Source of the DNA: Salinimicrobium tongyeongense
GTDB taxonomy: Bacteria; Bacteroidota; Bacteroidia; Flavobacteriales; Flavobacteriaceae
Length of the DNA stretch: 64,000 bases
Direction of reading: 5' to 3'
Assembly (NCBI RefSeq): GCF_026109735.1
Contig: NZ_CP069620.1
Coordinates: 2,418,001-2,482,000 of the forward strand
In this document: piece by piece, positions 1 through 64,000 of the stretch
Position numbering within the stretch: the first letter of the stretch is position 1
Layout: the number at the start of each line of letters is the position of its first letter
Program-made: the position numbers and the translations under genes
Notes under the pieces: generated by a model
Seen by the model: the letters and a program-made list of their open reading frames with translations, nothing else
What the model was told of the DNA's origin: nothing
Databases searched by the model: none

Positions 1-606
1 AGGGTTTGCTTCGCGAACCGCACTTGTGCCTGCCTGCAGTAGTTCCTTGAACTGATCGGGATTTTCAGAAATATTTCCTTCCGGAAAAAGGAACCCGGAA
101 TTTATCTCGTTTCCCACCTGGATGTATTCGGGCTTGATCTCTTCAACAACCCTAAAAGTATAGTTGTAAACCTGATTTTTGAGAGCTTCAAAAGAAAGCT
201 GCTGCCAGCTTTCAGGCCTGGCCTGATTTCCCGGATCGGCCCAGGCGTCCGAATAGTGCAGGCTTAGCCAGATGTCAAAACCCCGGGCTTTGAGGTTTTT
301 GGAGAAATTCTTCACTTCCTCAAAACCAGAGTGCCCCCGGGCAGGATCTACCCACAACCTTAGCCGCAGCGTATTCACCCCGGCTTGCTTTAAAATGTCA
401 AGAAAATCCTCTTTCTGGCTCTTGGCGTTGTAAAAAATGGTTCCGGCGGCATCAATTTCCGGGAAAGCCGAAATATCTACTGCTCTCACCGGCAGCCCCT
501 CTTCTGAAACAGGAGGAGTGGGTTCAGGTTCTTTTTGGGCATCATCATCTGTGCTGCAGGAAGCAAAAAAGGCGAAAAAAAAAAAGAGGCAAAATAGTTT
601 TTTCAT
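1..606 (-). CDS. GH53 endo-beta-1,4-galactanase lipoprotein, 3' part cut by window edge
   Basis: The minus-strand frame is open from the ATG at 606 to the window edge, giving the first 202 residues. The N-terminus is a lipoprotein signal with the acylated Cys at residue 17 (FFASC), followed by an acidic, Pro-rich linker. The body matches glycosyl hydrolase family 53: RAVDISAFPEID near residue 41, the beta-strand NTLRLRLWVDP near 78, LSLHYSDAWADPG near 115, and YIQVGNEINSG with E167 as probable acid/base. The nucleophile lies beyond the edge. GH53 enzymes cut beta-1,4-galactan of pectin or type I arabinogalactan, so an outer-membrane-anchored role in galactan use is likely. Its PUL partners would be to the left of the window. 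An 11-T run on the coding strand lies inside the signal peptide. Confidence 0.9.
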   Translation of the reverse strand, partial: MKKLFCLFFFFAFFASCSTDDDAQKEPEPTPPVSEEGLPVRAVDISAFPEIDAAGTIFYNAKSQKEDFLDILKQAGVNTLRLRLWVDPARGHSGFEEVKNFSKNLKARGFDIWLSLHYSDAWADPGNQARPESWQQLSFEALKNQVYNYTFRVVEEIKPEYIQVGNEINSGFLFPEGNISENPDQFKELLQAGTSAVREANP

Positions 607-643
607 GCGGATAACTTCAGGAGCATAAAGTTAGCAATTTTAG

Positions 644-1034
644 TGGCTTGCAGGCTGTTCAGGGGCATTAGAATTAGCAGGAAACCGGATTTTTCCGCAG
701 AAAGAAAGCTTGGAAAAATACATTTTTAAAGATTCAGCCCAGGAAATTGATCTTGCTTCAGACTCTTTAGAGAATTACAGGGAGAAACGGGCTTCAGGAA
801 TTCTTGAATTTCAGGCAGATGGGCGATCTAAGGGATATTTTAGTGGATGAAATGATTGCTGAAGATGATTATCTTCTGAATAATTTCCGCAGAAAAAGAG
901 GCTTTGAAAATGCCATTTTTGAAAGGTATTTTTCCGAAGAGCTTTTAAAACAGCTCTTAAAAGGCATGATTCAGAATTTGAGGGCAGTTTTTTTAATCTG
1001 CTTACAGTGGCGTAAATTAGAAGAATTAAAATGA
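644..1034 (+). pseudogene. Possible decayed coding remnant, unrecognised
   Basis: Two overlapping open frames look protein-like but neither makes a convincing gene. The first runs from just after a TAG at 641 to a TGA at 848 and has no ATG; it reads with an amphipathic, charged composition (e.g. SLEKYIFKDSAQEIDLAS). The second, 804-1034, has an ATG and continues with FRRKRGFENAIFERYFSEEL. A single shift near 800-850 would join them into one protein of about 130 residues. I do not recognise the family. It could equally be chance open frame in a spacer. This covers the otherwise empty stretch between the GH53 gene and the secreted protein starting at 1031. Confidence 0.22.
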
Positions 1035-1795
1035 GAAAAATGAAAAAGATGTATTTAAGCCTTGGGCTGGTGTTTTTGATGATCATGCCGGTGCTACAGG
1101 CGCAGGAAACCGATGTTGTGGTAAGGGTTAGATCTAAAGACGCCAAATTTATTGGCAGTTCGATTGGAGGGGCAAAGATCCTCATTAAAAACGCTGAAAC
1201 CGGAGAACTACTGGCCAGCGGGATGACCACCGGAAGCACCGGAGATACACAGCTTATCATGCAAGAGCCCCACAGCCGTAACCAGCGGCTCACCGATAAG
1301 CAAACCGCAGGCTTTCTTGCAACTTTAGATTTGGAGGAGCCGGTTTTTGTGAGCGTTGAAGCTATTGCGCCCTATAACAAGAAGCAGGCGCGGGTTGTGA
1401 GCAGTACCCAGTTGTGGCTGTTGCCGGGAAAAGACATTAGCGGCGAGGGACTTGTGCTTGAGGTTCCGGGATTTGTGGTAGATATACTCTCTCCCCAAAC
1501 CCATGAGCGAACAGGGAGCGAAAGTACAATTGACATTAAGGCCAATGTGGTGATGATGTGCGGCTGCCCTGTTACTCCCGGAGGAATCTGGGATGCCAAT
1601 CAATATGAGGTTACTGCGGTGCTGAAAAGGGATGGCAAACAGGTACAGGAACTGCAACTTGAGGCCGGGGAGAAGCCCAGTACTTTTTCTGCGGAAACTA
1701 CACTGGAACCCGGATTGTACGAGCTGCTGGTATATGCTTATGATCCTGTTCACGGGAACACCGGGCTGGACAGGACGAATTTTATCGTGAACTAA
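1031..1795 (+). CDS. Secreted protein of unknown function
   Basis: This encodes 254 residues with a clear N-terminal signal peptide (hydrophobic core about residues 9-22, cleavage near LQAQE). Start could also be the Met at codon 4 (1040). The mature part looks all-beta: an N-terminal region with DVVVRVRSKDAKFIGSSIGG that resembles a periplasmic carbohydrate- or ligand-binding beta-sandwich, and a C-terminal half with GFVVDILSPQTHER and LEPGLYELLVYAYDP, reminiscent of an Ig-like domain. The striking motif is MMCGCPVTPGGIWDANQYEV near residues 174-193, with a CGC pair and a conserved-looking aromatic; it could bind metal or form a disulfide. No family is recognised. It stands alone, between the possible remnant upstream and a repeat block that starts about 50 bp after its stop. 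Confidence 0.75.
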   Translation: MRKMKKMYLSLGLVFLMIMPVLQAQETDVVVRVRSKDAKFIGSSIGGAKILIKNAETGELLASGMTTGSTGDTQLIMQEPHSRNQRLTDKQTAGFLATLDLEEPVFVSVEAIAPYNKKQARVVSSTQLWLLPGKDISGEGLVLEVPGFVVDILSPQTHERTGSESTIDIKANVVMMCGCPVTPGGIWDANQYEVTAVLKRDGKQVQELQLEAGEKPSTFSAETTLEPGLYELLVYAYDPVHGNTGLDRTNFIVN

Positions 1796-1844
1796 AAAGT
1801 GGGGGTTAGTGGTCGTGTGCCAGTTATTGTTGCCAACAACTTCC

Positions 1845-2247
1845 ACCCTGATGCAGGAAGGGTCGCATATGAGTGAGGGTGTTGGAGTGGCGAACGGGAC
1901 GGCACTTTGTGATGAGATTCCTCCTTCGTCGGAATGACAAACGGGGAGTGGATTCCTGCCGTTGTTGGAATGACAAAACAATCCGCCATTGTTTGTCTAC
2001 CCTGATGCAGGAAGGGTCGTATATGAGTGAGGGTGTTGGAGTGGCGAACGGAGCGGCACATCGTGATGAGATTCCTCCTTCGTCGGAATGACAAACGGGG
2101 GGTGGATTCCTGCCGTTGTTGGAATGACAAACAATCCGCTGTTGTTTGTCCACCCTGACGCAGGAAGGGTCTCATATGAGTGAGGAGATAATTGGAGTGG
2201 CGAACGGGACGGCGCAAGGGGATGAGATTCCTCTTTCGTTGGAATGA
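1845..2247. repeat. Tandem repeat block 1, unit about 153 bp
   Basis: Units begin at 1845, 1999 and 2152 (periods 154 and 153); the third is partial. Each starts with the small palindrome ACCCTGATGCAGGAAGGGT, continues with CATATGAGTGAGGGTGTTGG, and then carries two related sub-repeats, GATTCCTCCTTCGTCGGAATG and GATTCCTGCCGTTGTTGGAATG, each followed by ACAAA. The last unit is a variant reading GAGGAGATAATTGG. The minus strand is open in several frames (reading FVIPTTAGIHSPFV and similar), a typical false-ORF signature, and no gene is called. It fills the spacer after the secreted protein. A second block with the same unit order lies at 2751-3154. Confidence 0.9.
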
Positions 2248-2277
2248 GAAGGAGGGTGAGAATTGTTAGAACCTGTC

Positions 2278-2594
2278 TTATTCAAAATGATGATTCAGGG
2301 ATTCTATTTTAGGATTACTACTGCGAATCAAATTCAGTTTCTTTTCCTTTCGCCATCCTTTAATTCCTTTTCCCTGGCAATAGCTTGCTGGATCCATCCG
2401 TAGGTCTCATAATATATTAGTTCTGATAAGTTATAGCGCCCTACAAAAGTTTTTTTACCCTGGTTAATAGAATTTTTATGCTCGCCTAACCTCCTTTTTA
2501 AACTATTGGTGACGCCCACATAGAAGGTGGTTCTATATTTATTGGTGAGTATATAGACATAGAATTTGTAAATCCCTTCTGTGTATTCAATCAT
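2278..2594 (-). pseudogene. GIY-YIG nuclease-superfamily protein, frameshifted
   Basis: The frame from ATG 2594 begins MIEYTEGIYKFYVYILTNKYRTTFYVGVT and has the GIY-YIG features: YVYIL, FYVGVTNSLKRRLGEHK with the conserved Arg, YYETYGWIQQAIAREKELK with the conserved Glu region. This is the small (about 95-105 residue) YhbQ/UPF0213-like class. After KELK the frame runs off into DGERKRN and stops at 2334. In the next frame the family C-terminus follows at once: GWRKEKKLNLIRSSNP and onwards to a TAA at 2278. One missing base (probably a G) near 2357-2359 explains this. Full length would be about 105 residues. It sits between two copies of the 153-bp repeat block. Frameshift could be real decay or a sequencing error; the truncated product of 86 residues keeps the core motif. 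Confidence 0.85.
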
Positions 2595-2723
2595 TAATTA
2601 CCTGGTTAGTAATGTATTAAATTAGTAAAAAATTTGGGGTCTTTACATAGGCTGTTCATTTATTATTGGGGGGTATTTTTTTTGGAGTTGGTTACAGGGA
2701 CGTGCAATTGGAAGTGATTCCTT

Positions 2724-3154
2724 CCTGCCTGTTGGCAGACAGGCTGTGTCAGAATGACAAAAGGAACGGCACAACGGGATGAGATTCCTCCTTCGTCGGA
2801 ATGACAAACGGGGAGTGGATTCCTGCCGTTGTTGGAATGACAAACAATCCGCCGTTGTTTGTCCACCCTGCCGCAGGAAGGGTCGCATATGAGTGAGGGT
2901 GTTGGAGTTGCGAACGGAACGGCACATCGTGATGAGATCCCTCCTTCGTCGGAATGACAAACGGGGGGTGGATTCCTGCCATTGTTGGAATGACAAACAA
3001 TGCGCTGTTGTGTGTCTACCCTGACGCAGGAAGGGTCTCATATGAGTGAGGAGATAATTGGAGTGGCGAACGTGACGGCACATCGTGATGAGATACCTCC
3101 TTCGTCGGAATGACAAGAAGGACAGCGGATTCCTGCCGTTGTTGAAATGACAAA
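2724..3154. repeat. Tandem repeat block 2, same ~153-bp unit, with an upstream hairpin
   Basis: Unit boundaries lie at 2865 and 3018 (period 153); a partial unit precedes them from about 2751, and the last unit ends near 3154. The order is the same as in block 1: an ordinary unit with GAGGGTGTTGG and then the variant with GAGGAGATAATTGG. Upstream, 2724-2743 folds as CCTGCCTG-TTGG-CAGACAGG, a near-perfect hairpin (one mismatch). The minus-strand ORFs across the block are repeat artefacts. The block ends five bases before the stop codon of the DUF481 gene, so it may affect the 3' end of that transcript. Confidence 0.88.
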
Positions 3155-3158
3155 GGCC

Positions 3159-3929
3159 TTAAAAACTAATCCCAATCCCTATGTTCAGATCGGATGTGTA
3201 TTCTTTAGTGCCTAAAGGAGTTTTACTATCATAGTAATAGTTGTAAAGGCTAAACACTTTTAGCCAGGATGAAAGAGGAATATCTAACCGGAATTGCTCT
3301 AAAATCCTGTAGTCACTTATTTCTTTGTACAGCGGCTGATAATAAAACGTATTGGCAACAGAAAATTTCTGGGATTCCGGGGTGTAAGATAAAGTGAGAT
3401 AAGTGCTGTTACGCTGATTATAACTGGTGGTTCCCAATTGTTCGCTGAATTCTATTTCATACATATAACTATTGCCCGCATAGCTAGTGAACCGCAGTTT
3501 ATTTACTAATTTGAACCGTAGCCCCGCTCCTATTAGGTTTCGCTGCTCTACCACGAGTAACTGGTTGTACTGCCCCTGTACAAAGGTTTCTAATCTTATT
3601 GCTTCGTTGAACTTATAATTAAACCGGCCGTGAAGGAACCAGGCATTTTGCAGGTTTCCTTTTTCGGAATCTATGAGCTTGTAGTTGCCCAGAAAGAAAT
3701 ATATTTTCTCCAGGTCTCTCGATTTAAATTGTGTGCTTAGTGATGCGTCCACCTGGTTTACCTGTTCGCCGTCGTTGTTAGTATGATTGAAAGAAAAATT
3801 GGCGTTGAGGGTAAACCTTATAGAATCGGTCTGCATGCGTTTGGATTCAATATTCACTAATTGTGCAGAAAGAATAGAAGGCAAAAGGCTACAGAGACCT
3901 AAGAGAAATATTCTAATCATAGCAGACAA
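3159..3929 (-). CDS. DUF481 outer-membrane beta-barrel protein
   Basis: This encodes 256 residues with a signal peptide (LLGLCSLLPSILSAQ). Translation may start at the ATG at 3929 or at the Met four codons later (3917). The body is an array of alternating beta-strands typical of DUF481 (YdiY-like, salt-induced outer-membrane protein): NANFSFNHTNNDGEQVN, a glycine-and-aromatic-rich middle, SYMYEIEFSEQLGT, and a C-terminus ending in GIGISF with the terminal Phe used for Bam-dependent barrel insertion. The function of DUF481 proteins is not settled. The gene is monocistronic, divergent from katG with a 295-bp spacer, and its stop codon abuts repeat block 2. Confidence 0.85.
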   Translation of the reverse strand: MSAMIRIFLLGLCSLLPSILSAQLVNIESKRMQTDSIRFTLNANFSFNHTNNDGEQVNQVDASLSTQFKSRDLEKIYFFLGNYKLIDSEKGNLQNAWFLHGRFNYKFNEAIRLETFVQGQYNQLLVVEQRNLIGAGLRFKLVNKLRFTSYAGNSYMYEIEFSEQLGTTSYNQRNSTYLTLSYTPESQKFSVANTFYYQPLYKEISDYRILEQFRLDIPLSSWLKVFSLYNYYYDSKTPLGTKEYTSDLNIGIGISF

Positions 3930-6486
<2,557 letters not shown>

Positions 6487-6513
6487 GTTAGTTTTAGTGT
6501 TGATTTAATTGCA

Positions 6514-6552
6514 AAGAGGCTGCCTAAATGCTATAGGGCAGCCTCTTTTTTT
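6514..6552 (+). terminator. Rho-independent terminator after katG
   Basis: An 11-bp perfect stem AAGAGGCTGCC / GGCAGCCTCTT (6514-6524 and 6537-6547) with a 12-base loop is followed by a run of T. It lies 28 bp after the katG stop codon and before the convergent sodC. The minus-strand side has few T, so it mainly serves katG. Confidence 0.9.
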
Positions 6553-6572
6553 ATTGATAGCAATAGATGTAC

Positions 6573-7175
6573 CTACATCTTTATCTCTGCACAACCAATT
6601 CTGGTACCTGCATTTCCGCTAGGCTGGGAAGTATAATCATCTACTCCCGCATGTACAATAACAGCTTTGTTTAGAATGTTCTTTTTCTCATCTTCACATC
6701 CAATACACCATTCATCTGTAGTGAAGGTCACACTACCTTCGCCGTTGGCATTAACATCAAAATTACCAATGTCACCGCGGTGGTATCCGTTTTCGTCACC
6801 CCATTCCCCATGGTCTTCAAAAGTGGGGTTCCAGTGTCCTCCGGCAGAGGTACCGTCTTCAGCAGAACAATCGGCGTTTTCATGAAGGTGAATGGCGTGC
6901 ATGCCTTCTTCAAGGCCGGTAAGTTCGGCGGTCATGGTTACCTCATCGTTTTCCTGAACAAAAGTGATGGTTCCTGAAACATTGCTGCCACTTCTTGGCT
7001 CTACTTGTATGGTTAGTTCATCCTGAACATAAGTATCTCCCGGGCCAGCTTCCTCTTCCTGCTGGGTGAGGTTGGTATGTTCGTCTACACGTTCGTCAGC
7101 GGTTTGGTTTTCGTTTTTGCAACTGGTGAATACTAAGGCTGCTGCCAAAACTGCGGATATTCCTATACGTTTCAT
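6573..7175 (-). CDS. sodC: Cu/Zn superoxide dismutase lipoprotein SodC
   Basis: The 200-residue product begins with a lipoprotein signal (LVFTSC, Cys19) and an acidic linker to about residue 48. The SOD fold carries all metal ligands: H96 and H98 in HAIHLHEN, bridging H114 in GGHWNP, H122 in DHGEWG, H132 and D135 in HRGDIGN, and H175 in VIVHAGVDDY. The disulfide pair is C103 and C195, and R192 in TRIGC guides superoxide. An acidic/aromatic insert with a CxxC (WCIGCEDE, 157-160) lies before the H175 strand; it is not standard and could form a second disulfide. It removes superoxide in the periplasm. The 3' end faces katG; a promoter candidate lies upstream. Confidence 0.96.
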   Translation of the reverse strand: MKRIGISAVLAAALVFTSCKNENQTADERVDEHTNLTQQEEEAGPGDTYVQDELTIQVEPRSGSNVSGTITFVQENDEVTMTAELTGLEEGMHAIHLHENADCSAEDGTSAGGHWNPTFEDHGEWGDENGYHRGDIGNFDVNANGEGSVTFTTDEWCIGCEDEKKNILNKAVIVHAGVDDYTSQPSGNAGTRIGCAEIKM

Positions 7176-7204
7176 ATTAGTTAGTTTAAATTAGTAACAA
7201 TCGA

Positions 7205-7235
7205 CTAAATTAGAATATGGCATTTTGGTAGCCAA
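7205..7235 (-). promoter_or_regulatory. Candidate sodC promoter (Bacteroidota type)
   Basis: On the minus strand a TTG (7233-7235) is followed 20 bases later by TAATTTAG (7205-7212), one mismatch from the Bacteroidota -7 box TAnnTTTG. The spacing fits the -33/-7 pattern. The site lies about 30 bases upstream of the sodC ATG. No other regulator site is evident. Confidence 0.4.
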
Positions 7236-7391
7236 AAATTTAAGGAGAGCTTAACAATGAAATTCAGAAAAAATGCTTCGGAAGCTTAAGCTTTCTTTGC
7301 TGAATTAACCTGAAAATCCTCTTATAACCTTCTTTTTTAGATAATACTGAAATTACCTGTTGCCAAAGCCGAAAATTGGTGTTTACGTCGA

Positions 7392-8606
7392 CTATTTCTT
7401 CCTGAGGTGGGTGGTAATGGTAACTTTGTTGGAAAGCGTTCGGTGTACCGGGCATTTATCGGCAATTTCGAGTAATTTTTCTTGTTGTTGCTCGTCAAGC
7501 TTTCCTTCAAGCACAATTTCCCTCTCAAAAATGTCAATTTTAGCGGTGTTTCTTTCACAGTTCCCGCAGTCTTCAGCATGGCTTTTTTTATGGTCTACAT
7601 GGGTTTCCACATTCAGTAAAGGCCATTTTTTGCGCCTGGCGTACATTTGAATCGTCATGGAAGTGCAGGAAGCGAGACCGGCTGAAAGCAGTTCGTATGG
7701 GGAAGGCCCAAAGTCTTCCCCTCCAAAAGATTTAGGTTCGTCGGCAATAAAATAGTGCCTGCCTGCCCGCATTTGTGTGGTAAAACCATCATTGCCAAGG
7801 TTGGCTACCACCTGGTGACTGGTTTGGAGCACTTTATCTTCGGGAATTTCGAGGTAGCGCGAAGCCCAGGCGGCAATTACGCTCCCTGCATATTTGGAAT
7901 CTTCATTGTTGGTAAGCAAGTGATCGGCCCCATCTAGAGATACAAAGCTTTTTGGATGTTTTACGCTTTTGTACAGGGTTTCGGCATTGCTTATGTTCAC
8001 CACTGCATCTTGTGGAGAATGCATGATCAAAAAGCCCTTTTTGAGATCTCGTGCAAAAAGGCTGAGGTCGTGAGTATTGATGTCTTCAAGAAAATCTTTT
8101 TTAATGCTAAAGTTCCTGCCGCCCACGTTAACTTCGGCCACACCGTTTTTCTCTATCTCTTCGAGATTGGATTTCAGCAAATGTTTAACATGCACGGGAG
8201 AAGAGGGAGCGCCAATAGTGACCACGCTTTTTACTGAAGGCAGCTTGTTGGCGGCAAAGATGGTGGCTGCCCCGCCAAGAGAGTGGCCTATGAGCATTTC
8301 GGGAGCAGCATATTCTTCAGCAAGAAATTCGGCAGCCGCAAGCAGGTCTTCTACATTTCCCGAAAAAGTGGTATCGGCAAATTCCCCATCACTGTCGCCC
8401 AGTCCCGAAAAATCGAAACGCAGTACCCCGTAACCTTTAGCCGATAAGGCTCTTGCAATGTTCTTCACCGCGAAAAAATTCTTGTTGCAGGTAAAGCAGT
8501 GGGCAAAAAGCACATAGCTGTGGGGATGCGTGTTTAAAGGCAGTTCGAGATAACCTGAAAGTTCGAGGCCATCGGCATTGGGAAATGTTATTTTTTTGTA
8601 GTTCAT
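7392..8606 (-). CDS. Alpha/beta-hydrolase - OsmC fusion protein
   Basis: The 404-residue protein joins two domains. Residues 1-250 are an alpha/beta hydrolase with oxyanion region FAHCFTCNKN, nucleophile S109 in IGHSLGG and a probable catalytic His in DGADHLL. Residues 265-404 are an OsmC/Ohr-like domain: SAGLASCTSMTIQMYARRK with C314 and KCPVHRTL with C385, the two redox Cys that reduce organic hydroperoxides in OsmC proteins. There is no signal peptide, so it is cytosolic. This bifunctional architecture is known in several phyla; the substrate of the hydrolase part is not known. It fits the nearby katG and sodC as a peroxide-defence gene, but is separated from both and stands alone. Confidence 0.92.
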   Translation of the reverse strand: MNYKKITFPNADGLELSGYLELPLNTHPHSYVLFAHCFTCNKNFFAVKNIARALSAKGYGVLRFDFSGLGDSDGEFADTTFSGNVEDLLAAAEFLAEEYAAPEMLIGHSLGGAATIFAANKLPSVKSVVTIGAPSSPVHVKHLLKSNLEEIEKNGVAEVNVGGRNFSIKKDFLEDINTHDLSLFARDLKKGFLIMHSPQDAVVNISNAETLYKSVKHPKSFVSLDGADHLLTNNEDSKYAGSVIAAWASRYLEIPEDKVLQTSHQVVANLGNDGFTTQMRAGRHYFIADEPKSFGGEDFGPSPYELLSAGLASCTSMTIQMYARRKKWPLLNVETHVDHKKSHAEDCGNCERNTAKIDIFEREIVLEGKLDEQQQEKLLEIADKCPVHRTLSNKVTITTHLRKK

Positions 8607-8756
8607 GGGCTAAAAAGAAATTAAAAAAGGCTTTTAAAAAGCGTGTTAAGATTCCATTTTACACCGGAGATCCCGTGAAGGTTTCTCAAGAATTTTCAAA
8701 ATATGGAATACTTTCAACTTTTTAAAAGCCTCTGGTCTATTTACAGATGCGGTTTG

Positions 8757-9497
8757 TTATCTGCGATACTTGGTTTGGTCAAATTCTCCCCTGTCATAGA
8801 AAGAATCGTCTTCAGGGATTGTTCCGCCAGAGCGGCGATCGGAGTATTTTCCGGTTTCATTTCCGGTTAAGGCATCCCGGTCGCGATCTACAGTCCTTCG
8901 GTCGTCATCGGCAAGCGTGCCGCTTCTACCGGCTATCTTACCTTCTGCGTCCTGATTTTTATCGCGATCTGCTTCTCTCATCCTCCTTCTTTCTTCATCC
9001 AGATTATTTTGGCTGTTGCTGTCAAAATCCCGACTGTTTGTATCGTCGAAATCGCGGTTGTATGATTCCAGCACAACTACTTCATAGTCGCGGTCAATGT
9101 CATAACCTTTTTCATATCTTTTGGTTTCAGCAAAAGTGCGGTGGTCAATTTTGTTGGTGTACACAAATTTGTCATCCACGTTTAACCTTGCCATCCCTAT
9201 AGGCAGGATGAGGTGGTTCTCACCTTCCCGGTTGATGAATTCGTGAACATTGCCCGATGCCGGTTTCCCGTAGGGATCGTGGTTGGCATCGATAATGGAT
9301 TTATCTACTTCAATGTCTAAATAAACCACTCTCTTTTTTTCTTTGCTCACCAGGAGGTTGTCTACTTTTCCTACCACTCTGTTATCAACGTCTTTCACGG
9401 GCCATCCCCTCACATCTGGGTCATCGCTGTCAACTTTAAAGTCCGAAAGTTCGTTGAGGTAATATAAGTGCTTTCTATTGTCTTTTCTATCTGTCAT
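8757..9497 (-). CDS. PRC-barrel domain protein with long charged tail
   Basis: In this 246-residue protein the PRC-barrel runs from about residue 15 to 120: VRGWPVKDVDNRVVGKVDNLLVS, VVYLDIEVDKS, and LILPIGMARLNVDDKFVYTN. The tail from about 155 is very hydrophilic (Asn/Asp/Arg-rich, e.g. RDFDDTNSRDFDSNSQNN) and probably disordered. PRC-barrel proteins of this type occur as general-stress or envelope-associated proteins in Bacteroidota; no enzymatic role is known. The gene follows the membrane-anchored gene ending at 9517, 19 bp apart and on the same strand, so the two are probably cotranscribed. Confidence 0.85.
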   Translation of the reverse strand: MTDRKDNRKHLYYLNELSDFKVDSDDPDVRGWPVKDVDNRVVGKVDNLLVSKEKKRVVYLDIEVDKSIIDANHDPYGKPASGNVHEFINREGENHLILPIGMARLNVDDKFVYTNKIDHRTFAETKRYEKGYDIDRDYEVVVLESYNRDFDDTNSRDFDSNSQNNLDEERRRMREADRDKNQDAEGKIAGRSGTLADDDRRTVDRDRDALTGNETGKYSDRRSGGTIPEDDSFYDRGEFDQTKYRR

Positions 9498-9516
9498 AAT
9501 CTCTCTTTTATTTGGT

Positions 9517-10161
9517 TTAGCTCATTTTTCTTAAAACATCCCCGGCCTCCTCAAAATACTCTTTGATCTGATCTTTTTGTTCAAGAGTTTGAGTGGAAGG
9601 GTTAATGTCCTGGGCTGCAGTTTTCAATTCATTTACATCTTCAGACAGGTTAGGAAACTGCTCCTGTTGCATTTTTTCTAAAATATTTGCCAGTTTAATC
9701 CCGGCGTCTTTAATTTTATTTGCGTGTGTCAACGCGCTGGGATCCTGCTGTATTTGCTGTGCATCCTGTCTTACCGACTGCATATCGGCACTAATGTCAT
9801 AATTCATCTCATCGGCTTTTGCCTGCACGGCATTCATAAGCTCAATGATGGCATTATTGGTATACTCATGGTCAATACCCATTTTAGACTCATCTGCGAT
9901 GTAGGCCAGGTAACCCGATACTCCCTGTCCTGTTGCAGACAGTGTGTCTTGGGCGTTGTCCCATCCGGTAGTATCTGTTTGTTCATCCCAGGTGTCCTGG
10001 TCTTCATCCCAGGTGGTTTCTTCTACCTGATCGGTTTGTAGATCATCGGCATCATTGTCATCATCGGCAAATACTAAAAAGTATAATATTGCCAGAATGA
10101 CCAGAACCAGGATGATCCACGGCCAAATTGGTTTTTTCTTTTCGATCTTGATCTCTGCCAT
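9517..10161 (-). CDS. Membrane-anchored protein of unknown function
   Basis: The 214-residue product has a short basic N-terminus (MAEIKIEKKKP), one transmembrane helix (about residues 12-31, IWPWIILVLVILAILYFLVF) and then an acidic Asp/Thr/Trp linker (about 32-72) with TTWDEDQDTWDEQTD. The rest (about 80-214) is predicted helical, with heptad-like spacing of Leu and Ile and Gln-rich stretches, possibly a helical bundle. The topology would place the helical domain in the periplasm. No family is recognised. It is the first gene of a likely two-gene unit with the PRC-barrel protein and lies in a stretch of stress-type genes. Confidence 0.75.
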   Translation of the reverse strand: MAEIKIEKKKPIWPWIILVLVILAILYFLVFADDDNDADDLQTDQVEETTWDEDQDTWDEQTDTTGWDNAQDTLSATGQGVSGYLAYIADESKMGIDHEYTNNAIIELMNAVQAKADEMNYDISADMQSVRQDAQQIQQDPSALTHANKIKDAGIKLANILEKMQQEQFPNLSEDVNELKTAAQDINPSTQTLEQKDQIKEYFEEAGDVLRKMS

Positions 10162-10316
10162 AATTCTTCTTTTTTTAATTAGTTAGATTGATATCTAAAT
10201 TACTGATTTTGAAAGCCATTTTAATTAATAGCAGCCTAAAGTATTGTTAATTAAGCATTAAAACGCTTAATTAATTGCAATAATGCCAGTGTAGAAGAAG
10301 ATAGGTAGAATTATTT

Positions 10317-11192
10317 TTAGGGAACCGCAATTTTTATTTTTACGGGGGAGATGCGGGCAGTTACTTCTTTTATATCGCCCCTGTACTCGCCGTCAATTTG
10401 GAAAGGAATATTTTTTTGGCTAAAGATTTTGGCCTCTACTGCCGAAATGATCTCGAGGAAATCTTCATCTAAATTTACGTGCTCCCTGAAGGTTTGTAGA
10501 ATTTGGGGAATATTGAATTCCTTAAAGATCAGAATTTCAAACTTGCCGTCATCATACCTGCCATTCGGATTAATCTTTGATCCGGTGCCGTATTTTTTGG
10601 CATTAGCCACAGCGATAAGCACCGCTTTTCGGGAAATCTCCTTGCCGTCAACCTCTATTTTAAATTGAAATGGGAAATCACTTTTTATAAGAGTAGGAAT
10701 AGACTGAATGAGGTAGCCAAGTTTTCCGCGGATGTTTCCTTCCTGATAGTTCTTAATTAAAGCTGCGTTGAGGCCAATGTCACTAATATGTAGGCATAGT
10801 TCATCATTGATGAGGATCGCGTCTATTAACCTGAACTTATTTCCCAGGGCAATGCGGGTTAATTCAGCATTATTCCCGTCAAGGTTGAGGTTCTCGGCAA
10901 GTCCGTTAGCCGAACCGGCAGGGAAGATCCCTATGGGAATGGAATCGTCGGTGAGAAGTTCAGCAATTAATTTGATGGTGCCGTCGCCGCCTACAGAAAG
11001 AATGCGCTGGGGGTCGTAATCTTCAATGATCGAAAACAAGGCTTCTTTATCCCCTTTTCCGGAGGTATAATAAATTTCGAGTTCAAGATTTCTCTCCGAC
11101 ACCTGCTTTTCTACTTCTTCAATAATGTCAGATTTATCCTTACCTCCCGAGATAGGATTGACAACCATTAAAACCCTGCTAAAATCGGCCAT
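10317..11192 (-). CDS. Diacylglycerol kinase family lipid kinase
   Basis: This 291-residue cytosolic protein has the DAGK catalytic fold (Pfam DAGK_cat) at its N-terminus: VMVVNPISGGKDKSD near residue 8, then ILSVGGDGTIKLIAELL with the GGDGT nucleotide-binding motif and GIFPAGSANGLAENL. The C-terminal half has the YegS/DgkB-like beta-sandwich, with HISDIGLNAALIK and YDDGKFEILIF. Such enzymes phosphorylate diacylglycerol or related lipids with ATP; the exact substrate cannot be read from sequence. The gene is divergent, with a 64-bp gap, from an App1-type phosphatidate phosphatase, which would run the opposite reaction. Confidence 0.92.
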   Translation of the reverse strand: MADFSRVLMVVNPISGGKDKSDIIEEVEKQVSERNLELEIYYTSGKGDKEALFSIIEDYDPQRILSVGGDGTIKLIAELLTDDSIPIGIFPAGSANGLAENLNLDGNNAELTRIALGNKFRLIDAILINDELCLHISDIGLNAALIKNYQEGNIRGKLGYLIQSIPTLIKSDFPFQFKIEVDGKEISRKAVLIAVANAKKYGTGSKINPNGRYDDGKFEILIFKEFNIPQILQTFREHVNLDEDFLEIISAVEAKIFSQKNIPFQIDGEYRGDIKEVTARISPVKIKIAVP

Positions 11193-11256
11193 TCTATTGA
11201 GCTTGTGCTCAAAAATAACTAATTTGGGAAGGAAAGGCAGTTAAAAATAAACTAAT

Positions 11257-12219
11257 ATGAAATTGGACATTAAGCTCTATCGCGGCTATGTTAATGATCA
11301 GGAACTGGTGGTATTTGGGCATGTATTCAAATCTTGGGCACCAGATAAATATGAAATAGACCGCCGGGGCTACAGGCATGCAAAATCTGTCTATAAAATG
11401 TTCACCATCAGCCCCATCAAAAATGCCACTGTGCAGCTGAATTTTAAGGAGCTGGAAGTTGTTACCAAAACTACAGATGACGGTTACTTCAGGTTTAACC
11501 TTCCGTATAACAGATTTTTAGACAGCGGCTGGCATGAGTATTCCGTTTCCTGTAAAATAGGAGAAAAAGGAGTGGTTGAGCGGGGCGAACTGCTGAAGCC
11601 TTTCAAAAGTAAACTGGGAATTATATCAGATATTGACGATACTTTTCTAATTTCCCATACCCAGAATTTTTTCAAGAAACTCTACGTTATCCTTACCCAG
11701 AATATTGACAACAGGGAGGTTTTTGATGATGTGGTGCCACATTACCGGGCTTTGAGCCGTGCAGGGCAGGAGGAAGGGCAGTTCAACTCGTTCTTTTATG
11801 TTTCAAGCAGTGAATGGAACCTCTACGAATTCATTTTGCAGTTTGCCCGAAAACACGGCCTGCCAAAAGCCGTTATCAAGCTCAAAAGCATCAAAACCGG
11901 TCTTGGGGATTTTTTGTTTACCGGCAGGGGCGGGCATGACCACAAATTTATCAAGATAAAAGACATCATTTCCTTTTATCCTCAGCTTCAGTATGTGCTT
12001 ATGGGAGATGATTCACAGCAGGATCCTCATCTCTACGAGCGGGTCACAAAAATGTTTCCCATGAACATTAGGGCAATTTATATCCGGCAAACTTCAAAAA
12101 GACAAAAATCGAAGGTTAAGGAGGTGCTGGAGAATATTGAAGATCTGGGAGTGGCTACCTGCTATTTTACCGATAGCGGTAAAGCCATTGCGCATTCAAA
12201 AAAAATAGGGATCGTGTGA
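11257..12219 (+). CDS. App1-family phosphatidate phosphatase (DUF2183)
   Basis: This 320-residue protein carries the DUF2183 catalytic domain of yeast App1 in its C-terminal half. The HAD-like motif is D125-I-D-D-T129 (ISDIDDTFLISH), followed by FFYVSSSEWNLYEF and LMGDDSQQDPHLYERV. The N-terminal part (about 1-115) is a beta-rich domain with VVFGHVFKSWAP and NATVQLNF, as in bacterial App1 homologues. There is no signal peptide. By family, it dephosphorylates phosphatidic acid to diacylglycerol. It is divergently paired with the lipid kinase at 10317-11192, which suggests joint control of the DAG/PA balance. A hairpin that overlaps its stop codon seems to serve the M28 gene on the other strand. 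Confidence 0.9.
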   Translation: MKLDIKLYRGYVNDQELVVFGHVFKSWAPDKYEIDRRGYRHAKSVYKMFTISPIKNATVQLNFKELEVVTKTTDDGYFRFNLPYNRFLDSGWHEYSVSCKIGEKGVVERGELLKPFKSKLGIISDIDDTFLISHTQNFFKKLYVILTQNIDNREVFDDVVPHYRALSRAGQEEGQFNSFFYVSSSEWNLYEFILQFARKHGLPKAVIKLKSIKTGLGDFLFTGRGGHDHKFIKIKDIISFYPQLQYVLMGDDSQQDPHLYERVTKMFPMNIRAIYIRQTSKRQKSKVKEVLENIEDLGVATCYFTDSGKAIAHSKKIGIV

Positions 12220-12227
12220 TCCCTATT
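12198..12227 (-). terminator. Terminator of the M28 gene, overlapping the App1 stop codon
   Basis: A perfect 10-bp stem AATAGGGATC / GATCCCTATT (12204-12213 and 12218-12227) with a GTGT loop. On the minus strand it is followed by a run of T (A-run at 12198-12205 on the plus strand), so it ends transcription of the gene at 12257-13612. The plus-strand App1 stop codon (12217-12219) lies in the loop and stem. After the plus-strand copy only a few T occur. Confidence 0.82.
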
Positions 12228-12256
12228 CAAAAATGACATTTTGGAGAGGTAATTTT

Positions 12257-13612
12257 TTAAAATGTGGCCGATGGAAATACCACCACGCTTTCATTGCCGT
12301 TCTTTCCCACGCTTGAGACGCCAAAGAAAAAGTTGTCAATCACAATACCTTCCAGTGTAAAATTATCTACATCGCCAACAAACCTTGAATGTTGCCACTG
12401 TGGGGCAGTAGTGTCTCTCCAGTAAACTTTGTAACCGGCAACATTGTCTCCCGCTACTTTTTCCCATTTTAATTTTGCTGAAGGCTCAACGATACCCCCA
12501 ATGGCAACCTCTTTTGGCGCAGGAGGCGCCCAGGCGAGGCTGGCCATGCTTATTGCATTTACAGCTGTGAGTTTTGCAGCATAATCAAAGTTCACGTGTT
12601 CAATAACATCGCCGTATTCAATGCCGTTTTCTGTACGTATATCCTGATGTTGCTGCGTGTAATTCTCGTGGGCTTCCATAATCCTGATCCCTGGAAAACC
12701 AAGGTCGTTGAAAGGGCGGTGGTGCCCGCCACGGCCAAACCTATCCAGCCTGTAGACCATCATGGGATTCATTTCGGGCATATAGGTTTCGGTGGTGCGG
12801 TGTACATATCGTGCAAGTTGTCGGGAAATTCCGTCTACTTCGCCGCCATAGAACCTCCTCATGGTTCTCTCGCGTTCAGTTTCGGTAGGAGGCACGGGTT
12901 CAGAAAAGATCCTGAAAGTGCGGTTGTCAATTACACCATCTACGCCTTCTATGTTGCCAATCATGTCATTATTGAGCACCCCAATAATTTCCCAGCCTTT
13001 GTCTTTTGCCATTTTGGCAAAGCCCTGGCCTCCAAAAAGCCCCTGTTCTTCACCCGACAGGCCTAAGTAGATAATGCTGTTCTCAAAACTGTATTTTGAA
13101 AGCACCCTTGCGGCTTCCATAACGCCTGCCATTCCGCTGGCATTGTCGTTAGCCCCGGGAGCATCTGTGGTAAAATCCATGGTATTGCTGGCGCGGGAAT
13201 CTATATCGCCACTCATTATGATGTAGCGGTTGGGATATTTTGTGCCTTTTTGCACCGCTCCAACGTTTACCACCCAAGCATCTTTTGGAACGCGGTTGTT
13301 TCCTTCTTTGGTGACGAAGTCTTTCTGGTAAAAAACCTCCAGACACCCGTTGCAGTGGTTTGAAATTTCTTCAAAATCGGCTTTTATAAACCGGCGGGCA
13401 GCACCTATTCCGCGGGTATTAGAAACGGTGTCGCTAAAGGTGTTCCTGGTGCCAAAGCCTGCAAGGCGCCTTATATCGGCTTCGATTTCATCAGCCGAGA
13501 CTTCTTCTATGATGTCGTAGATACGCATATCTACCTGTGGCGGGGCTGCTTTCTGGGCATAAGAAGATAGTCCGCAAAATAGTAAGGTGGCAAAAATGGC
13601 TTTTTTGAGCAT
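12257..13612 (-). CDS. M28-family secreted metallopeptidase
   Basis: The 451-residue product has a signal peptide (LLFCGLSSYAQ), the M28 aminopeptidase domain (about 115-360) and a C-terminal fibronectin-III-like domain (about 365-445, EVAIGGIVEPSAKLKWEKV). Zinc site residues include bridging D156 in PGANDNASG, E188/E189 in LSGEEQGLFG and D216 in NNDMIGN; the last ligand is probably the His of YTQQHQD. In place of the usual first His (GHxDS), the sequence reads SGDIDS with D136. It probably releases N-terminal amino acids from peptides outside the cytoplasm. It stands alone between hairpin terminators. Confidence 0.88.
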   Translation of the reverse strand: MLKKAIFATLLFCGLSSYAQKAAPPQVDMRIYDIIEEVSADEIEADIRRLAGFGTRNTFSDTVSNTRGIGAARRFIKADFEEISNHCNGCLEVFYQKDFVTKEGNNRVPKDAWVVNVGAVQKGTKYPNRYIIMSGDIDSRASNTMDFTTDAPGANDNASGMAGVMEAARVLSKYSFENSIIYLGLSGEEQGLFGGQGFAKMAKDKGWEIIGVLNNDMIGNIEGVDGVIDNRTFRIFSEPVPPTETERERTMRRFYGGEVDGISRQLARYVHRTTETYMPEMNPMMVYRLDRFGRGGHHRPFNDLGFPGIRIMEAHENYTQQHQDIRTENGIEYGDVIEHVNFDYAAKLTAVNAISMASLAWAPPAPKEVAIGGIVEPSAKLKWEKVAGDNVAGYKVYWRDTTAPQWQHSRFVGDVDNFTLEGIVIDNFFFGVSSVGKNGNESVVVFPSATF

Positions 13613-13657
13613 AATTCTCTTTTAATTTCTGAAAAGGCAAAATAGTAAAAATAGGGC

Positions 13658-13690
13658 AAAAAAAAAGAGGCTGTTCTAAGAGCCTCTTTT
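13658..13690 (-). terminator. Terminator after the YtxH gene
   Basis: The perfect 10-bp stem AAAAGAGGCT / AGCCTCTTTT (13663-13672 and 13681-13690) with an 8-base loop is preceded on the plus strand by an A-run at 13658-13666, which is a T-tract on the minus strand. It lies about 130 bp after the YtxH stop codon and 45 bp upstream of the M28 start, so it separates the two units. The plus-strand side also ends in four T. Confidence 0.75.
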
Positions 13691-13817
13691 ACATTATTCT
13701 GAAGTTGTTGGTATCCTATTTCTGATAAGCAGCAGTATAGAACACCATAAAAAATCTTCATATAATATTTAAATATTTAAGCTTTTAAAGCAGCCTCTGG
13801 ATTATTTCAGGAAAAAT

Positions 13818-14084
13818 CTAGTAGATGATCTTATCATCCCCATTCATTTCTGTTTCCAGCTTTTTAGATTTTCCTTTAATTTTTGATTTTACGGAATCAT
13901 ACCGGTGCGAGAGGTTATCGCTGAGGTCATTGTATTTGTTCTTGGCCCCATAAAGATATTCGTTGCCTTTATCGGCAATATTTTTACGGGTCTCAGATCC
14001 CTTTTTTGGTGCAAATAGTAAACCTGCAATGGCGCCAACAGCGGCCCCTGAAAGTATGCCTGCTAAAATTTTTCCTGTTTTCAT
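13818..14084 (-). CDS. YtxH domain-containing protein
   Basis: This 88-residue protein starts with a glycine-rich hydrophobic segment (ILAGILSGAAVGAIAGLLFAP, about residues 6-26) followed by KKGSETRKNIADKG, the classical YtxH (Gas vesicle-like) pattern, and a charged, helical, Lys-rich tail. YtxH proteins are linked to general stress in Bacillus and are common in Bacteroidota next to osmotic or envelope stress genes; their biochemical role is unknown. It lies 142 bp downstream of the trehalose-6-phosphate synthase/phosphatase gene, on the same strand. Confidence 0.88.
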   Translation of the reverse strand: MKTGKILAGILSGAAVGAIAGLLFAPKKGSETRKNIADKGNEYLYGAKNKYNDLSDNLSHRYDSVKSKIKGKSKKLETEMNGDDKIIY

Positions 14085-14226
14085 GTTGAGATTTTTCTAA
14101 TTGATAATGGTTATTTTATCGAACTACTAAGATAGTCTATAAAGGTGATTTGCAGCGATTAGGACAGTTAAGGTTGATTTAAATTAAATATTAATTTTTA
14201 CTGATTATTAACAATTTTGCCGTTAT

Positions 14227-16443
14227 TTAGCGGGTAAGGCTTACAAACTGCTCAAGCAGTTCCCGTACTTCATCTACATCTTCTATGTAGTATTTGGCTT
14301 CAGTCTTGTTGCGTCCCACTTTTACGCTTACCGTTTGATCGGGGAGTTCGGTGAACAGGTACTCGTCTGTCCAGTCGTCTCCTATGGCAAATATGAAATC
14401 GTATTTTTCTACCAGCAGTTTATTGGCTGCCTTGCCTTTGTTGACGCCACTGTTCTTAATTTCGAGCACTTTGTTTCCCTGCAATACGGTGAGGCCGTGA
14501 TTGGCGATCATGTCTTTTAGTACTGCTGAAAGTTCGTTTGCCCTCACTTCTCCCAGTTCGGGGTTTGCTTTGCGGTAGTGCCAGGCCAGGGAGAAATTCT
14601 TCTCTTCTATAAAGGTGCCGGGAGTGCGGTCTACATAAGTTTCAAGCACCGGCCGTACAGAAGCCATCCAGTTGTTGTTGAGGTTTTCGGTGAGCTGCCA
14701 CTTTTCGTTGACAGGCCGGTTCCACACGCCGTGTTCAGAAATTAATTCTATGGGCACGTTTTTCCACCAGGTTCCAAGGGTTTCCTTGTCCCTTCCGCTT
14801 ATGAGGACTACCCGGGTATTTTTTTGTTCTCCCAAACGGGTGATCAATTCGAGTAGCTCAGGATCGGGCATGGCTTCTTCGGGTTTATCGACAAACTTCC
14901 GAAGAGTTCCGTCATAATCGAGGAACAAAATGCGGCGCTGGGCTGCACTATACTTGTCAAAAAGGTCTTTTTTCACGTTCTCTGAAAGCTGTATTGCCTT
15001 AAATGCTTTTCTGGAACTTCTGGTTTCTTTCAGGCTTTTCATAAAATCTTTGGCCCATTTTTCTACGTTATATCTCTTGAGCCTCTTCTGAAGGATCTTA
15101 TTGCGGCGCACCTGCTCTTCTTCGGGCATTTCGAGAGCCATTTTCATGGTGTCTACAATCTGCTCAAAATTATTCGGGTTGATGATAAGTGCCTCATTGA
15201 GTTCATGCGCTGCCCCGGCCATTTCACTCAGAATTAGCACCCCGGTCTGGTCTGTCCTGGTGGCGATATATTCTTTTGCGACCAGGTTCATACCATCACG
15301 GGTAGGGGTGATGAGCGCAACATCACTTGAGGTATAGAGGTCTATAAGATTTTCAAAAGGCATGGAGCGGTAAAAATACCAGATTGGCGTCCAGTTTATG
15401 GTGGCAAACCTGCCGTTGATGCGCCCCACCAGTTCGTCGATCTCCCTCTTTAGGAGCTGGTACTGCGGAACATTGGTGCGCGAAGGTACCGCCAGCATGA
15501 TAAGCCGTACTTTTTCCTGGTACTCGGGGTATTTTTCCAGGAAGTAGCCAAAAGCCCGTATCCTGTTCGCTATTCCCTTGGTGTAATCGAGCCGGTCTAT
15601 AGAGAGGATGAGCTTGGTATTGCGGGTAACATATTTGTGGTAATCGAGTTTCTTCTGAATATCGGAATTCTCGCTGCGGGGCTGGTTGAAATGTTCTTTT
15701 GCTGCGGTGCGGAATTTCTTATAATCAATTCCCATGGGAAAAGAATCGGAACGCACAATGCGGCTTCCTATATTCACGCTGTTAAAGTTGATGTCATACC
15801 GAAGTATCCGGTTTACAGAGCGCAAAAAGTGCCTTTCGTAATCGTAGGTATGAAAACCTATAAGATCGGCGCCCAGCATTCCTTTCAGCACTTCTTCCCT
15901 CCAGGGCAGGGTGCGGAACACTTCCGAAGAAGGGAAAGGGATATGGTTAAAGAAGCCTATGGTTACTTTGGGGTTTTTCTTCCTGATGTATTCGGGCAGT
16001 AACAAGAGCTGGTAATCATGCACCCAAACCACATCGTCGTCGTCGAGACGTTCAACTACAGCTTCGGCATATTTTTCATTTACTTGTTTGTAAGCCTCCC
16101 AGTGATCGGGCTGAAATTCGGTATATTCCATAAAATAGTGGAATAGCGGCCAGATGGTGCGGTTACTAAAACCGTAGTAGAATTTCTCAATTTCTTCAGT
16201 AGTCAAAGAAACAGGCACACAGGCTTGTTTCCTGGCTTCAGATTTGACTTGTTCTTCAAGACCTTCGGGAATATCTTCCGCAGCCAGGCCTGTCCATCCA
16301 ATCCATATGCTGTCTCCCTCCTGGTGAAAACTTTTGAGTCCGGTAGCAAGCCCCCCAACGCTGGGTGTAACTTCTAATTTTTCATCTTCGGTAATATTTA
16401 TTTGTAAGGGTAGGCGATTAGAGATAATTATTGTTTTGCCCAT
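14227..16443 (-). CDS. otsAB: Trehalose-6-phosphate synthase / phosphatase fusion
   Basis: The 738-residue protein joins both steps of trehalose synthesis. Residues 1-470 are a GT20 glycosyltransferase (IISNRLPLQI, VGGLATGLKS, VVWVHDYQLLLLPEYIRKK, LSIDRLDYTKGI, TPTRDGMNLVAKEY) that transfers glucose from a UDP- or other NDP-glucose to glucose-6-phosphate. Residues 500-735 are an HAD phosphatase with D509 and D511 in FLDYDGTL, LISGRDKETL and FAIGDDWTDEYLF, which releases trehalose. No signal is present, so it is cytosolic. It starts 95 bp from the divergent GH15 gene, which probably degrades trehalose or related glucans. Trehalose here is likely an osmo- and stress-protectant, in line with the MscS channel nearby. 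Confidence 0.96.
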   Translation of the reverse strand: MGKTIIISNRLPLQINITEDEKLEVTPSVGGLATGLKSFHQEGDSIWIGWTGLAAEDIPEGLEEQVKSEARKQACVPVSLTTEEIEKFYYGFSNRTIWPLFHYFMEYTEFQPDHWEAYKQVNEKYAEAVVERLDDDDVVWVHDYQLLLLPEYIRKKNPKVTIGFFNHIPFPSSEVFRTLPWREEVLKGMLGADLIGFHTYDYERHFLRSVNRILRYDINFNSVNIGSRIVRSDSFPMGIDYKKFRTAAKEHFNQPRSENSDIQKKLDYHKYVTRNTKLILSIDRLDYTKGIANRIRAFGYFLEKYPEYQEKVRLIMLAVPSRTNVPQYQLLKREIDELVGRINGRFATINWTPIWYFYRSMPFENLIDLYTSSDVALITPTRDGMNLVAKEYIATRTDQTGVLILSEMAGAAHELNEALIINPNNFEQIVDTMKMALEMPEEEQVRRNKILQKRLKRYNVEKWAKDFMKSLKETRSSRKAFKAIQLSENVKKDLFDKYSAAQRRILFLDYDGTLRKFVDKPEEAMPDPELLELITRLGEQKNTRVVLISGRDKETLGTWWKNVPIELISEHGVWNRPVNEKWQLTENLNNNWMASVRPVLETYVDRTPGTFIEEKNFSLAWHYRKANPELGEVRANELSAVLKDMIANHGLTVLQGNKVLEIKNSGVNKGKAANKLLVEKYDFIFAIGDDWTDEYLFTELPDQTVSVKVGRNKTEAKYYIEDVDEVRELLEQFVSLTR

Positions 16444-16538
16444 AGTAAATTTTAAGCGGGTTCTATCTTATTCATTTTGCTTAAATTTCCGAAATTTAAA
16501 ATAAGTGCCCTACCTTTTTAAAAGAACTTTAAGACTAA

Positions 16539-18356
16539 ATGGATACACTGGATTATGGATTGATAGGTAATTGTAAGAGTGCTGCGTTAATATCTAAATC
16601 GGGTTCGCTGGAATGGTGTTGTTTGCCCAATTTTAATTCGGCTTCGGTCTTTGCAAAGCTGCTTGATAAGAACAAGGGAGGCCATTTCTCTTTTGAAGTG
16701 TCCCCCGATTATACCATCACTCAAAAATACCTTCGGAAAACCAATATTTTATGTACCTCTTTTACTTCGGAAGCTGCAGCTTTTGAGGTGATCGATTTTA
16801 TGCCACGGTACAGGGAAGACGACGGAGATTTTTACACGCCACCAGATGTGGTGAGGTATGTTCATCTTCTCAAGGGAAAACCTAAGCTGAAAGTGCATTA
16901 CCAGCCCAGGCTTGATTATGCCCGGGAGGAGACCTTCACCGAGAACCATCCTTATTACCTGAAGAGCTTTACCAAAAAAGGCACTTACGACTCCCTTTAT
17001 CTCTACACCAGTCTCGACCTTGATAAGGTGTTGCATGCCGAGGAAATTACGCTTGAAGACAATGCTTATTTCCTGCTGGGATATCACGAAAAACTGAGGG
17101 AACAGAACCTGGAAAGGACTTATTTGAAACTTCAGCGTACCAAGACCTACTGGATGAACTGGAGCGAGTCTACTACCAAATTCCCTCACTACAACGAAGC
17201 CATAAATCGCAGTGCGCTTGTCTTAAAGGCTATGAGCTATCAAAAAACCGGCGCTGTGCTTGCCGCTGTGACCACTTCTTTGCCCGAAACCATTGGCGAA
17301 GTGCGCAACTGGGATTACCGTTTCTGCTGGATTCGCGATGCCTCAATGGTCATAAAAGTGATGAGCAGCCTTGGCCACCGGGAATCGGCAGAGCATTTTC
17401 TGCAGTTTATCATAGACCTCATTCCCAATAAGAATGAAAAGCTGCAAATTATGTACGGCATCAATGGCGAAAAGGAGCTGACAGAACATATACTCACGCA
17501 CCTTGATGGGTACGAAGGGTCAAAGCCCGTGAGAATTGGCAATGCCGCCTACATTCAGAAGCAAAACGACATCTACGGAATTTTGATGGAAGTGATCTAC
17601 CAGCAATTCCTGAGATTTGAGACCAGCCTTGAGAACAGCGAAGAGCTGTGGACCATCGTGAGAGGTATTGTGCGGATTGTGGAGGAGCACTGGAAACAAC
17701 CCGACAAGGGTATCTGGGAATTTAGGACCGAAGAGCGGCATTTTACCTTTTCAAAATTGCTGTGCTGGGTAGCAGTAGACCGTGCCGTGAAGATTGGGGA
17801 GATTCTTAGAAACGGGATCAATGATGAAAAATGGAAGCACCTGAGACAGGAGATCTATGACGATATATATCATCGTGGCTGGAATGAAGAGGTGCAGGCC
17901 TACACGCAGTCATACGGCTCCAAAGACCTTGATGCTTCTACCTTGTTAATGGAAGATTACGGTTTTATAAAAGCTAAAGACCCGCGGTATATAAGCACCG
18001 TAAAGGCCACAGAGAGAGAACTCAGCTATAACGGGTTGTTATTCAGGTATAAAAATAAAGATGATTTTGGGACTCCTTCTTCGTCTTTTACCATTTGTAC
18101 TTTCTGGTTTATAAACAGCCTATACAAAATTGGAGAAAAGGAGAAGGCAATGAAGATGTTTGACCAATTGCTGTCTTACAGCAACCACCTCGGGTTGTTC
18201 AGTGAAGACCTTGACTTTAAAACCAAACGTCTTTTAGGGAATTTCCCGCAGGCCTATTCCCATTTGGCGCTCATTGAAACGGCAATGAATTTTTCCCAAA
18301 ATATCACTTCGGAAGCGAACCTGAAGGCCCTTCTTGACGAGGAAGCTTTTCTTTGA
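16539..18356 (+). CDS. GH15 family trehalase / glucoamylase-like enzyme
   Basis: The 605-residue cytosolic protein opens with LDYGLIGNCKSAALISKSGSLEWCCLP, the N-terminal signature of bacterial GH15 proteins, and has the (alpha/alpha)6 catalytic part from about residue 230: VRNWDYRFCWIRDASMV (near 252), GIWEFRTEERHFTFSKLLCW (near 395; probable acid Glu), and GLFSEDLDF near 552 (probable base Glu). GH15 proteins of this shape include mycobacterial trehalases and bacterial glucoamylases. The divergent OtsA-OtsB gene with only 95 bp between makes trehalose the best guess. Its last 53 bp overlap the 3' end of the MscS gene on the other strand. Confidence 0.9.
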   Translation: MDTLDYGLIGNCKSAALISKSGSLEWCCLPNFNSASVFAKLLDKNKGGHFSFEVSPDYTITQKYLRKTNILCTSFTSEAAAFEVIDFMPRYREDDGDFYTPPDVVRYVHLLKGKPKLKVHYQPRLDYAREETFTENHPYYLKSFTKKGTYDSLYLYTSLDLDKVLHAEEITLEDNAYFLLGYHEKLREQNLERTYLKLQRTKTYWMNWSESTTKFPHYNEAINRSALVLKAMSYQKTGAVLAAVTTSLPETIGEVRNWDYRFCWIRDASMVIKVMSSLGHRESAEHFLQFIIDLIPNKNEKLQIMYGINGEKELTEHILTHLDGYEGSKPVRIGNAAYIQKQNDIYGILMEVIYQQFLRFETSLENSEELWTIVRGIVRIVEEHWKQPDKGIWEFRTEERHFTFSKLLCWVAVDRAVKIGEILRNGINDEKWKHLRQEIYDDIYHRGWNEEVQAYTQSYGSKDLDASTLLMEDYGFIKAKDPRYISTVKATERELSYNGLLFRYKNKDDFGTPSSSFTICTFWFINSLYKIGEKEKAMKMFDQLLSYSNHLGLFSEDLDFKTKRLLGNFPQAYSHLALIETAMNFSQNITSEANLKALLDEEAFL

Positions 18357-19371
18357 TCTCGAGACGTGTACGCGGTAGACTGTCGGGGTAATTTTCCCTG
18401 ATAAACCTGAGGAGATTTTCCCTGACAAATACCCGTAGGTCCCAGGCAGTAGAAGCATCTTTGGCACTCATTAAGGCCCGTAGCTCCATGGTTTTTTCGG
18501 TGACATTGGTCACCTGTATGACGTTGACTTTCCGGTCCCACAATTCGGTGGAGTTCAGTAAACGGGTGAGTTCTTCTCTCAGCTTGTCAATGGGCAGGTA
18601 GAAGTCGGTATAGATATAGACCGTTCCCAGGATGTCTGAAGAATTTCGGGTCCAGTTCTGGAAAGGTTGTTCAATAAAATAGGTGGTAGGCAGTACCAGC
18701 CGCCTTTTATCCCAAATCTTTACCACCACGTAAGTGAGCTTTATTTCTTCAATGCGCCCCCATTCCCCTTCAACAATAACCACATCATCTATTCGTATGG
18801 GTTGCGCAATGGCGATCTGGATACCTGCAAAAATGGTTCCGAATACTTTTTGAGCTGAAAGGCCCAGCACAATTCCGGCAATTCCTGCCGAAGTCAGAAT
18901 GCTCACCCCAATTTCTTCCACCCCGTCAAAAGTCATTAAGGCTATTCCCAAGGCGAAAAGAACAACAACAAAGATTGCAATCCTCTCAATGATATTAAAT
19001 TGTGTATAGAATTTGCGGGCGCGTAAGTTGTTTGCCGTGTTTACATCAAACTGCTTTAAAAACTGGTTTTTGGCTATTCTTATTGCAACTACAATAAACC
19101 AGGTAAAACTGAAGATTAGCAGTATAGACCTTATTTGCTGAAAAAGGTCTACCTGGCTTTCATTGGTGATGATTTCGCGGTTAATGAGCCCCGCCTGGAT
19201 TGCCACTGCAATAAAAAGTACAATTATGGGCACTTTTAACCTACTCGCAATATTATGTGGTAAAATATTTCCGGGATCCTTTCCGAGTTTTTTCAGAAGA
19301 AAATGTACCAGAAAGTAAATAACGATTAAAGCAAGTAAGAAGAAAAGGATGTGTCTCGTGCTGTCTCCCAT
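18304..19371 (-). CDS. MscS-family mechanosensitive ion channel
   Basis: The 355-residue protein has a hydrophobic N-terminal half with about four helices: residues 7-26, 49-65, 84-104 and 128-150. The pore helix region follows, with SILTSAGIAGIVLGLSAQKV, close to the MscS TM3 Gly/Ala pattern, and then the conserved beta domain (PIRIDDVVIVEGEWGRIEEI, WDKRRLVLPTTYF). The C-terminal alpha-beta domain ends at about residue 340. Such channels release solutes after osmotic downshock, a useful partner to the neighbouring trehalose genes. The 3' end overlaps the GH15 gene by 53 bp, tail to tail. Confidence 0.93.
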   Translation of the reverse strand: MGDSTRHILFFLLALIVIYFLVHFLLKKLGKDPGNILPHNIASRLKVPIIVLFIAVAIQAGLINREIITNESQVDLFQQIRSILLIFSFTWFIVVAIRIAKNQFLKQFDVNTANNLRARKFYTQFNIIERIAIFVVVLFALGIALMTFDGVEEIGVSILTSAGIAGIVLGLSAQKVFGTIFAGIQIAIAQPIRIDDVVIVEGEWGRIEEIKLTYVVVKIWDKRRLVLPTTYFIEQPFQNWTRNSSDILGTVYIYTDFYLPIDKLREELTRLLNSTELWDRKVNVIQVTNVTEKTMELRALMSAKDASTAWDLRVFVRENLLRFIRENYPDSLPRTRLEIKEKLPRQEGPSGSLPK

Positions 19372-19433
19372 AGTTTTTTCTTTCCTTTCAAGCTATAAAA
19401 TGGACGGGGAATAAGCTGTTAAAAAAATACCAA

Positions 19434-19460
19434 AAGAAAAAGGCCGCCCGGGGCGACCTT
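19434..19460 (-). terminator. Terminator of the fad operon
   Basis: On the minus strand the sequence AAGGTCGCCCCGGGCGGCCTT folds into a GC-rich hairpin with one mismatch and is followed by a T-rich tract (19434-19441 on the plus strand is A-rich). It lies 30 bp after the fadE stop codon, so it probably ends the marR-fadN-fadA-fadE transcript. Confidence 0.8.
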
Positions 19461-19489
19461 CATCAGATTTAATTGATGCAAATTTTAAG

Positions 19490-21310
19490 TTAGAAAGGAT
19501 ACTTGTTTTCTGAAATTACTTTTTCTGCAATAGTCTTGCGCAACTCTACCACGTTTGGCTGGTTTTCATACTTTGTAAACCTCTTAAGCCCCATCAACAT
19601 CATTCTTTGTTCATCACCTTCGGCAAAAGAAACGATTCCTTCCTTGGCTTTTTGAGTAATAATGTCAACAGCGTGGTAAAGGTACAATTTTGCCATTGCA
19701 ATTTGCTCTTTTTGAGTATCGGCACCAAAACGCTTCACGTTTTTCTCTGTTCGTAAAATGGTAGATTCTGCCATATATATCTCTATAAGGATATCTGCAG
19801 AAGCTAAAAGCAATTGCTGGTGGTCTTCAAGCTGTGGCCCAAATTTTTGAACTGCACTACCGGCAACCATCAGGAATACTTTTTTCAGCTTTTTGACCAT
19901 TTCTTTTTCTTCAGCAAAAAGTTCAGAAAAATCGGGTTTGTCAAAAGATGGGATCCCTGTAAGTTCTTCCCCCACTTTGGTAGCAGGGCCCAGCAGGTCT
20001 ACATGGCCTTTCATGGCTTTTTTAACAAGCATCCCTACGCAAAGCATACGGTTGATCTCGTTAGTTCCTTCGTAGATCCTGGTGATACGGGCATCCCTCC
20101 ATGCAGATTCCATAGGTGCATCGGCAGAGAAGCCCATTCCTCCAAAGATCTGTATACCTTCATCTGTACAATTCTGAAGATCTTCGGAAGCTGCAACCTT
20201 CAAAATAGAACATTCAATGGCATATTCTTCCACGCCTTTTAATTCGGCTTCCTGGTGGGAATTACCTTCGGCCTGACGTATAGAAATCCTGTCTTCAATA
20301 TCTTTTGCAGCACGATATGAAGCCGACTCTCCTGCGTAGGCTGAAGTTGCCATCTCTGCAAGTTTAGACTGTATGGCACCAAACTGGGAGATAGGAGTTT
20401 TGAACTGCACCCTGTCGTTAGCATATTTTACAGCTGCGTCTATAGACCTTCTCTGGGCGTCAAGACAGGCTCCTGCAAGTTTAATACGGCCCACGTTAAG
20501 GGCGTTCATGGCAATTTTGAACCCGTTTCCTCTTTCTGAAAGCATGTTTTCTACCGGCACCTTGGTCTCATTGAAGAATACCTGGCGGGTAGAGGAGGAG
20601 TGGATCCCGAGTTTCTTTTCCTCTTCCCCAAGAGAGATGCCGTTAGGGTTCTCACGGTCGTATTCTACAATGAATCCGGTGATGTTCTTGTCGTCTTCGA
20701 TACGGGCAAAAACGATCATCATGTCACAGAACCCTGCGTTGGAGATCCACATTTTCTGACCTGTGATGCTGTAGTATTTTCCGTCTTCAGAAAGAACGGC
20801 TTTTGTTTTTCCCGAATTGGCATCACTACCAGCTCCCGGTTCTGTCAAAGCATAGGCGCCAAACCATTCTCCTGTAGCGAGCTTCGGAAGGTATTTTTTC
20901 TTTTGTTCTTCGTTTCCGTAGAGGGTAATGGGCAGTGTCCCAATTCCTGAGTGGGCCCCAAAAGCAGTGGAAAAAGATCCCGTAGCTCCCGAAATATAAT
21001 CAACTACCAGCATGGTAGTGACAAATCCCATACCCAGACCGTCGTATTCTTCAGGCACCGAAACTCCCAAAAAGCCCATTTCGCCGGCCTTTTCCATCAG
21101 CTCTTTTGTGAGCTCGTAATTTTTCTTTTCAAATTCTTCCCTTTTGGGCATTACTTCACGATTCACGAATTCCTGTACGCTCTCGCGCATCATTTTCTGC
21201 TCATCAGAAAAATCTTCGGGCGTGAAAACACTTTCTGCACTGGTTTCCTTTACCAGGAACTGCCCCCCTCGAAGAAGGTCTTTTTTGTTGCTATCTGTTT
21301 GTGTGCTCAT
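19490..21310 (-). CDS. fadE: Acyl-CoA dehydrogenase (FadE-like, long form)
   Basis: This 606-residue flavoenzyme oxidises acyl-CoA to trans-2-enoyl-CoA. The ACAD core (about 30-430) carries GAYALTEPGAGSDANSGKT near 152, MWISNAGFCDMMIVFARIED near 187 and RITRIYEGTNEINRMLC near 410, with the catalytic Glu expected in YEGTNE. The extra C-terminal region (about 450-606) is the extension found in VLCAD/ACAD9-type enzymes. Order fadN-fadA-fadE is the same as in Bacillus subtilis. It is last of the minus-strand operon, followed by a hairpin terminator; the four-helix-bundle ORF lies in the 463-bp gap before it. Confidence 0.94.
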   Translation of the reverse strand: MSTQTDSNKKDLLRGGQFLVKETSAESVFTPEDFSDEQKMMRESVQEFVNREVMPKREEFEKKNYELTKELMEKAGEMGFLGVSVPEEYDGLGMGFVTTMLVVDYISGATGSFSTAFGAHSGIGTLPITLYGNEEQKKKYLPKLATGEWFGAYALTEPGAGSDANSGKTKAVLSEDGKYYSITGQKMWISNAGFCDMMIVFARIEDDKNITGFIVEYDRENPNGISLGEEEKKLGIHSSSTRQVFFNETKVPVENMLSERGNGFKIAMNALNVGRIKLAGACLDAQRRSIDAAVKYANDRVQFKTPISQFGAIQSKLAEMATSAYAGESASYRAAKDIEDRISIRQAEGNSHQEAELKGVEEYAIECSILKVAASEDLQNCTDEGIQIFGGMGFSADAPMESAWRDARITRIYEGTNEINRMLCVGMLVKKAMKGHVDLLGPATKVGEELTGIPSFDKPDFSELFAEEKEMVKKLKKVFLMVAGSAVQKFGPQLEDHQQLLLASADILIEIYMAESTILRTEKNVKRFGADTQKEQIAMAKLYLYHAVDIITQKAKEGIVSFAEGDEQRMMLMGLKRFTKYENQPNVVELRKTIAEKVISENKYPF

Positions 21311-21349
21311 TTTACTATAATATTATTATTAAAAATTTATGTATTGAGT

Positions 21350-21766
21350 CAAGAACCAAGAATCAAGAGTCAGGACTTTTTATCCAGACCATCAATAAAA
21401 CCGGAGATCATTTTTTGAAGTTCCTGTACTTTTGTTTCCAGTTGTCGAAATTGATGCTCATTAATATACTTCTCGTTATAAGCAACTATTAACTGCGTTT
21501 CCCATTCAAAAGCAGAACCCAAACTACTGTCCAAAAATTGAGAAAAATGTTTATCTGTTTTTTTACTTGTTCCTTCTGCAATGTTAGAAGGAATTGAAAC
21601 TGCACATCTTATAAGTTGAGTAACAAGGTTATATTTTTCTATGTCGGGAAATGTTTTCACCATTTTATATGTAATCTGGACCAGGTTCATTCCCTCTTGC
21701 CAAATCTTCATCCTTTTAAAATTGTGCCTGCTCATATTTCTCTTGCCTCTTGCCTCTTGCCTCTTG
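21350..21766. repeat. Inverted repeat bracketing four-helix-bundle ORF 1
   Basis: The left arm, CAAGAACCAAGAATCAAGAG at 21350-21369, ends where the ORF's stop codon (21370) begins. The right arm, CTCTTGCCTCTTGCCTCTTG at 21740-21759, lies four bases upstream of the ORF start and is extended by one more CCTCTTG to 21766. 16 of 20 positions are complementary, so the ORF would sit in the loop of a long hairpin in the operon mRNA. The arms are built of a 7-base motif (TCTTGCC on one side). Confidence 0.8.
21370..21735 (-). CDS. Four-helix-bundle (23S rRNA IVS-type) protein 1
   Basis: This 121-residue protein belongs to the four-helix-bundle family known from intervening sequences of bacterial 23S rRNA: it begins with NFKRMKIWQEGMNLVQITYK, has the hallmark VSIPSNIAEGTSKKT near residue 49 and SSLGSAFEWETQLIVA near 71. 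Its role is unknown. Here it lies not in rRNA but between fadA (38-bp gap) and fadE (59-bp gap), in the same direction. Its ORF is flanked directly by a 20-bp inverted repeat. The paralogue at 23012-23365 is similar (VSIPSNIAEG, LGSAFEFETQLI) and sits in the next gap of the same operon. Confidence 0.9.
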   Translation of the reverse strand: MSRHNFKRMKIWQEGMNLVQITYKMVKTFPDIEKYNLVTQLIRCAVSIPSNIAEGTSKKTDKHFSQFLDSSLGSAFEWETQLIVAYNEKYINEHQFRQLETKVQELQKMISGFIDGLDKKS

Positions 21767-21773
21767 TTTCTTT

Positions 21774-22967
21774 TTAAGAAAGAAACTCAAAGACTCCCGC
21801 GGCTCCCTGTCCTGTACCTACGCACATGGTTACCATTCCGTATTTGTTTTTAAGGTCACGTTTGCGCATTTCATCAAACAGCTGTACCGAAAGCTTGGCC
21901 CCAGTACAACCCAGCGGGTGGCCCATAGAAATAGCTCCCCCATTAGGGTTCATGCGGTCCATATCCAGTCCGAGTTCACGAATTACTGCTAAAGACTGAG
22001 ATGCAAAGGCTTCATTAAGCTCGATCAACTCCAGGTCATTCAGCTGAATTCCTGCCTGTTTTGCGGCTTTTGGAATAGCGTGTACTGGTCCTATCCCCAT
22101 AATTCTGGGTTCAACACCTACTGCGGCGTAGCTCACCAGTCGGGCGACAGGTTCAAGGTTAAGTTCCTTCACCATTTCTTCACTCATTACCATGACAAAA
22201 GCGGCACCATCACTCATTTGGGAAGAATTACCGGCTGTAACGCTTCCGCCTTCGGAAAAGACCGGGCGCAGCTTGCCTAAAACTTCCCGGGAAGTATCGG
22301 CTCGTGGTCCTTCATCTTTGTTTACGGTATAAGATCGGGTTTGTTTTTTGCCGTTTTCATCAACATAAGTTTGATCTACTGTAATAGGCACGATCTGGTC
22401 CTGAAAGCGGTCTTCTTTTTGGGCTTTTAGAGACTTTTGATGAGAGTTGAATGCAAATTCATCCTGGTCTTCCCTTGAAACCTTGTATTTTTGAGCAACT
22501 GCTTCCGCAGTTAATCCCATTCCCCAGTAGTAATCTTCTTTTCCGGCTTTTGCCAGTTTGTAATCTGGTACAGGTTTATACCCTCCCATAGGGATATAGC
22601 TCATGCTTTCGGCTCCCCCGGCAATGATGCAGTTGGCCATCCCACTTTGGATTTTGGCAGTGGCTATGGCAATGGTTTCAAGGCCTGAGGCGCAATAGCG
22701 GTTTACGGTCATTCCCGGCACGTCTTCAGTGTTCAACCCCATAAGAGAGATAAACCTACCAACGTTAAGTCCCTGTTCGGCTTCGGGCATGGCATTTCCC
22801 ACTATCACGTCATCGATGCGTTTTTTATCAAATTCTGGCAGCTTATCCATCATAAACTGGATAGTTTCTGCCGCTAACTCATCTGGCCTTTTAAATCGGA
22901 ATACCCCCCGTGGTGCTTTTCCCACTGCAGTTCGGTATCCTTTTACGATGTAAGCTGTTCTATTCAT
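21774..22967 (-). CDS. fadA: Acetyl-CoA C-acyltransferase (3-ketoacyl-CoA thiolase)
   Basis: This 397-residue thiolase cleaves 3-ketoacyl-CoA with CoA in the last step of the beta-oxidation cycle. The nucleophilic Cys is in [13 protein letters not shown] near residue 92; the His is in [15 protein letters not shown] near 350; the second Cys is in [14 protein letters not shown] near 382. It lies downstream of fadN and is flanked on both sides by a four-helix-bundle ORF (44 bp upstream, 38 bp downstream). Length and motifs suit the degradative type. Confidence 0.96.
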
Positions 22968-22983
22968 TGTATATTGTATTTTG

Positions 22984-23403
22984 TATAATGTATAATGCCT
23001 TTTTGTAGTAGTTACAATGTAGATTGCAGTTTAATAATCATGTTCTGAATATGATGAACTTCTTTTTCGAAGTATTCAAAATCCTGCTCCTGGATGAAAT
23101 TAAGATTTCTGCAAATAATCAATTGAGTTTCAAATTCAAATGCAGATCCTAAGGCCAGTCCGAGAAAATTGGCAAAGTCCTTATTGGTTTTGCGCCCACA
23201 ACCTTCAGCAATGTTAGAAGGAATGGAGACTGCAGATCTTCTTATTTGTGAAGTAAGACCATATAATTCCTCTTTTGGAAAAGCAGCACTTTTTAGGTAG
23301 GTTTCCGTAACAAGGTAAATTGCTTTGTGCCAAACCTTTAACTCCTTAAAGTAATTCATAATCACAACAGTTTTACAGTATACAATCTACATTATACACT
23401 ATA
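22984..23403. repeat. Inverted repeats bracketing four-helix-bundle ORF 2
   Basis: Outer arms: TATAATGTATAATG at 22984-22997 and CATTATACACTATA at 23390-23403, complementary at 13 of 14 positions. Inner arms: AATGTAGATTG at 23016-23026 (at the ORF's 3' end) and CAATCTACATT at 23383-23393, complementary at 11 of 11. They share bases 23390-23393, so both could not pair fully at once. The same arrangement as at 21350-21766. Confidence 0.75.
23012..23365 (-). CDS. Four-helix-bundle (23S rRNA IVS-type) protein 2
   Basis: This 117-residue member of the IVS four-helix-bundle family begins NYFKELKVWHKAIYLVTETY and has VSIPSNIAEGCGRKTNKDFANFL and LALGSAFEFETQLIICRN. It resembles the ORF at 21370-21735 at roughly half of positions in the core. 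It lies in the gap between fadN (41 bp) and fadA (44 bp), in the same direction. Two nested pairs of inverted repeats flank it. Function unknown; family members may bind nucleic acid or stabilise spliced rRNA fragments, but this is not established. Confidence 0.9.
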   Translation of the reverse strand: MIMNYFKELKVWHKAIYLVTETYLKSAAFPKEELYGLTSQIRRSAVSIPSNIAEGCGRKTNKDFANFLGLALGSAFEFETQLIICRNLNFIQEQDFEYFEKEVHHIQNMIIKLQSTL

Positions 23404-23406
23404 CGA

Positions 23407-25812
23407 TTAGTTTCTCAATGGTTTCCCCTTCTGCAACATGTGCTGCAACCTTTCCAGGGTTTTTCTTTCTCCTGTTAAGGAAAGGAATGCTTCTCTTTCC
23501 AAATCGAGCAGGTATTGTTCGCTCACGTAAGAGTTTTCAGATAAATCGCCCCCGGCCATCACATAGGCGAGTTTGTTGGCGATCTTTTTGTCATGTTCGC
23601 TTATGTATTTACCGGCGAACATTTGATCTGTCCCTACATAAAAAGCACCAAGAGCTTGTTTTCCCAGTACTTTAATATCAGTTCTCTTCACAGGTTTGGT
23701 GTAGCCGTTTTCAGCCATGAGCAGCGCGTGTTTTTTAGCAATTGCCAGCTGGCGATCGGGATTTACCACTACGATATCTTTTCCTTTCTGAAGAATATTC
23801 AGGTCGTAGGCCTCGTAAGCTGAAGTGGAAACTTTTGCCATTCCTATGGTAAGGAAATGTTCGCGAAGTCGGTTCAACTCCACATCATCTTTCTGGAAGG
23901 TATCGGCAGCACGCAGGGTCATTTCCTTGGAGCCTCCACCGCCGGGAATTACCCCAACTCCAAATTCTACAAGTCCTATGTAAGTCTCGGCTGCAGCGAC
24001 AACTTTATCTGCGTGTAATGAAAGTTCACATCCACCACCCAAAGTCATAGCGTGTGGTGCTGCAACTGTTGGAATAGAGGAGTAGCGCATTCTCATCATG
24101 GTGTCCTGGAAATATTTTATAGCCATATTGAGCTCATCATATTCCTGCTCAACAGCCATCATAAAGATCATTCCTATGTTGGCGCCTACCGAGAAGTTTT
24201 TTCCGGTGTTGGCAACTACCAGTCCCTGGTATTCTTTTTCAGCAAGATCAATGGCTTTATTGAGTCCGTCAAGAACATCTCCGCCAATAGAATTCATCTT
24301 ACTTCGGAATTCCACATTCAAAATACCGTCACCCAGGTCTTCTACCACAACCCCGCTGTTGCTAAAGACTTTTTTAGACTCCCTGATGTTATCCAGAATG
24401 ATAAATGCATCCTGCCCCGGAATCTTTTTGTATTCCTTAGCCGGAATATCGTAATACCAGGTATTGCCGTCTTTAACGGTATAGAAGCCTTTATTTTCTT
24501 TTTCAAGCATTTCGTTCACCCAGGCTGCAGGCTCTTTACCTTCAGCTTTCATGATCTCGATACCTTTTTCAACACCAATGGCGTCCCAAATCTCAAACGG
24601 CCCATGTTCCCAGCCATATCCGGCTTTCATGGCGTCATCTATTTTGTAGAGTTCATCGGTAATTTCAGGAATTCTCTTGGAGGCATAGGCGAAAATAGCA
24701 GCGAAATTCTTTCGGTAGAAGTCCCCGGCCTTATCTTTACCGTCAACAAGTACTTTAAACCTTTCCGATACCTTATCAATCGTTTTCGTTAATTCAAGAG
24801 TAGCAAAATTTGCCTTTTTTTGCGCCCGGTACTCAAGAGTATTAAGGTCAAGTGACTGGATTTCACTTGAACCATCGTCTTTTTTAATTTTTTTGTAGAA
24901 ACCCTGTCCGCTTTTGCTTCCAAACCATTCATTCTCGACCATGGTGTTAATATAATCGGGCATGGCAAAGAGGTCGTGTTCTTCATCTGTAGGCACTCCT
25001 TTGTGAAGGCCTTCAGCAACATGCTTTAGGGTGTCAAGCCCCACAAGATCTACAGTTCTAAAAGTGGCAGATTTTTGCCTTCCTATAACTGGACCTGTAA
25101 GTTTGTCAACTTCTTCAATAGTAAGGTCTAGCTCTTTCACCATATGGAAAAGGCTCATGATACTGTAAGTGCCAATCCTGTTACCAATAAAGGCCGGAGT
25201 GTCTTTTGCGACTACAGAAGTTTTACCAAGGAATTTCTCACCGTATTCATTAAGGAATTCCAGTACTTCTTCGGAAGTGTCTGGCCCCGGAATAATTTCA
25301 AACAGTCTCAAATATCGCGGCGGATTAAAGAAGTGGGTTCCGCAGAAGTGTTTCTGAAAATCTTCACTTCGGCCCTCATTCATTTGTTGAATAGGTATCC
25401 CTGAAGTATTGGAGGTGATCAATGTTCCCGGTTTGCGGTGTTTTTCAAGATTGTCAAAAACCTGCTTTTTAATATCCAGGCGCTCCACAACAACCTCCAT
25501 GATCCAGTCAACTTCAGATACTTTTGAGATATCATCTTCCAGGTTTCCGGTTTTAATACGATTGGCAAAGTCTTTATGATAAATAGGAGAGGGCTTGGAT
25601 TTTAAAGCATCCTGCAGCGCCGTGTTTACAATACGGTTCCTCACCTGTTTGTCTTCCAGGCTAAGACCCTGTTTTTTTTCTTTTTCGGTCAGTTCCCGGG
25701 GAACAATATCCAGTAGTAGCACCTCTACGCCAATGTTGGCGAAATGGCAGGCAATACCACTTCCCATTATCCCCGAACCTATAACTGCAACTTTGTTGAT
25801 TCGTCTTTTCAT
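23407..25812 (-). CDS. fadN: 3-hydroxyacyl-CoA dehydrogenase / enoyl-CoA hydratase (FadN-like)
   Basis: This 801-residue protein catalyses hydration and NAD-dependent oxidation of the beta-oxidation cycle. Order is dehydrogenase first, hydratase last, as in FadN. The NAD-binding site is VIGSGIMGSGIACHFANIG (residues 11-29), TSNTSGIPI follows, CGTHFFNPPRYLRLFEIIPG at about 158 holds the catalytic His-region, and the C-terminal helical domain follows. The hydratase/crotonase fold (about 490-700) shows VVANTGKNFSVGANIGMI and MTLGGGCELSLHADKVVAA. It is cytosolic and heads the fadN-fadA-fadE set, 36 bp after marR. Confidence 0.94.
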   Translation of the reverse strand: MKRRINKVAVIGSGIMGSGIACHFANIGVEVLLLDIVPRELTEKEKKQGLSLEDKQVRNRIVNTALQDALKSKPSPIYHKDFANRIKTGNLEDDISKVSEVDWIMEVVVERLDIKKQVFDNLEKHRKPGTLITSNTSGIPIQQMNEGRSEDFQKHFCGTHFFNPPRYLRLFEIIPGPDTSEEVLEFLNEYGEKFLGKTSVVAKDTPAFIGNRIGTYSIMSLFHMVKELDLTIEEVDKLTGPVIGRQKSATFRTVDLVGLDTLKHVAEGLHKGVPTDEEHDLFAMPDYINTMVENEWFGSKSGQGFYKKIKKDDGSSEIQSLDLNTLEYRAQKKANFATLELTKTIDKVSERFKVLVDGKDKAGDFYRKNFAAIFAYASKRIPEITDELYKIDDAMKAGYGWEHGPFEIWDAIGVEKGIEIMKAEGKEPAAWVNEMLEKENKGFYTVKDGNTWYYDIPAKEYKKIPGQDAFIILDNIRESKKVFSNSGVVVEDLGDGILNVEFRSKMNSIGGDVLDGLNKAIDLAEKEYQGLVVANTGKNFSVGANIGMIFMMAVEQEYDELNMAIKYFQDTMMRMRYSSIPTVAAPHAMTLGGGCELSLHADKVVAAAETYIGLVEFGVGVIPGGGGSKEMTLRAADTFQKDDVELNRLREHFLTIGMAKVSTSAYEAYDLNILQKGKDIVVVNPDRQLAIAKKHALLMAENGYTKPVKRTDIKVLGKQALGAFYVGTDQMFAGKYISEHDKKIANKLAYVMAGGDLSENSYVSEQYLLDLEREAFLSLTGERKTLERLQHMLQKGKPLRN

Positions 25813-25848
25813 GTTGTTATTTATTTTGATAATCGCCTGAACGATTTT

Positions 25849-26289
25849 TTATGATTCATTGTAAATTTTACGCGTGGCAATAAGATCCATGATTTTTGAA
25901 GCTACCTCAATAAACTTATCGAGATCTTCTTGAGGGATTTCATTTCTTACCGCCTGGTCAAAAGTAAGTACCACTTTCTTAGAATAATCGCGCATCTCTT
26001 TTCCAAAATCGGTGAGGTAAATTAATACACTACGCCCGTCTACCGGATTTTTCTTCCGCTTTATGAGACCTTTGTCCTCCATGGTTCTAAGGGTTCGCGA
26101 TAAACTGGTGGCTTCCATTCCCATTTTTGGGCCCAGGGAGGTAGAAGGGGTGCCCTCCTCGGGATCTATACTCAAAAGAGCAAAGCCTGTAGCCATTGTA
26201 CTTCCTTCTTTTCCGGCCTCTTCATTGTACATTTTGGCAATAGCAATCCAGGTCGCGCGAAGGACGTAATCAATGGTTTTTTCTTTCAT
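25849..26289 (-). CDS. MarR-family transcriptional regulator
   Basis: This 146-residue protein has the winged helix-turn-helix of MarR proteins: GFALLSIDPEEGTPSTSLGPKMGMEATSLSRTLRTMEDKGLIKRKK, with recognition helix about residues 70-82 and the wing around DGRSVLIYLTDFG at 94-106. It is the first gene of the marR-fadN-(4HB)-fadA-(4HB)-fadE operon, only 36 bp upstream of fadN, so it is likely a local, possibly acyl-CoA-responsive, repressor of the beta-oxidation genes and of itself. The ligand is an inference from position. Confidence 0.9.
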   Translation of the reverse strand: MKEKTIDYVLRATWIAIAKMYNEEAGKEGSTMATGFALLSIDPEEGTPSTSLGPKMGMEATSLSRTLRTMEDKGLIKRKKNPVDGRSVLIYLTDFGKEMRDYSKKVVLTFDQAVRNEIPQEDLDKFIEVASKIMDLIATRKIYNES

Positions 26290-26456
26290 ACAATTTCAAA
26301 GTTAAGAAAATTTTATTATGCACGCATAGCAAATGAAAGAAAATTATTCAGGTAGTTAATCACGGGTCTTAAATTTATTAGAAAAATGCAATAAAAGAGC
26401 CGCTATTAGCCATGTTTAACAGCAATTTTAATAGTTGTTGTGTAATGCTAATTAGA

Positions 26457-26606
26457 TCATTCCATTCGTTTGCTCAAGTGAAACCAAAAATCGTGAAGAA
26501 AAAGTTTTATAGCAGCATCATTTTTTTCTTCCAGCAAGGCTGGTAGTTGTTTTTTCTCCAGGGCAAAATCGATGAGCAATGCGGCTTCTGCACTGGTCAA
26601 TTCCAT
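26457..26606 (-). CDS. Small ORF of unknown function, start uncertain
   Basis: The frame gives 49 residues from an ATG at 26606: MELTSAEAALLIDFALEKK, then LPALLEEKNDAAIKLFLHD and an end FHLSKRME. The open frame continues upstream without a start codon to about 26672, and this extension (NGIFETRYNPYLLGT before the Met) also looks coding, so the true start may be an unusual codon, or the gene may be shortened. The protein looks helical and acidic-amphipathic. No family recognised. It lies in an otherwise empty ~490-bp stretch (26290-26780) between the divergent marR and manA genes. Confidence 0.4.
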   Translation of the reverse strand: MELTSAEAALLIDFALEKKQLPALLEEKNDAAIKLFLHDFWFHLSKRME

Positions 26607-26752
26607 AGTCCCCAGGAGGTAAGGGTTGTATCGGGTCTCAAAAATGCCATTTTCGCTGTTCTTTTTCGCTCCTTATATTCAGGGGGGGATTTCCGTGAAA
26701 AATTAAAGGCTTCTTTTGTCTTTGCTGAAGAATAAGCTGCCGGTGGAATTTT

Positions 26753-26760
26753 TATCTTTG
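26753..26760 (+). promoter_or_regulatory. Candidate -7 box of manA
   Basis: TATCTTTG is an exact match to the Bacteroidota -7 consensus TAnnTTTG and lies 20 bp before the manA ATG. A TTG at 26722-26724 is too far for an ideal -33 spacing, so the -33 element is unclear. Confidence 0.4.
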
Positions 26761-26780
26761 TAGGAACAAAAGAAACACAA

Positions 26781-27752
26781 ATGCTTAATTACCCTATAAA
26801 ATTCGAACCCATCCTGAAAGAAAAGATCTGGGGTGGAAACAAGTTAAAGAACATATTAAATAAAAACAGCAGCAGGGAAGATCTTGGTGAAAGCTGGGAA
26901 ATTTCGGGTGTGAAAGGTGATATTTCTGTAGTGCAAAATGGTGCTCTAAAAGGGCAGACGCTAAATGCCCTTTTAGAGAAGTATAAAGATGGACTTTTAG
27001 GCAAGAAAAACTTTAAGAAGTTTGGAGCTGAATTTCCCCTGTTGATCAAGTTTATTGATGCCAAGACAGAGCTTTCGGTGCAACTTCATCCGCATGACGA
27101 TATCGCCAAAAAACGCCATGATTCCTTCGGAAAAACTGAAATGTGGTACATTATGCAGGCCGATGAAGGTGCAGAGATCAACGTGGGCTTCAAAAAGAGC
27201 ATTTCCAAAGAAGAATATCTGGAGCATCTTAGCTCTGGTAAGATCACAGAATTGCTGAACTTTGAAAAAGTGCAAAAAGGCGATTCATTTTTTATCAACA
27301 CCGGGAAGGTTCACGCCATTGGTGCGGGGGTACTTCTGGCTGAAATTCAGCAAACTTCGGATATAACCTACAGGATTTATGACTGGGACAGGGTAGATGC
27401 CGAAGGGAATTCCCGAGAACTGCACACCGATCTTGCACTTGATGCAATAGATTTTGAGAGAAAAGATGATTTTAAAAGAGGTTATGAGCGGGTTGAAAAT
27501 CAATCGACCAACATTGCAAGTTGTGAATACTTTACTACCAATTTTCTTCCGGTGAAGGGGAGAGTGGCAAAAGATTATTCTCAGCTCGATTCATTTGTGA
27601 TTTACATGTGTGTAAGTGGCGAAGCTGAAGTAAGTGTGGATGATAATTCAGAAAAAATAGTTCAGGGGCAAACCCTGCTTATTCCGGCTGAAAATAATGA
27701 GGTGCAAATAACTTCAGAAGACGCAGAGCTGCTCGAGGTTTTTGTGGAATAA
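26781..27752 (+). CDS. manA: Mannose-6-phosphate isomerase, class I
   Basis: This 323-residue cytosolic zinc enzyme interconverts mannose-6-phosphate and fructose-6-phosphate. The cupin core holds the metal ligands: Q101 and H103 in QLHPHDD, E120 in KTEMWY and the His of NTGKVHAIGAG. The start MLNYPIKFEPILKEKIWGG is the usual N-terminus of short (about 320-residue) type I PMIs of Bacteroidota. It stands alone and links mannose from glycans or from cell-surface polysaccharide synthesis to glycolysis. Confidence 0.95.
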   Translation: MLNYPIKFEPILKEKIWGGNKLKNILNKNSSREDLGESWEISGVKGDISVVQNGALKGQTLNALLEKYKDGLLGKKNFKKFGAEFPLLIKFIDAKTELSVQLHPHDDIAKKRHDSFGKTEMWYIMQADEGAEINVGFKKSISKEEYLEHLSSGKITELLNFEKVQKGDSFFINTGKVHAIGAGVLLAEIQQTSDITYRIYDWDRVDAEGNSRELHTDLALDAIDFERKDDFKRGYERVENQSTNIASCEYFTTNFLPVKGRVAKDYSQLDSFVIYMCVSGEAEVSVDDNSEKIVQGQTLLIPAENNEVQITSEDAELLEVFVE

Positions 27753-27842
27753 CATCTACGGCGATGGAGAAATAAAATCAGAATAAGGGAATGGCTGAAA
27801 ATTCAATAGTATAGAGATTAAATTAGGTTGATTTCGAATAGT

Positions 27843-27878
27843 TGCCCACACTCCTGCCATTTCCAGGAGATGTGGGCA
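27843..27878. other. Strong two-part hairpin between manA and the GH9 gene
   Basis: TGCCCACA-CTCCTG pairs with CAGGAG-A-TGTGGGCA (27843-27856 and 27864-27878) with a 7-base loop and one bulged A, 14 bp in total. It lies about 90 bp after the manA stop and 50 bp beyond the 3' end of the convergent GH9 gene. No long T-tract follows on either strand, so it may be a weak bidirectional terminator or an RNA-stabilising element. Confidence 0.6.
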
Positions 27879-27927
27879 GATCTAAATTTAAGTTTTATTC
27901 TGAAAATTACCAGATTAGGTATTTACT

Positions 27928-30471
27928 TTATTTTTTTGATAGAATCATGTTTTTAAAAGCAGATCCAAAAATCAAGTAACTGGTGTTTCCGCCAATGGTT
28001 CCCTCATTTTGTCCCCATAGAAATGGCCAGTCGTCGTAATTTTCAAAATGGTCGGGTTTTCTGAATAATATTCCGGGAGCAACATTACCGGGAATAAATG
28101 AAAAATCGGCCCGGTTATTTCCGTAGAAGACTTCTTTTGGGCGGGCTGCGCCAAGCGTTGCCACCAGTGAATAATTGTGATAGGGATGCTTTCCAAACAG
28201 CCAGTCGGTAGTTTTGAAAGCATGACTTGAGTCAATAATATCGGGGAAATGTTTATTGGCAAAGCTAATTGTGGTGCCAAAGTTTACGATAATGCCACTT
28301 CCTGCCCAATTGCCGAGGCCAATAGGTACTCCATAAGGGTTACTGTTTTCGAGCTCGTTGATGTAGTCTTTATATTTCACCACATAGGGGCGCAGCTTTT
28401 CTTTGTAGGATGCATCCATATGCGGTATTCCATGTAGGGCGGTTAATATTACAAAACTCACGTTACGATCAAGGGCAGGCCATAAAAGTTCTTCAAATCT
28501 TTCGACATACTGTTTTTCACCTGTAGAGATGTAGAGTTGGAGGTTTGTGGAGATATCTGCTACAGATGCCCATTCTCTACTTGTGCTATCCTGTGGCTGT
28601 TTAGCCAGTAAATCTGTTGCCTCTTTTAAAAGTCTTTTGGATTGGAAAAGTGCTCTTTCAGAAAGATCGTCATTATATCCTTTAAGCGCCCGGCTTGCTG
28701 CAGCAAACATAGTTGCAGCTCTAAGGTCCAGACTGGGGTTACGGCTGGTAAAGGCCCACATGTCATCTTTAACTCCGCTCGATTGGCCGTCAGCAGCTAC
28801 TTCGTACGGGCCAAGATCAGCATTATAGGGAAGTCCATCGGTTAGAGAAGCTGCGTCACCCAGGTGGTGGTAATTATAGAGTACAGAATTAGAAAGTGTT
28901 TGTGCCATATGGCCAATGATCTCAGCCTGGGCGACCAGGTTCAAAGTTCCATGTTCTATAAACTGTAGAATATCAGGAGTGCCATCAGGGCGATGCAGAA
29001 CAACATGCCGCGCTTCCTGATCAACAAAAGTCTGATCGCGTAAGGGTTTAAAGTATTCCCAGGTCTGTACAAAATTCTCCACTACACTAATGTTTGAATG
29101 TGTCTCAATATCAAAATCACCAGCGTCAAAAAAGCCACCTACATTTAATCCGGGGATTAATTCCAGTCCTTCGTATTTTGTATCTGTGGTAGGTCCCTGA
29201 TCATGAAGGTCAAAATGATCGGTATTTGGGGGTGCTTGTAGGTAACCGTCTTTAAATGGTTCTCCATGCCAAACCCTATAGCCCTCCTTTACAAACATGT
29301 GGTTCATATGAATCGGAATCCATATATCGCTAGTGGCATCAGTGATTTTATCATAGACGCTATTGTTTATGATAAAATTGTTGGTTTTGAAATTGCCGTA
29401 TTGTATATAATATATTCCGGGAGAATCAACCTTTGAAAAGTCAAATTTGACGTAGTGGTATTTATAATAATCACCCCAGGATTCTATTTTGCCGCTAAAT
29501 ACTTCAGTAGCCTTACCGTCTTCTCCTATTTTATATATGGAAGCTTTTTCAAGAGGTTCGTCTTTCTTGTCGAGCTCTATCACAGCGACCTTCTCTTGCG
29601 CAGGAAGATATCCTACCTGAGAAAATCCTATGTTAGGTTCTCTTACCCAGTCTTCAACTGCATTTGGTTCAACAGTCCAGGTTAAAACTTTTCCTGTTTT
29701 TCCTTCAGGAAGAAGGCTTCGCACTACAAACCATCCGTTTTGAGCAAGCACACGCCCGTCAAAAAGCATTAAATCGGCATTATGCGATTGGATTTTCACC
29801 ATACGTGAAGGTTCTTCGGGTGCTATTAGAAGGGTGCGCCCTGTTTCTAGAGGCAATGGCTCAATATATTCCCCCGTTCCTCTATCATCGTAAGTTTTAT
29901 AACCTTTAAATTGTTTCAGCTTTTCACTATGAGGTGTTGTAGTGCTGTTACCTACTACATATCTGGGAAATCGATTGATTCGTCCATCCATTAAGTAAGT
30001 TTTGGACCAATACTGAGAAGGAAGGAATTCAAGGTTGAAACCGGCTTTTCCTTCAAGTTCTTCGGGAACAGGCTTATCGAGATATACAGAGATCTCCACT
30101 CCTTTTCCTTTAGCAGAAACAACTACTCTCGATTCAAAATTGTAATCTTCATAGCGCAATACAGACTCCACACTTTGGGATTCACGATTTAGCTTTCGGG
30201 TGGGTATTGCCGGAACCAGATCCCACTGTTCAGGAGTATTTGATAATCTTACAGCACCACCCTGAGCCGTTCTTACCCCGTGATGAATCAATTCTATGCC
30301 TGCAGTTTTTTCATCGTTGAAACCTCCTGTGAATAAATTATTGTACACTAATATATTCACTCCCTGTGTTTCAAAGTATTCGAGCTCGTTGAGCTTTAAT
30401 TCCTGGCTATAAACATTAATAAACCTTCCAAATACTAGTAGTAGCACTAACAAAATTTTGATTCTATTCAT
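27928..30471 (-). CDS. GH9 glycoside hydrolase with extra N-terminal domain
   Basis: I take the Met at 30471 as start, since it begins a good signal peptide (IKILLVLLLVFGRFINVYSQ); a start at 30534 is possible. The protein then has 847 residues. Residues 24-270 form a beta-rich domain I do not recognise; 280-370 is the Ig-like cellulase N-terminal (CelD_N) domain (IGFSQVGYLPAQEKVAVIEL); 385-840 is the GH9 (alpha/alpha)6 barrel, with D449 and D452 in GGFFDAGDFDIETH as base/nucleophile-water pair and E823 in WGQNEGTIGGNTSYLIF as acid. GH9 enzymes are inverting beta-1,4-glucanases, some active on xyloglucan or mixed-linkage glucan. It is secreted. It carries in its upstream region a palindrome shared with the susC promoter. 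Confidence 0.88.
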   Translation of the reverse strand: MNRIKILLVLLLVFGRFINVYSQELKLNELEYFETQGVNILVYNNLFTGGFNDEKTAGIELIHHGVRTAQGGAVRLSNTPEQWDLVPAIPTRKLNRESQSVESVLRYEDYNFESRVVVSAKGKGVEISVYLDKPVPEELEGKAGFNLEFLPSQYWSKTYLMDGRINRFPRYVVGNSTTTPHSEKLKQFKGYKTYDDRGTGEYIEPLPLETGRTLLIAPEEPSRMVKIQSHNADLMLFDGRVLAQNGWFVVRSLLPEGKTGKVLTWTVEPNAVEDWVREPNIGFSQVGYLPAQEKVAVIELDKKDEPLEKASIYKIGEDGKATEVFSGKIESWGDYYKYHYVKFDFSKVDSPGIYYIQYGNFKTNNFIINNSVYDKITDATSDIWIPIHMNHMFVKEGYRVWHGEPFKDGYLQAPPNTDHFDLHDQGPTTDTKYEGLELIPGLNVGGFFDAGDFDIETHSNISVVENFVQTWEYFKPLRDQTFVDQEARHVVLHRPDGTPDILQFIEHGTLNLVAQAEIIGHMAQTLSNSVLYNYHHLGDAASLTDGLPYNADLGPYEVAADGQSSGVKDDMWAFTSRNPSLDLRAATMFAAASRALKGYNDDLSERALFQSKRLLKEATDLLAKQPQDSTSREWASVADISTNLQLYISTGEKQYVERFEELLWPALDRNVSFVILTALHGIPHMDASYKEKLRPYVVKYKDYINELENSNPYGVPIGLGNWAGSGIIVNFGTTISFANKHFPDIIDSSHAFKTTDWLFGKHPYHNYSLVATLGAARPKEVFYGNNRADFSFIPGNVAPGILFRKPDHFENYDDWPFLWGQNEGTIGGNTSYLIFGSAFKNMILSKK

Positions 30472-30499
30472 CCTGACAATATAAATTACATAAATACAC

Positions 30500-30537
30500 A
30501 ACGTGAAGTGTAAATATAACACATTTAATTTCACGTT
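30500..30537. promoter_or_regulatory. Nested palindromes upstream of the GH9 gene, candidate operator
   Basis: The inner site AGTGT-N7-ACACA (30507-30523) matches the arrangement AGTGT-N7-ACACT at 31612-31628 upstream of susC. Outside it, AACGTGAA (30500-30507) and TTCACGTT (30530-30537) form a perfect 8-bp inverted repeat. The site is 29-66 bp upstream of the chosen GH9 start. Best guess: binding site of the Nudix-type regulator encoded at 30752-31441; not proven. Confidence 0.5.
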
Positions 30538-30594
30538 CGTAAAATATTCAGAATTATAGATTTATGGCTGCTTTAATAAGGCCCTGTAAATTAA

Positions 30595-30717
30595 AAAGGA
30601 TATAAAATTCCGGCTACTAAAACAGACTGGCAGGATGTATGGAATGAGAGAAATTTGGTTTCAAAAGTGAAGCCCGGAGATACGGCTCCTAAGCTAAGAA
30701 CTCTTGCCTTGTTATAA
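30595..30717 (+). pseudogene. Possible 3' gene relic
   Basis: A plus-strand open frame of 40 codons without a start codon reads YKIPATKTDWQDVWNERNL and VSKVKPGDTAPKLRTLALL and then stops. The composition looks protein-like, as if it were the C-terminus of a gene lost by deletion. No family is recognised. It fills most of the 280-bp gap between the GH9 and regulator genes. Confidence 0.25.
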
Positions 30718-30735
30718 TAAGTAATTGTAACAAGG
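30707..30735. other. Inverted repeat after the Nudix regulator gene
   Basis: CCTTGTTA (30707-30714) and TAACAAGG (30728-30735) are perfectly complementary, with a 13-base loop. It begins 16 bp after the regulator's stop codon (minus strand). There is no T-tract, so it is at most a weak terminator; it could also be a protein-binding site. Confidence 0.4.
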
Positions 30736-30751
30736 AAAAATATAGGGTATA

Positions 30752-31441
30752 CTATAATTTGAAGGAAAAACCTTCTTCTACTTTTGCATTGTATTTTTTT
30801 GCATCAAACTTATATAGGAATGAACCTTTTCGTGAAGAAACCATATCTTTTTCTTTTAATTTCACCAGAATATCCAAAGATTTGATTTTATTGATAAAAT
30901 TTCTTTTATCTAATTTTTCATTTAAGATTGTCTCGTACAATTTCTGTAGTTGACGCATAGTAAATTTTTCAGGAAGCAATTCAAAACCAATAGGGTTTGT
31001 TGAGGTTCTGTAACGAAGCCTGGCAATGGCTTTTTGAACCATTTGATCATGGTCAAAAATCAAACTGGGATAGTCAGATATTTTAAACCATTTTGCGGAA
31101 TACTTTTCTGTTAATTCTTGTCTGTGCTCGGCAATATTGATGAGTGCATAGTAAGCGACGGACAATGTTCTTTCTGCAGGATCACGATTTACTTTACTAA
31201 AATTGTAAAGCTGCTCCATATAGACATTATTAATTCCGGTAAGATGATGAAGGATTCTGTTAGCAGCCTGGTCGAGATCTTCGTCTTTTTTCAAAAATCC
31301 TCCCATAAGGGACCATTTACCTTTTTCAGGTTCAAAATCTCTCTTGATCAGAAGGATTTGTAAATCTTCTTCATCAAAACCAAAAATTATACAATCTACA
31401 GCCAGCAAGACTTTATCTTCAAAACTGTAATCGTGAATCAT
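30752..31441 (-). CDS. NrtR/AraR-type Nudix-related transcriptional regulator
   Basis: This 229-residue protein has a Nudix-like N-terminal domain (about 8-145): LLAVDCIIFGFDEEDLQILLIKR, WSLMGGFLKKDEDLDQAANRIL, where the Nudix box is degenerate, consistent with ligand binding rather than hydrolysis. The C-terminal winged helix (about 155-225) includes LPEKFTMRQLQKLYETILNEKLDKRNFINKI. It belongs to the group that includes the arabinose regulator AraR of Bacteroides thetaiotaomicron. It lies between the GH9 gene and the divergent susC, so it is the prime candidate for local control of the xylan genes, likely sensing arabinose, xylose or a derivative. Confidence 0.87.
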   Translation of the reverse strand: MIHDYSFEDKVLLAVDCIIFGFDEEDLQILLIKRDFEPEKGKWSLMGGFLKKDEDLDQAANRILHHLTGINNVYMEQLYNFSKVNRDPAERTLSVAYYALINIAEHRQELTEKYSAKWFKISDYPSLIFDHDQMVQKAIARLRYRTSTNPIGFELLPEKFTMRQLQKLYETILNEKLDKRNFINKIKSLDILVKLKEKDMVSSRKGSFLYKFDAKKYNAKVEEGFSFKL

Positions 31442-31611
31442 AGTTTGTATTTAAGAAGCAATATTAAAAAACTTATTTAACATACTCTATCATATTTACA
31501 TTTTAATAATATAATCATCACTCTAAATCTTCATGTACTAGTAATTTAAAGGTAGTTAAAATTGTGTGAAAATAAATTTGGAAAATCTAAAAATCTTTAT
31601 GACTTTTACTA

Positions 31612-31628
31612 AGTGTAAAATTCACACT
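31612..31628. promoter_or_regulatory. Candidate operator upstream of susC (xusA)
   Basis: AGTGT-AAAATTC-ACACT is a perfect 5+5 palindrome 110 bp upstream of the xusA ATG in the 296-bp divergent spacer. The same spacing and sequence type occurs upstream of the GH9 gene (AGTGT-N7-ACACA). Both flank the Nudix regulator gene. I found no clear TAnnTTTG promoter in the spacer. Confidence 0.5.
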
Positions 31629-31737
31629 AATAAATCGAGGTTAATTCTAAACTATAATTCAATCGTTTTCGCGCCCTTGTTTTGTAGCAGAAGCTTCTAA
31701 AGACTCATATTAAAACATAAATTAACACTTTGCCAAT

Positions 31738-34700
31738 ATGACTTTACATCTATTTAAATTTTCATATCTGATAAGATATATTTTCTTGGGGGTATTATTA
31801 AAATTTTTCTTTTCTGGCTCCCTATTCGCGGCCAATGGAGCCGATAGTTTTGGTGTTGAACTGGAGAATCAGGTTCAGCAGCAGAATATTGTAACAGGAA
31901 CGGTAACCTCGTCTATAGATGGTTTTGGTCTTCCTGGAGCTAATGTTTTTGAAAAAGGATTTCCTGAAAGAGGTACTGCTACAGACTTTGAGGGGAATTA
32001 TTCTATTGAGGTATCTTCTGCAGACGCTGTTCTTGTTTTTAGTTATATAGGGTTTGGAACTGTAGAAAAATCAGTGGCAGGGCAATCTGTCGTTAATGTG
32101 ATGCTTGAGCCAGATCAAGATGCGCTGGAAGAAGTTGTAATTGTGGGTTACGGTACACAAAGAAAAGAAACTGTAGTGGGGGCTGTAACTCAGACTACAG
32201 GTGAAGTTTTGGAACGTACCGGAGGGGTGTCTGACGTGGGTTCTGCACTAACCGGTGCCTTGCCTGGGCTCATAACATCGGCCAGTACAGGATTGCCAGG
32301 AGGGGAAGCACCGCAAATTGTCATTAGGGGGCAGAATAGCTGGAATGGCACCTCCCCCTTAATTCTTGTAGATGGAGTGGAGCGCCCTGAATTCTTTAAT
32401 AATATGTCAATTAGCTCGATAGCATCTATGTCGGTCCTAAAAGATGCATCGGCTACAGCGGTATTTGGTTCCAGAGGAGCTAATGGGGTTATTATTGTTA
32501 CTACAAAAAGAGGACTTTCAGGAAAGGCAGAGATTACTGCCAATTTTAATTCTACGATGAAAGTAGTTTCAAAATTACCTGGAACTTATAATGCTTATGA
32601 TGCGATAGGTGTAAGGAATAGGGCTATAGAGTATGAGCTTTCAACAAACCCTGCCAGTTGGGGTCAAATAGTTCCTGAAGAAATAAGGGATAAATATCGA
32701 AATCCGGCAAATCTTGCGGAGCGTGAACGCTATCCCGATGTGGACTGGCAAAAGGTTTTGTTTAAAGATTATGCAATGTCATACAACGCCAACGTAAATA
32801 TTCGTGGAGGTACAGACTTTGTAAAATACTTCGCAACTCTTGATTTTCAGAATGAGGGCGATTTATTCAGGGACTTCGAAAACAGTAGAGGGTATGATCC
32901 TGGGTATGAATATAACCGACTTAACTTTCGAAGTAATTTAGATTTTCAGCTTACTTCTACAACTACATTGCGAACTGACTTAGGAGGAACTTATGGTGTT
33001 CGTAAGAGTCCTTGGGGTGGAGGTAATGAGTATCCGTTTTGGGATGCCGCTTATAATGGAATTCCAACCCTCTTTATGCCTCGTTATTCTGATGGGAATT
33101 ATGGGTACTATGCTCCAAATGCTCAAAAAGGACTTAACTCTGTGCGCATACTTTCTCTTAGCGGTGTGGAGAAAGAAACCACGGCTCGTATCTCTACAAC
33201 TTTTGTGTTAGATCAGGACCTGAGTATGTTGCTGAAAGGGTTGAAATTTAATGGAACTTTGGCTGTCGATAATACCTTTATCGAAAACGATAGAGGTGTA
33301 AATGACTTATACAACGATGCTCAGCAAAAATGGATTGACCCTGAAACTGGTGAAGTAACCCTTGCTGAAGGTATTAGTTCTACCACCGGACTTGATTTTT
33401 ACAATCCCGGGCCAAGGTGGTCTCCGGCAAGCGGGACTGTTGATGCAGCATGGCGTAAAATCTTCTATCAGTTGAAACTTGATTATGCAAAAACTTTTGC
33501 AGAAGATCATAATGTCAATCTCATGGGGCTAATGAACCGCCAGAAAGATGCCAGGGGGAATGGTATTCCAGAATATAGGGAAGATTGGGTTTTTAGGGCG
33601 ACCTATAACTATAAAAGCAAATACATGCTTGAGTATAATGGTGCCTATAACGGCTCAGAGAAATTTGCACCTGAATACCGTTTTGCATTCTTCTCCTCTG
33701 GAGGGGTTGGATGGACTGTTACTGAAGAAGAGTTTATGCAATCTGTTTCTTTCCTGGATATGCTAAAGCTGCGTGCGTCCTACGGGGAAGTTGGGGATGA
33801 TAATATTGGTGCTCGATTTTTGTTTATGGATGAATGGGCGTATGGAGGCAATTCTCAACTTGGTTTAGTAGGTGAGGCGGGGGAATTGAGTCCTTACGCG
33901 TGGTATGTGCAGGAGCAGGTGGGCAATCCTTTTGTGCGTTGGGAAACAGTATATAAGTATAACGTGGGAATGGATTTTGGCTTGTTTAAAGGGCTTTTTG
34001 ATGGGTCTGTAGATGTCTTTAGAGATGACCGGGAAGATATCTTGATGTCAGGTGACAGGGCAATTCCTTCATACTTTGGGGCAGATGCCCCTGCAGCCAA
34101 CCTTGGAAAGGTTAGAACTCAAGGTTACGAGATTACATTAGGTGTGAACCATACCTTTAATAATGGATTAAATGTATGGGCAGACTTTGCTATGACTCAC
34201 GCAGAGGATGAAGTGTTGGAACGGGATGACCCGCAGTTGTTAGCCGATTATCAAAAAGATGCAGGATACGCTTTGGGGCAGGCACGTACGCACATTAGTA
34301 GTGGGTACTATAATACCTGGGATGAATTATATGGAAGTACCCCCCACAACACGAACAACCTTAATAAATTACCAGGGAACTATCAAATTCTCGATTACAA
34401 CGGAGATGGGATAATTGACAGTTTTGATTCCGCCCCATTTGGATATTCAGGGGTACCTCAGAATACTTATAGTACTAATGTAGGTATAGAATGGAAAGGC
34501 TTCAGCATATTTACTCAGTTTTATGGAGTTAATAATGTTACCCGACAGGTTGTATTCAACAGTCTTGCAGGCCAATCTGACCGGGTTTACGAACAGGGTA
34601 CTTACTGGTCTAAAGATAATCCTAATGCCGATACACCCATGCCACGCTGGAATTCGGTAGTGTCGGGTTATAATATTGGGAATCGTTATTTCTACGATGG

Positions 34701-34929
34701 CTCTTATCTCCGTCTCAAAAATGCCGAAATAGCCTATCGTTTTACACATGATATGGTAAAAGACTTTGGGCTTCAAAATCTGCGCGTTTATGTGAATGGT
34801 AACAACCTTTTATTATGGACAGATATGCCTGATGATAGAGAATCGAATTTTGCCGGAACAGGATGGGCTTCACAGGGAGCTTATCCAACTGTAAAAAGGT
34901 TTAACATAGGATTCAACGTTACATTTTAA
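31738..34929 (+). CDS. xusA: SusC-like TonB-dependent transporter (xylan PUL, first pair)
   Basis: This 1063-residue outer-membrane transporter imports oligosaccharides with energy from TonB. After a signal segment (about 1-31, ending SLFAA) comes the carboxypeptidase D regulatory-like domain (about 50-125), a TonB box-like EEVVIVGYG at 131-139, the plug (about 145-270, with VDGVERPEFFNNMSI and FGSRGANGVIIVTTKRG) and the 22-strand barrel, ending in NIGFNVTF with the terminal Phe. It is first of the plus-strand xylan operon, followed 11 bp later by its SusD partner. The name follows the conserved SusC-SusD-SusC-SusD-lipoprotein-GH10 core of Bacteroidota xylan loci. Confidence 0.93.
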   Translation: MTLHLFKFSYLIRYIFLGVLLKFFFSGSLFAANGADSFGVELENQVQQQNIVTGTVTSSIDGFGLPGANVFEKGFPERGTATDFEGNYSIEVSSADAVLVFSYIGFGTVEKSVAGQSVVNVMLEPDQDALEEVVIVGYGTQRKETVVGAVTQTTGEVLERTGGVSDVGSALTGALPGLITSASTGLPGGEAPQIVIRGQNSWNGTSPLILVDGVERPEFFNNMSISSIASMSVLKDASATAVFGSRGANGVIIVTTKRGLSGKAEITANFNSTMKVVSKLPGTYNAYDAIGVRNRAIEYELSTNPASWGQIVPEEIRDKYRNPANLAERERYPDVDWQKVLFKDYAMSYNANVNIRGGTDFVKYFATLDFQNEGDLFRDFENSRGYDPGYEYNRLNFRSNLDFQLTSTTTLRTDLGGTYGVRKSPWGGGNEYPFWDAAYNGIPTLFMPRYSDGNYGYYAPNAQKGLNSVRILSLSGVEKETTARISTTFVLDQDLSMLLKGLKFNGTLAVDNTFIENDRGVNDLYNDAQQKWIDPETGEVTLAEGISSTTGLDFYNPGPRWSPASGTVDAAWRKIFYQLKLDYAKTFAEDHNVNLMGLMNRQKDARGNGIPEYREDWVFRATYNYKSKYMLEYNGAYNGSEKFAPEYRFAFFSSGGVGWTVTEEEFMQSVSFLDMLKLRASYGEVGDDNIGARFLFMDEWAYGGNSQLGLVGEAGELSPYAWYVQEQVGNPFVRWETVYKYNVGMDFGLFKGLFDGSVDVFRDDREDILMSGDRAIPSYFGADAPAANLGKVRTQGYEITLGVNHTFNNGLNVWADFAMTHAEDEVLERDDPQLLADYQKDAGYALGQARTHISSGYYNTWDELYGSTPHNTNNLNKLPGNYQILDYNGDGIIDSFDSAPFGYSGVPQNTYSTNVGIEWKGFSIFTQFYGVNNVTRQVVFNSLAGQSDRVYEQGTYWSKDNPNADTPMPRWNSVVSGYNIGNRYFYDGSYLRLKNAEIAYRFTHDMVKDFGLQNLRVYVNGNNLLLWTDMPDDRESNFAGTGWASQGAYPTVKRFNIGFNVTF

Positions 34930-34940
34930 ATTCATTTTTT

Positions 34941-36839
34941 ATGAAAATATATATAAAAACTATTGCTAAGAGCAGCTTACTTCTAGGATTACTCTTTATG
35001 TTTTCCTGTGAGGACTACCTTGAGAGAACACCCGAATCGGTTGTTTCAGAAGAAGCTTCTTTTGAAAACTTCCAGAACTTTCAGGGATTTGTGGAAGAGC
35101 TGTATATGGGGATACCAAACTTCACTACCAGTTACTGGACGACTTCTTTTAACTGGGGAGATGATGAAATACAATCGGCAGCTAATACCTTTCACTTTGG
35201 GGTGAAGATAGAAGATGGAAACTTTTGGGGCTGGCAGGCAGAACATGATGGTTGGGGTGCCGGCTGGATGGATAAAAATGGTGCCAACACTAATGTGTCT
35301 GGGGGTAGAATGAACAAAGGGTTATGGCCTCTTGCATGGTATGGAATCAGGAAAGCAAACATTGGTTTGGCTAATCTTGATCTTATGACAAATGCTACTC
35401 AGGAAGAAAGGGATCTCATTGAAGGTCAGCTATTGTTCTTTAGAGCGTGGTTTCATTTTCAGTTGATCCAGTATTTTGGAGGTCTTCCTTATATTCAGGA
35501 AGTCTTACCTTCGGATGAGCAAATTTGTGAACCACGACTTAGCTACCATGAGAGTGCAGAATTGGCTGCAGCTGATTTTAGAAGGGCTGCAGACCTTTTA
35601 CCCATAAATTGGGATAATACTGTGGTGGGTAGACGTACCTTGGGAAAAAATGGCCTGCGTATCAATAAGATAATGGCATTGGGCTATTTAGGTAAGGATT
35701 TACTTTGGGCTGCCAGTCCTTTGATGAATTATGAATCTACCGGAAGCCGTTCTTATAATACTGAATATAGTCAACGTGCGGCATCTGCCTTTGGTGAATT
35801 ACTATCTCTGGTTGAAAATGGTGAAACCCAGTATTCACTTCTTCCTTTTGATGAATATAGCCAGAACTTTTATACTACCGGCCAAAACTGGGCTATTCCT
35901 GGAGGTACGGAAGCGATTTTTAGATCTCCATATGTTGAGGCGAATGGATCCAACTGGGGTATTAGTAAGCAGTACCTGCCTTCTGTAGTAGGAGGAGGTG
36001 ATATCAAATTTTTACCTACGGCAAATTATGTAAGTTTTTATGGTATGGCCAACGGGATGCCTCTTCCAGAAGATATAACTCAAGCCGATCCTGAATCTGG
36101 ATATGATCCTGCCCATCCCTGGGAAGGACGTGATCCACGATTTTATCACGATATCCTGTATGATGGGGTGCAGGTTGTAGAAGGATCATTACCACCCGAA
36201 GTAAACGAAGATGCAGTGCGTTATGCAAATTTATATACTGGAGGAAGTTATCGAGATGTGAATTTTGGAAGCCGAACCGGTTATGTCAACCAAAAATTTA
36301 TTCCTCTTACTGCAAATCAATATGACAGGGAGTACGATTATGGTTATGCTCTTCACCTTATGGTTCCATATATGCGCCTGGCCGATGTTTACCTTATGTA
36401 CGCAGAAGCTGCTTTAATGGGGTATGGCTCACCAAATGGTAAATCTTCAAATTTCGGCAAAACAGCATTGGAAGCAGTGAACACCATTCGCGAGAGGGCT
36501 GGTGTAGATCCTGTTCATGCCAAATTTACTGGTTCTGCGCAAGATTTTCTACCAGAATTGAGACGTGAACGTGCCGTGGAGTTGGCTTTTGAAAGACACC
36601 GTTTTAATGATCTTAGACGTTGGTTATTGTTGACTGAATACCCATATACCATTAAAACTTCTCATGAATTTGATAGACCTGCATCCTTTGATTATGAAAA
36701 TCCGCGAAATAATCGTGTAGTGAATCTTAAGGAAGAAGTTATTCTTGTACGTGACTTCACTGATAGGCATTACTGGTTGCCTTTAAAAGTATCTGATGTA
36801 AGTATCTGTCCTGAATTTTACCAAAACCCCGGATGGTAG
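34941..36839 (+). CDS. xusB: SusD-like glycan-binding lipoprotein (first pair)
   Basis: This 632-residue surface lipoprotein (signal with Cys23 in LLFMFSC) forms the lid of the SusC transporter. The RagB/SusD features are present: EDYLERTPESVVSEEASF after the Cys, TPR-like helices with EGQLLFFRAWFHFQLIQYFGGLPY near 160, and C-terminal ELRRERAVELAFERHRFNDLRRW near 548. It lies 11 bp after xusA. At over 600 residues it is rather longer than typical SusD (about 550), the extra length being in loops. It binds xylo-oligosaccharides by context. Confidence 0.95.
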   Translation: MKIYIKTIAKSSLLLGLLFMFSCEDYLERTPESVVSEEASFENFQNFQGFVEELYMGIPNFTTSYWTTSFNWGDDEIQSAANTFHFGVKIEDGNFWGWQAEHDGWGAGWMDKNGANTNVSGGRMNKGLWPLAWYGIRKANIGLANLDLMTNATQEERDLIEGQLLFFRAWFHFQLIQYFGGLPYIQEVLPSDEQICEPRLSYHESAELAAADFRRAADLLPINWDNTVVGRRTLGKNGLRINKIMALGYLGKDLLWAASPLMNYESTGSRSYNTEYSQRAASAFGELLSLVENGETQYSLLPFDEYSQNFYTTGQNWAIPGGTEAIFRSPYVEANGSNWGISKQYLPSVVGGGDIKFLPTANYVSFYGMANGMPLPEDITQADPESGYDPAHPWEGRDPRFYHDILYDGVQVVEGSLPPEVNEDAVRYANLYTGGSYRDVNFGSRTGYVNQKFIPLTANQYDREYDYGYALHLMVPYMRLADVYLMYAEAALMGYGSPNGKSSNFGKTALEAVNTIRERAGVDPVHAKFTGSAQDFLPELRRERAVELAFERHRFNDLRRWLLLTEYPYTIKTSHEFDRPASFDYENPRNNRVVNLKEEVILVRDFTDRHYWLPLKVSDVSICPEFYQNPGW

Positions 36840-36899
36840 CGGTATCAATAAGACATAACTTTTAAGTATTAAATGATCTTAACGTCGAAACACCAACTA

Positions 36900-39800
36900 A
36901 TGAAACATATAACACTAAAAATTGTTTTGTGCGCTATTACGGTTTTATTTCCTGTGATACTTCCCGCACAAACTGCCACCAAACTTGATCTAACCACCCT
37001 TATCCGAACACAAGAAGGCTTGCCGGTTAAAGGGGCTATTGTTACAAGTGAGCAGGATAATATTTCCACCCAGACAGATAGTATGGGCATTTTTTCCCTG
37101 CAGGTTTCTCCAAATGCCAAGCTATCTATTAGTACATTGGGTAACGAAGTGAAATTCGTTACCGCCACACCGGGACTGCAAGAAATAGTGCTGGAGGTTG
37201 AACAACTCGTTCAGGTGGCATATCGAAAAGAAAACGATGAAGACCTCCTGGGAGGAATATCGTATATAAACCTACCTGAATTGTTGGATAAGAATTATAT
37301 CACCTACCCTCTGGATAATATGGAAGCCTTAGTGCCCGGTTTTCACGGCAATCTCTGGGGAATGAACGAGTACCTCGTGCTTGTGGATGGTGTACCTCGT
37401 GATTTAAATAGTGTACAACCTACTGCTATAGATCAGATCAGTTTCTTAAAAGGAATTTCTGCGGTTGCATTATATGGTAGTAGGGCCGCTAAAGGCGCAA
37501 TACTTATCACTACCAAAGGAGGACATATTGGAGAGCAAACGATTAATGTAAGAGTAAATGCCGGTCTTCATGCTCCAAAAAGTTTTCCGAAGTATTTAGG
37601 ATCTGCAGAATATATGACACTTTACAATGAAGCAAGGATAAATGACGGTTTGGAAGCTTTATATTCTGAAGAGGAAATTTACCATCACGCCGTAGGCGAC
37701 AATCCTTACCGTTATCCTAACGTGGATTTTTACTCTTCCGATTACCTTCAGGAAGCCTACAGTCTTTATGATGGTACACTCGAAATTGCCGGTGGAAATG
37801 AAAAAGCCAGGTACTATACTAATATGGGCTTTATGAGAGAAGGCTCCCTGCTTGATTTTGGAGAGGCAGAGAACAACAAAAATGAACGTTTCAATGTTCG
37901 CGGGAATGTGGATATGAAACTTACAGATTACATATCTGCCAATGTAGATTTAGCTGCTATTTTTACCAGTAACGTAGGCGTTAATACAGACTATTGGGGA
38001 GGTGCCGCTACTATGAGGCCCAACCGGTTTACACCTCTTATTCCCATAAATTTTCTTGAGGAAAATGATTTAATTTCGTGGAACCTGGTCGAGGGTTCAG
38101 ATAATCTAATTAATGGAAAGTATCTGTTAGGAGGTACTCAACTCGATCAAACAAATCCTATTGCAGATGTATATGCCGGCGGGTCCAACACATACACCAG
38201 CAGACAATTTCAATTTAATGCCGGTGTGGATGCAGACCTACAAAATGTTCTTGAAGGATTAACCTTTAGTTCCATGTTTGGAATAGATTACGCTACTTCA
38301 TATAGCCAGGCCTATAATAATGAATATGCAGTATTTGAGCCGAGCTGGAATAACTATGCGGGAGTAGACCTAATTAGTGGTCTAACCCGGTATGGGCAGG
38401 ATGCCAGTTCTGGGGAGTTAAATGTAAGTAACAGTTCATACCGTCAAACATTGGCGTTTTCGGGACAATTGAACTATCAAACCCAGGTAAAAGGCGAGCA
38501 TAATATCTCTGCTATGTTAATTGCCGGAGGTTTTCAGCGGTCTTCCTCTGGGGTTTACCAGGGACTGAATAACGCAAACCTTGGCTTACACTTGGGGTAT
38601 GATTTTAGTAATAAATACTACGCCCAATTTAATGGCGCAATGGTGTATTCTACTATGGTTCCTGAAACCCACAGGACTGCTTTTTCTCCAACCCTTGCTT
38701 TAGGCTGGAGAATTAGTGAGGAAGGGTTTTTAAAGTCTTCTTCTGTTGTGGATGATCTAAAATTGTCTGTTTCGGCAGGTATTTTACATACAGATCTTGA
38801 TATTTCTGACTACTATCTGTATGAAGCTATCTATTCACAAACAGATGGTGCCTGGTATGGGTGGGCAGATCTTTCTGCACCCGCACAGAGTACTGATTCA
38901 CGCCGTGGTGCAAACCCCAACCTGAAGTTGCCAAAGCGGGAAGAAATAAGCCTGGGGCTGGATGCTTCCTTTTTCAACAGCTTACTTGTCTTTAATGGTA
39001 ATGTGTTTATGAGCAAAATGACCGGTCTTGTAGATCAACTTTCAGTCTTATATCCAAATTATTTCCAGACAGGCTGGCCTAATTCTTCATTTATTCCTTA
39101 CGTAAATTATAACGAAGACTTTCGTTCAGGTTTCGACTTTGGCCTTAACCTTAATAAACAAATTGGACAGGTAGACTGGTCTTTAGGATTTGTAGGGACT
39201 TATTTCACGACCGAAGCATCAAGGAGAGCTGAGTTTTATGAGGATGAATACCAGAACAGGCAGGGCAGACCACTGGATGCTATTTGGGGTCTGGAAAGTG
39301 ATGGTTTTTTTGAGAGTACAGAAGATATTGCCAATTCACCAGAATCGGCATTTGGAGAAGTTCAACCTGGCGATATAAAATATAAGGATCAAAATGCAGA
39401 CGGTGTGATCAACGCTCAAGATGAAGTATACCTGGGACGTGGCGGCTGGTCTGGTGCTCCACTTACCTTAGGTGTTAATCTAACTGCAAAGTGGAACAAC
39501 TTCACATTCTTTGCACTGGGTGTGAGCCGTTCCGGAGCTATAGGTATGAAAAATAATGACTATTTCTGGGTAAATGGGCAGGATAAATATTCTGAAGTGG
39601 TTAGAGGCCGCTGGACACCAGAAACTATGGATACAGCCACTTACCCGCGTCTAACCACCTCGGGAGGCAATAATAACTTTAGGAATTCTGATTTTTGGAC
39701 GTACAGTACCAATCGTTTTGATTTAGCCAGGGTTCAGGTTTCTTATAATTTCCCTGAAAGTGTAGTTGGTGGTGATTTTCTTAAGGAATTTGGAGTGTAT

Positions 39801-39914
39801 GTGAATGGTGCTAACCTTTTAACAATCGCTCCCAATAGAGACATCCTGGAATTAAACATAGGAGGTGCTCCTCAAACGCGCTTTTTCAACCTTGGTGTGA
39901 AAGCCTTATTTTAA
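36900..39914 (+). CDS. xusC: SusC-like TonB-dependent transporter (second pair)
   Basis: I start at the Met at 36900, which begins the signal peptide (MKHITLKIVLCAITVLFPVILPAQ); another ATG lies nine codons upstream. The product has 1004 residues. The N-terminal regulatory-like domain (about 28-102) is short and the usual VVVGYGTQ TonB-box pattern is replaced by QLVQVAYRKENDED. The plug has LVLVDGVPRDLNSVQP and ALYGSRAAKGAILITTKGG; the barrel ends in FNLGVKALF with a terminal Phe. It follows xusB by 60 bp and precedes its SusD partner by 20 bp. The pair forms the second importer of the locus. Confidence 0.92.
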   Translation: MKHITLKIVLCAITVLFPVILPAQTATKLDLTTLIRTQEGLPVKGAIVTSEQDNISTQTDSMGIFSLQVSPNAKLSISTLGNEVKFVTATPGLQEIVLEVEQLVQVAYRKENDEDLLGGISYINLPELLDKNYITYPLDNMEALVPGFHGNLWGMNEYLVLVDGVPRDLNSVQPTAIDQISFLKGISAVALYGSRAAKGAILITTKGGHIGEQTINVRVNAGLHAPKSFPKYLGSAEYMTLYNEARINDGLEALYSEEEIYHHAVGDNPYRYPNVDFYSSDYLQEAYSLYDGTLEIAGGNEKARYYTNMGFMREGSLLDFGEAENNKNERFNVRGNVDMKLTDYISANVDLAAIFTSNVGVNTDYWGGAATMRPNRFTPLIPINFLEENDLISWNLVEGSDNLINGKYLLGGTQLDQTNPIADVYAGGSNTYTSRQFQFNAGVDADLQNVLEGLTFSSMFGIDYATSYSQAYNNEYAVFEPSWNNYAGVDLISGLTRYGQDASSGELNVSNSSYRQTLAFSGQLNYQTQVKGEHNISAMLIAGGFQRSSSGVYQGLNNANLGLHLGYDFSNKYYAQFNGAMVYSTMVPETHRTAFSPTLALGWRISEEGFLKSSSVVDDLKLSVSAGILHTDLDISDYYLYEAIYSQTDGAWYGWADLSAPAQSTDSRRGANPNLKLPKREEISLGLDASFFNSLLVFNGNVFMSKMTGLVDQLSVLYPNYFQTGWPNSSFIPYVNYNEDFRSGFDFGLNLNKQIGQVDWSLGFVGTYFTTEASRRAEFYEDEYQNRQGRPLDAIWGLESDGFFESTEDIANSPESAFGEVQPGDIKYKDQNADGVINAQDEVYLGRGGWSGAPLTLGVNLTAKWNNFTFFALGVSRSGAIGMKNNDYFWVNGQDKYSEVVRGRWTPETMDTATYPRLTTSGGNNNFRNSDFWTYSTNRFDLARVQVSYNFPESVVGGDFLKEFGVYVNGANLLTIAPNRDILELNIGGAPQTRFFNLGVKALF

Positions 39915-39934
39915 TGAATTATAAAAATTAGATT

Positions 39935-41698
39935 ATGTACAAGAAAATACTGTTTTTTGTTTCGGTTGTGCTGGTGCTCTCCTCTTGTGAAAAGGAGTTT
40001 CTTGAGCCAGCAATTGAAAACAATCGGGATCTGAGCGATATTCAGGATGAGCCGAGTTTTGCGCTTGGTTTGCTCTACAATGGTTATACCAGGCTGCCCG
40101 GTGGATGGTCATTTAGTGAAATGGCTACAGATGATGCTGTAAGTAGTGACGAGGATAATAATTATTCTAATATGGCCACAGGGCAATGGGCTGAAAATTT
40201 TAACCCTGTAGACCAGTGGCAAAATTCCTTTGCAGCAATTCAATATTTGAACTTAATGCTATCTAAGGCAGATACCGTAACATACGCTGAAAATCCAGCC
40301 GTAAACCAAATGTTTGAAGATCGTACTAAAGGAGAGGTATACGGTTTACGCGCTTATTTTATGCATAGACTGCTTCAGGCTCATGGTGGAATGGCAGGGG
40401 GACAGCTTCTGGGAGTACCTATTATGCTAGAGCCGCAAGATGCTTCTACAGATTTTTCAAACCTGCAAAGAGCTACCTTTGAAGAAGGTATACAGCAAAT
40501 TTATAGTGATATAGAAAAGGCTATAGAATTGCTTCCTCTGGATTACGAAGACATTGGTAGCCAGGATCAAATTCCTGCGAAATACTCCAATATGGGAGCG
40601 GTAGTGAATGACTATAACCGCGTGTTAGGAAAAACAAATCGTCTACGCATGACAGAGCGTGTTGCTTTGGGTATTCGTTCACGGGCGGCTTTACTTGCAG
40701 CGAGCCCTGCCTTTAATCAAGGTACTTCCACAACTTGGGCAGATGCGGCTAATTATGCTGCAGATGTATTAGACAGGAACGGGGGAGATGGAGGTCTGGA
40801 CCCAGACGGTCTTACCTGGTACAATGATGGAGGAGTGATTGATAATCTTGCTGCCGGTTTAAATCCCCCTGAGATTTTGTGGAGAACAAATATGCCAGGA
40901 CCAAGTAGCACTCTTGAAGAACAACTCTATCCACCCTCACTTTTTGGAGATGGTCTGGTAAACCCTTCCCAGAACCTGGTCAACGCATTTCCTATGGCAA
41001 ATGGTTACCCAATTGACCATCCCGATAGTGGTTATGATCCTGCAAACCCATATCTTAACCGGGATCCCCGTCTTACTGCGTTCATCGTTGTAAATGGCAG
41101 CCAAATGGGGCCTTTTGATGAAACAATCATTACTGCAGTTGATGGCGGAACCATTGATGGTTTGAACATAGTAGAGTCCTCAACCCGTACAGGTTATTAT
41201 CTTCGGAAACTGCTAAGGGAAGATGTAAACCTTGACCCTCAAAGTGTGAACCAGCAAAGGCACATTAATCCGCTAATTCGATACACCGAAATTTATCTGA
41301 ATTATGCAGAGGCAGCCAACGAAGCCTGGGGTCCTATGGGAACTGGCGGGAATGCCTATTCAGCTTATGATGTGGTTAGAGCAATTCGTGAGCGGGCAGG
41401 ATTAAGCGCAAATGGAGGTGACCTTTATTTGGAGTCTGTTAAAGGAGATAAAGATGCAATGAGAGAACTAATCAGAAATGAAAGAAGACTAGAATTAAGT
41501 TTTGAAGGCTTCCGTTTTTGGGATTTGCGTAGATGGAATAAAGACCTTTCAGAAATGGCATTAGGAGACAGGATCGAGGACGGAAACCATCAGATCATTA
41601 ATGTTGAACCCAGACTTTATTCAGATTATATGATCTACGGACCAATCCCGTATAGCGAAGTATTAAAGTTTGGCCTAACACAAAATACGGGGTGGTAA
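39935..41698 (+). CDS. xusD: SusD-like glycan-binding lipoprotein (second pair)
   Basis: This 587-residue RagB/SusD protein has a lipoprotein signal (VVLVLSSC, Cys18) and then EKEFLEPAIENNRDLSDIQ. Conserved parts include VYGLRAYFMHRLLQAHGGMAGG near 130 and ELIRNERRLELSFEGFRFWDLRRW near 510. It acts at the cell surface with the second SusC. The gene lies in the operon, followed 54 bp later by the xusE lipoprotein gene. Confidence 0.95.
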   Translation: MYKKILFFVSVVLVLSSCEKEFLEPAIENNRDLSDIQDEPSFALGLLYNGYTRLPGGWSFSEMATDDAVSSDEDNNYSNMATGQWAENFNPVDQWQNSFAAIQYLNLMLSKADTVTYAENPAVNQMFEDRTKGEVYGLRAYFMHRLLQAHGGMAGGQLLGVPIMLEPQDASTDFSNLQRATFEEGIQQIYSDIEKAIELLPLDYEDIGSQDQIPAKYSNMGAVVNDYNRVLGKTNRLRMTERVALGIRSRAALLAASPAFNQGTSTTWADAANYAADVLDRNGGDGGLDPDGLTWYNDGGVIDNLAAGLNPPEILWRTNMPGPSSTLEEQLYPPSLFGDGLVNPSQNLVNAFPMANGYPIDHPDSGYDPANPYLNRDPRLTAFIVVNGSQMGPFDETIITAVDGGTIDGLNIVESSTRTGYYLRKLLREDVNLDPQSVNQQRHINPLIRYTEIYLNYAEAANEAWGPMGTGGNAYSAYDVVRAIRERAGLSANGGDLYLESVKGDKDAMRELIRNERRLELSFEGFRFWDLRRWNKDLSEMALGDRIEDGNHQIINVEPRLYSDYMIYGPIPYSEVLKFGLTQNTGW

Positions 41699-41752
41699 GA
41701 ACTTATCAAATTGGTTACACAGGAATTGTATATAAAATTAAACTGAAAACGC

Positions 41753-42783
41753 ATGAAAAATATAACTAAAATAACCTTGTTCCTATTCTTTTCAATTTTG
41801 TTCGCTTCATGCGAGAATGAAGAATGGGAATTCCCCGATTTTGAATACCAGACGGTTTACTTCGCTCATCAATATCCTGTAAGGACCATAACCTTGGGGG
41901 AAGATATTTTTGACACTTCATTAGATAATGAATGGAAATTCCAGATTATGGCTACTACCGGGGGAGTCTATGAAAATCCAGCTGATGTTACCGTTGATAT
42001 CACTGTAGATAACAGCCTTGTTGATGGATTAGCGTTTGAAGGGGGGGGGATATTCTATCAATGCCTGGAAATTACTATAATATCGTAGCCGATAAAATTA
42101 TAATTCCTAAAGGGAAAATTGTAGGCGGTGTTCAGGTTCAACTCACCGAAGATTTTTTTGCAGATCCATTGGCCATTCATAGAAATTATGTGATTCCGGT
42201 GAGAATGACAAATGTTCAAAATGCAGATTCTATTTTGTCAGGAAAACCATTAGTTGCAGATGGAAGAAGGACCGTGGCAAGTGATTGGTCTGTTCAGCCT
42301 AAAGATTTTGTACTGTACGCTGTAAAATATATTAATCAATTACACGGGTATTACCTTCGCAGAGGAGAAGATGTAATTGTAGGTAAGAATGGGAATTCCA
42401 ATCTTGATCAAACAATTGTAAGAAGTGAAGAGTTTGTGGTTGATGACGAAGTGGTACTGCTTACTACTCAGTCTTTAAATGAAGTTCTTTTTCCGGTAAC
42501 TTTCAAATCCAGTGATGGAACCAATATCGAAGTGCCGCTTATACTCACTTTTGATGAAGATGGAACCATCACAGTTGGTACTAATTCTACTGATTTTTCT
42601 GTTACCGGTAGCGGAGAATTCGTAAAAGATGGAGAAGAGAACAGTTGGGGAGATCAGGATCGGGATGCCATTTATCTCAATTATGAAGTTGATTTGGAAA
42701 ATATTCAGGTTTCCACATCCGATACTTTAGTGATGAGGAATAGAGGTGTAGAAATGGAACTTTTTACTCCTGTACTCGAATAA
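41753..42783 (+). pseudogene. xusE: XusE-like surface lipoprotein (DUF5627/DUF1735 type), split at a nine-G run
   Basis: Two frames make up one gene. The first (41753-42088) gives a lipoprotein start, LFFSILFASC with Cys20, then EYQTVYFAHQYPVRTITLG, typical of the DUF1735/DUF5627 outer-membrane proteins next to xylan SusCD pairs. It ends shortly after a run of nine G at 42041-42049. The second frame (42061-42783) continues the family without gap: MPGNYYNIVADKIIIPKGK and later YVIPVRMTNVQNADSIL. A run of seven or ten G would join them into about 343 residues. It is probably a carbohydrate-binding accessory lipoprotein. The shift may be a sequencing error, real loss, or phase switching by slippage. 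Position between xusD and xyn10A agrees with xusE. Confidence 0.85.
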
Positions 42784-42810
42784 TTGTTTAATACTTAAGA
42801 TCTAAATGGA

Positions 42811-44934
42811 ATGAAAAGTCTATATAAAATTGGGATCTGTGCATTGGGATTATCTTTAGTGACCTCTTGTGCAGATTATGAACCACTCGATTTTCAGGTC
42901 GAAAAACCCGAAAGTGTAGCACTACAGGAGGAGTTGAATAGTTACGAGCCTTTAAAGACATACTTAGGAGAAGATTCTTCAGACTTTATTTTGGGCGCAG
43001 CAGTTAGTATTTCAGAATATAATTCCAAAGGGCTAATGTACCGTTTGATCAATTCAAATTTTGAAGAAGTTACTCCGGGATATGGAATGAAACATGGGGC
43101 TGTGGTACAAAAAAACGGAAGTCTAAATCTGGCTGATGTGGAGAAGTTTCTCGAAACTGCAAATGGGGCTGGTATGTCTGTTTACGGGCATACCCTTGTG
43201 TGGCATGCAAACCAGAATGCTGAATATCTAAACAGCACTATTGCACCAACGAAAAATCCAGGGAGCGGTCCAACCTGGGAGGTGGTGACCGATGCTGACT
43301 TTGAAACCGATGACGCAGCAAATTATGAGAATAGCGCAAATGCTATCGTGTCTTTCACTGCAGTCGGAGCAGGCCCAGACGGTGAAGGCAGGGCATTGAA
43401 AGTGACCAATGAAGAAGCTCGGGAAAACGAATGGGATAGTCAGTTCTTTTTGAAATTTTCTCCGCCTATGGAAGTAGGGGAAGAATATGAACTTAGTATG
43501 GATGTCCGCTCAGATGAGGCCGCATCTTTTGCTACCCAGGCTCATATACAACCTTATGAATATAAACACTGGGATTTTTTTGGTGCTATTAACGCCACAC
43601 CTGAATGGACCACTTTTACCAAAAAAATTGTAGTTTCTGAAGAAGTTGCCGGGGCAAGTACTATTGCCTTTAACCTCGGTAATGTTGCCACTACTTATTA
43701 TTTTGACAACATAAGCCTTAAAAAATATAACGAAGAAGGTGGTGGTGGTCCGGGATTGGATCCAAGTGTAATTACCAACACTGATTTTGAAACCGGTACC
43801 GACGGCTGGGCTGGCTGGGGAAATGGCTCTACCAGGGAGCGCTCAGCAGAAGGTGAGGGCTTTGGTGATACGGGATACGCTTTTACCTTTACGAATCCTT
43901 CCGCTGTGAATCCATGGGAGGCACAGGTTGCCTATGATTTACCGACATTGGAAATGGGGTCAACTTATGTATTGAATTTTAAAGTAAAGGCAAATACTGC
44001 CGGTACTCTTAGTGCCGCGATACAATCGCCGTCAGATTATTCAAGTGATCCGCTTGGCTCATTTAATGTATCGGAAGAATGGGAGGAGTATACTTTACAG
44101 ACAACAATAACCAAGGAGGACCGTGAGCGATTTATTATTGACTATGGTCAGTTTGCAGGAACGGTTTATCTTGATGACGTAACGCTTTCACGTGTAAACC
44201 CTGGAGGTACAGAGAAAACACCTGAAGAAAAGGAAGAAATTATTACAGGTGAAATGGAAAGATGGATTGCGGGTATGATGGAAGTTTCCAAAGACTATGT
44301 AAAGGCCTGGGATGTAGTAAATGAGCCTATGGATGATGGGGATCCTTTTGAACTCAAAACTGGTATTGGAAAAGAATTAGCGGCAGATGAATTTTACTGG
44401 CAGGATTATCTAGGTAAGGATTACGCTGTTAAAGCTTTTGAATTGGCACGTGAATATGGAAATCCAGACGACCTGCTTTTTATCAATGATTACAATCTTG
44501 AATATAACCTGGATAAAACCCGCGGTATTATTGATTTTGTTGAATATATTGAAAGTCAGGGAGCTACCGTAGATGGAATCGGTACTCAAATGCATATCAA
44601 TATTAATTCTTCAAAAGAGAAAATTGATGAAATGTTCCGTTTACTTGCGGCTACAGGAAAACTGGTTAAGGTTTCTGAACTCGATGTGGCTGTAAATAGT
44701 AGCGAACCCACTTCAGAAATGTTAGCAAAACAAGCCGAAATGTACAAGTATGTTGTGGATAGTTATGCTGAAAATGTACCGGCGAATCAGCGATACGGGG
44801 TAACCGTATGGGGAGTACAGGACAGTTCTGATGATGCTAACTGGATGCCTGGCGAAAGACAGGGTCTTTGGGATCTTGATTTTTACAGAAAACCGGCTTA
44901 TGCAAGTTTTGCTGAAGCTCTTCAAAATCTATAA
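42811..44934 (+). CDS. xyn10A: GH10 xylanase with two CBMs inserted in the catalytic domain
   Basis: This 707-residue lipoprotein (LSLVTSC, Cys20) hydrolyses beta-1,4-xylan at the cell surface. The GH10 barrel begins at about 45 (FILGAAVSIS), with W131-H132 in TLVWHANQN, and is then interrupted from about 155 to 467 by two carbohydrate-binding modules of CBM4/9 type (each starts with a D-F-E-T pattern, one near 160 and one near 325). The barrel resumes with E505 as acid/base (WDVVNEPMDDG) and E623 as nucleophile (VSELDVAV). This insertion is the hallmark of Xyn10A in Bacteroidota xylan loci. It lies 27 bp after xusE. Confidence 0.95.
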   Translation: MKSLYKIGICALGLSLVTSCADYEPLDFQVEKPESVALQEELNSYEPLKTYLGEDSSDFILGAAVSISEYNSKGLMYRLINSNFEEVTPGYGMKHGAVVQKNGSLNLADVEKFLETANGAGMSVYGHTLVWHANQNAEYLNSTIAPTKNPGSGPTWEVVTDADFETDDAANYENSANAIVSFTAVGAGPDGEGRALKVTNEEARENEWDSQFFLKFSPPMEVGEEYELSMDVRSDEAASFATQAHIQPYEYKHWDFFGAINATPEWTTFTKKIVVSEEVAGASTIAFNLGNVATTYYFDNISLKKYNEEGGGGPGLDPSVITNTDFETGTDGWAGWGNGSTRERSAEGEGFGDTGYAFTFTNPSAVNPWEAQVAYDLPTLEMGSTYVLNFKVKANTAGTLSAAIQSPSDYSSDPLGSFNVSEEWEEYTLQTTITKEDRERFIIDYGQFAGTVYLDDVTLSRVNPGGTEKTPEEKEEIITGEMERWIAGMMEVSKDYVKAWDVVNEPMDDGDPFELKTGIGKELAADEFYWQDYLGKDYAVKAFELAREYGNPDDLLFINDYNLEYNLDKTRGIIDFVEYIESQGATVDGIGTQMHININSSKEKIDEMFRLLAATGKLVKVSELDVAVNSSEPTSEMLAKQAEMYKYVVDSYAENVPANQRYGVTVWGVQDSSDDANWMPGERQGLWDLDFYRKPAYASFAEALQNL

Positions 44935-44940
44935 GGAATA

Positions 44941-46239
44941 ATGTCTTTAACCAGCCAATTCAAAAGAGTAATATTTCTATTCATTTTGCTACTTGTGTTG
45001 GTGAGATGTTCAACTGATGACTCGCCCCTGCCGGAAGAAGAGGCTAATGAAGAAAATCCCATTGAGGAAGAAGATGGGGGCGATGAGACAGAGGGAGATA
45101 CTTCAGGGGATTTTGAATGGCCCTTGAATACTTCCCAATTAAATGTGGACGGAAGGTTTTTAAAAAACTCCTGTGGAGAAGAAATTCTCCTTCATGGGGT
45201 GGCTATGACTCCCAATCCCTGGTTTAACGGCGGACATGTGGGGGAATGGCGGTGGAACAATTATGATGTGCACGGAGCACTGGAGTATAATAAAAAGGTA
45301 ATGGATAAATTGACCAATAAGGATAATGATGGCTGGTACCTTAACATGGTACGATTGCACATAGATCCTTATTGGTCAAACAATCCCGGTGCTGAAGTAG
45401 ATGGTGAAAAAGATATTTCCCAATTTAATTTTGACAGGTTTGTAGAGGGAGTTAATAATGTTATTATTCCTTTAATTGAGCATGCAAAATCCCGCGGAAT
45501 GTATGTTATCCTTAGGCCGCCAGGAGTATGTCCTGAAAGGATTGATGTTGGAGACGAATATCATGAATACCTTAAAAAAGTATGGAATTATCTTTCAGGT
45601 CATGAAAAGTTGAAGGCTTATGACCATTTAATGTTTGAACTGGCAAATGAACCTATTCACATACTGGGCACTAATGGAGAATGGGGTAGCAATTCCCAAC
45701 CGCATTTTGATAAATTAAAAATGTTTTTTCAGCCTCTAGTTGATATGATTCGTGAAAATGGATTTCAAAATGTTATTTGGATTCCCGGTTCTGGATATCA
45801 ATCTCATTATAAAGGCTACGCAAATAATCCTATTGAGGGGAATAACATAGGATATTCAGTACATATCTATCCGGGATACTGGGGAATGGATAATAATGAT
45901 CCGGGAACCTTTAGGAAAAACTGGAATGAAAATATTCAACCGGTTGCAGATTTTGCACCCATAGCTGTTACAGAGATAGACTGGGCGCCAGATGGATATA
46001 GTGCCTGGGGTGAAGGCGGTGTAACTGGAGAAGCCGGGGCCTGGGGATTCGGAGCCAATTTTAAAGCTCTTGCCGATGAAAGTGGCAATGTAAGCTGGAA
46101 TTTGCTGGCTCCCGAAAATTTAATCCATAACGGAGATCCACAAGGGGGAGTGGCCTATAATAATGATCCCGAAGCATGTGCGAATCCGGCGAAAAAATGG
46201 TTCGCAGAATATGCTGAAAATTTGAAAAATTGTAATTAA
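44941..46239 (+). CDS. GH5 family glycoside hydrolase, lipoprotein-like
   Basis: This 432-residue protein has a hydrophobic signal ending in LVLVRC (Cys23; the lipobox is not ideal) followed by a very acidic linker (about 27-60, Glu/Asp-rich). The GH5 TIM barrel (about 75-420) has E237 as acid/base in FELANEPIHIL and E345 as nucleophile in VTEIDWAPDG. GH5 includes endo-xylanases as well as glucanases and mannanases; the sub-family cannot be set by eye, but the place between two GH10 genes points to xylan backbone. It begins 6 bp after xyn10A. Confidence 0.9.
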   Translation: MSLTSQFKRVIFLFILLLVLVRCSTDDSPLPEEEANEENPIEEEDGGDETEGDTSGDFEWPLNTSQLNVDGRFLKNSCGEEILLHGVAMTPNPWFNGGHVGEWRWNNYDVHGALEYNKKVMDKLTNKDNDGWYLNMVRLHIDPYWSNNPGAEVDGEKDISQFNFDRFVEGVNNVIIPLIEHAKSRGMYVILRPPGVCPERIDVGDEYHEYLKKVWNYLSGHEKLKAYDHLMFELANEPIHILGTNGEWGSNSQPHFDKLKMFFQPLVDMIRENGFQNVIWIPGSGYQSHYKGYANNPIEGNNIGYSVHIYPGYWGMDNNDPGTFRKNWNENIQPVADFAPIAVTEIDWAPDGYSAWGEGGVTGEAGAWGFGANFKALADESGNVSWNLLAPENLIHNGDPQGGVAYNNDPEACANPAKKWFAEYAENLKNCN

Positions 46240-46732
46240 AAAAAATTAAACTAATATATAAATCCTTTGATCGAAAGTAGAAGGAGGAAGTTTAATCTAA
46301 CTAACCTCTGTTTATGGAATATAGTTCTCTTGGAGCTCATTAAAAATACTTTTTTGAACCAGTTTCATCTACTTTCCAGATGGCAGCTTTAAAATTAATT
46401 GACTGGTGTAAGAGAGAAAATTTAAAGTGGATTAGCCTTGATGAGCATTGGGAGAACTTTTTCTTTTATAGGGAGAAGTTATTTTTATTTATTCTGAATT
46501 GGTTTTTTCGGGGAGCAGGAAATTGAGTGTAAACAAGGAATATGTAGATATTACAAAATCTGGGCCGGATGAGAGAATTGATTTTTTGTGGAGATAATTT
46601 ATCTTATAATACAGAGAAGAAATAAATGTTTTAATTTCCTATATTACAGTATTTTAACAGCAAGGATAAATTTTTATATATTTCTTGACTATTTAAATTC
46701 TAACAATCACTAAACACTAAACTATTAACACT
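46240..46732. other. AT-rich gap between GH5 and second GH10, with a possible short ORF
   Basis: About 490 bp separate the GH5 gene from the next GH10, the largest gap in the locus, which suggests a new promoter. An open frame at 46380-46526 (+, 48 residues; MAALKLIDWCKRENLKWISL) looks partly protein-like and its frame is open upstream to 46351, but it has no recognised family. GAAAGTAGA (46273-46281) and TCTACTTTC (46368-46376) are perfect inverted repeats. No TAnnTTTG box is clear. A TATATTTC at about 46675-46682 comes one mismatch from it. Confidence 0.4.
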
Positions 46733-47887
46733 ATGAGGAGTAATAGGGTACTAACTTTTCTTATTTTTATAAGTGTAAGTTTGACATTTGCTAATTGTAA
46801 AGGCAGTAAAGAAATTGATTCAACTACTCACCATAGTTCAGAAGTAAAATTAAAGGATGCTTTTGAGAACAACTTCCATATTGGAACAACGCTCAATGCC
46901 TGGCAAATTATGGGAAGGCAGCCTGAAGAACTTAAAGTTGCAACAGAGAATTTTAATTCCATAGTTGCCGAAAATATTATGAAAAGTGCCCGTATTCAAC
47001 CAAAAGAAGGGGAATTCAATTTTGAACTTGCTGATGAATTTGTCAAGATCGGCGAAGAAAATAACATGCACATCCACGGGCACACCTTGATATGGCACTC
47101 CCAGGCACCCGACTGGTTTTTTGTCGACAAAGATGGAAATACGGTTTCTAAAGAAGTGCTTGCCCAAAGAATGAAAGATCATATTCACGCGGTTGTGGGC
47201 AGGTATAAAGGAAGGATTCATTCCTGGGATGTGGTAAATGAGGCTATAGAAGACGACGGGAGTTATAGGAACAGCAAGTTCTATCAAATTTTAGGTGAAG
47301 ATTTTATCAAACTGGCTTTTGAATTTGCCCACGAGACAGACCCTGAAGCCGTACTTTATTATAACGACTATTCTATGGCCAATCCCCGGAAGAGGGCCGG
47401 GGTGGTAAGAATGGTAGAAAAGCTTCAAAGAGAGGGTGTACCTGTTCACGGAATAGGAATGCAGGGACACATTGGATTAAATCATCCCGATATTCATGAA
47501 TTTGAAAAAAGTTTGGAAGCCTATGGAAATCTGGGGAAAGTGATGATCACTGAACTGGACCTGAGTGTCCTGCCATCCCCCTGGGGCGATGCCGGCGCAG
47601 AAATCTCAGATAATTACGAGTATGAAGATAAAATGAATCCTTTTCCTGATGCTTTGCCAGCCGATGTGGAGCAGCAATTCACCAATAGATATGTAGAATT
47701 TTTTGAGCTTTTCCTGAAGCATCAGGATAAAATTGAAAGAGTTGCCCTTTGGGGTGTAAACGATGGAAATTCCTGGAAAAATAACTGGCCGGTGCGGGGA
47801 AGAACCGATTATCCGCTGCTATTCGATCGTGAAAATAATGCAAAACCTGTCGTAAAGGAGCTTATAGAATTAGCTTCGGCAAAATAA
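46733..47887 (+). CDS. GH10 endo-1,4-beta-xylanase, second copy
   Basis: This 384-residue lipoprotein (SLTFANC, Cys22) is a compact GH10 without CBM. The barrel (about 40-380) begins FHIGTTLNAWQIMG and SARIQPKEGEFNFELADEFV, then has HGHTLIWHSQAPDWFF, E170 as acid/base in SWDVVNEAIEDDG and E274 as nucleophile in ITELDLSVLP. By its short form and lipid anchor it may act on soluble xylo-oligosaccharides in the periplasm or on the surface, after Xyn10A. It starts after a 490-bp spacer, so it may head a second transcript. Confidence 0.96.
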   Translation: MRSNRVLTFLIFISVSLTFANCKGSKEIDSTTHHSSEVKLKDAFENNFHIGTTLNAWQIMGRQPEELKVATENFNSIVAENIMKSARIQPKEGEFNFELADEFVKIGEENNMHIHGHTLIWHSQAPDWFFVDKDGNTVSKEVLAQRMKDHIHAVVGRYKGRIHSWDVVNEAIEDDGSYRNSKFYQILGEDFIKLAFEFAHETDPEAVLYYNDYSMANPRKRAGVVRMVEKLQREGVPVHGIGMQGHIGLNHPDIHEFEKSLEAYGNLGKVMITELDLSVLPSPWGDAGAEISDNYEYEDKMNPFPDALPADVEQQFTNRYVEFFELFLKHQDKIERVALWGVNDGNSWKNNWPVRGRTDYPLLFDRENNAKPVVKELIELASAK

Positions 47888-47910
47888 CCCTACAAAATTT
47901 GAAATTAGAA

Positions 47911-49845
47911 ATGAAAAAAGTCTTTTTACTTATCGGCCTGTTAGGCATTTTTCCATTTGTGCTAGCACAGGAAGCCACGATTAGCAGCCCCGATGATGCT
48001 TTGAGAGTAGAAGTAAACCTTAAATCTGGCATTCCCACCTATTCTGTTTTCTATAATAATGAAGTGGTGCTGGAAAAGTCCAGATTGGGTCTAAAAACAA
48101 ATATTTCAGACTATTCCGAAGGCTTAAGTTTTGAAGGGAGTAAGACCAATTCCGTAGAAAAGAGTTATGAATCTAAAAAACTTAAAGATTCGGAGATCAA
48201 TTATAAGGCACAGGAACTAACGGCCACTTTTACCACTCAAAAAGGGCAAAAAATGGATGTGGTTTTCCGGGTGAGTAATAATGACATCGCTCTTAGATAT
48301 CATCTTCAAAAATACAGCGACACTATAGCCCATGTGGTTACAAAGGAATTTACCGGCTTTGATTTTCCAAAAACGGCAAAAAGTTTTTTAACACCTCAGT
48401 CCAAATCTATGGTGGGTTTCCAGCGAACAAAGCCCAGTTATGAAGAGGGCTATTACTTAGATCAGGATATTACTAAAGCTTCAGTCAATAATCTGGGGTA
48501 TACCTTTCCTGCATTATTTAAAACCGAAGATCATTGGGTGCTTATTTCTGAAACAGGAGTTGACGGGACGTATGTCGCCTCTCACCTGAGTGATCCCAAT
48601 GACGAGGGGGAATATACGATCGCTTTTCCCGATGCCACAGAAAATAACGATTTTGGTTCAACCGGAGCCGCAATCTCCCTTCCGTTTAGTACTCCGTGGA
48701 GAACTATTACAGTTGGAGAAAGTTTAAAACCCATAGTAGAGACTACAATTCCTTTTGATGTGGTAGAACCACTTTATGAGGCTTCACAGGATTATGAGTT
48801 CGGGCGGGGCGTTTGGAGCTGGATCATGTGGCAGGATGCAAGTATGAATTATGACGATCAGGTAACTTACATCGATTTTGCTGCTGAAATGGGCTATGAA
48901 TACATCCTGATTGATGCACTTTGGGACCAGAATATCGGGTACGACAGGATGGAAGAGCTTATTGATTACGCCGATAGTAAAAATGTAGATGTTTTCTTAT
49001 GGTACAACTCTAACGGTGTGGCCAACGACGCCCCAATGACTCCGCGGCACAAAATGCACCGGGCTATTACCCGCAAACAGGAAATGCAGTGGTTGCAGGA
49101 AAACGGGGTAAAAGGCCTGAAAGTTGATTTTATGGGGGGTGATAAACAGGAGACCATTCAGCTTTATGAAGATATAATGTCCGATGCCAATGACCACGGA
49201 TTAATGATGATCTTTCACGGAGCCACAATCCCGAGAGGCTGGGAAATCATGTACCCTAATTTTATAAGTACTGAAGCTGTTCTTGCTTCAGAAAATTTAA
49301 TGTTCAGTCAGTATGCAAACGACCAGGAGGCAAGAAGTGCTGCCATTCATCCTTTTATAAGGAATACGGTGGGAAGTATGGATTTTGGCGGTACTGTGCT
49401 AAACGAACGCTACAACCGCACCAATGACGGTGGAAACTTTAGAAGAACCTCTGATGCCTTTCAACTGGCAACTGCAGTGCTATTCCAAACGCCGGTTCAG
49501 TTTTTCGCTTTAACACCGAATAACCTCGAAGACGCTCCGGAATTTGCTGTGGACTTTATGAAAAATATCCCTACCACCTGGGATGAGGCCATTTTTATTG
49601 AAGGATATCCGGGCGAGTACAGCATAATAGCAAGAAGGCACAAGGATCAATGGTATATTGCCGGGATCAATGCTTCAAAAGAAGCAAAAAAGCTGAGCTT
49701 CTCCCTTCCTGAACTGAAAGGAAATACATTCAATATTATCAATGATTCTAAAAAAGGGAAAACGGAAAAGAAAGAAATCAAACAAAAAAGAGGAAAGTTT
49801 GAAGTGACCATTCAACCCCAGGGTGGATTCGTGATTACAAATTAG
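47911..49845 (+). CDS. GH97 glycoside hydrolase, first copy
   Basis: I take the Met at 47911, which opens the signal peptide (MKKVFLLIGLLGIFPFVLAQ), over the one at 47899. The 644-residue product has the N-terminal beta-sandwich (about 25-270, ATISSPDDALRVEV), a TIM barrel (about 280-545) and a C-terminal beta-domain. D406 in LKVDFMGGDKQ lies where retaining GH97 members have the nucleophile, which favours an alpha-galactosidase-like, retaining mechanism rather than the inverting glucoamylase type of SusB. It is periplasmic by signal. It lies 23 bp after the second GH10 in the run of debranching enzymes; alpha-linked galactose on xylan is a plausible target. Confidence 0.92.
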   Translation: MKKVFLLIGLLGIFPFVLAQEATISSPDDALRVEVNLKSGIPTYSVFYNNEVVLEKSRLGLKTNISDYSEGLSFEGSKTNSVEKSYESKKLKDSEINYKAQELTATFTTQKGQKMDVVFRVSNNDIALRYHLQKYSDTIAHVVTKEFTGFDFPKTAKSFLTPQSKSMVGFQRTKPSYEEGYYLDQDITKASVNNLGYTFPALFKTEDHWVLISETGVDGTYVASHLSDPNDEGEYTIAFPDATENNDFGSTGAAISLPFSTPWRTITVGESLKPIVETTIPFDVVEPLYEASQDYEFGRGVWSWIMWQDASMNYDDQVTYIDFAAEMGYEYILIDALWDQNIGYDRMEELIDYADSKNVDVFLWYNSNGVANDAPMTPRHKMHRAITRKQEMQWLQENGVKGLKVDFMGGDKQETIQLYEDIMSDANDHGLMMIFHGATIPRGWEIMYPNFISTEAVLASENLMFSQYANDQEARSAAIHPFIRNTVGSMDFGGTVLNERYNRTNDGGNFRRTSDAFQLATAVLFQTPVQFFALTPNNLEDAPEFAVDFMKNIPTTWDEAIFIEGYPGEYSIIARRHKDQWYIAGINASKEAKKLSFSLPELKGNTFNIINDSKKGKTEKKEIKQKRGKFEVTIQPQGGFVITN

Positions 49846-49876
49846 CACAGGTTCCTCCTCCTGAAAAACATTACAA

Positions 49877-51202
49877 ATGAAACATTTATTTGTCATCTTG
49901 GTTTTTTTGAGCTGCGTTAATCAATCGGTGGCGCAGTTTTCTCAGCAGGAGCGGGACAGTATTTATCGTTTAAGTGCGCATGATCATCAGTTAATGCTGA
50001 AGGGATTAGGAATAGATTCCTTACGGCCCGGACCTTCCGGAAATCCCAACGATCCTAATGCAGCGAATTCTGATGAATCCAAAGTTGCAGACTATAGCTT
50101 GCCCGAACTTTTGGTTTTTAAAGATGGATCAAAAGTAACTTCGGTGTCTGAATGGGAAAAGCGCAGGCAGGAGATCAAAGAAGATTTTGATACCGAAGTC
50201 TATGGGAGATTCCCTGAAAGTATTCCCGCTGTAAACTGGCAAGTGGTTTCCAGAAAAGATTCAGTTATTGGCGAGTATCCGGTGCAGGTTGAGGAACTTT
50301 TGGGAGTGGTAGATAACGCTGCTTATCCCGAAATTGAGGTCAAAATTCAGATGACCCTTACCCTTCCAAAAAATAGCACTAAACCTGTCCCGGTAATCTT
50401 GAAATTCGACTGGAACTTTTCTGCTGGGTTTTTTCCTGAGCCTGAGCAGGAAATACCCTGGCAGGAACAATTACTGGCTCAGAACTGGGGTTATGCCAGC
50501 CTGATCCCGACAAGCTATCAGGCCGATAATGGCGCCGGACTTAGACAAGGAATTATCGGATTAGTGAATAAAGGCGAACCTCGAAAACTTGATGATTGGG
50601 GCGCTTTAAAAGCCTGGGCCTGGGGTGCCGGCCGTGCGCTTGATTATTTTGAAAATCATTCAAAAGTTAATGCTAAAAAGGTAGCTATAGAAGGCCTTTC
50701 CCGCTACGGGAAAGCTGCAATGCTCACTATGGCCTACGATGATAGATTTGCTGTGGGATTCATAGGTTCTGCTGGAGCAGGTGGTACAAAGATTCTGCGG
50801 CGTAATTTTGGGGAACAGGTAGAGAATTTGGTCTCCAGTTCCGAATATCACTGGTTTGCTCCCAATTTTATAAAATACGGCGGACCTTTAGAAACAAAAG
50901 ACCTTCCGGTAGATGCACATCATTTGATTGCGCTTGCAGCGCCACGCCCGGTTTTTATCAGCAGTGGCGATCCTAAAGTTGAAGGAAACTGGATAGACGC
51001 CAGGGGTATGTTTTTAGCCGGAGTCCACGCGAGTCCTGCTTATGAAATCTATGATAAAAAGGGACTTTCAAAAACTGAATTTCCTCAAGTTGGGGAGTTT
51101 TTATCTGAAGGAAAAATCGCCTTTAGAATACACGAAGGCGGTCATACCGTGGTGCCTAACTGGCCTTATTTTATAGAATTTGCCAAACCCTATTTCAAAT
51201 AA
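49877..51202 (+). CDS. CE15 glucuronoyl esterase
   Basis: This 441-residue secreted protein (signal ending NQSVAQF) has the alpha/beta-hydrolase fold of 4-O-methyl-glucuronoyl methylesterases. The nucleophile S275 lies in IEGLSRYGKAAML (family G-x-S-R-x-G-K), the catalytic His is H423 in IHEGGHTVVPNW, and LPVDAHHLIALAAPRPVFIS carries family residues. It cleaves the ester between the glucuronic acid of xylan and lignin alcohols, or the methyl ester. Its place next to xylanases indicates that the target is plant glucuronoxylan. Confidence 0.95.
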   Translation: MKHLFVILVFLSCVNQSVAQFSQQERDSIYRLSAHDHQLMLKGLGIDSLRPGPSGNPNDPNAANSDESKVADYSLPELLVFKDGSKVTSVSEWEKRRQEIKEDFDTEVYGRFPESIPAVNWQVVSRKDSVIGEYPVQVEELLGVVDNAAYPEIEVKIQMTLTLPKNSTKPVPVILKFDWNFSAGFFPEPEQEIPWQEQLLAQNWGYASLIPTSYQADNGAGLRQGIIGLVNKGEPRKLDDWGALKAWAWGAGRALDYFENHSKVNAKKVAIEGLSRYGKAAMLTMAYDDRFAVGFIGSAGAGGTKILRRNFGEQVENLVSSSEYHWFAPNFIKYGGPLETKDLPVDAHHLIALAAPRPVFISSGDPKVEGNWIDARGMFLAGVHASPAYEIYDKKGLSKTEFPQVGEFLSEGKIAFRIHEGGHTVVPNWPYFIEFAKPYFK

Positions 51203-51207
51203 AGAAT

Positions 51208-52764
51208 ATGAAAAAGAGAAATCTACTCATTATAATCTTAAGTCTGTTTTGTAGCCATCATGTCTTGGCACAAGCCCAAAATCCTATTATCCACGCCGAT
51301 GTTCCCGATGCTTCAATCATCAGGGTTGGTGATACCTATTATATGAGCAGCACCACGATGCACGTAAATCCCGGGGTGCCAATTATGAAGTCAAAAGATT
51401 TGGTAAACTGGGAAATAGTGAATTACGCTTATGATACTTTGGGAAATACAGATGCCCTGAATATGGAAAATGGGGAAAATGCCTACGGAAGAGGATCCTG
51501 GGCAAGTAGCCTTCGTTACCATAATGATACTTTTTACGTTTCCACTTTTTCGAGCACCACAGGAAAAACCTATATTTTCAAAACAAAAGATATTGAAAAT
51601 GGCACTTTTGAAGAAATTTCTTTTAGCCCGTCTCTTCACGATAACACCTTATTTTTTGATGATGACGGAAAGACTTACCTCATTTGGGGTGGGGGAAAAC
51701 TTAATATAGTAGAGCTTAAAGATGATCTTTCAGGAGTCAAGGAAGGTACAGAGCGGGTTCTGATTGAAAATGCTACTGAACCTATCGGATCAAACTATAT
51801 TTTACCTGCCGAAGGATCTCAGTTATTTAAGGCCAATGGAAAATATTACTTGTTCAATATCGCCTGGCCAAGAGACGGGATGAGAACGGTGATCATTCAC
51901 CGGGCCGATAAAATTACCGGGCCTTATGAAGGAAGACTGGCTTTTCAGGATAAAGGCGTGGCACAGGGTGGTTTGATCGACACGCCTGAAGGTGACTGGT
52001 TTGCCTATTTATTTAGAGATTACGGGGCAGTTGGGCGCATTCCTTACCTGGTGCCTGTAAAATGGGAAAATGGCTGGCCGGTTTTAGGTGAAAACGGCAA
52101 GGTGCCTGAAACCCTGAACCTTCCCGCGAGCAAAGGCTTGATCCCGGGAATTGTGGCTTCAGATGATTTTAACAGAAAGTTAGGAGATAAAGATCTGCCT
52201 CTGGTGTGGCAATGGAATCACAATCCGCAGGATGATTACTGGTCTGTAAAGGAACGTGAAGGCTATCTCAGGTTGACTACAGACAGGGTCGATACTTCCT
52301 TTTTAAATACCCGAAACACCCTTACCCAAAGAACCATTGGTCCAAAAAGTTCTGGCATAACCAAAATTGATCTTTCAGGAATGAAGGAAGGGGATTTTGC
52401 CGGGCTGGGATTGCTTCAGAAGAATTTCGGATTTGTAGGGGCTAAAATGAAAAATGATAAGAAGCACATTGTTATGGTCAATGGAGCTTCCGAAGAGCCT
52501 GTTGAAGTTGAAAGCATTCCTTTAGAACAGGAGGAGCTTTACCTTAAGGCCGTTGGAGATTTTCAAAACAGGAAAGATACAGCAGAATTTTACTACAGCC
52601 TCGATGGCGAAAACTGGAAGGCTATAGGTAACGAGCTCAAGATGTCATACACACTTCCTCACTTTATGGGCTACAGGTTTGCCCTGTTCAACTACGCCAC
52701 AAAAGAAGCAGGTGGCCACGTAGATTTCGATTACTTTAAAATTGAAGCTGAAAAAAATAATTAA
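51208..52764 (+). CDS. GH43 beta-xylosidase / arabinofuranosidase with C-terminal lectin-like domain
   Basis: This 518-residue secreted enzyme (signal ending HHVLAQAQ) has a five-bladed beta-propeller (about 25-310) with base D34 in ADVPDASIIRVGD, an Asp in FDDDGKTYLIWGGG near 150 (pKa modulator) and acid E202 in LPAEGSQLFKANGKYYLF. The C-terminal part (about 320-515, ASDDFNRKLGDKDLPLVWQW) is a concanavalin-A-like domain as in GH43_12-type proteins, which fits alpha-L-arabinofuranosidase or xylosidase activity. It lies 5 bp after the CE15 gene and 1 bp before the next GH43 start. Confidence 0.93.
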   Translation: MKKRNLLIIILSLFCSHHVLAQAQNPIIHADVPDASIIRVGDTYYMSSTTMHVNPGVPIMKSKDLVNWEIVNYAYDTLGNTDALNMENGENAYGRGSWASSLRYHNDTFYVSTFSSTTGKTYIFKTKDIENGTFEEISFSPSLHDNTLFFDDDGKTYLIWGGGKLNIVELKDDLSGVKEGTERVLIENATEPIGSNYILPAEGSQLFKANGKYYLFNIAWPRDGMRTVIIHRADKITGPYEGRLAFQDKGVAQGGLIDTPEGDWFAYLFRDYGAVGRIPYLVPVKWENGWPVLGENGKVPETLNLPASKGLIPGIVASDDFNRKLGDKDLPLVWQWNHNPQDDYWSVKEREGYLRLTTDRVDTSFLNTRNTLTQRTIGPKSSGITKIDLSGMKEGDFAGLGLLQKNFGFVGAKMKNDKKHIVMVNGASEEPVEVESIPLEQEELYLKAVGDFQNRKDTAEFYYSLDGENWKAIGNELKMSYTLPHFMGYRFALFNYATKEAGGHVDFDYFKIEAEKNN

Positions 52765-52765
52765 G

Positions 52766-54124
52766 ATGAAACATTCAAAAATGCCGAAAACGATATCTCT
52801 TAGTGCGATTATATTTTTCCTGTCAGTAAATGCTTTTGCACAAAATCCGCTGATTATGGATCAGTTCACGGCAGATCCTACTGCAAGGGTATTTAACGGG
52901 AAATTATACGTGTTTCCTTCCCACGATATTGTACCACCGGAAGGCGAAGGCCGCGCCGAATGGTTCAATATGGCCGATTACCACGTGTTTTCTTCGGAAG
53001 ATCTTACCAATTGGACAGACCACGGGAAAATTCTGGATCAAAAAGATGTTCCCTGGGCCGATCCCAGTGCTTACAGCATGTGGGCGCCAGATGCGGTATC
53101 CAAAAATGGCAAATTTTACTTCTATTTTCCCACCAGACTCAAAGACGCCGGAGATGGGGAAAAAGGTTTTTCCATAGGGGTGGCCATTGCCGACAAACCT
53201 GAAGGGTCTTATAAGCCCCAGCCCAACCCCATCAAAGGGGTGGGAGGCATAGACCCCAATGTTTTCATTGATAAAGATGGGCAGGCTTATTTATACTGGT
53301 CCCGTGGAAAAATTTATGGTGCAAAACTGAAGGCTAATATGCTGGAACTGGATTCAGAAATAAAGGTTTTTGAAGAGATCCCTCAAAAAGGGCATATTGA
53401 AGGGCCTTTTGTTTTTGAAAGAAATGGCATTTATTATATGACTTATCCGCATGTGGCCAATAATACCGAAAGGCTGGAATATGGAACTTCCGATAATCCT
53501 ATGGGCCCTTTTACCCACCAGGGGGTTATTATGGATGAATCGGCTTCGGGAACCTGGACCAATCATCATTCCATTGTAAACTACAAAGATCAGTGGTACT
53601 TATTTTATCACGATAATGACCTTTCGCCCGATTTTGATAAAAATCGTTCAATTCGCGCAGATAGTTTGTTCTTTGAAGAGAACGGAAACATTAAAAAAGT
53701 GATTCCAACCAAACGCGGAGTGGGAATTACCTCCGGTACTTCTAAAATTCAGATAGACCGCTATAGCGCGAAAAGCAACTATGGAGCTGCTTCGGTGTTT
53801 TTGGACCGGCTTGATCCTTTCCAGGGTTGGAAAGTGGTTTTAAATAAACCTGATGCCTGGGTGAAATACAACCGGATTGATTTTGGAGCTGAAGGTCCCA
53901 AAAATGTCAAAATCCGGGCAAGATCTTTAAGCGGCGGAACCATTGCGCTGAAACTGGCCGGTGAAAACGCACAGGAGATTGCTGAAGTCACCATCCAAAA
54001 AGGTGGAAACTGGGATGTTTTTTCTGTTCCCGTTAAATCTGATATAAACGCTGTTCAGGATTTGATAGTGCAACTAAAAAGCGGTGCCGGGATAGAGATA
54101 AACTGGGTTCAATTTGAAAAATAA
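52766..54124 (+). CDS. GH43 enzyme with C-terminal CBM6-like module
   Basis: I choose the Met at 52766 because it starts right after the previous stop and opens the signal peptide ([19 protein letters not shown]); an in-frame ATG upstream overlaps the previous gene. The 452-residue protein has a GH43 propeller with base D37 in [32 protein letters not shown] (modulator Asp near 170) and acid E212 in [16 protein letters not shown]. The C-terminus (about 330-450, [19 protein letters not shown]) looks like a CBM6-type beta-sandwich. Activity is beta-xylosidase or alpha-L-arabinofuranosidase, undecided. Confidence 0.92.
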
Positions 54125-54129
54125 TAAAG

Positions 54130-59339
<5,210 letters not shown>

Positions 59340-59360
59340 AAAATCAATTATGGAATCTGA

Positions 59361-60539
<1,179 letters not shown>

Positions 60540-60617
60540 TTAGATCATAAATATTTAATACTTAAGAATAAATAAGCAGATCTCGATCAGAAAAGTTTAA
60601 CGGTAAAAATTTATACT

Positions 60618-61577
60618 ATGAAAATTCAAAAAATATTGACAGGCTTCGGGTTTATTTTGGCAATAGGTTCAGGCTTTTCCCAAAACCCAATTATAAAATC
60701 CCCTTTTACGGCAGATCCGGCACCAATTGTACATAATGAGACTTTATACCTGTATACCAGTCATGATACAGCATCTGTAGCTTCAACCAATTATGAAATG
60801 AAAGACTGGTTGGTGTTTTCTACTACAGACATGAAGAACTGGACCAATCACGGGCCAAAGCTATCTCCCAAAGATTTTTCCTGGGCAACCGGGGATGCCT
60901 ATGCAGCTGAGGTTGAAGAAAGGGACGGGAAATTTTATTTCTATGTATCCACTTTTCATAAAGATGATGACAGGAGCAATGGGGGTGCTGCAATAGGAGT
61001 AGCAGTAGCCGATTCTCCATTGGGACCATTTAAGGATGCCATAGGAGAAGCTTTGATCTATAATGAAATGACCACCGATAACCCACACGGGTGGGATGAT
61101 ATAGATCCTTCAGTCTTTGTGGATGATGATGGGCAGGCATATTTGTATTGGGGTAACGGGAGCCTTAAAACTGTTAAATTAAAAGATAATATGGTCGAAC
61201 TAGATGGACCTATTCAATATGATAATCCCAAGAATTTCATAGAAGGGCCGTGGGTCTACAAAAGAAAAGGAATTTATTATTTGGTCTATGCCAGCAAGGG
61301 GGAAGAACGTGAAAGAATTGAATATGCAACCTCAGATAGTCCGGTAGGTCCCTGGGAGTATCAGGGAATATTAGCAGATAGCGCTCCGAACAGTTTCACC
61401 ATTCATCCGGGGATCATTGAGTACAAAGGGAAAGACTATTTCTTTTACCATAACGGAGTGTTGCCAACAGGGGGAAGTTACCGCCGTTCTGTTGCGGTAG
61501 ATTATATGCATTACAATGAAGACGGTACTATTCAGAAAGTAGAACAAACAGAAGAAGGAGTAGAAGCTATAGAATAG
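60618..61577 (+). CDS. GH43 single-domain enzyme, third copy
   Basis: This 319-residue secreted GH43 (signal ending GSGFSQ) has only the propeller: base D33 in PFTADPAPIVHN, VGDD-type [20 protein letters not shown] (modulator Asp near 162) and acid E209 in FIEGPWVYKRKGIYYLVYAS. It lacks a CBM, unlike the other two in the locus. By its start it resembles the copy at 52766 ([17 protein letters not shown]). It is probably a xylosidase or arabinofuranosidase working on short oligosaccharides. A 78-bp spacer with a weak inverted segment precedes it. Confidence 0.93.
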   Translation: MKIQKILTGFGFILAIGSGFSQNPIIKSPFTADPAPIVHNETLYLYTSHDTASVASTNYEMKDWLVFSTTDMKNWTNHGPKLSPKDFSWATGDAYAAEVEERDGKFYFYVSTFHKDDDRSNGGAAIGVAVADSPLGPFKDAIGEALIYNEMTTDNPHGWDDIDPSVFVDDDGQAYLYWGNGSLKTVKLKDNMVELDGPIQYDNPKNFIEGPWVYKRKGIYYLVYASKGEERERIEYATSDSPVGPWEYQGILADSAPNSFTIHPGIIEYKGKDYFFYHNGVLPTGGSYRRSVAVDYMHYNEDGTIQKVEQTEEGVEAIE

Positions 61578-61661
61578 ATTTTGCTTCTCTTCCAAAGAAA
61601 TGAATTCCATTATCAGCCGTATTAGGTCATTAAAACAAACCTCTAATTATAAATACCCTGA

Positions 61662-63623
61662 ATGATAGAGAAGAAAATAAATAGAAGGGGAGAAGTCATT
61701 AAAAATAGTTTTCTGCTTTTTTTGATACTCCTAACTTCAAGTGCGTTTTCCCAGAAACTTAGCTTAAACTCCCCAAACGAACAAATAAGTGTGAGGTTGT
61801 GGAATGAGGAGCAGGCGGAGTTTGGGGAATGGTATCTTGAAGTTAACTATGAGACAAATGGGGAGGTTAAAACAGTAATTCCAAAAATTGATTTGGGATT
61901 GGTGCGCAGTGATCAGGATTTTTCAAAAGAGCTGAAGTTTATAAGATCCGGGAGGAAAAAGCAAGTTAATGATGATTATGTTACCCTACACGGTAAAAGG
62001 TTACAAAGAGCCAACTCGGCTAACGAAGTAGTGGTATTTTTTGAGCGGCCCGATAAATCAAAAATGAATTTGATTCTTCGTGCTTATAATGACGGTCTGG
62101 TTTTTCGCTATGAATTTCCTGAAAAAGATAAGTCTTCTTATGTAATTAAAGAAGAAATGACCTCTTATACAATTCCGGATAGTTCAAAACGCTGGCTACA
62201 AAAGTTCAATCCTGCAAATGAAGGTTATTACCGGGAAATGAAAGATGCAAGGGAGCAGAAAGACTGGGCTTATCCTGCTCTTTTTCAGGCGCCAGACAGC
62301 ACTTACTTTTATTTAATTCATGAAGCTGACTTAATGAGGAGCTACGCAGGGACGAAACTAACTAATTACGAAGAACCTTCTAAGTACAAGCTCACATTTC
62401 CTGACGCCTGGAATGGCAGGGAACAGGGAGAATCCCAACCTACAATAAACCTGCCCTGGAAATCTCCCTGGAGGGTAATAATAATTGGCGGACTGGATGA
62501 TATTGTTTCCTCAACGCTTGTAGATGATGTTTCTACACCATCTTTAGTCGAAAATACTGAATGGATAAAACCCGGGCTGGTATCCTGGAATTATTGGTCT
62601 AATAACCATGGAACAAAAGATTACCAGGTGGTGCGCAAATTTACTGATCTGGCAGTAGAAATGGGTTGGCCCTACACCTTACTGGACTGGGAGTGGGATG
62701 CTATGGGCAATGGAGGTAATTTGGATGACGCCCTGGAGTACATACATTCAAAGGGAATAAAACCTTTAATATGGTACAATTCCGGGGGTGATCACACCTG
62801 GGTAGAAGCTACTCCAAAAGACAGGATGTTAACTCATGAAAACAGGGTGGAGGAGTTTACCAAACTAAAGAAAATGGGAATTGTCGGGGTCAAGGTTGAT
62901 TTTTTCGAAAGTGAAAAACAGGATATGATCAACTATTATATGGATATTCTGGAAGATGCTGCAGATTTTGAGATGCTGGTTTTTTTCCACGGTAGCCTGG
63001 TGCCCAGAGGCTGGGGTAGAACTTATCCTCATCTTATGACCTATGAAGGAGTTCGCGGTGCCGAATGGTACAATAACGGTCCAGATTTCACTTATGAAGC
63101 GCCTGTACATAATACTATTCTGCCGTTCACAAGGAATGTTGTTGGTTCTATGGATTACACACCGGTAACTTTTACCAATTCTCAATATCCCCACATAACT
63201 TCTTATGGCCATGAACTGGCTCTGGGAGTGCTTTTTGAGTCTGCTTTACAGCACATGGCCGACAGGCCCGAGGGATATAGATCTCTCCCGGCAGAAATAA
63301 TTTCGTTCCTCATGGATCTACCGGTCACCTGGGATGACACCAAATTACTGGATGGATATCCCGGGCAGGGAGTCACCATGACCCGTCAAAAAGAGGAAAT
63401 CTGGTATATAGCTGGAATTAACGGAGAAGAAAAGGTAAAGGACCAGGTGTTAAGCTTTGACTTTTTACCTGAAGACAAAAAGTACAGGCTAAGCTTATTT
63501 GCAGATGGAGATCATGATAAAGAATTTTCCATCAGCTATCAGGTAGTGGATAGAAATAGTTCAGTTGGTGTGAAGTTGCTGCGTCGGGGCGGCTTCGCAG
63601 GTTATTTATCTCCTATAGAATAA
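61662..63623 (+). CDS. GH97 glycoside hydrolase, second copy
   Basis: This 653-residue protein has a signal peptide of unusual length (charged MIEKKINRRGEVIKN before FLLFLILLTSSAFSQ); a start further in is not available. The GH97 parts are complete: N-terminal beta domain (about 30-290), barrel and C-terminal domain. D413 in VGVKVDFFESEKQD is at the site of the retaining nucleophile, as in the first GH97, and YPYTLLDWEWDAMGNGGN precedes it. Sequence identity between the two copies is low, so they may have different substrates (alpha-galactosyl or alpha-glucosyl on xylan). Confidence 0.92.
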   Translation: MIEKKINRRGEVIKNSFLLFLILLTSSAFSQKLSLNSPNEQISVRLWNEEQAEFGEWYLEVNYETNGEVKTVIPKIDLGLVRSDQDFSKELKFIRSGRKKQVNDDYVTLHGKRLQRANSANEVVVFFERPDKSKMNLILRAYNDGLVFRYEFPEKDKSSYVIKEEMTSYTIPDSSKRWLQKFNPANEGYYREMKDAREQKDWAYPALFQAPDSTYFYLIHEADLMRSYAGTKLTNYEEPSKYKLTFPDAWNGREQGESQPTINLPWKSPWRVIIIGGLDDIVSSTLVDDVSTPSLVENTEWIKPGLVSWNYWSNNHGTKDYQVVRKFTDLAVEMGWPYTLLDWEWDAMGNGGNLDDALEYIHSKGIKPLIWYNSGGDHTWVEATPKDRMLTHENRVEEFTKLKKMGIVGVKVDFFESEKQDMINYYMDILEDAADFEMLVFFHGSLVPRGWGRTYPHLMTYEGVRGAEWYNNGPDFTYEAPVHNTILPFTRNVVGSMDYTPVTFTNSQYPHITSYGHELALGVLFESALQHMADRPEGYRSLPAEIISFLMDLPVTWDDTKLLDGYPGQGVTMTRQKEEIWYIAGINGEEKVKDQVLSFDFLPEDKKYRLSLFADGDHDKEFSISYQVVDRNSSVGVKLLRRGGFAGYLSPIE

Positions 63624-63642
63624 AAGATGTTAAGAGAAAAAA

Positions 63643-64000
63643 ATGAATTTTAGAATAGCCGTCTTATTGTTTCTTTGTTTTCCGATAACCTCTATACCTC
63701 AGGAGAGGGTGTACGAACTTAAGAAGGATCGGCTTAGCATTAATCTGGAAGATGGTGTCTTAGAGATCATTCCGTTTTCTCCTAATGCTGTAAGAGTTCA
63801 AATGGAAATGGGAGGAATAAAGGAAAAGGAAGAACTTATTTTAGTAAATCAGCAGCCGTTTTCAGATTTTCAATTTTCACATGAAGAGGATCAACTTCAA
63901 ATCAGCACAGATTCTATGCTGGTAACCTACAATAGGAAAGAGAGGACTCTTAATTTTTCAGATGTAAATGGAGAGATATTTCTCAGTGAAAAACCGGGAA
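63643..64000 (+). CDS. GH31 enzyme, N-terminal part (cut by window edge)
   Basis: The frame from ATG 63643 is open to the edge (119 codons). A signal peptide (VLLFLCFPITSIPQ) is followed by a beta-sandwich, VYELKKDRLSINLEDGVLEII and SPNAVRVQMEM, which looks like the galactose-mutarotase-like N-terminal domain of GH31 alpha-xylosidases/alpha-glucosidases. The catalytic barrel lies beyond the window. Start lies 20 bp after the second GH97 stop. If GH31, it could cleave alpha-linked xylose or glucose. Family call is moderate as only the N-domain is seen. Confidence 0.65.
   Translation, partial: MNFRIAVLLFLCFPITSIPQERVYELKKDRLSINLEDGVLEIIPFSPNAVRVQMEMGGIKEKEELILVNQQPFSDFQFSHEEDQLQISTDSMLVTYNRKERTLNFSDVNGEIFLSEKPG

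Follow-up and report, generated by a model that had tools for sequence, protein, structure and literature searches.

The fad operon of Salinimicrobium tongyeongense raises the question of what four-helix-bundle open reading frames (ORFs) of the IVP family, and the repeats that surround them, are doing between protein-coding genes. Such ORFs are best known from the intervening sequences (IVSs) of 23S rRNA, the ends of which pair and are cut by RNase III. In the window, that is, the whole 64,000-nucleotide stretch of DNA analysed here, two small ORFs occupy both gaps of an operon whose genes, all on the (-) strand, we take by recognition, with no database call, to be fadN (23407-25812), fadA (21774-22967) and fadE (19490-21310). 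A sequence-only reading had placed two related IVS-type ORFs in these gaps, in operon direction, and this holds: both are on the (-) strand, both match PF05635 and they are 46% identical to one another. IVP gene 1 (21370..21735, 121 aa) scores 122.5 bits (E 1.1e-35, cut-off 33.8) and IVP gene 2 (23012..23359, 115 aa from its ATG, or 117 aa if started at the GTG at 23365) 133.6 bits (E 3.7e-39); the TIGR02436 profile gives 116.2 and 126 bits for the two ORFs against a cut-off of 24. The answer developed below, to which we give an even chance of being right, is that the two gaps hold IVS-like elements carried in the operon mRNA.

Element 1 takes up the entire fadA-fadE gap (21311..21773, (-) strand; 463 nt from the fadA stop codon to the fadE start codon) and consists of the IVP gene and two heptamer arrays. 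In operon sense, its 5' arm (21740..21773, (-)) is made of (G)CAAGAG heptamers starting 3-4 nt past the fadA stop codon, with a lag-7 score of 20/21, and its 3' arm (21345..21376, (-)) of CAAGANN heptamers on the + strand that overlap the stop codon of the ORF; the two are complementary at 16 of 20 positions (21350-21369 with 21740-21759), and all four mismatches fall on variable letters, two in each of two heptamer units. Element 2 is the entire fadN-fadA gap (22968..23406, (-); 439 nt). Its 5' arm (23371..23406, (-); lag-7 score 16/21) comprises GTATANT heptamers immediately past the fadN stop codon, and its 3' arm (22968..22997, (-)), complementary to the 5' arm, GTATANT heptamers on the + strand running up to the fadA start codon; 22984-22997 matches 23390-23403 at 13 of 14 positions, and a longer pair, 22968-22995 with 23371-23398, matches at 82% over 28 nt. 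At its end, IVP gene 2 carries a third, inner copy of the arm sequence (23013..23026, (-)), complementary to 23383-23396 at 13/14, with an 11/11 core within. The arm pairs that had been located from the letters alone (16/20, the outer 13/14 and the inner 11/11) are confirmed in their coordinates, and chance does not equal the arms: with the same geometry and 60-nt flanks, 0/300 random window places reach 16/20 and 0/300 reach 23/28. They are inverted repeats, as had been claimed, and also something that the claim overlooked, namely convergent tandem arrays of a degenerate heptamer, CAAGANN in element 1 and GTATANT in element 2. RNA folding, proposed at the same time as a check, agrees: in the predicted structure of each element the arms form a stem around a loop that contains the ORF (z -2.09 and -3.64; 0/100 shuffles as good). 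Complementary pairing ends with an ORF in the loop are, in these predictions, shared with 23S rRNA IVSs; unlike the latter, which lie in 23S rRNA, both window elements lie between protein-coding frames.

Among the closest described systems is the 23S IVS of Coxiella burnetii, for which the accessible part of the report (PMC4990558) gives tandem GACAGAT heptamers before the S23p ORF, a 28-bp terminal stem and RNase III processing, and says that the ORF is decaying. As far as that part goes, the likeness extends to the protein family, an insert of ~430 nt, stem-forming inverted ends and tandem heptamers upstream of the ORF, whereas the window elements differ in sitting between the protein genes of an operon and in having an IVP under purifying selection.

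The model of IVP 1 is a four-helix bundle (pLDDT 94.5) whose nearest solved structure is Xcc0516 (2gsc, TM 0.85), followed, below the E-value limit of 0.001, by Avd of diversity-generating retroelements (4dwl, 8ub7; TM ~0.8); as modelled, IVP would thus have the same fold as Avd. This opens the possibility that IVP, like Avd, has a reverse transcriptase as its partner, which would copy the heptamers from a short template. The match of the IVP 1 model to the Avd chains of the retroelement ribonucleoprotein (8ub7, TM 0.80), the weak Avd profile matches of IVP 1 and the telomere-like, G-rich polarity of the arms speak for this account, which we nevertheless regard as very improbable. Against the Avd and bAvd profiles only IVP 1 matches, and both scores fall below the cut-offs (24.9 of 40 bits and 27.6 of 80 bits); the sites of one genome share no template; and, unlike Avd, IVP does not require a reverse transcriptase in its genomes. 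No RVT_1 match is found in the IVP-rich genomes G001, G005, G006 and G008 (16, 11, 10 and 9 IVPs), and the S. tongyeongense genome has a single weak RVT_1 match, ~490 kb off. As several IVP-rich genomes are without an RVT_1 match, reverse transcriptase was rejected as a necessary partner.

IVP genes are widespread among relatives: 11 matches are present in the 3.51-Mb S. tongyeongense genome, and 11/12 genomes in the genus and 60/80 in the family, this genome being counted in both, contain IVP. The 11 ORFs of this genome are at most 47% identical to one another; there are thus no recent copies within it, and no recent burst of copying. Among 50,697 phage records, no IVP match is found at E 1e-4. 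The ORFs are open in 98 of 106 cases, with a median dN/dS of 0.20 over 93 same-site pairs (dS 0.05-1.8) and values of 0.02-0.09 in many close pairs; judged by these substitution ratios, IVP ORFs are under purifying selection.

The organisation seen in the window was compared with the flanks of 107 loci, comprising 79 of the 119 genus matches and 28 family loci. Autocorrelation of the 90-nt flanks of the first 39 loci is highest at multiples of 7 (lags 7, 14 and 21), with 0.38-0.41 at the first of these vs 0.26 in the control. In the best 28-nt segment of the flanks of the 107 loci, lag-7 identity is 0.711 vs 0.509 in the control and other lags stay close to the control, apart from lag 8, where a small rise accompanies the lag-7 signal. 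The heptamer sequence varies from element to element, with cross-arm scores at background, and two adjacent variable columns fail as a general heptamer rule (18/43 vs one third by chance). What is constant is the agreement of the two arms: the left arm scores on average 14.6 against its own inverted right arm vs 8.9 against those of other elements, and 70/107 elements exceed the 95th percentile of cross pairs (12.5). Element 2 (L001), at 15.5, is one of these 70; element 1 (L002), at 12.5, only equals the percentile and is excluded. Foreign right arms score as well in 3/106 cases for element 2 and 5/106 for element 1. With one element per site, 31/43 lie above the 95th percentile (mean 13.4 vs 8.2); locus L072, which contains a run of N, is left out of this count as well as of the duplex-energy, within-gap, lineage, dN/dS and site-level analyses.

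The elements are also oriented. The ORF is sense with both neighbours in 95/107 loci and antisense to both in 1; at site level the figures are 35/43 and 2, and in the survey described below 50/72 and 6 (8 of its 80 loci being left out for want of flank), neighbour orientation being taken in all three counts from the longest open frames, not from annotation. The stop codon of the upstream gene marks the beginning of the left array (median -1.5 nt; within 10 nt in 26/54 cases). In the mechanism that we favour, each gap would hold a single copy of an IVS-type element that is widespread, an IVP gene between convergent, element-specific arrays of degenerate heptamers, fitted mostly in sense into the space that separates one operon gene's stop codon from the start codon of the gene after it; such placement at an operon junction means that the element should be co-transcribed with the operon. 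With the arms paired in the transcript, the IVP frame would be kept in a loop and the neighbours could tolerate the insert; the stem may be cut, by analogy with 23S rRNA IVSs; IVP, which is structurally related to Avd, a subunit of the diversity-generating-retroelement ribonucleoprotein, may bind the stem or its single strands; and the arms would stay matched because pairing is required. The sense bias could, on the other hand, mean only that the IVP gene is without a promoter of its own.

In the folds of 122 arm sets, left-right arm pairs reach 31.9 vs 20.4 for mismatched arms. A 7-nt ladder of internal loops is clear in the mini-element L118 (z -5.22) and no more than a weak shoulder over the 122 sets. 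Two comparisons ask whether it is RNA that pairs. Arm mismatches have no excess of G.U (166 vs 212 A.C, with 15/107 elements dropped for score or N), and there is no advantage for the sense strand: the antisense duplex is slightly better (-42.75 vs -40.28 kcal/mol) and the sense duplex lower in 42/106 elements. Neither comparison gives a sign that selection acts specifically on the stem of the sense RNA. Of the earlier proposal of IVS-like elements in mRNA-coding operons, the anatomy stands; both comparisons speak against explaining the arms by RNA alone.

The same observations suit a process acting on DNA, in which arms grow by slippage, template switching or conversion keeps them alike as the inverted repeat is extruded into a hairpin at replication, IVP binds the G-rich single strand and RNA pairing is incidental. 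The lack of G.U bias and the equal pairing of antisense and sense are as expected of it; so are the strong strand polarity of the arms, which read inward contain 31.7% G and 11.4% C (112 arrays), and the fact that matching is local, sites of one genome being unlike. Copying should, however, mirror the order of units between the arms, and mirrored order is not found (65 elements, mean z 0.17); moreover, the sense bias and the selection on IVP are left unexplained. We consider this account possible and on the whole unlikely. The missing G.U excess, the antisense pairing, the unmirrored order and the G-rich polarity together imply that matching is kept at the level of the heptamer. The sense bias points to, and so favours, RNA; the sequence by itself decides neither for RNA nor for DNA.

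How matching is kept over time can be followed at single junctions. The 22 fadN-fadA elements comprise several heptamers and ORF lineages, and own arms score 14.16 vs 9.47 for cross arms (0/5000 permutations); within the main ORF lineage of that site (18 elements) the values are 11.64 and 8.89 (p 0.0006). The sequence-only reading had named arms that are not conserved in relatives as evidence against it: the letters do differ between lineages, but the left-right match within each element is kept. Permutation within sites is significant at only 2 of the 7 largest (p < 0.02); at the others (p 0.08-0.49) one heptamer is common to several species. The arms of 4 CTAGANN elements are interchangeable within their heptamer family (p 0.33). 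At different sites, related ORFs (at least 50% identical) share arms in 15/135 pairs, derived from 8 site pairs, vs 14/4509 for unrelated ORFs (below 40%), so that arms partly travel with the gene. Arms are unlike between sites of one genome (290 vs 2550 pairs, p 0.57), which speaks for local matching and against a genome-wide template; there is no genome-wide heptamer pool. In the ruvX-def gap of L263, the left arm has AAGGGAT-type heptamers and the right arm GTATAAT-type units, apparently a one-sided arm replacement halfway through.

Relatives also provide the empty sites for which a search had been suggested: their fad operons include gaps with neither ORF nor arms. Of 30 family fadA loci, 11 have a fadN-fadA gap of 4-24 nt and 11 a fadA-fadE gap of 0-26 nt, and IVP-bearing gaps of ~410-510 nt number 7 and 6, respectively. 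Reduced forms occur as well: ORF-less heptamer arrays (at least 14/21) fill gaps of 71-124 nt in L114, L118, L120, L121, L124, L126 and L129, and at the fadA-fadE gap, where S. tongyeongense has an ORF, the genus loci L014, L016, L021 and L022 have matched arms without an ORF, and L019 and L020 unmatched arms. Folds of four ORF-less gap sequences are clearly stable in two cases (z -5.22 and -3.54) and not in the other two (z -1.32 and -1.17). The same range is found between genes that we take by recognition to be hisH and hisA, where, of 12 genomes, 6 have a full element, L258 a mini-hairpin and L252 and L257 mainly lone arrays, the gap is 17 nt in L260 and the genes overlap in L261; between the presumed ruvX and def genes, an ORF is present in 8/11 genomes. 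Empty gaps across the examined junctions measure -4 to 26 nt, and all come from diverged genomes. Other inverted-repeat families, of GTCGAGCGCAGTCGAGAC type and CCTCCCC/GGGGAGG type, are present in the fadA-fadE gap of L115, L129 and L130 and in both gaps of L128; these junctions thus seem open to several kinds of hairpin-forming insert. The 713-nt fadN-fadA gap of L111 contains TTGCGACTCAA / TTTGCGCCTCAA-like repeats, which are of a different kind, with no obvious heptamer element.

Beyond the family, one conserved peptide found 592 loci in named genomes, the best 80 of which form the survey. Own arms exceed the 95th percentile of cross pairs in 56/80 and the 99th in 45/80, and lag-7 identity is 0.690 vs 0.484 in the control; 96/160 flanks reach 14/21, vs 11/149 control stretches. 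Heptamers are present in both arms (at least 14/21) of 35 of the 56 matched elements, from 12 named phyla, a count without L248, which would be the 36th and owes its score to a run of N. As 12/56 have heptamers in neither arm, some matched arms are not heptameric. The 77 loci with an assigned phylum fall into 19 phyla, and the one archaeal locus is without matched arms. The ORF tree requires 34 phylum changes (45.9 when shuffled, 18 at minimum), which suggests, on this tree, that IVP ORFs were frequently transferred between phyla. Among 12 cyanobacterial plasmid copies, taken from 21 plasmid records, 10 have own-arm scores of at least 14.5, the exceptions being L140 (12.5) and L142 (8.0); 8/12 are sense and 3/12 antisense to both neighbours. 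Their arm units include GGGAGTA, AGGGTGT, GGGAACA and TGACAGG, with 8-nt units in L148. Three cyanobacterial elements lie in CRISPR operons (cas6-IVP-cas4 in L139 and L146, on two different plasmids, and cmr2-IVP-cmr3 in L148, on a third), and in L138 (nrdB-IVP-nrdA) the IVP is antisense. For an IVS-like element carried in mRNA we count the period of 7, own-arm matching, sense bias, empty and reduced sites, purifying selection and the folds; against it we count the lack of G.U excess, antisense pairing, unmirrored order, the 2/7 sites, CTAGANN interchangeability, the 3/12 antisense cyanobacterial copies and the 12/56 matched elements without heptamers.

The heptamers themselves have relatives in the literature. 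In cyanobacteria, heptanucleotide repeats are known as STRRs. As given in the accessible parts of the reports, TAACTGA repeats occur in Beggiatoaceae, cyanobacteria and Bacteroidetes, with no evident mechanism of spread, and nearly all sets are listed by MacGregor as direct repeats (PMC4679880); the heptamers described elsewhere are GGGAATC in Xanthomonas, where convergent pairs number 70 and 75 in two genomes, and GGGGA(T/C)T in Nostoc (PMC4692102). Like STRRs and these three repeats, the arms of the present elements are tandem, degenerate, intergenic 7-nt units, and similar units frame cyanobacterial IVP genes; the accessible parts of both reports mention no IVP gene. In the open-access literature searched, including the accessible parts of PMC8700078, PMC5524665 and PMC10053308, IVP genes and heptamer arrays are nowhere connected; as subscription literature lies mostly outside this search, novelty is unproven. 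With MITEs and REPIN-like mini elements the elements share inverted ends, intergenic position and ORF-less forms; unlike insertion sequences, MITEs and REPIN-like elements, they have no family-wide terminal repeat sequence and no transposase.

A further possibility is that the arrays are an independent intergenic repeat and that IVP genes settled in pre-existing facing pairs. In a 464-kb sample of the S. tongyeongense genome, 14 strong arrays occur at lag 7, as compared with 0, 0, 1, 4, 0 and 2 at lags 5, 6, 8, 9, 10 and 11. Of the 13 listed, 6 are not near an IVP and 7 lie beside IVPs, 3-4 of the few that the sample contains. The sample is biased in that it takes in the window and some places picked for an IVP; strong arrays away from IVP genes are mostly lone. 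The 6 distant arrays, the existence of lone and of ORF-less convergent arrays and, in the accessible part of PMC4692102, the 70-75 convergent GGGAATC pairs of Xanthomonas support such independence, yet we judge it improbable: the other 7 arrays flank IVPs, though in a biased sample, and arms partly travel with the gene (15/135 vs 14/4509 pairs).

A broader form of the IVS-like reading is that IVP genes across bacteria belong to one element class with ends set by a rule rather than a sequence, namely two convergent and mutually matched arrays of an arbitrary heptamer. To this class 23S rRNA IVSs, cyanobacterial STRRs, TAACTGA repeats and Xanthomonas GGGAATC pairs would belong as full, reduced or orphan forms, and IVP would recognise or maintain a 7-nt-step structure in its own arms; we put this forward tentatively, with somewhat more doubt than confidence. 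The framing of IVP by heptamers may connect two features of bacterial genomes that lack an explanation, the role of scattered 'four helix bundle / S23' genes and the origin of heptanucleotide repeats, so far described separately in cyanobacteria, Beggiatoaceae and Xanthomonas. It further suggests that an element with a possible influence on operon mRNA resides in many operon gaps, and it makes IVP with its two matched arrays a defined object on which RNA processing, the binding of nucleic acids and repeat growth can be tested.

Two further arrangements of arrays were noticed. At L154:10873-11011, two strong, unlike arrays with ATATTGA and CACTGAG units stand 37 nt apart with no ORF, as an unmatched pair. 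At two unlinked places of the S. tongyeongense genome (L156:6408-7876 and L167:15142-15400), seemingly the same IS3-type insertion sequence abuts heptamer arrays, as if it preferred them.
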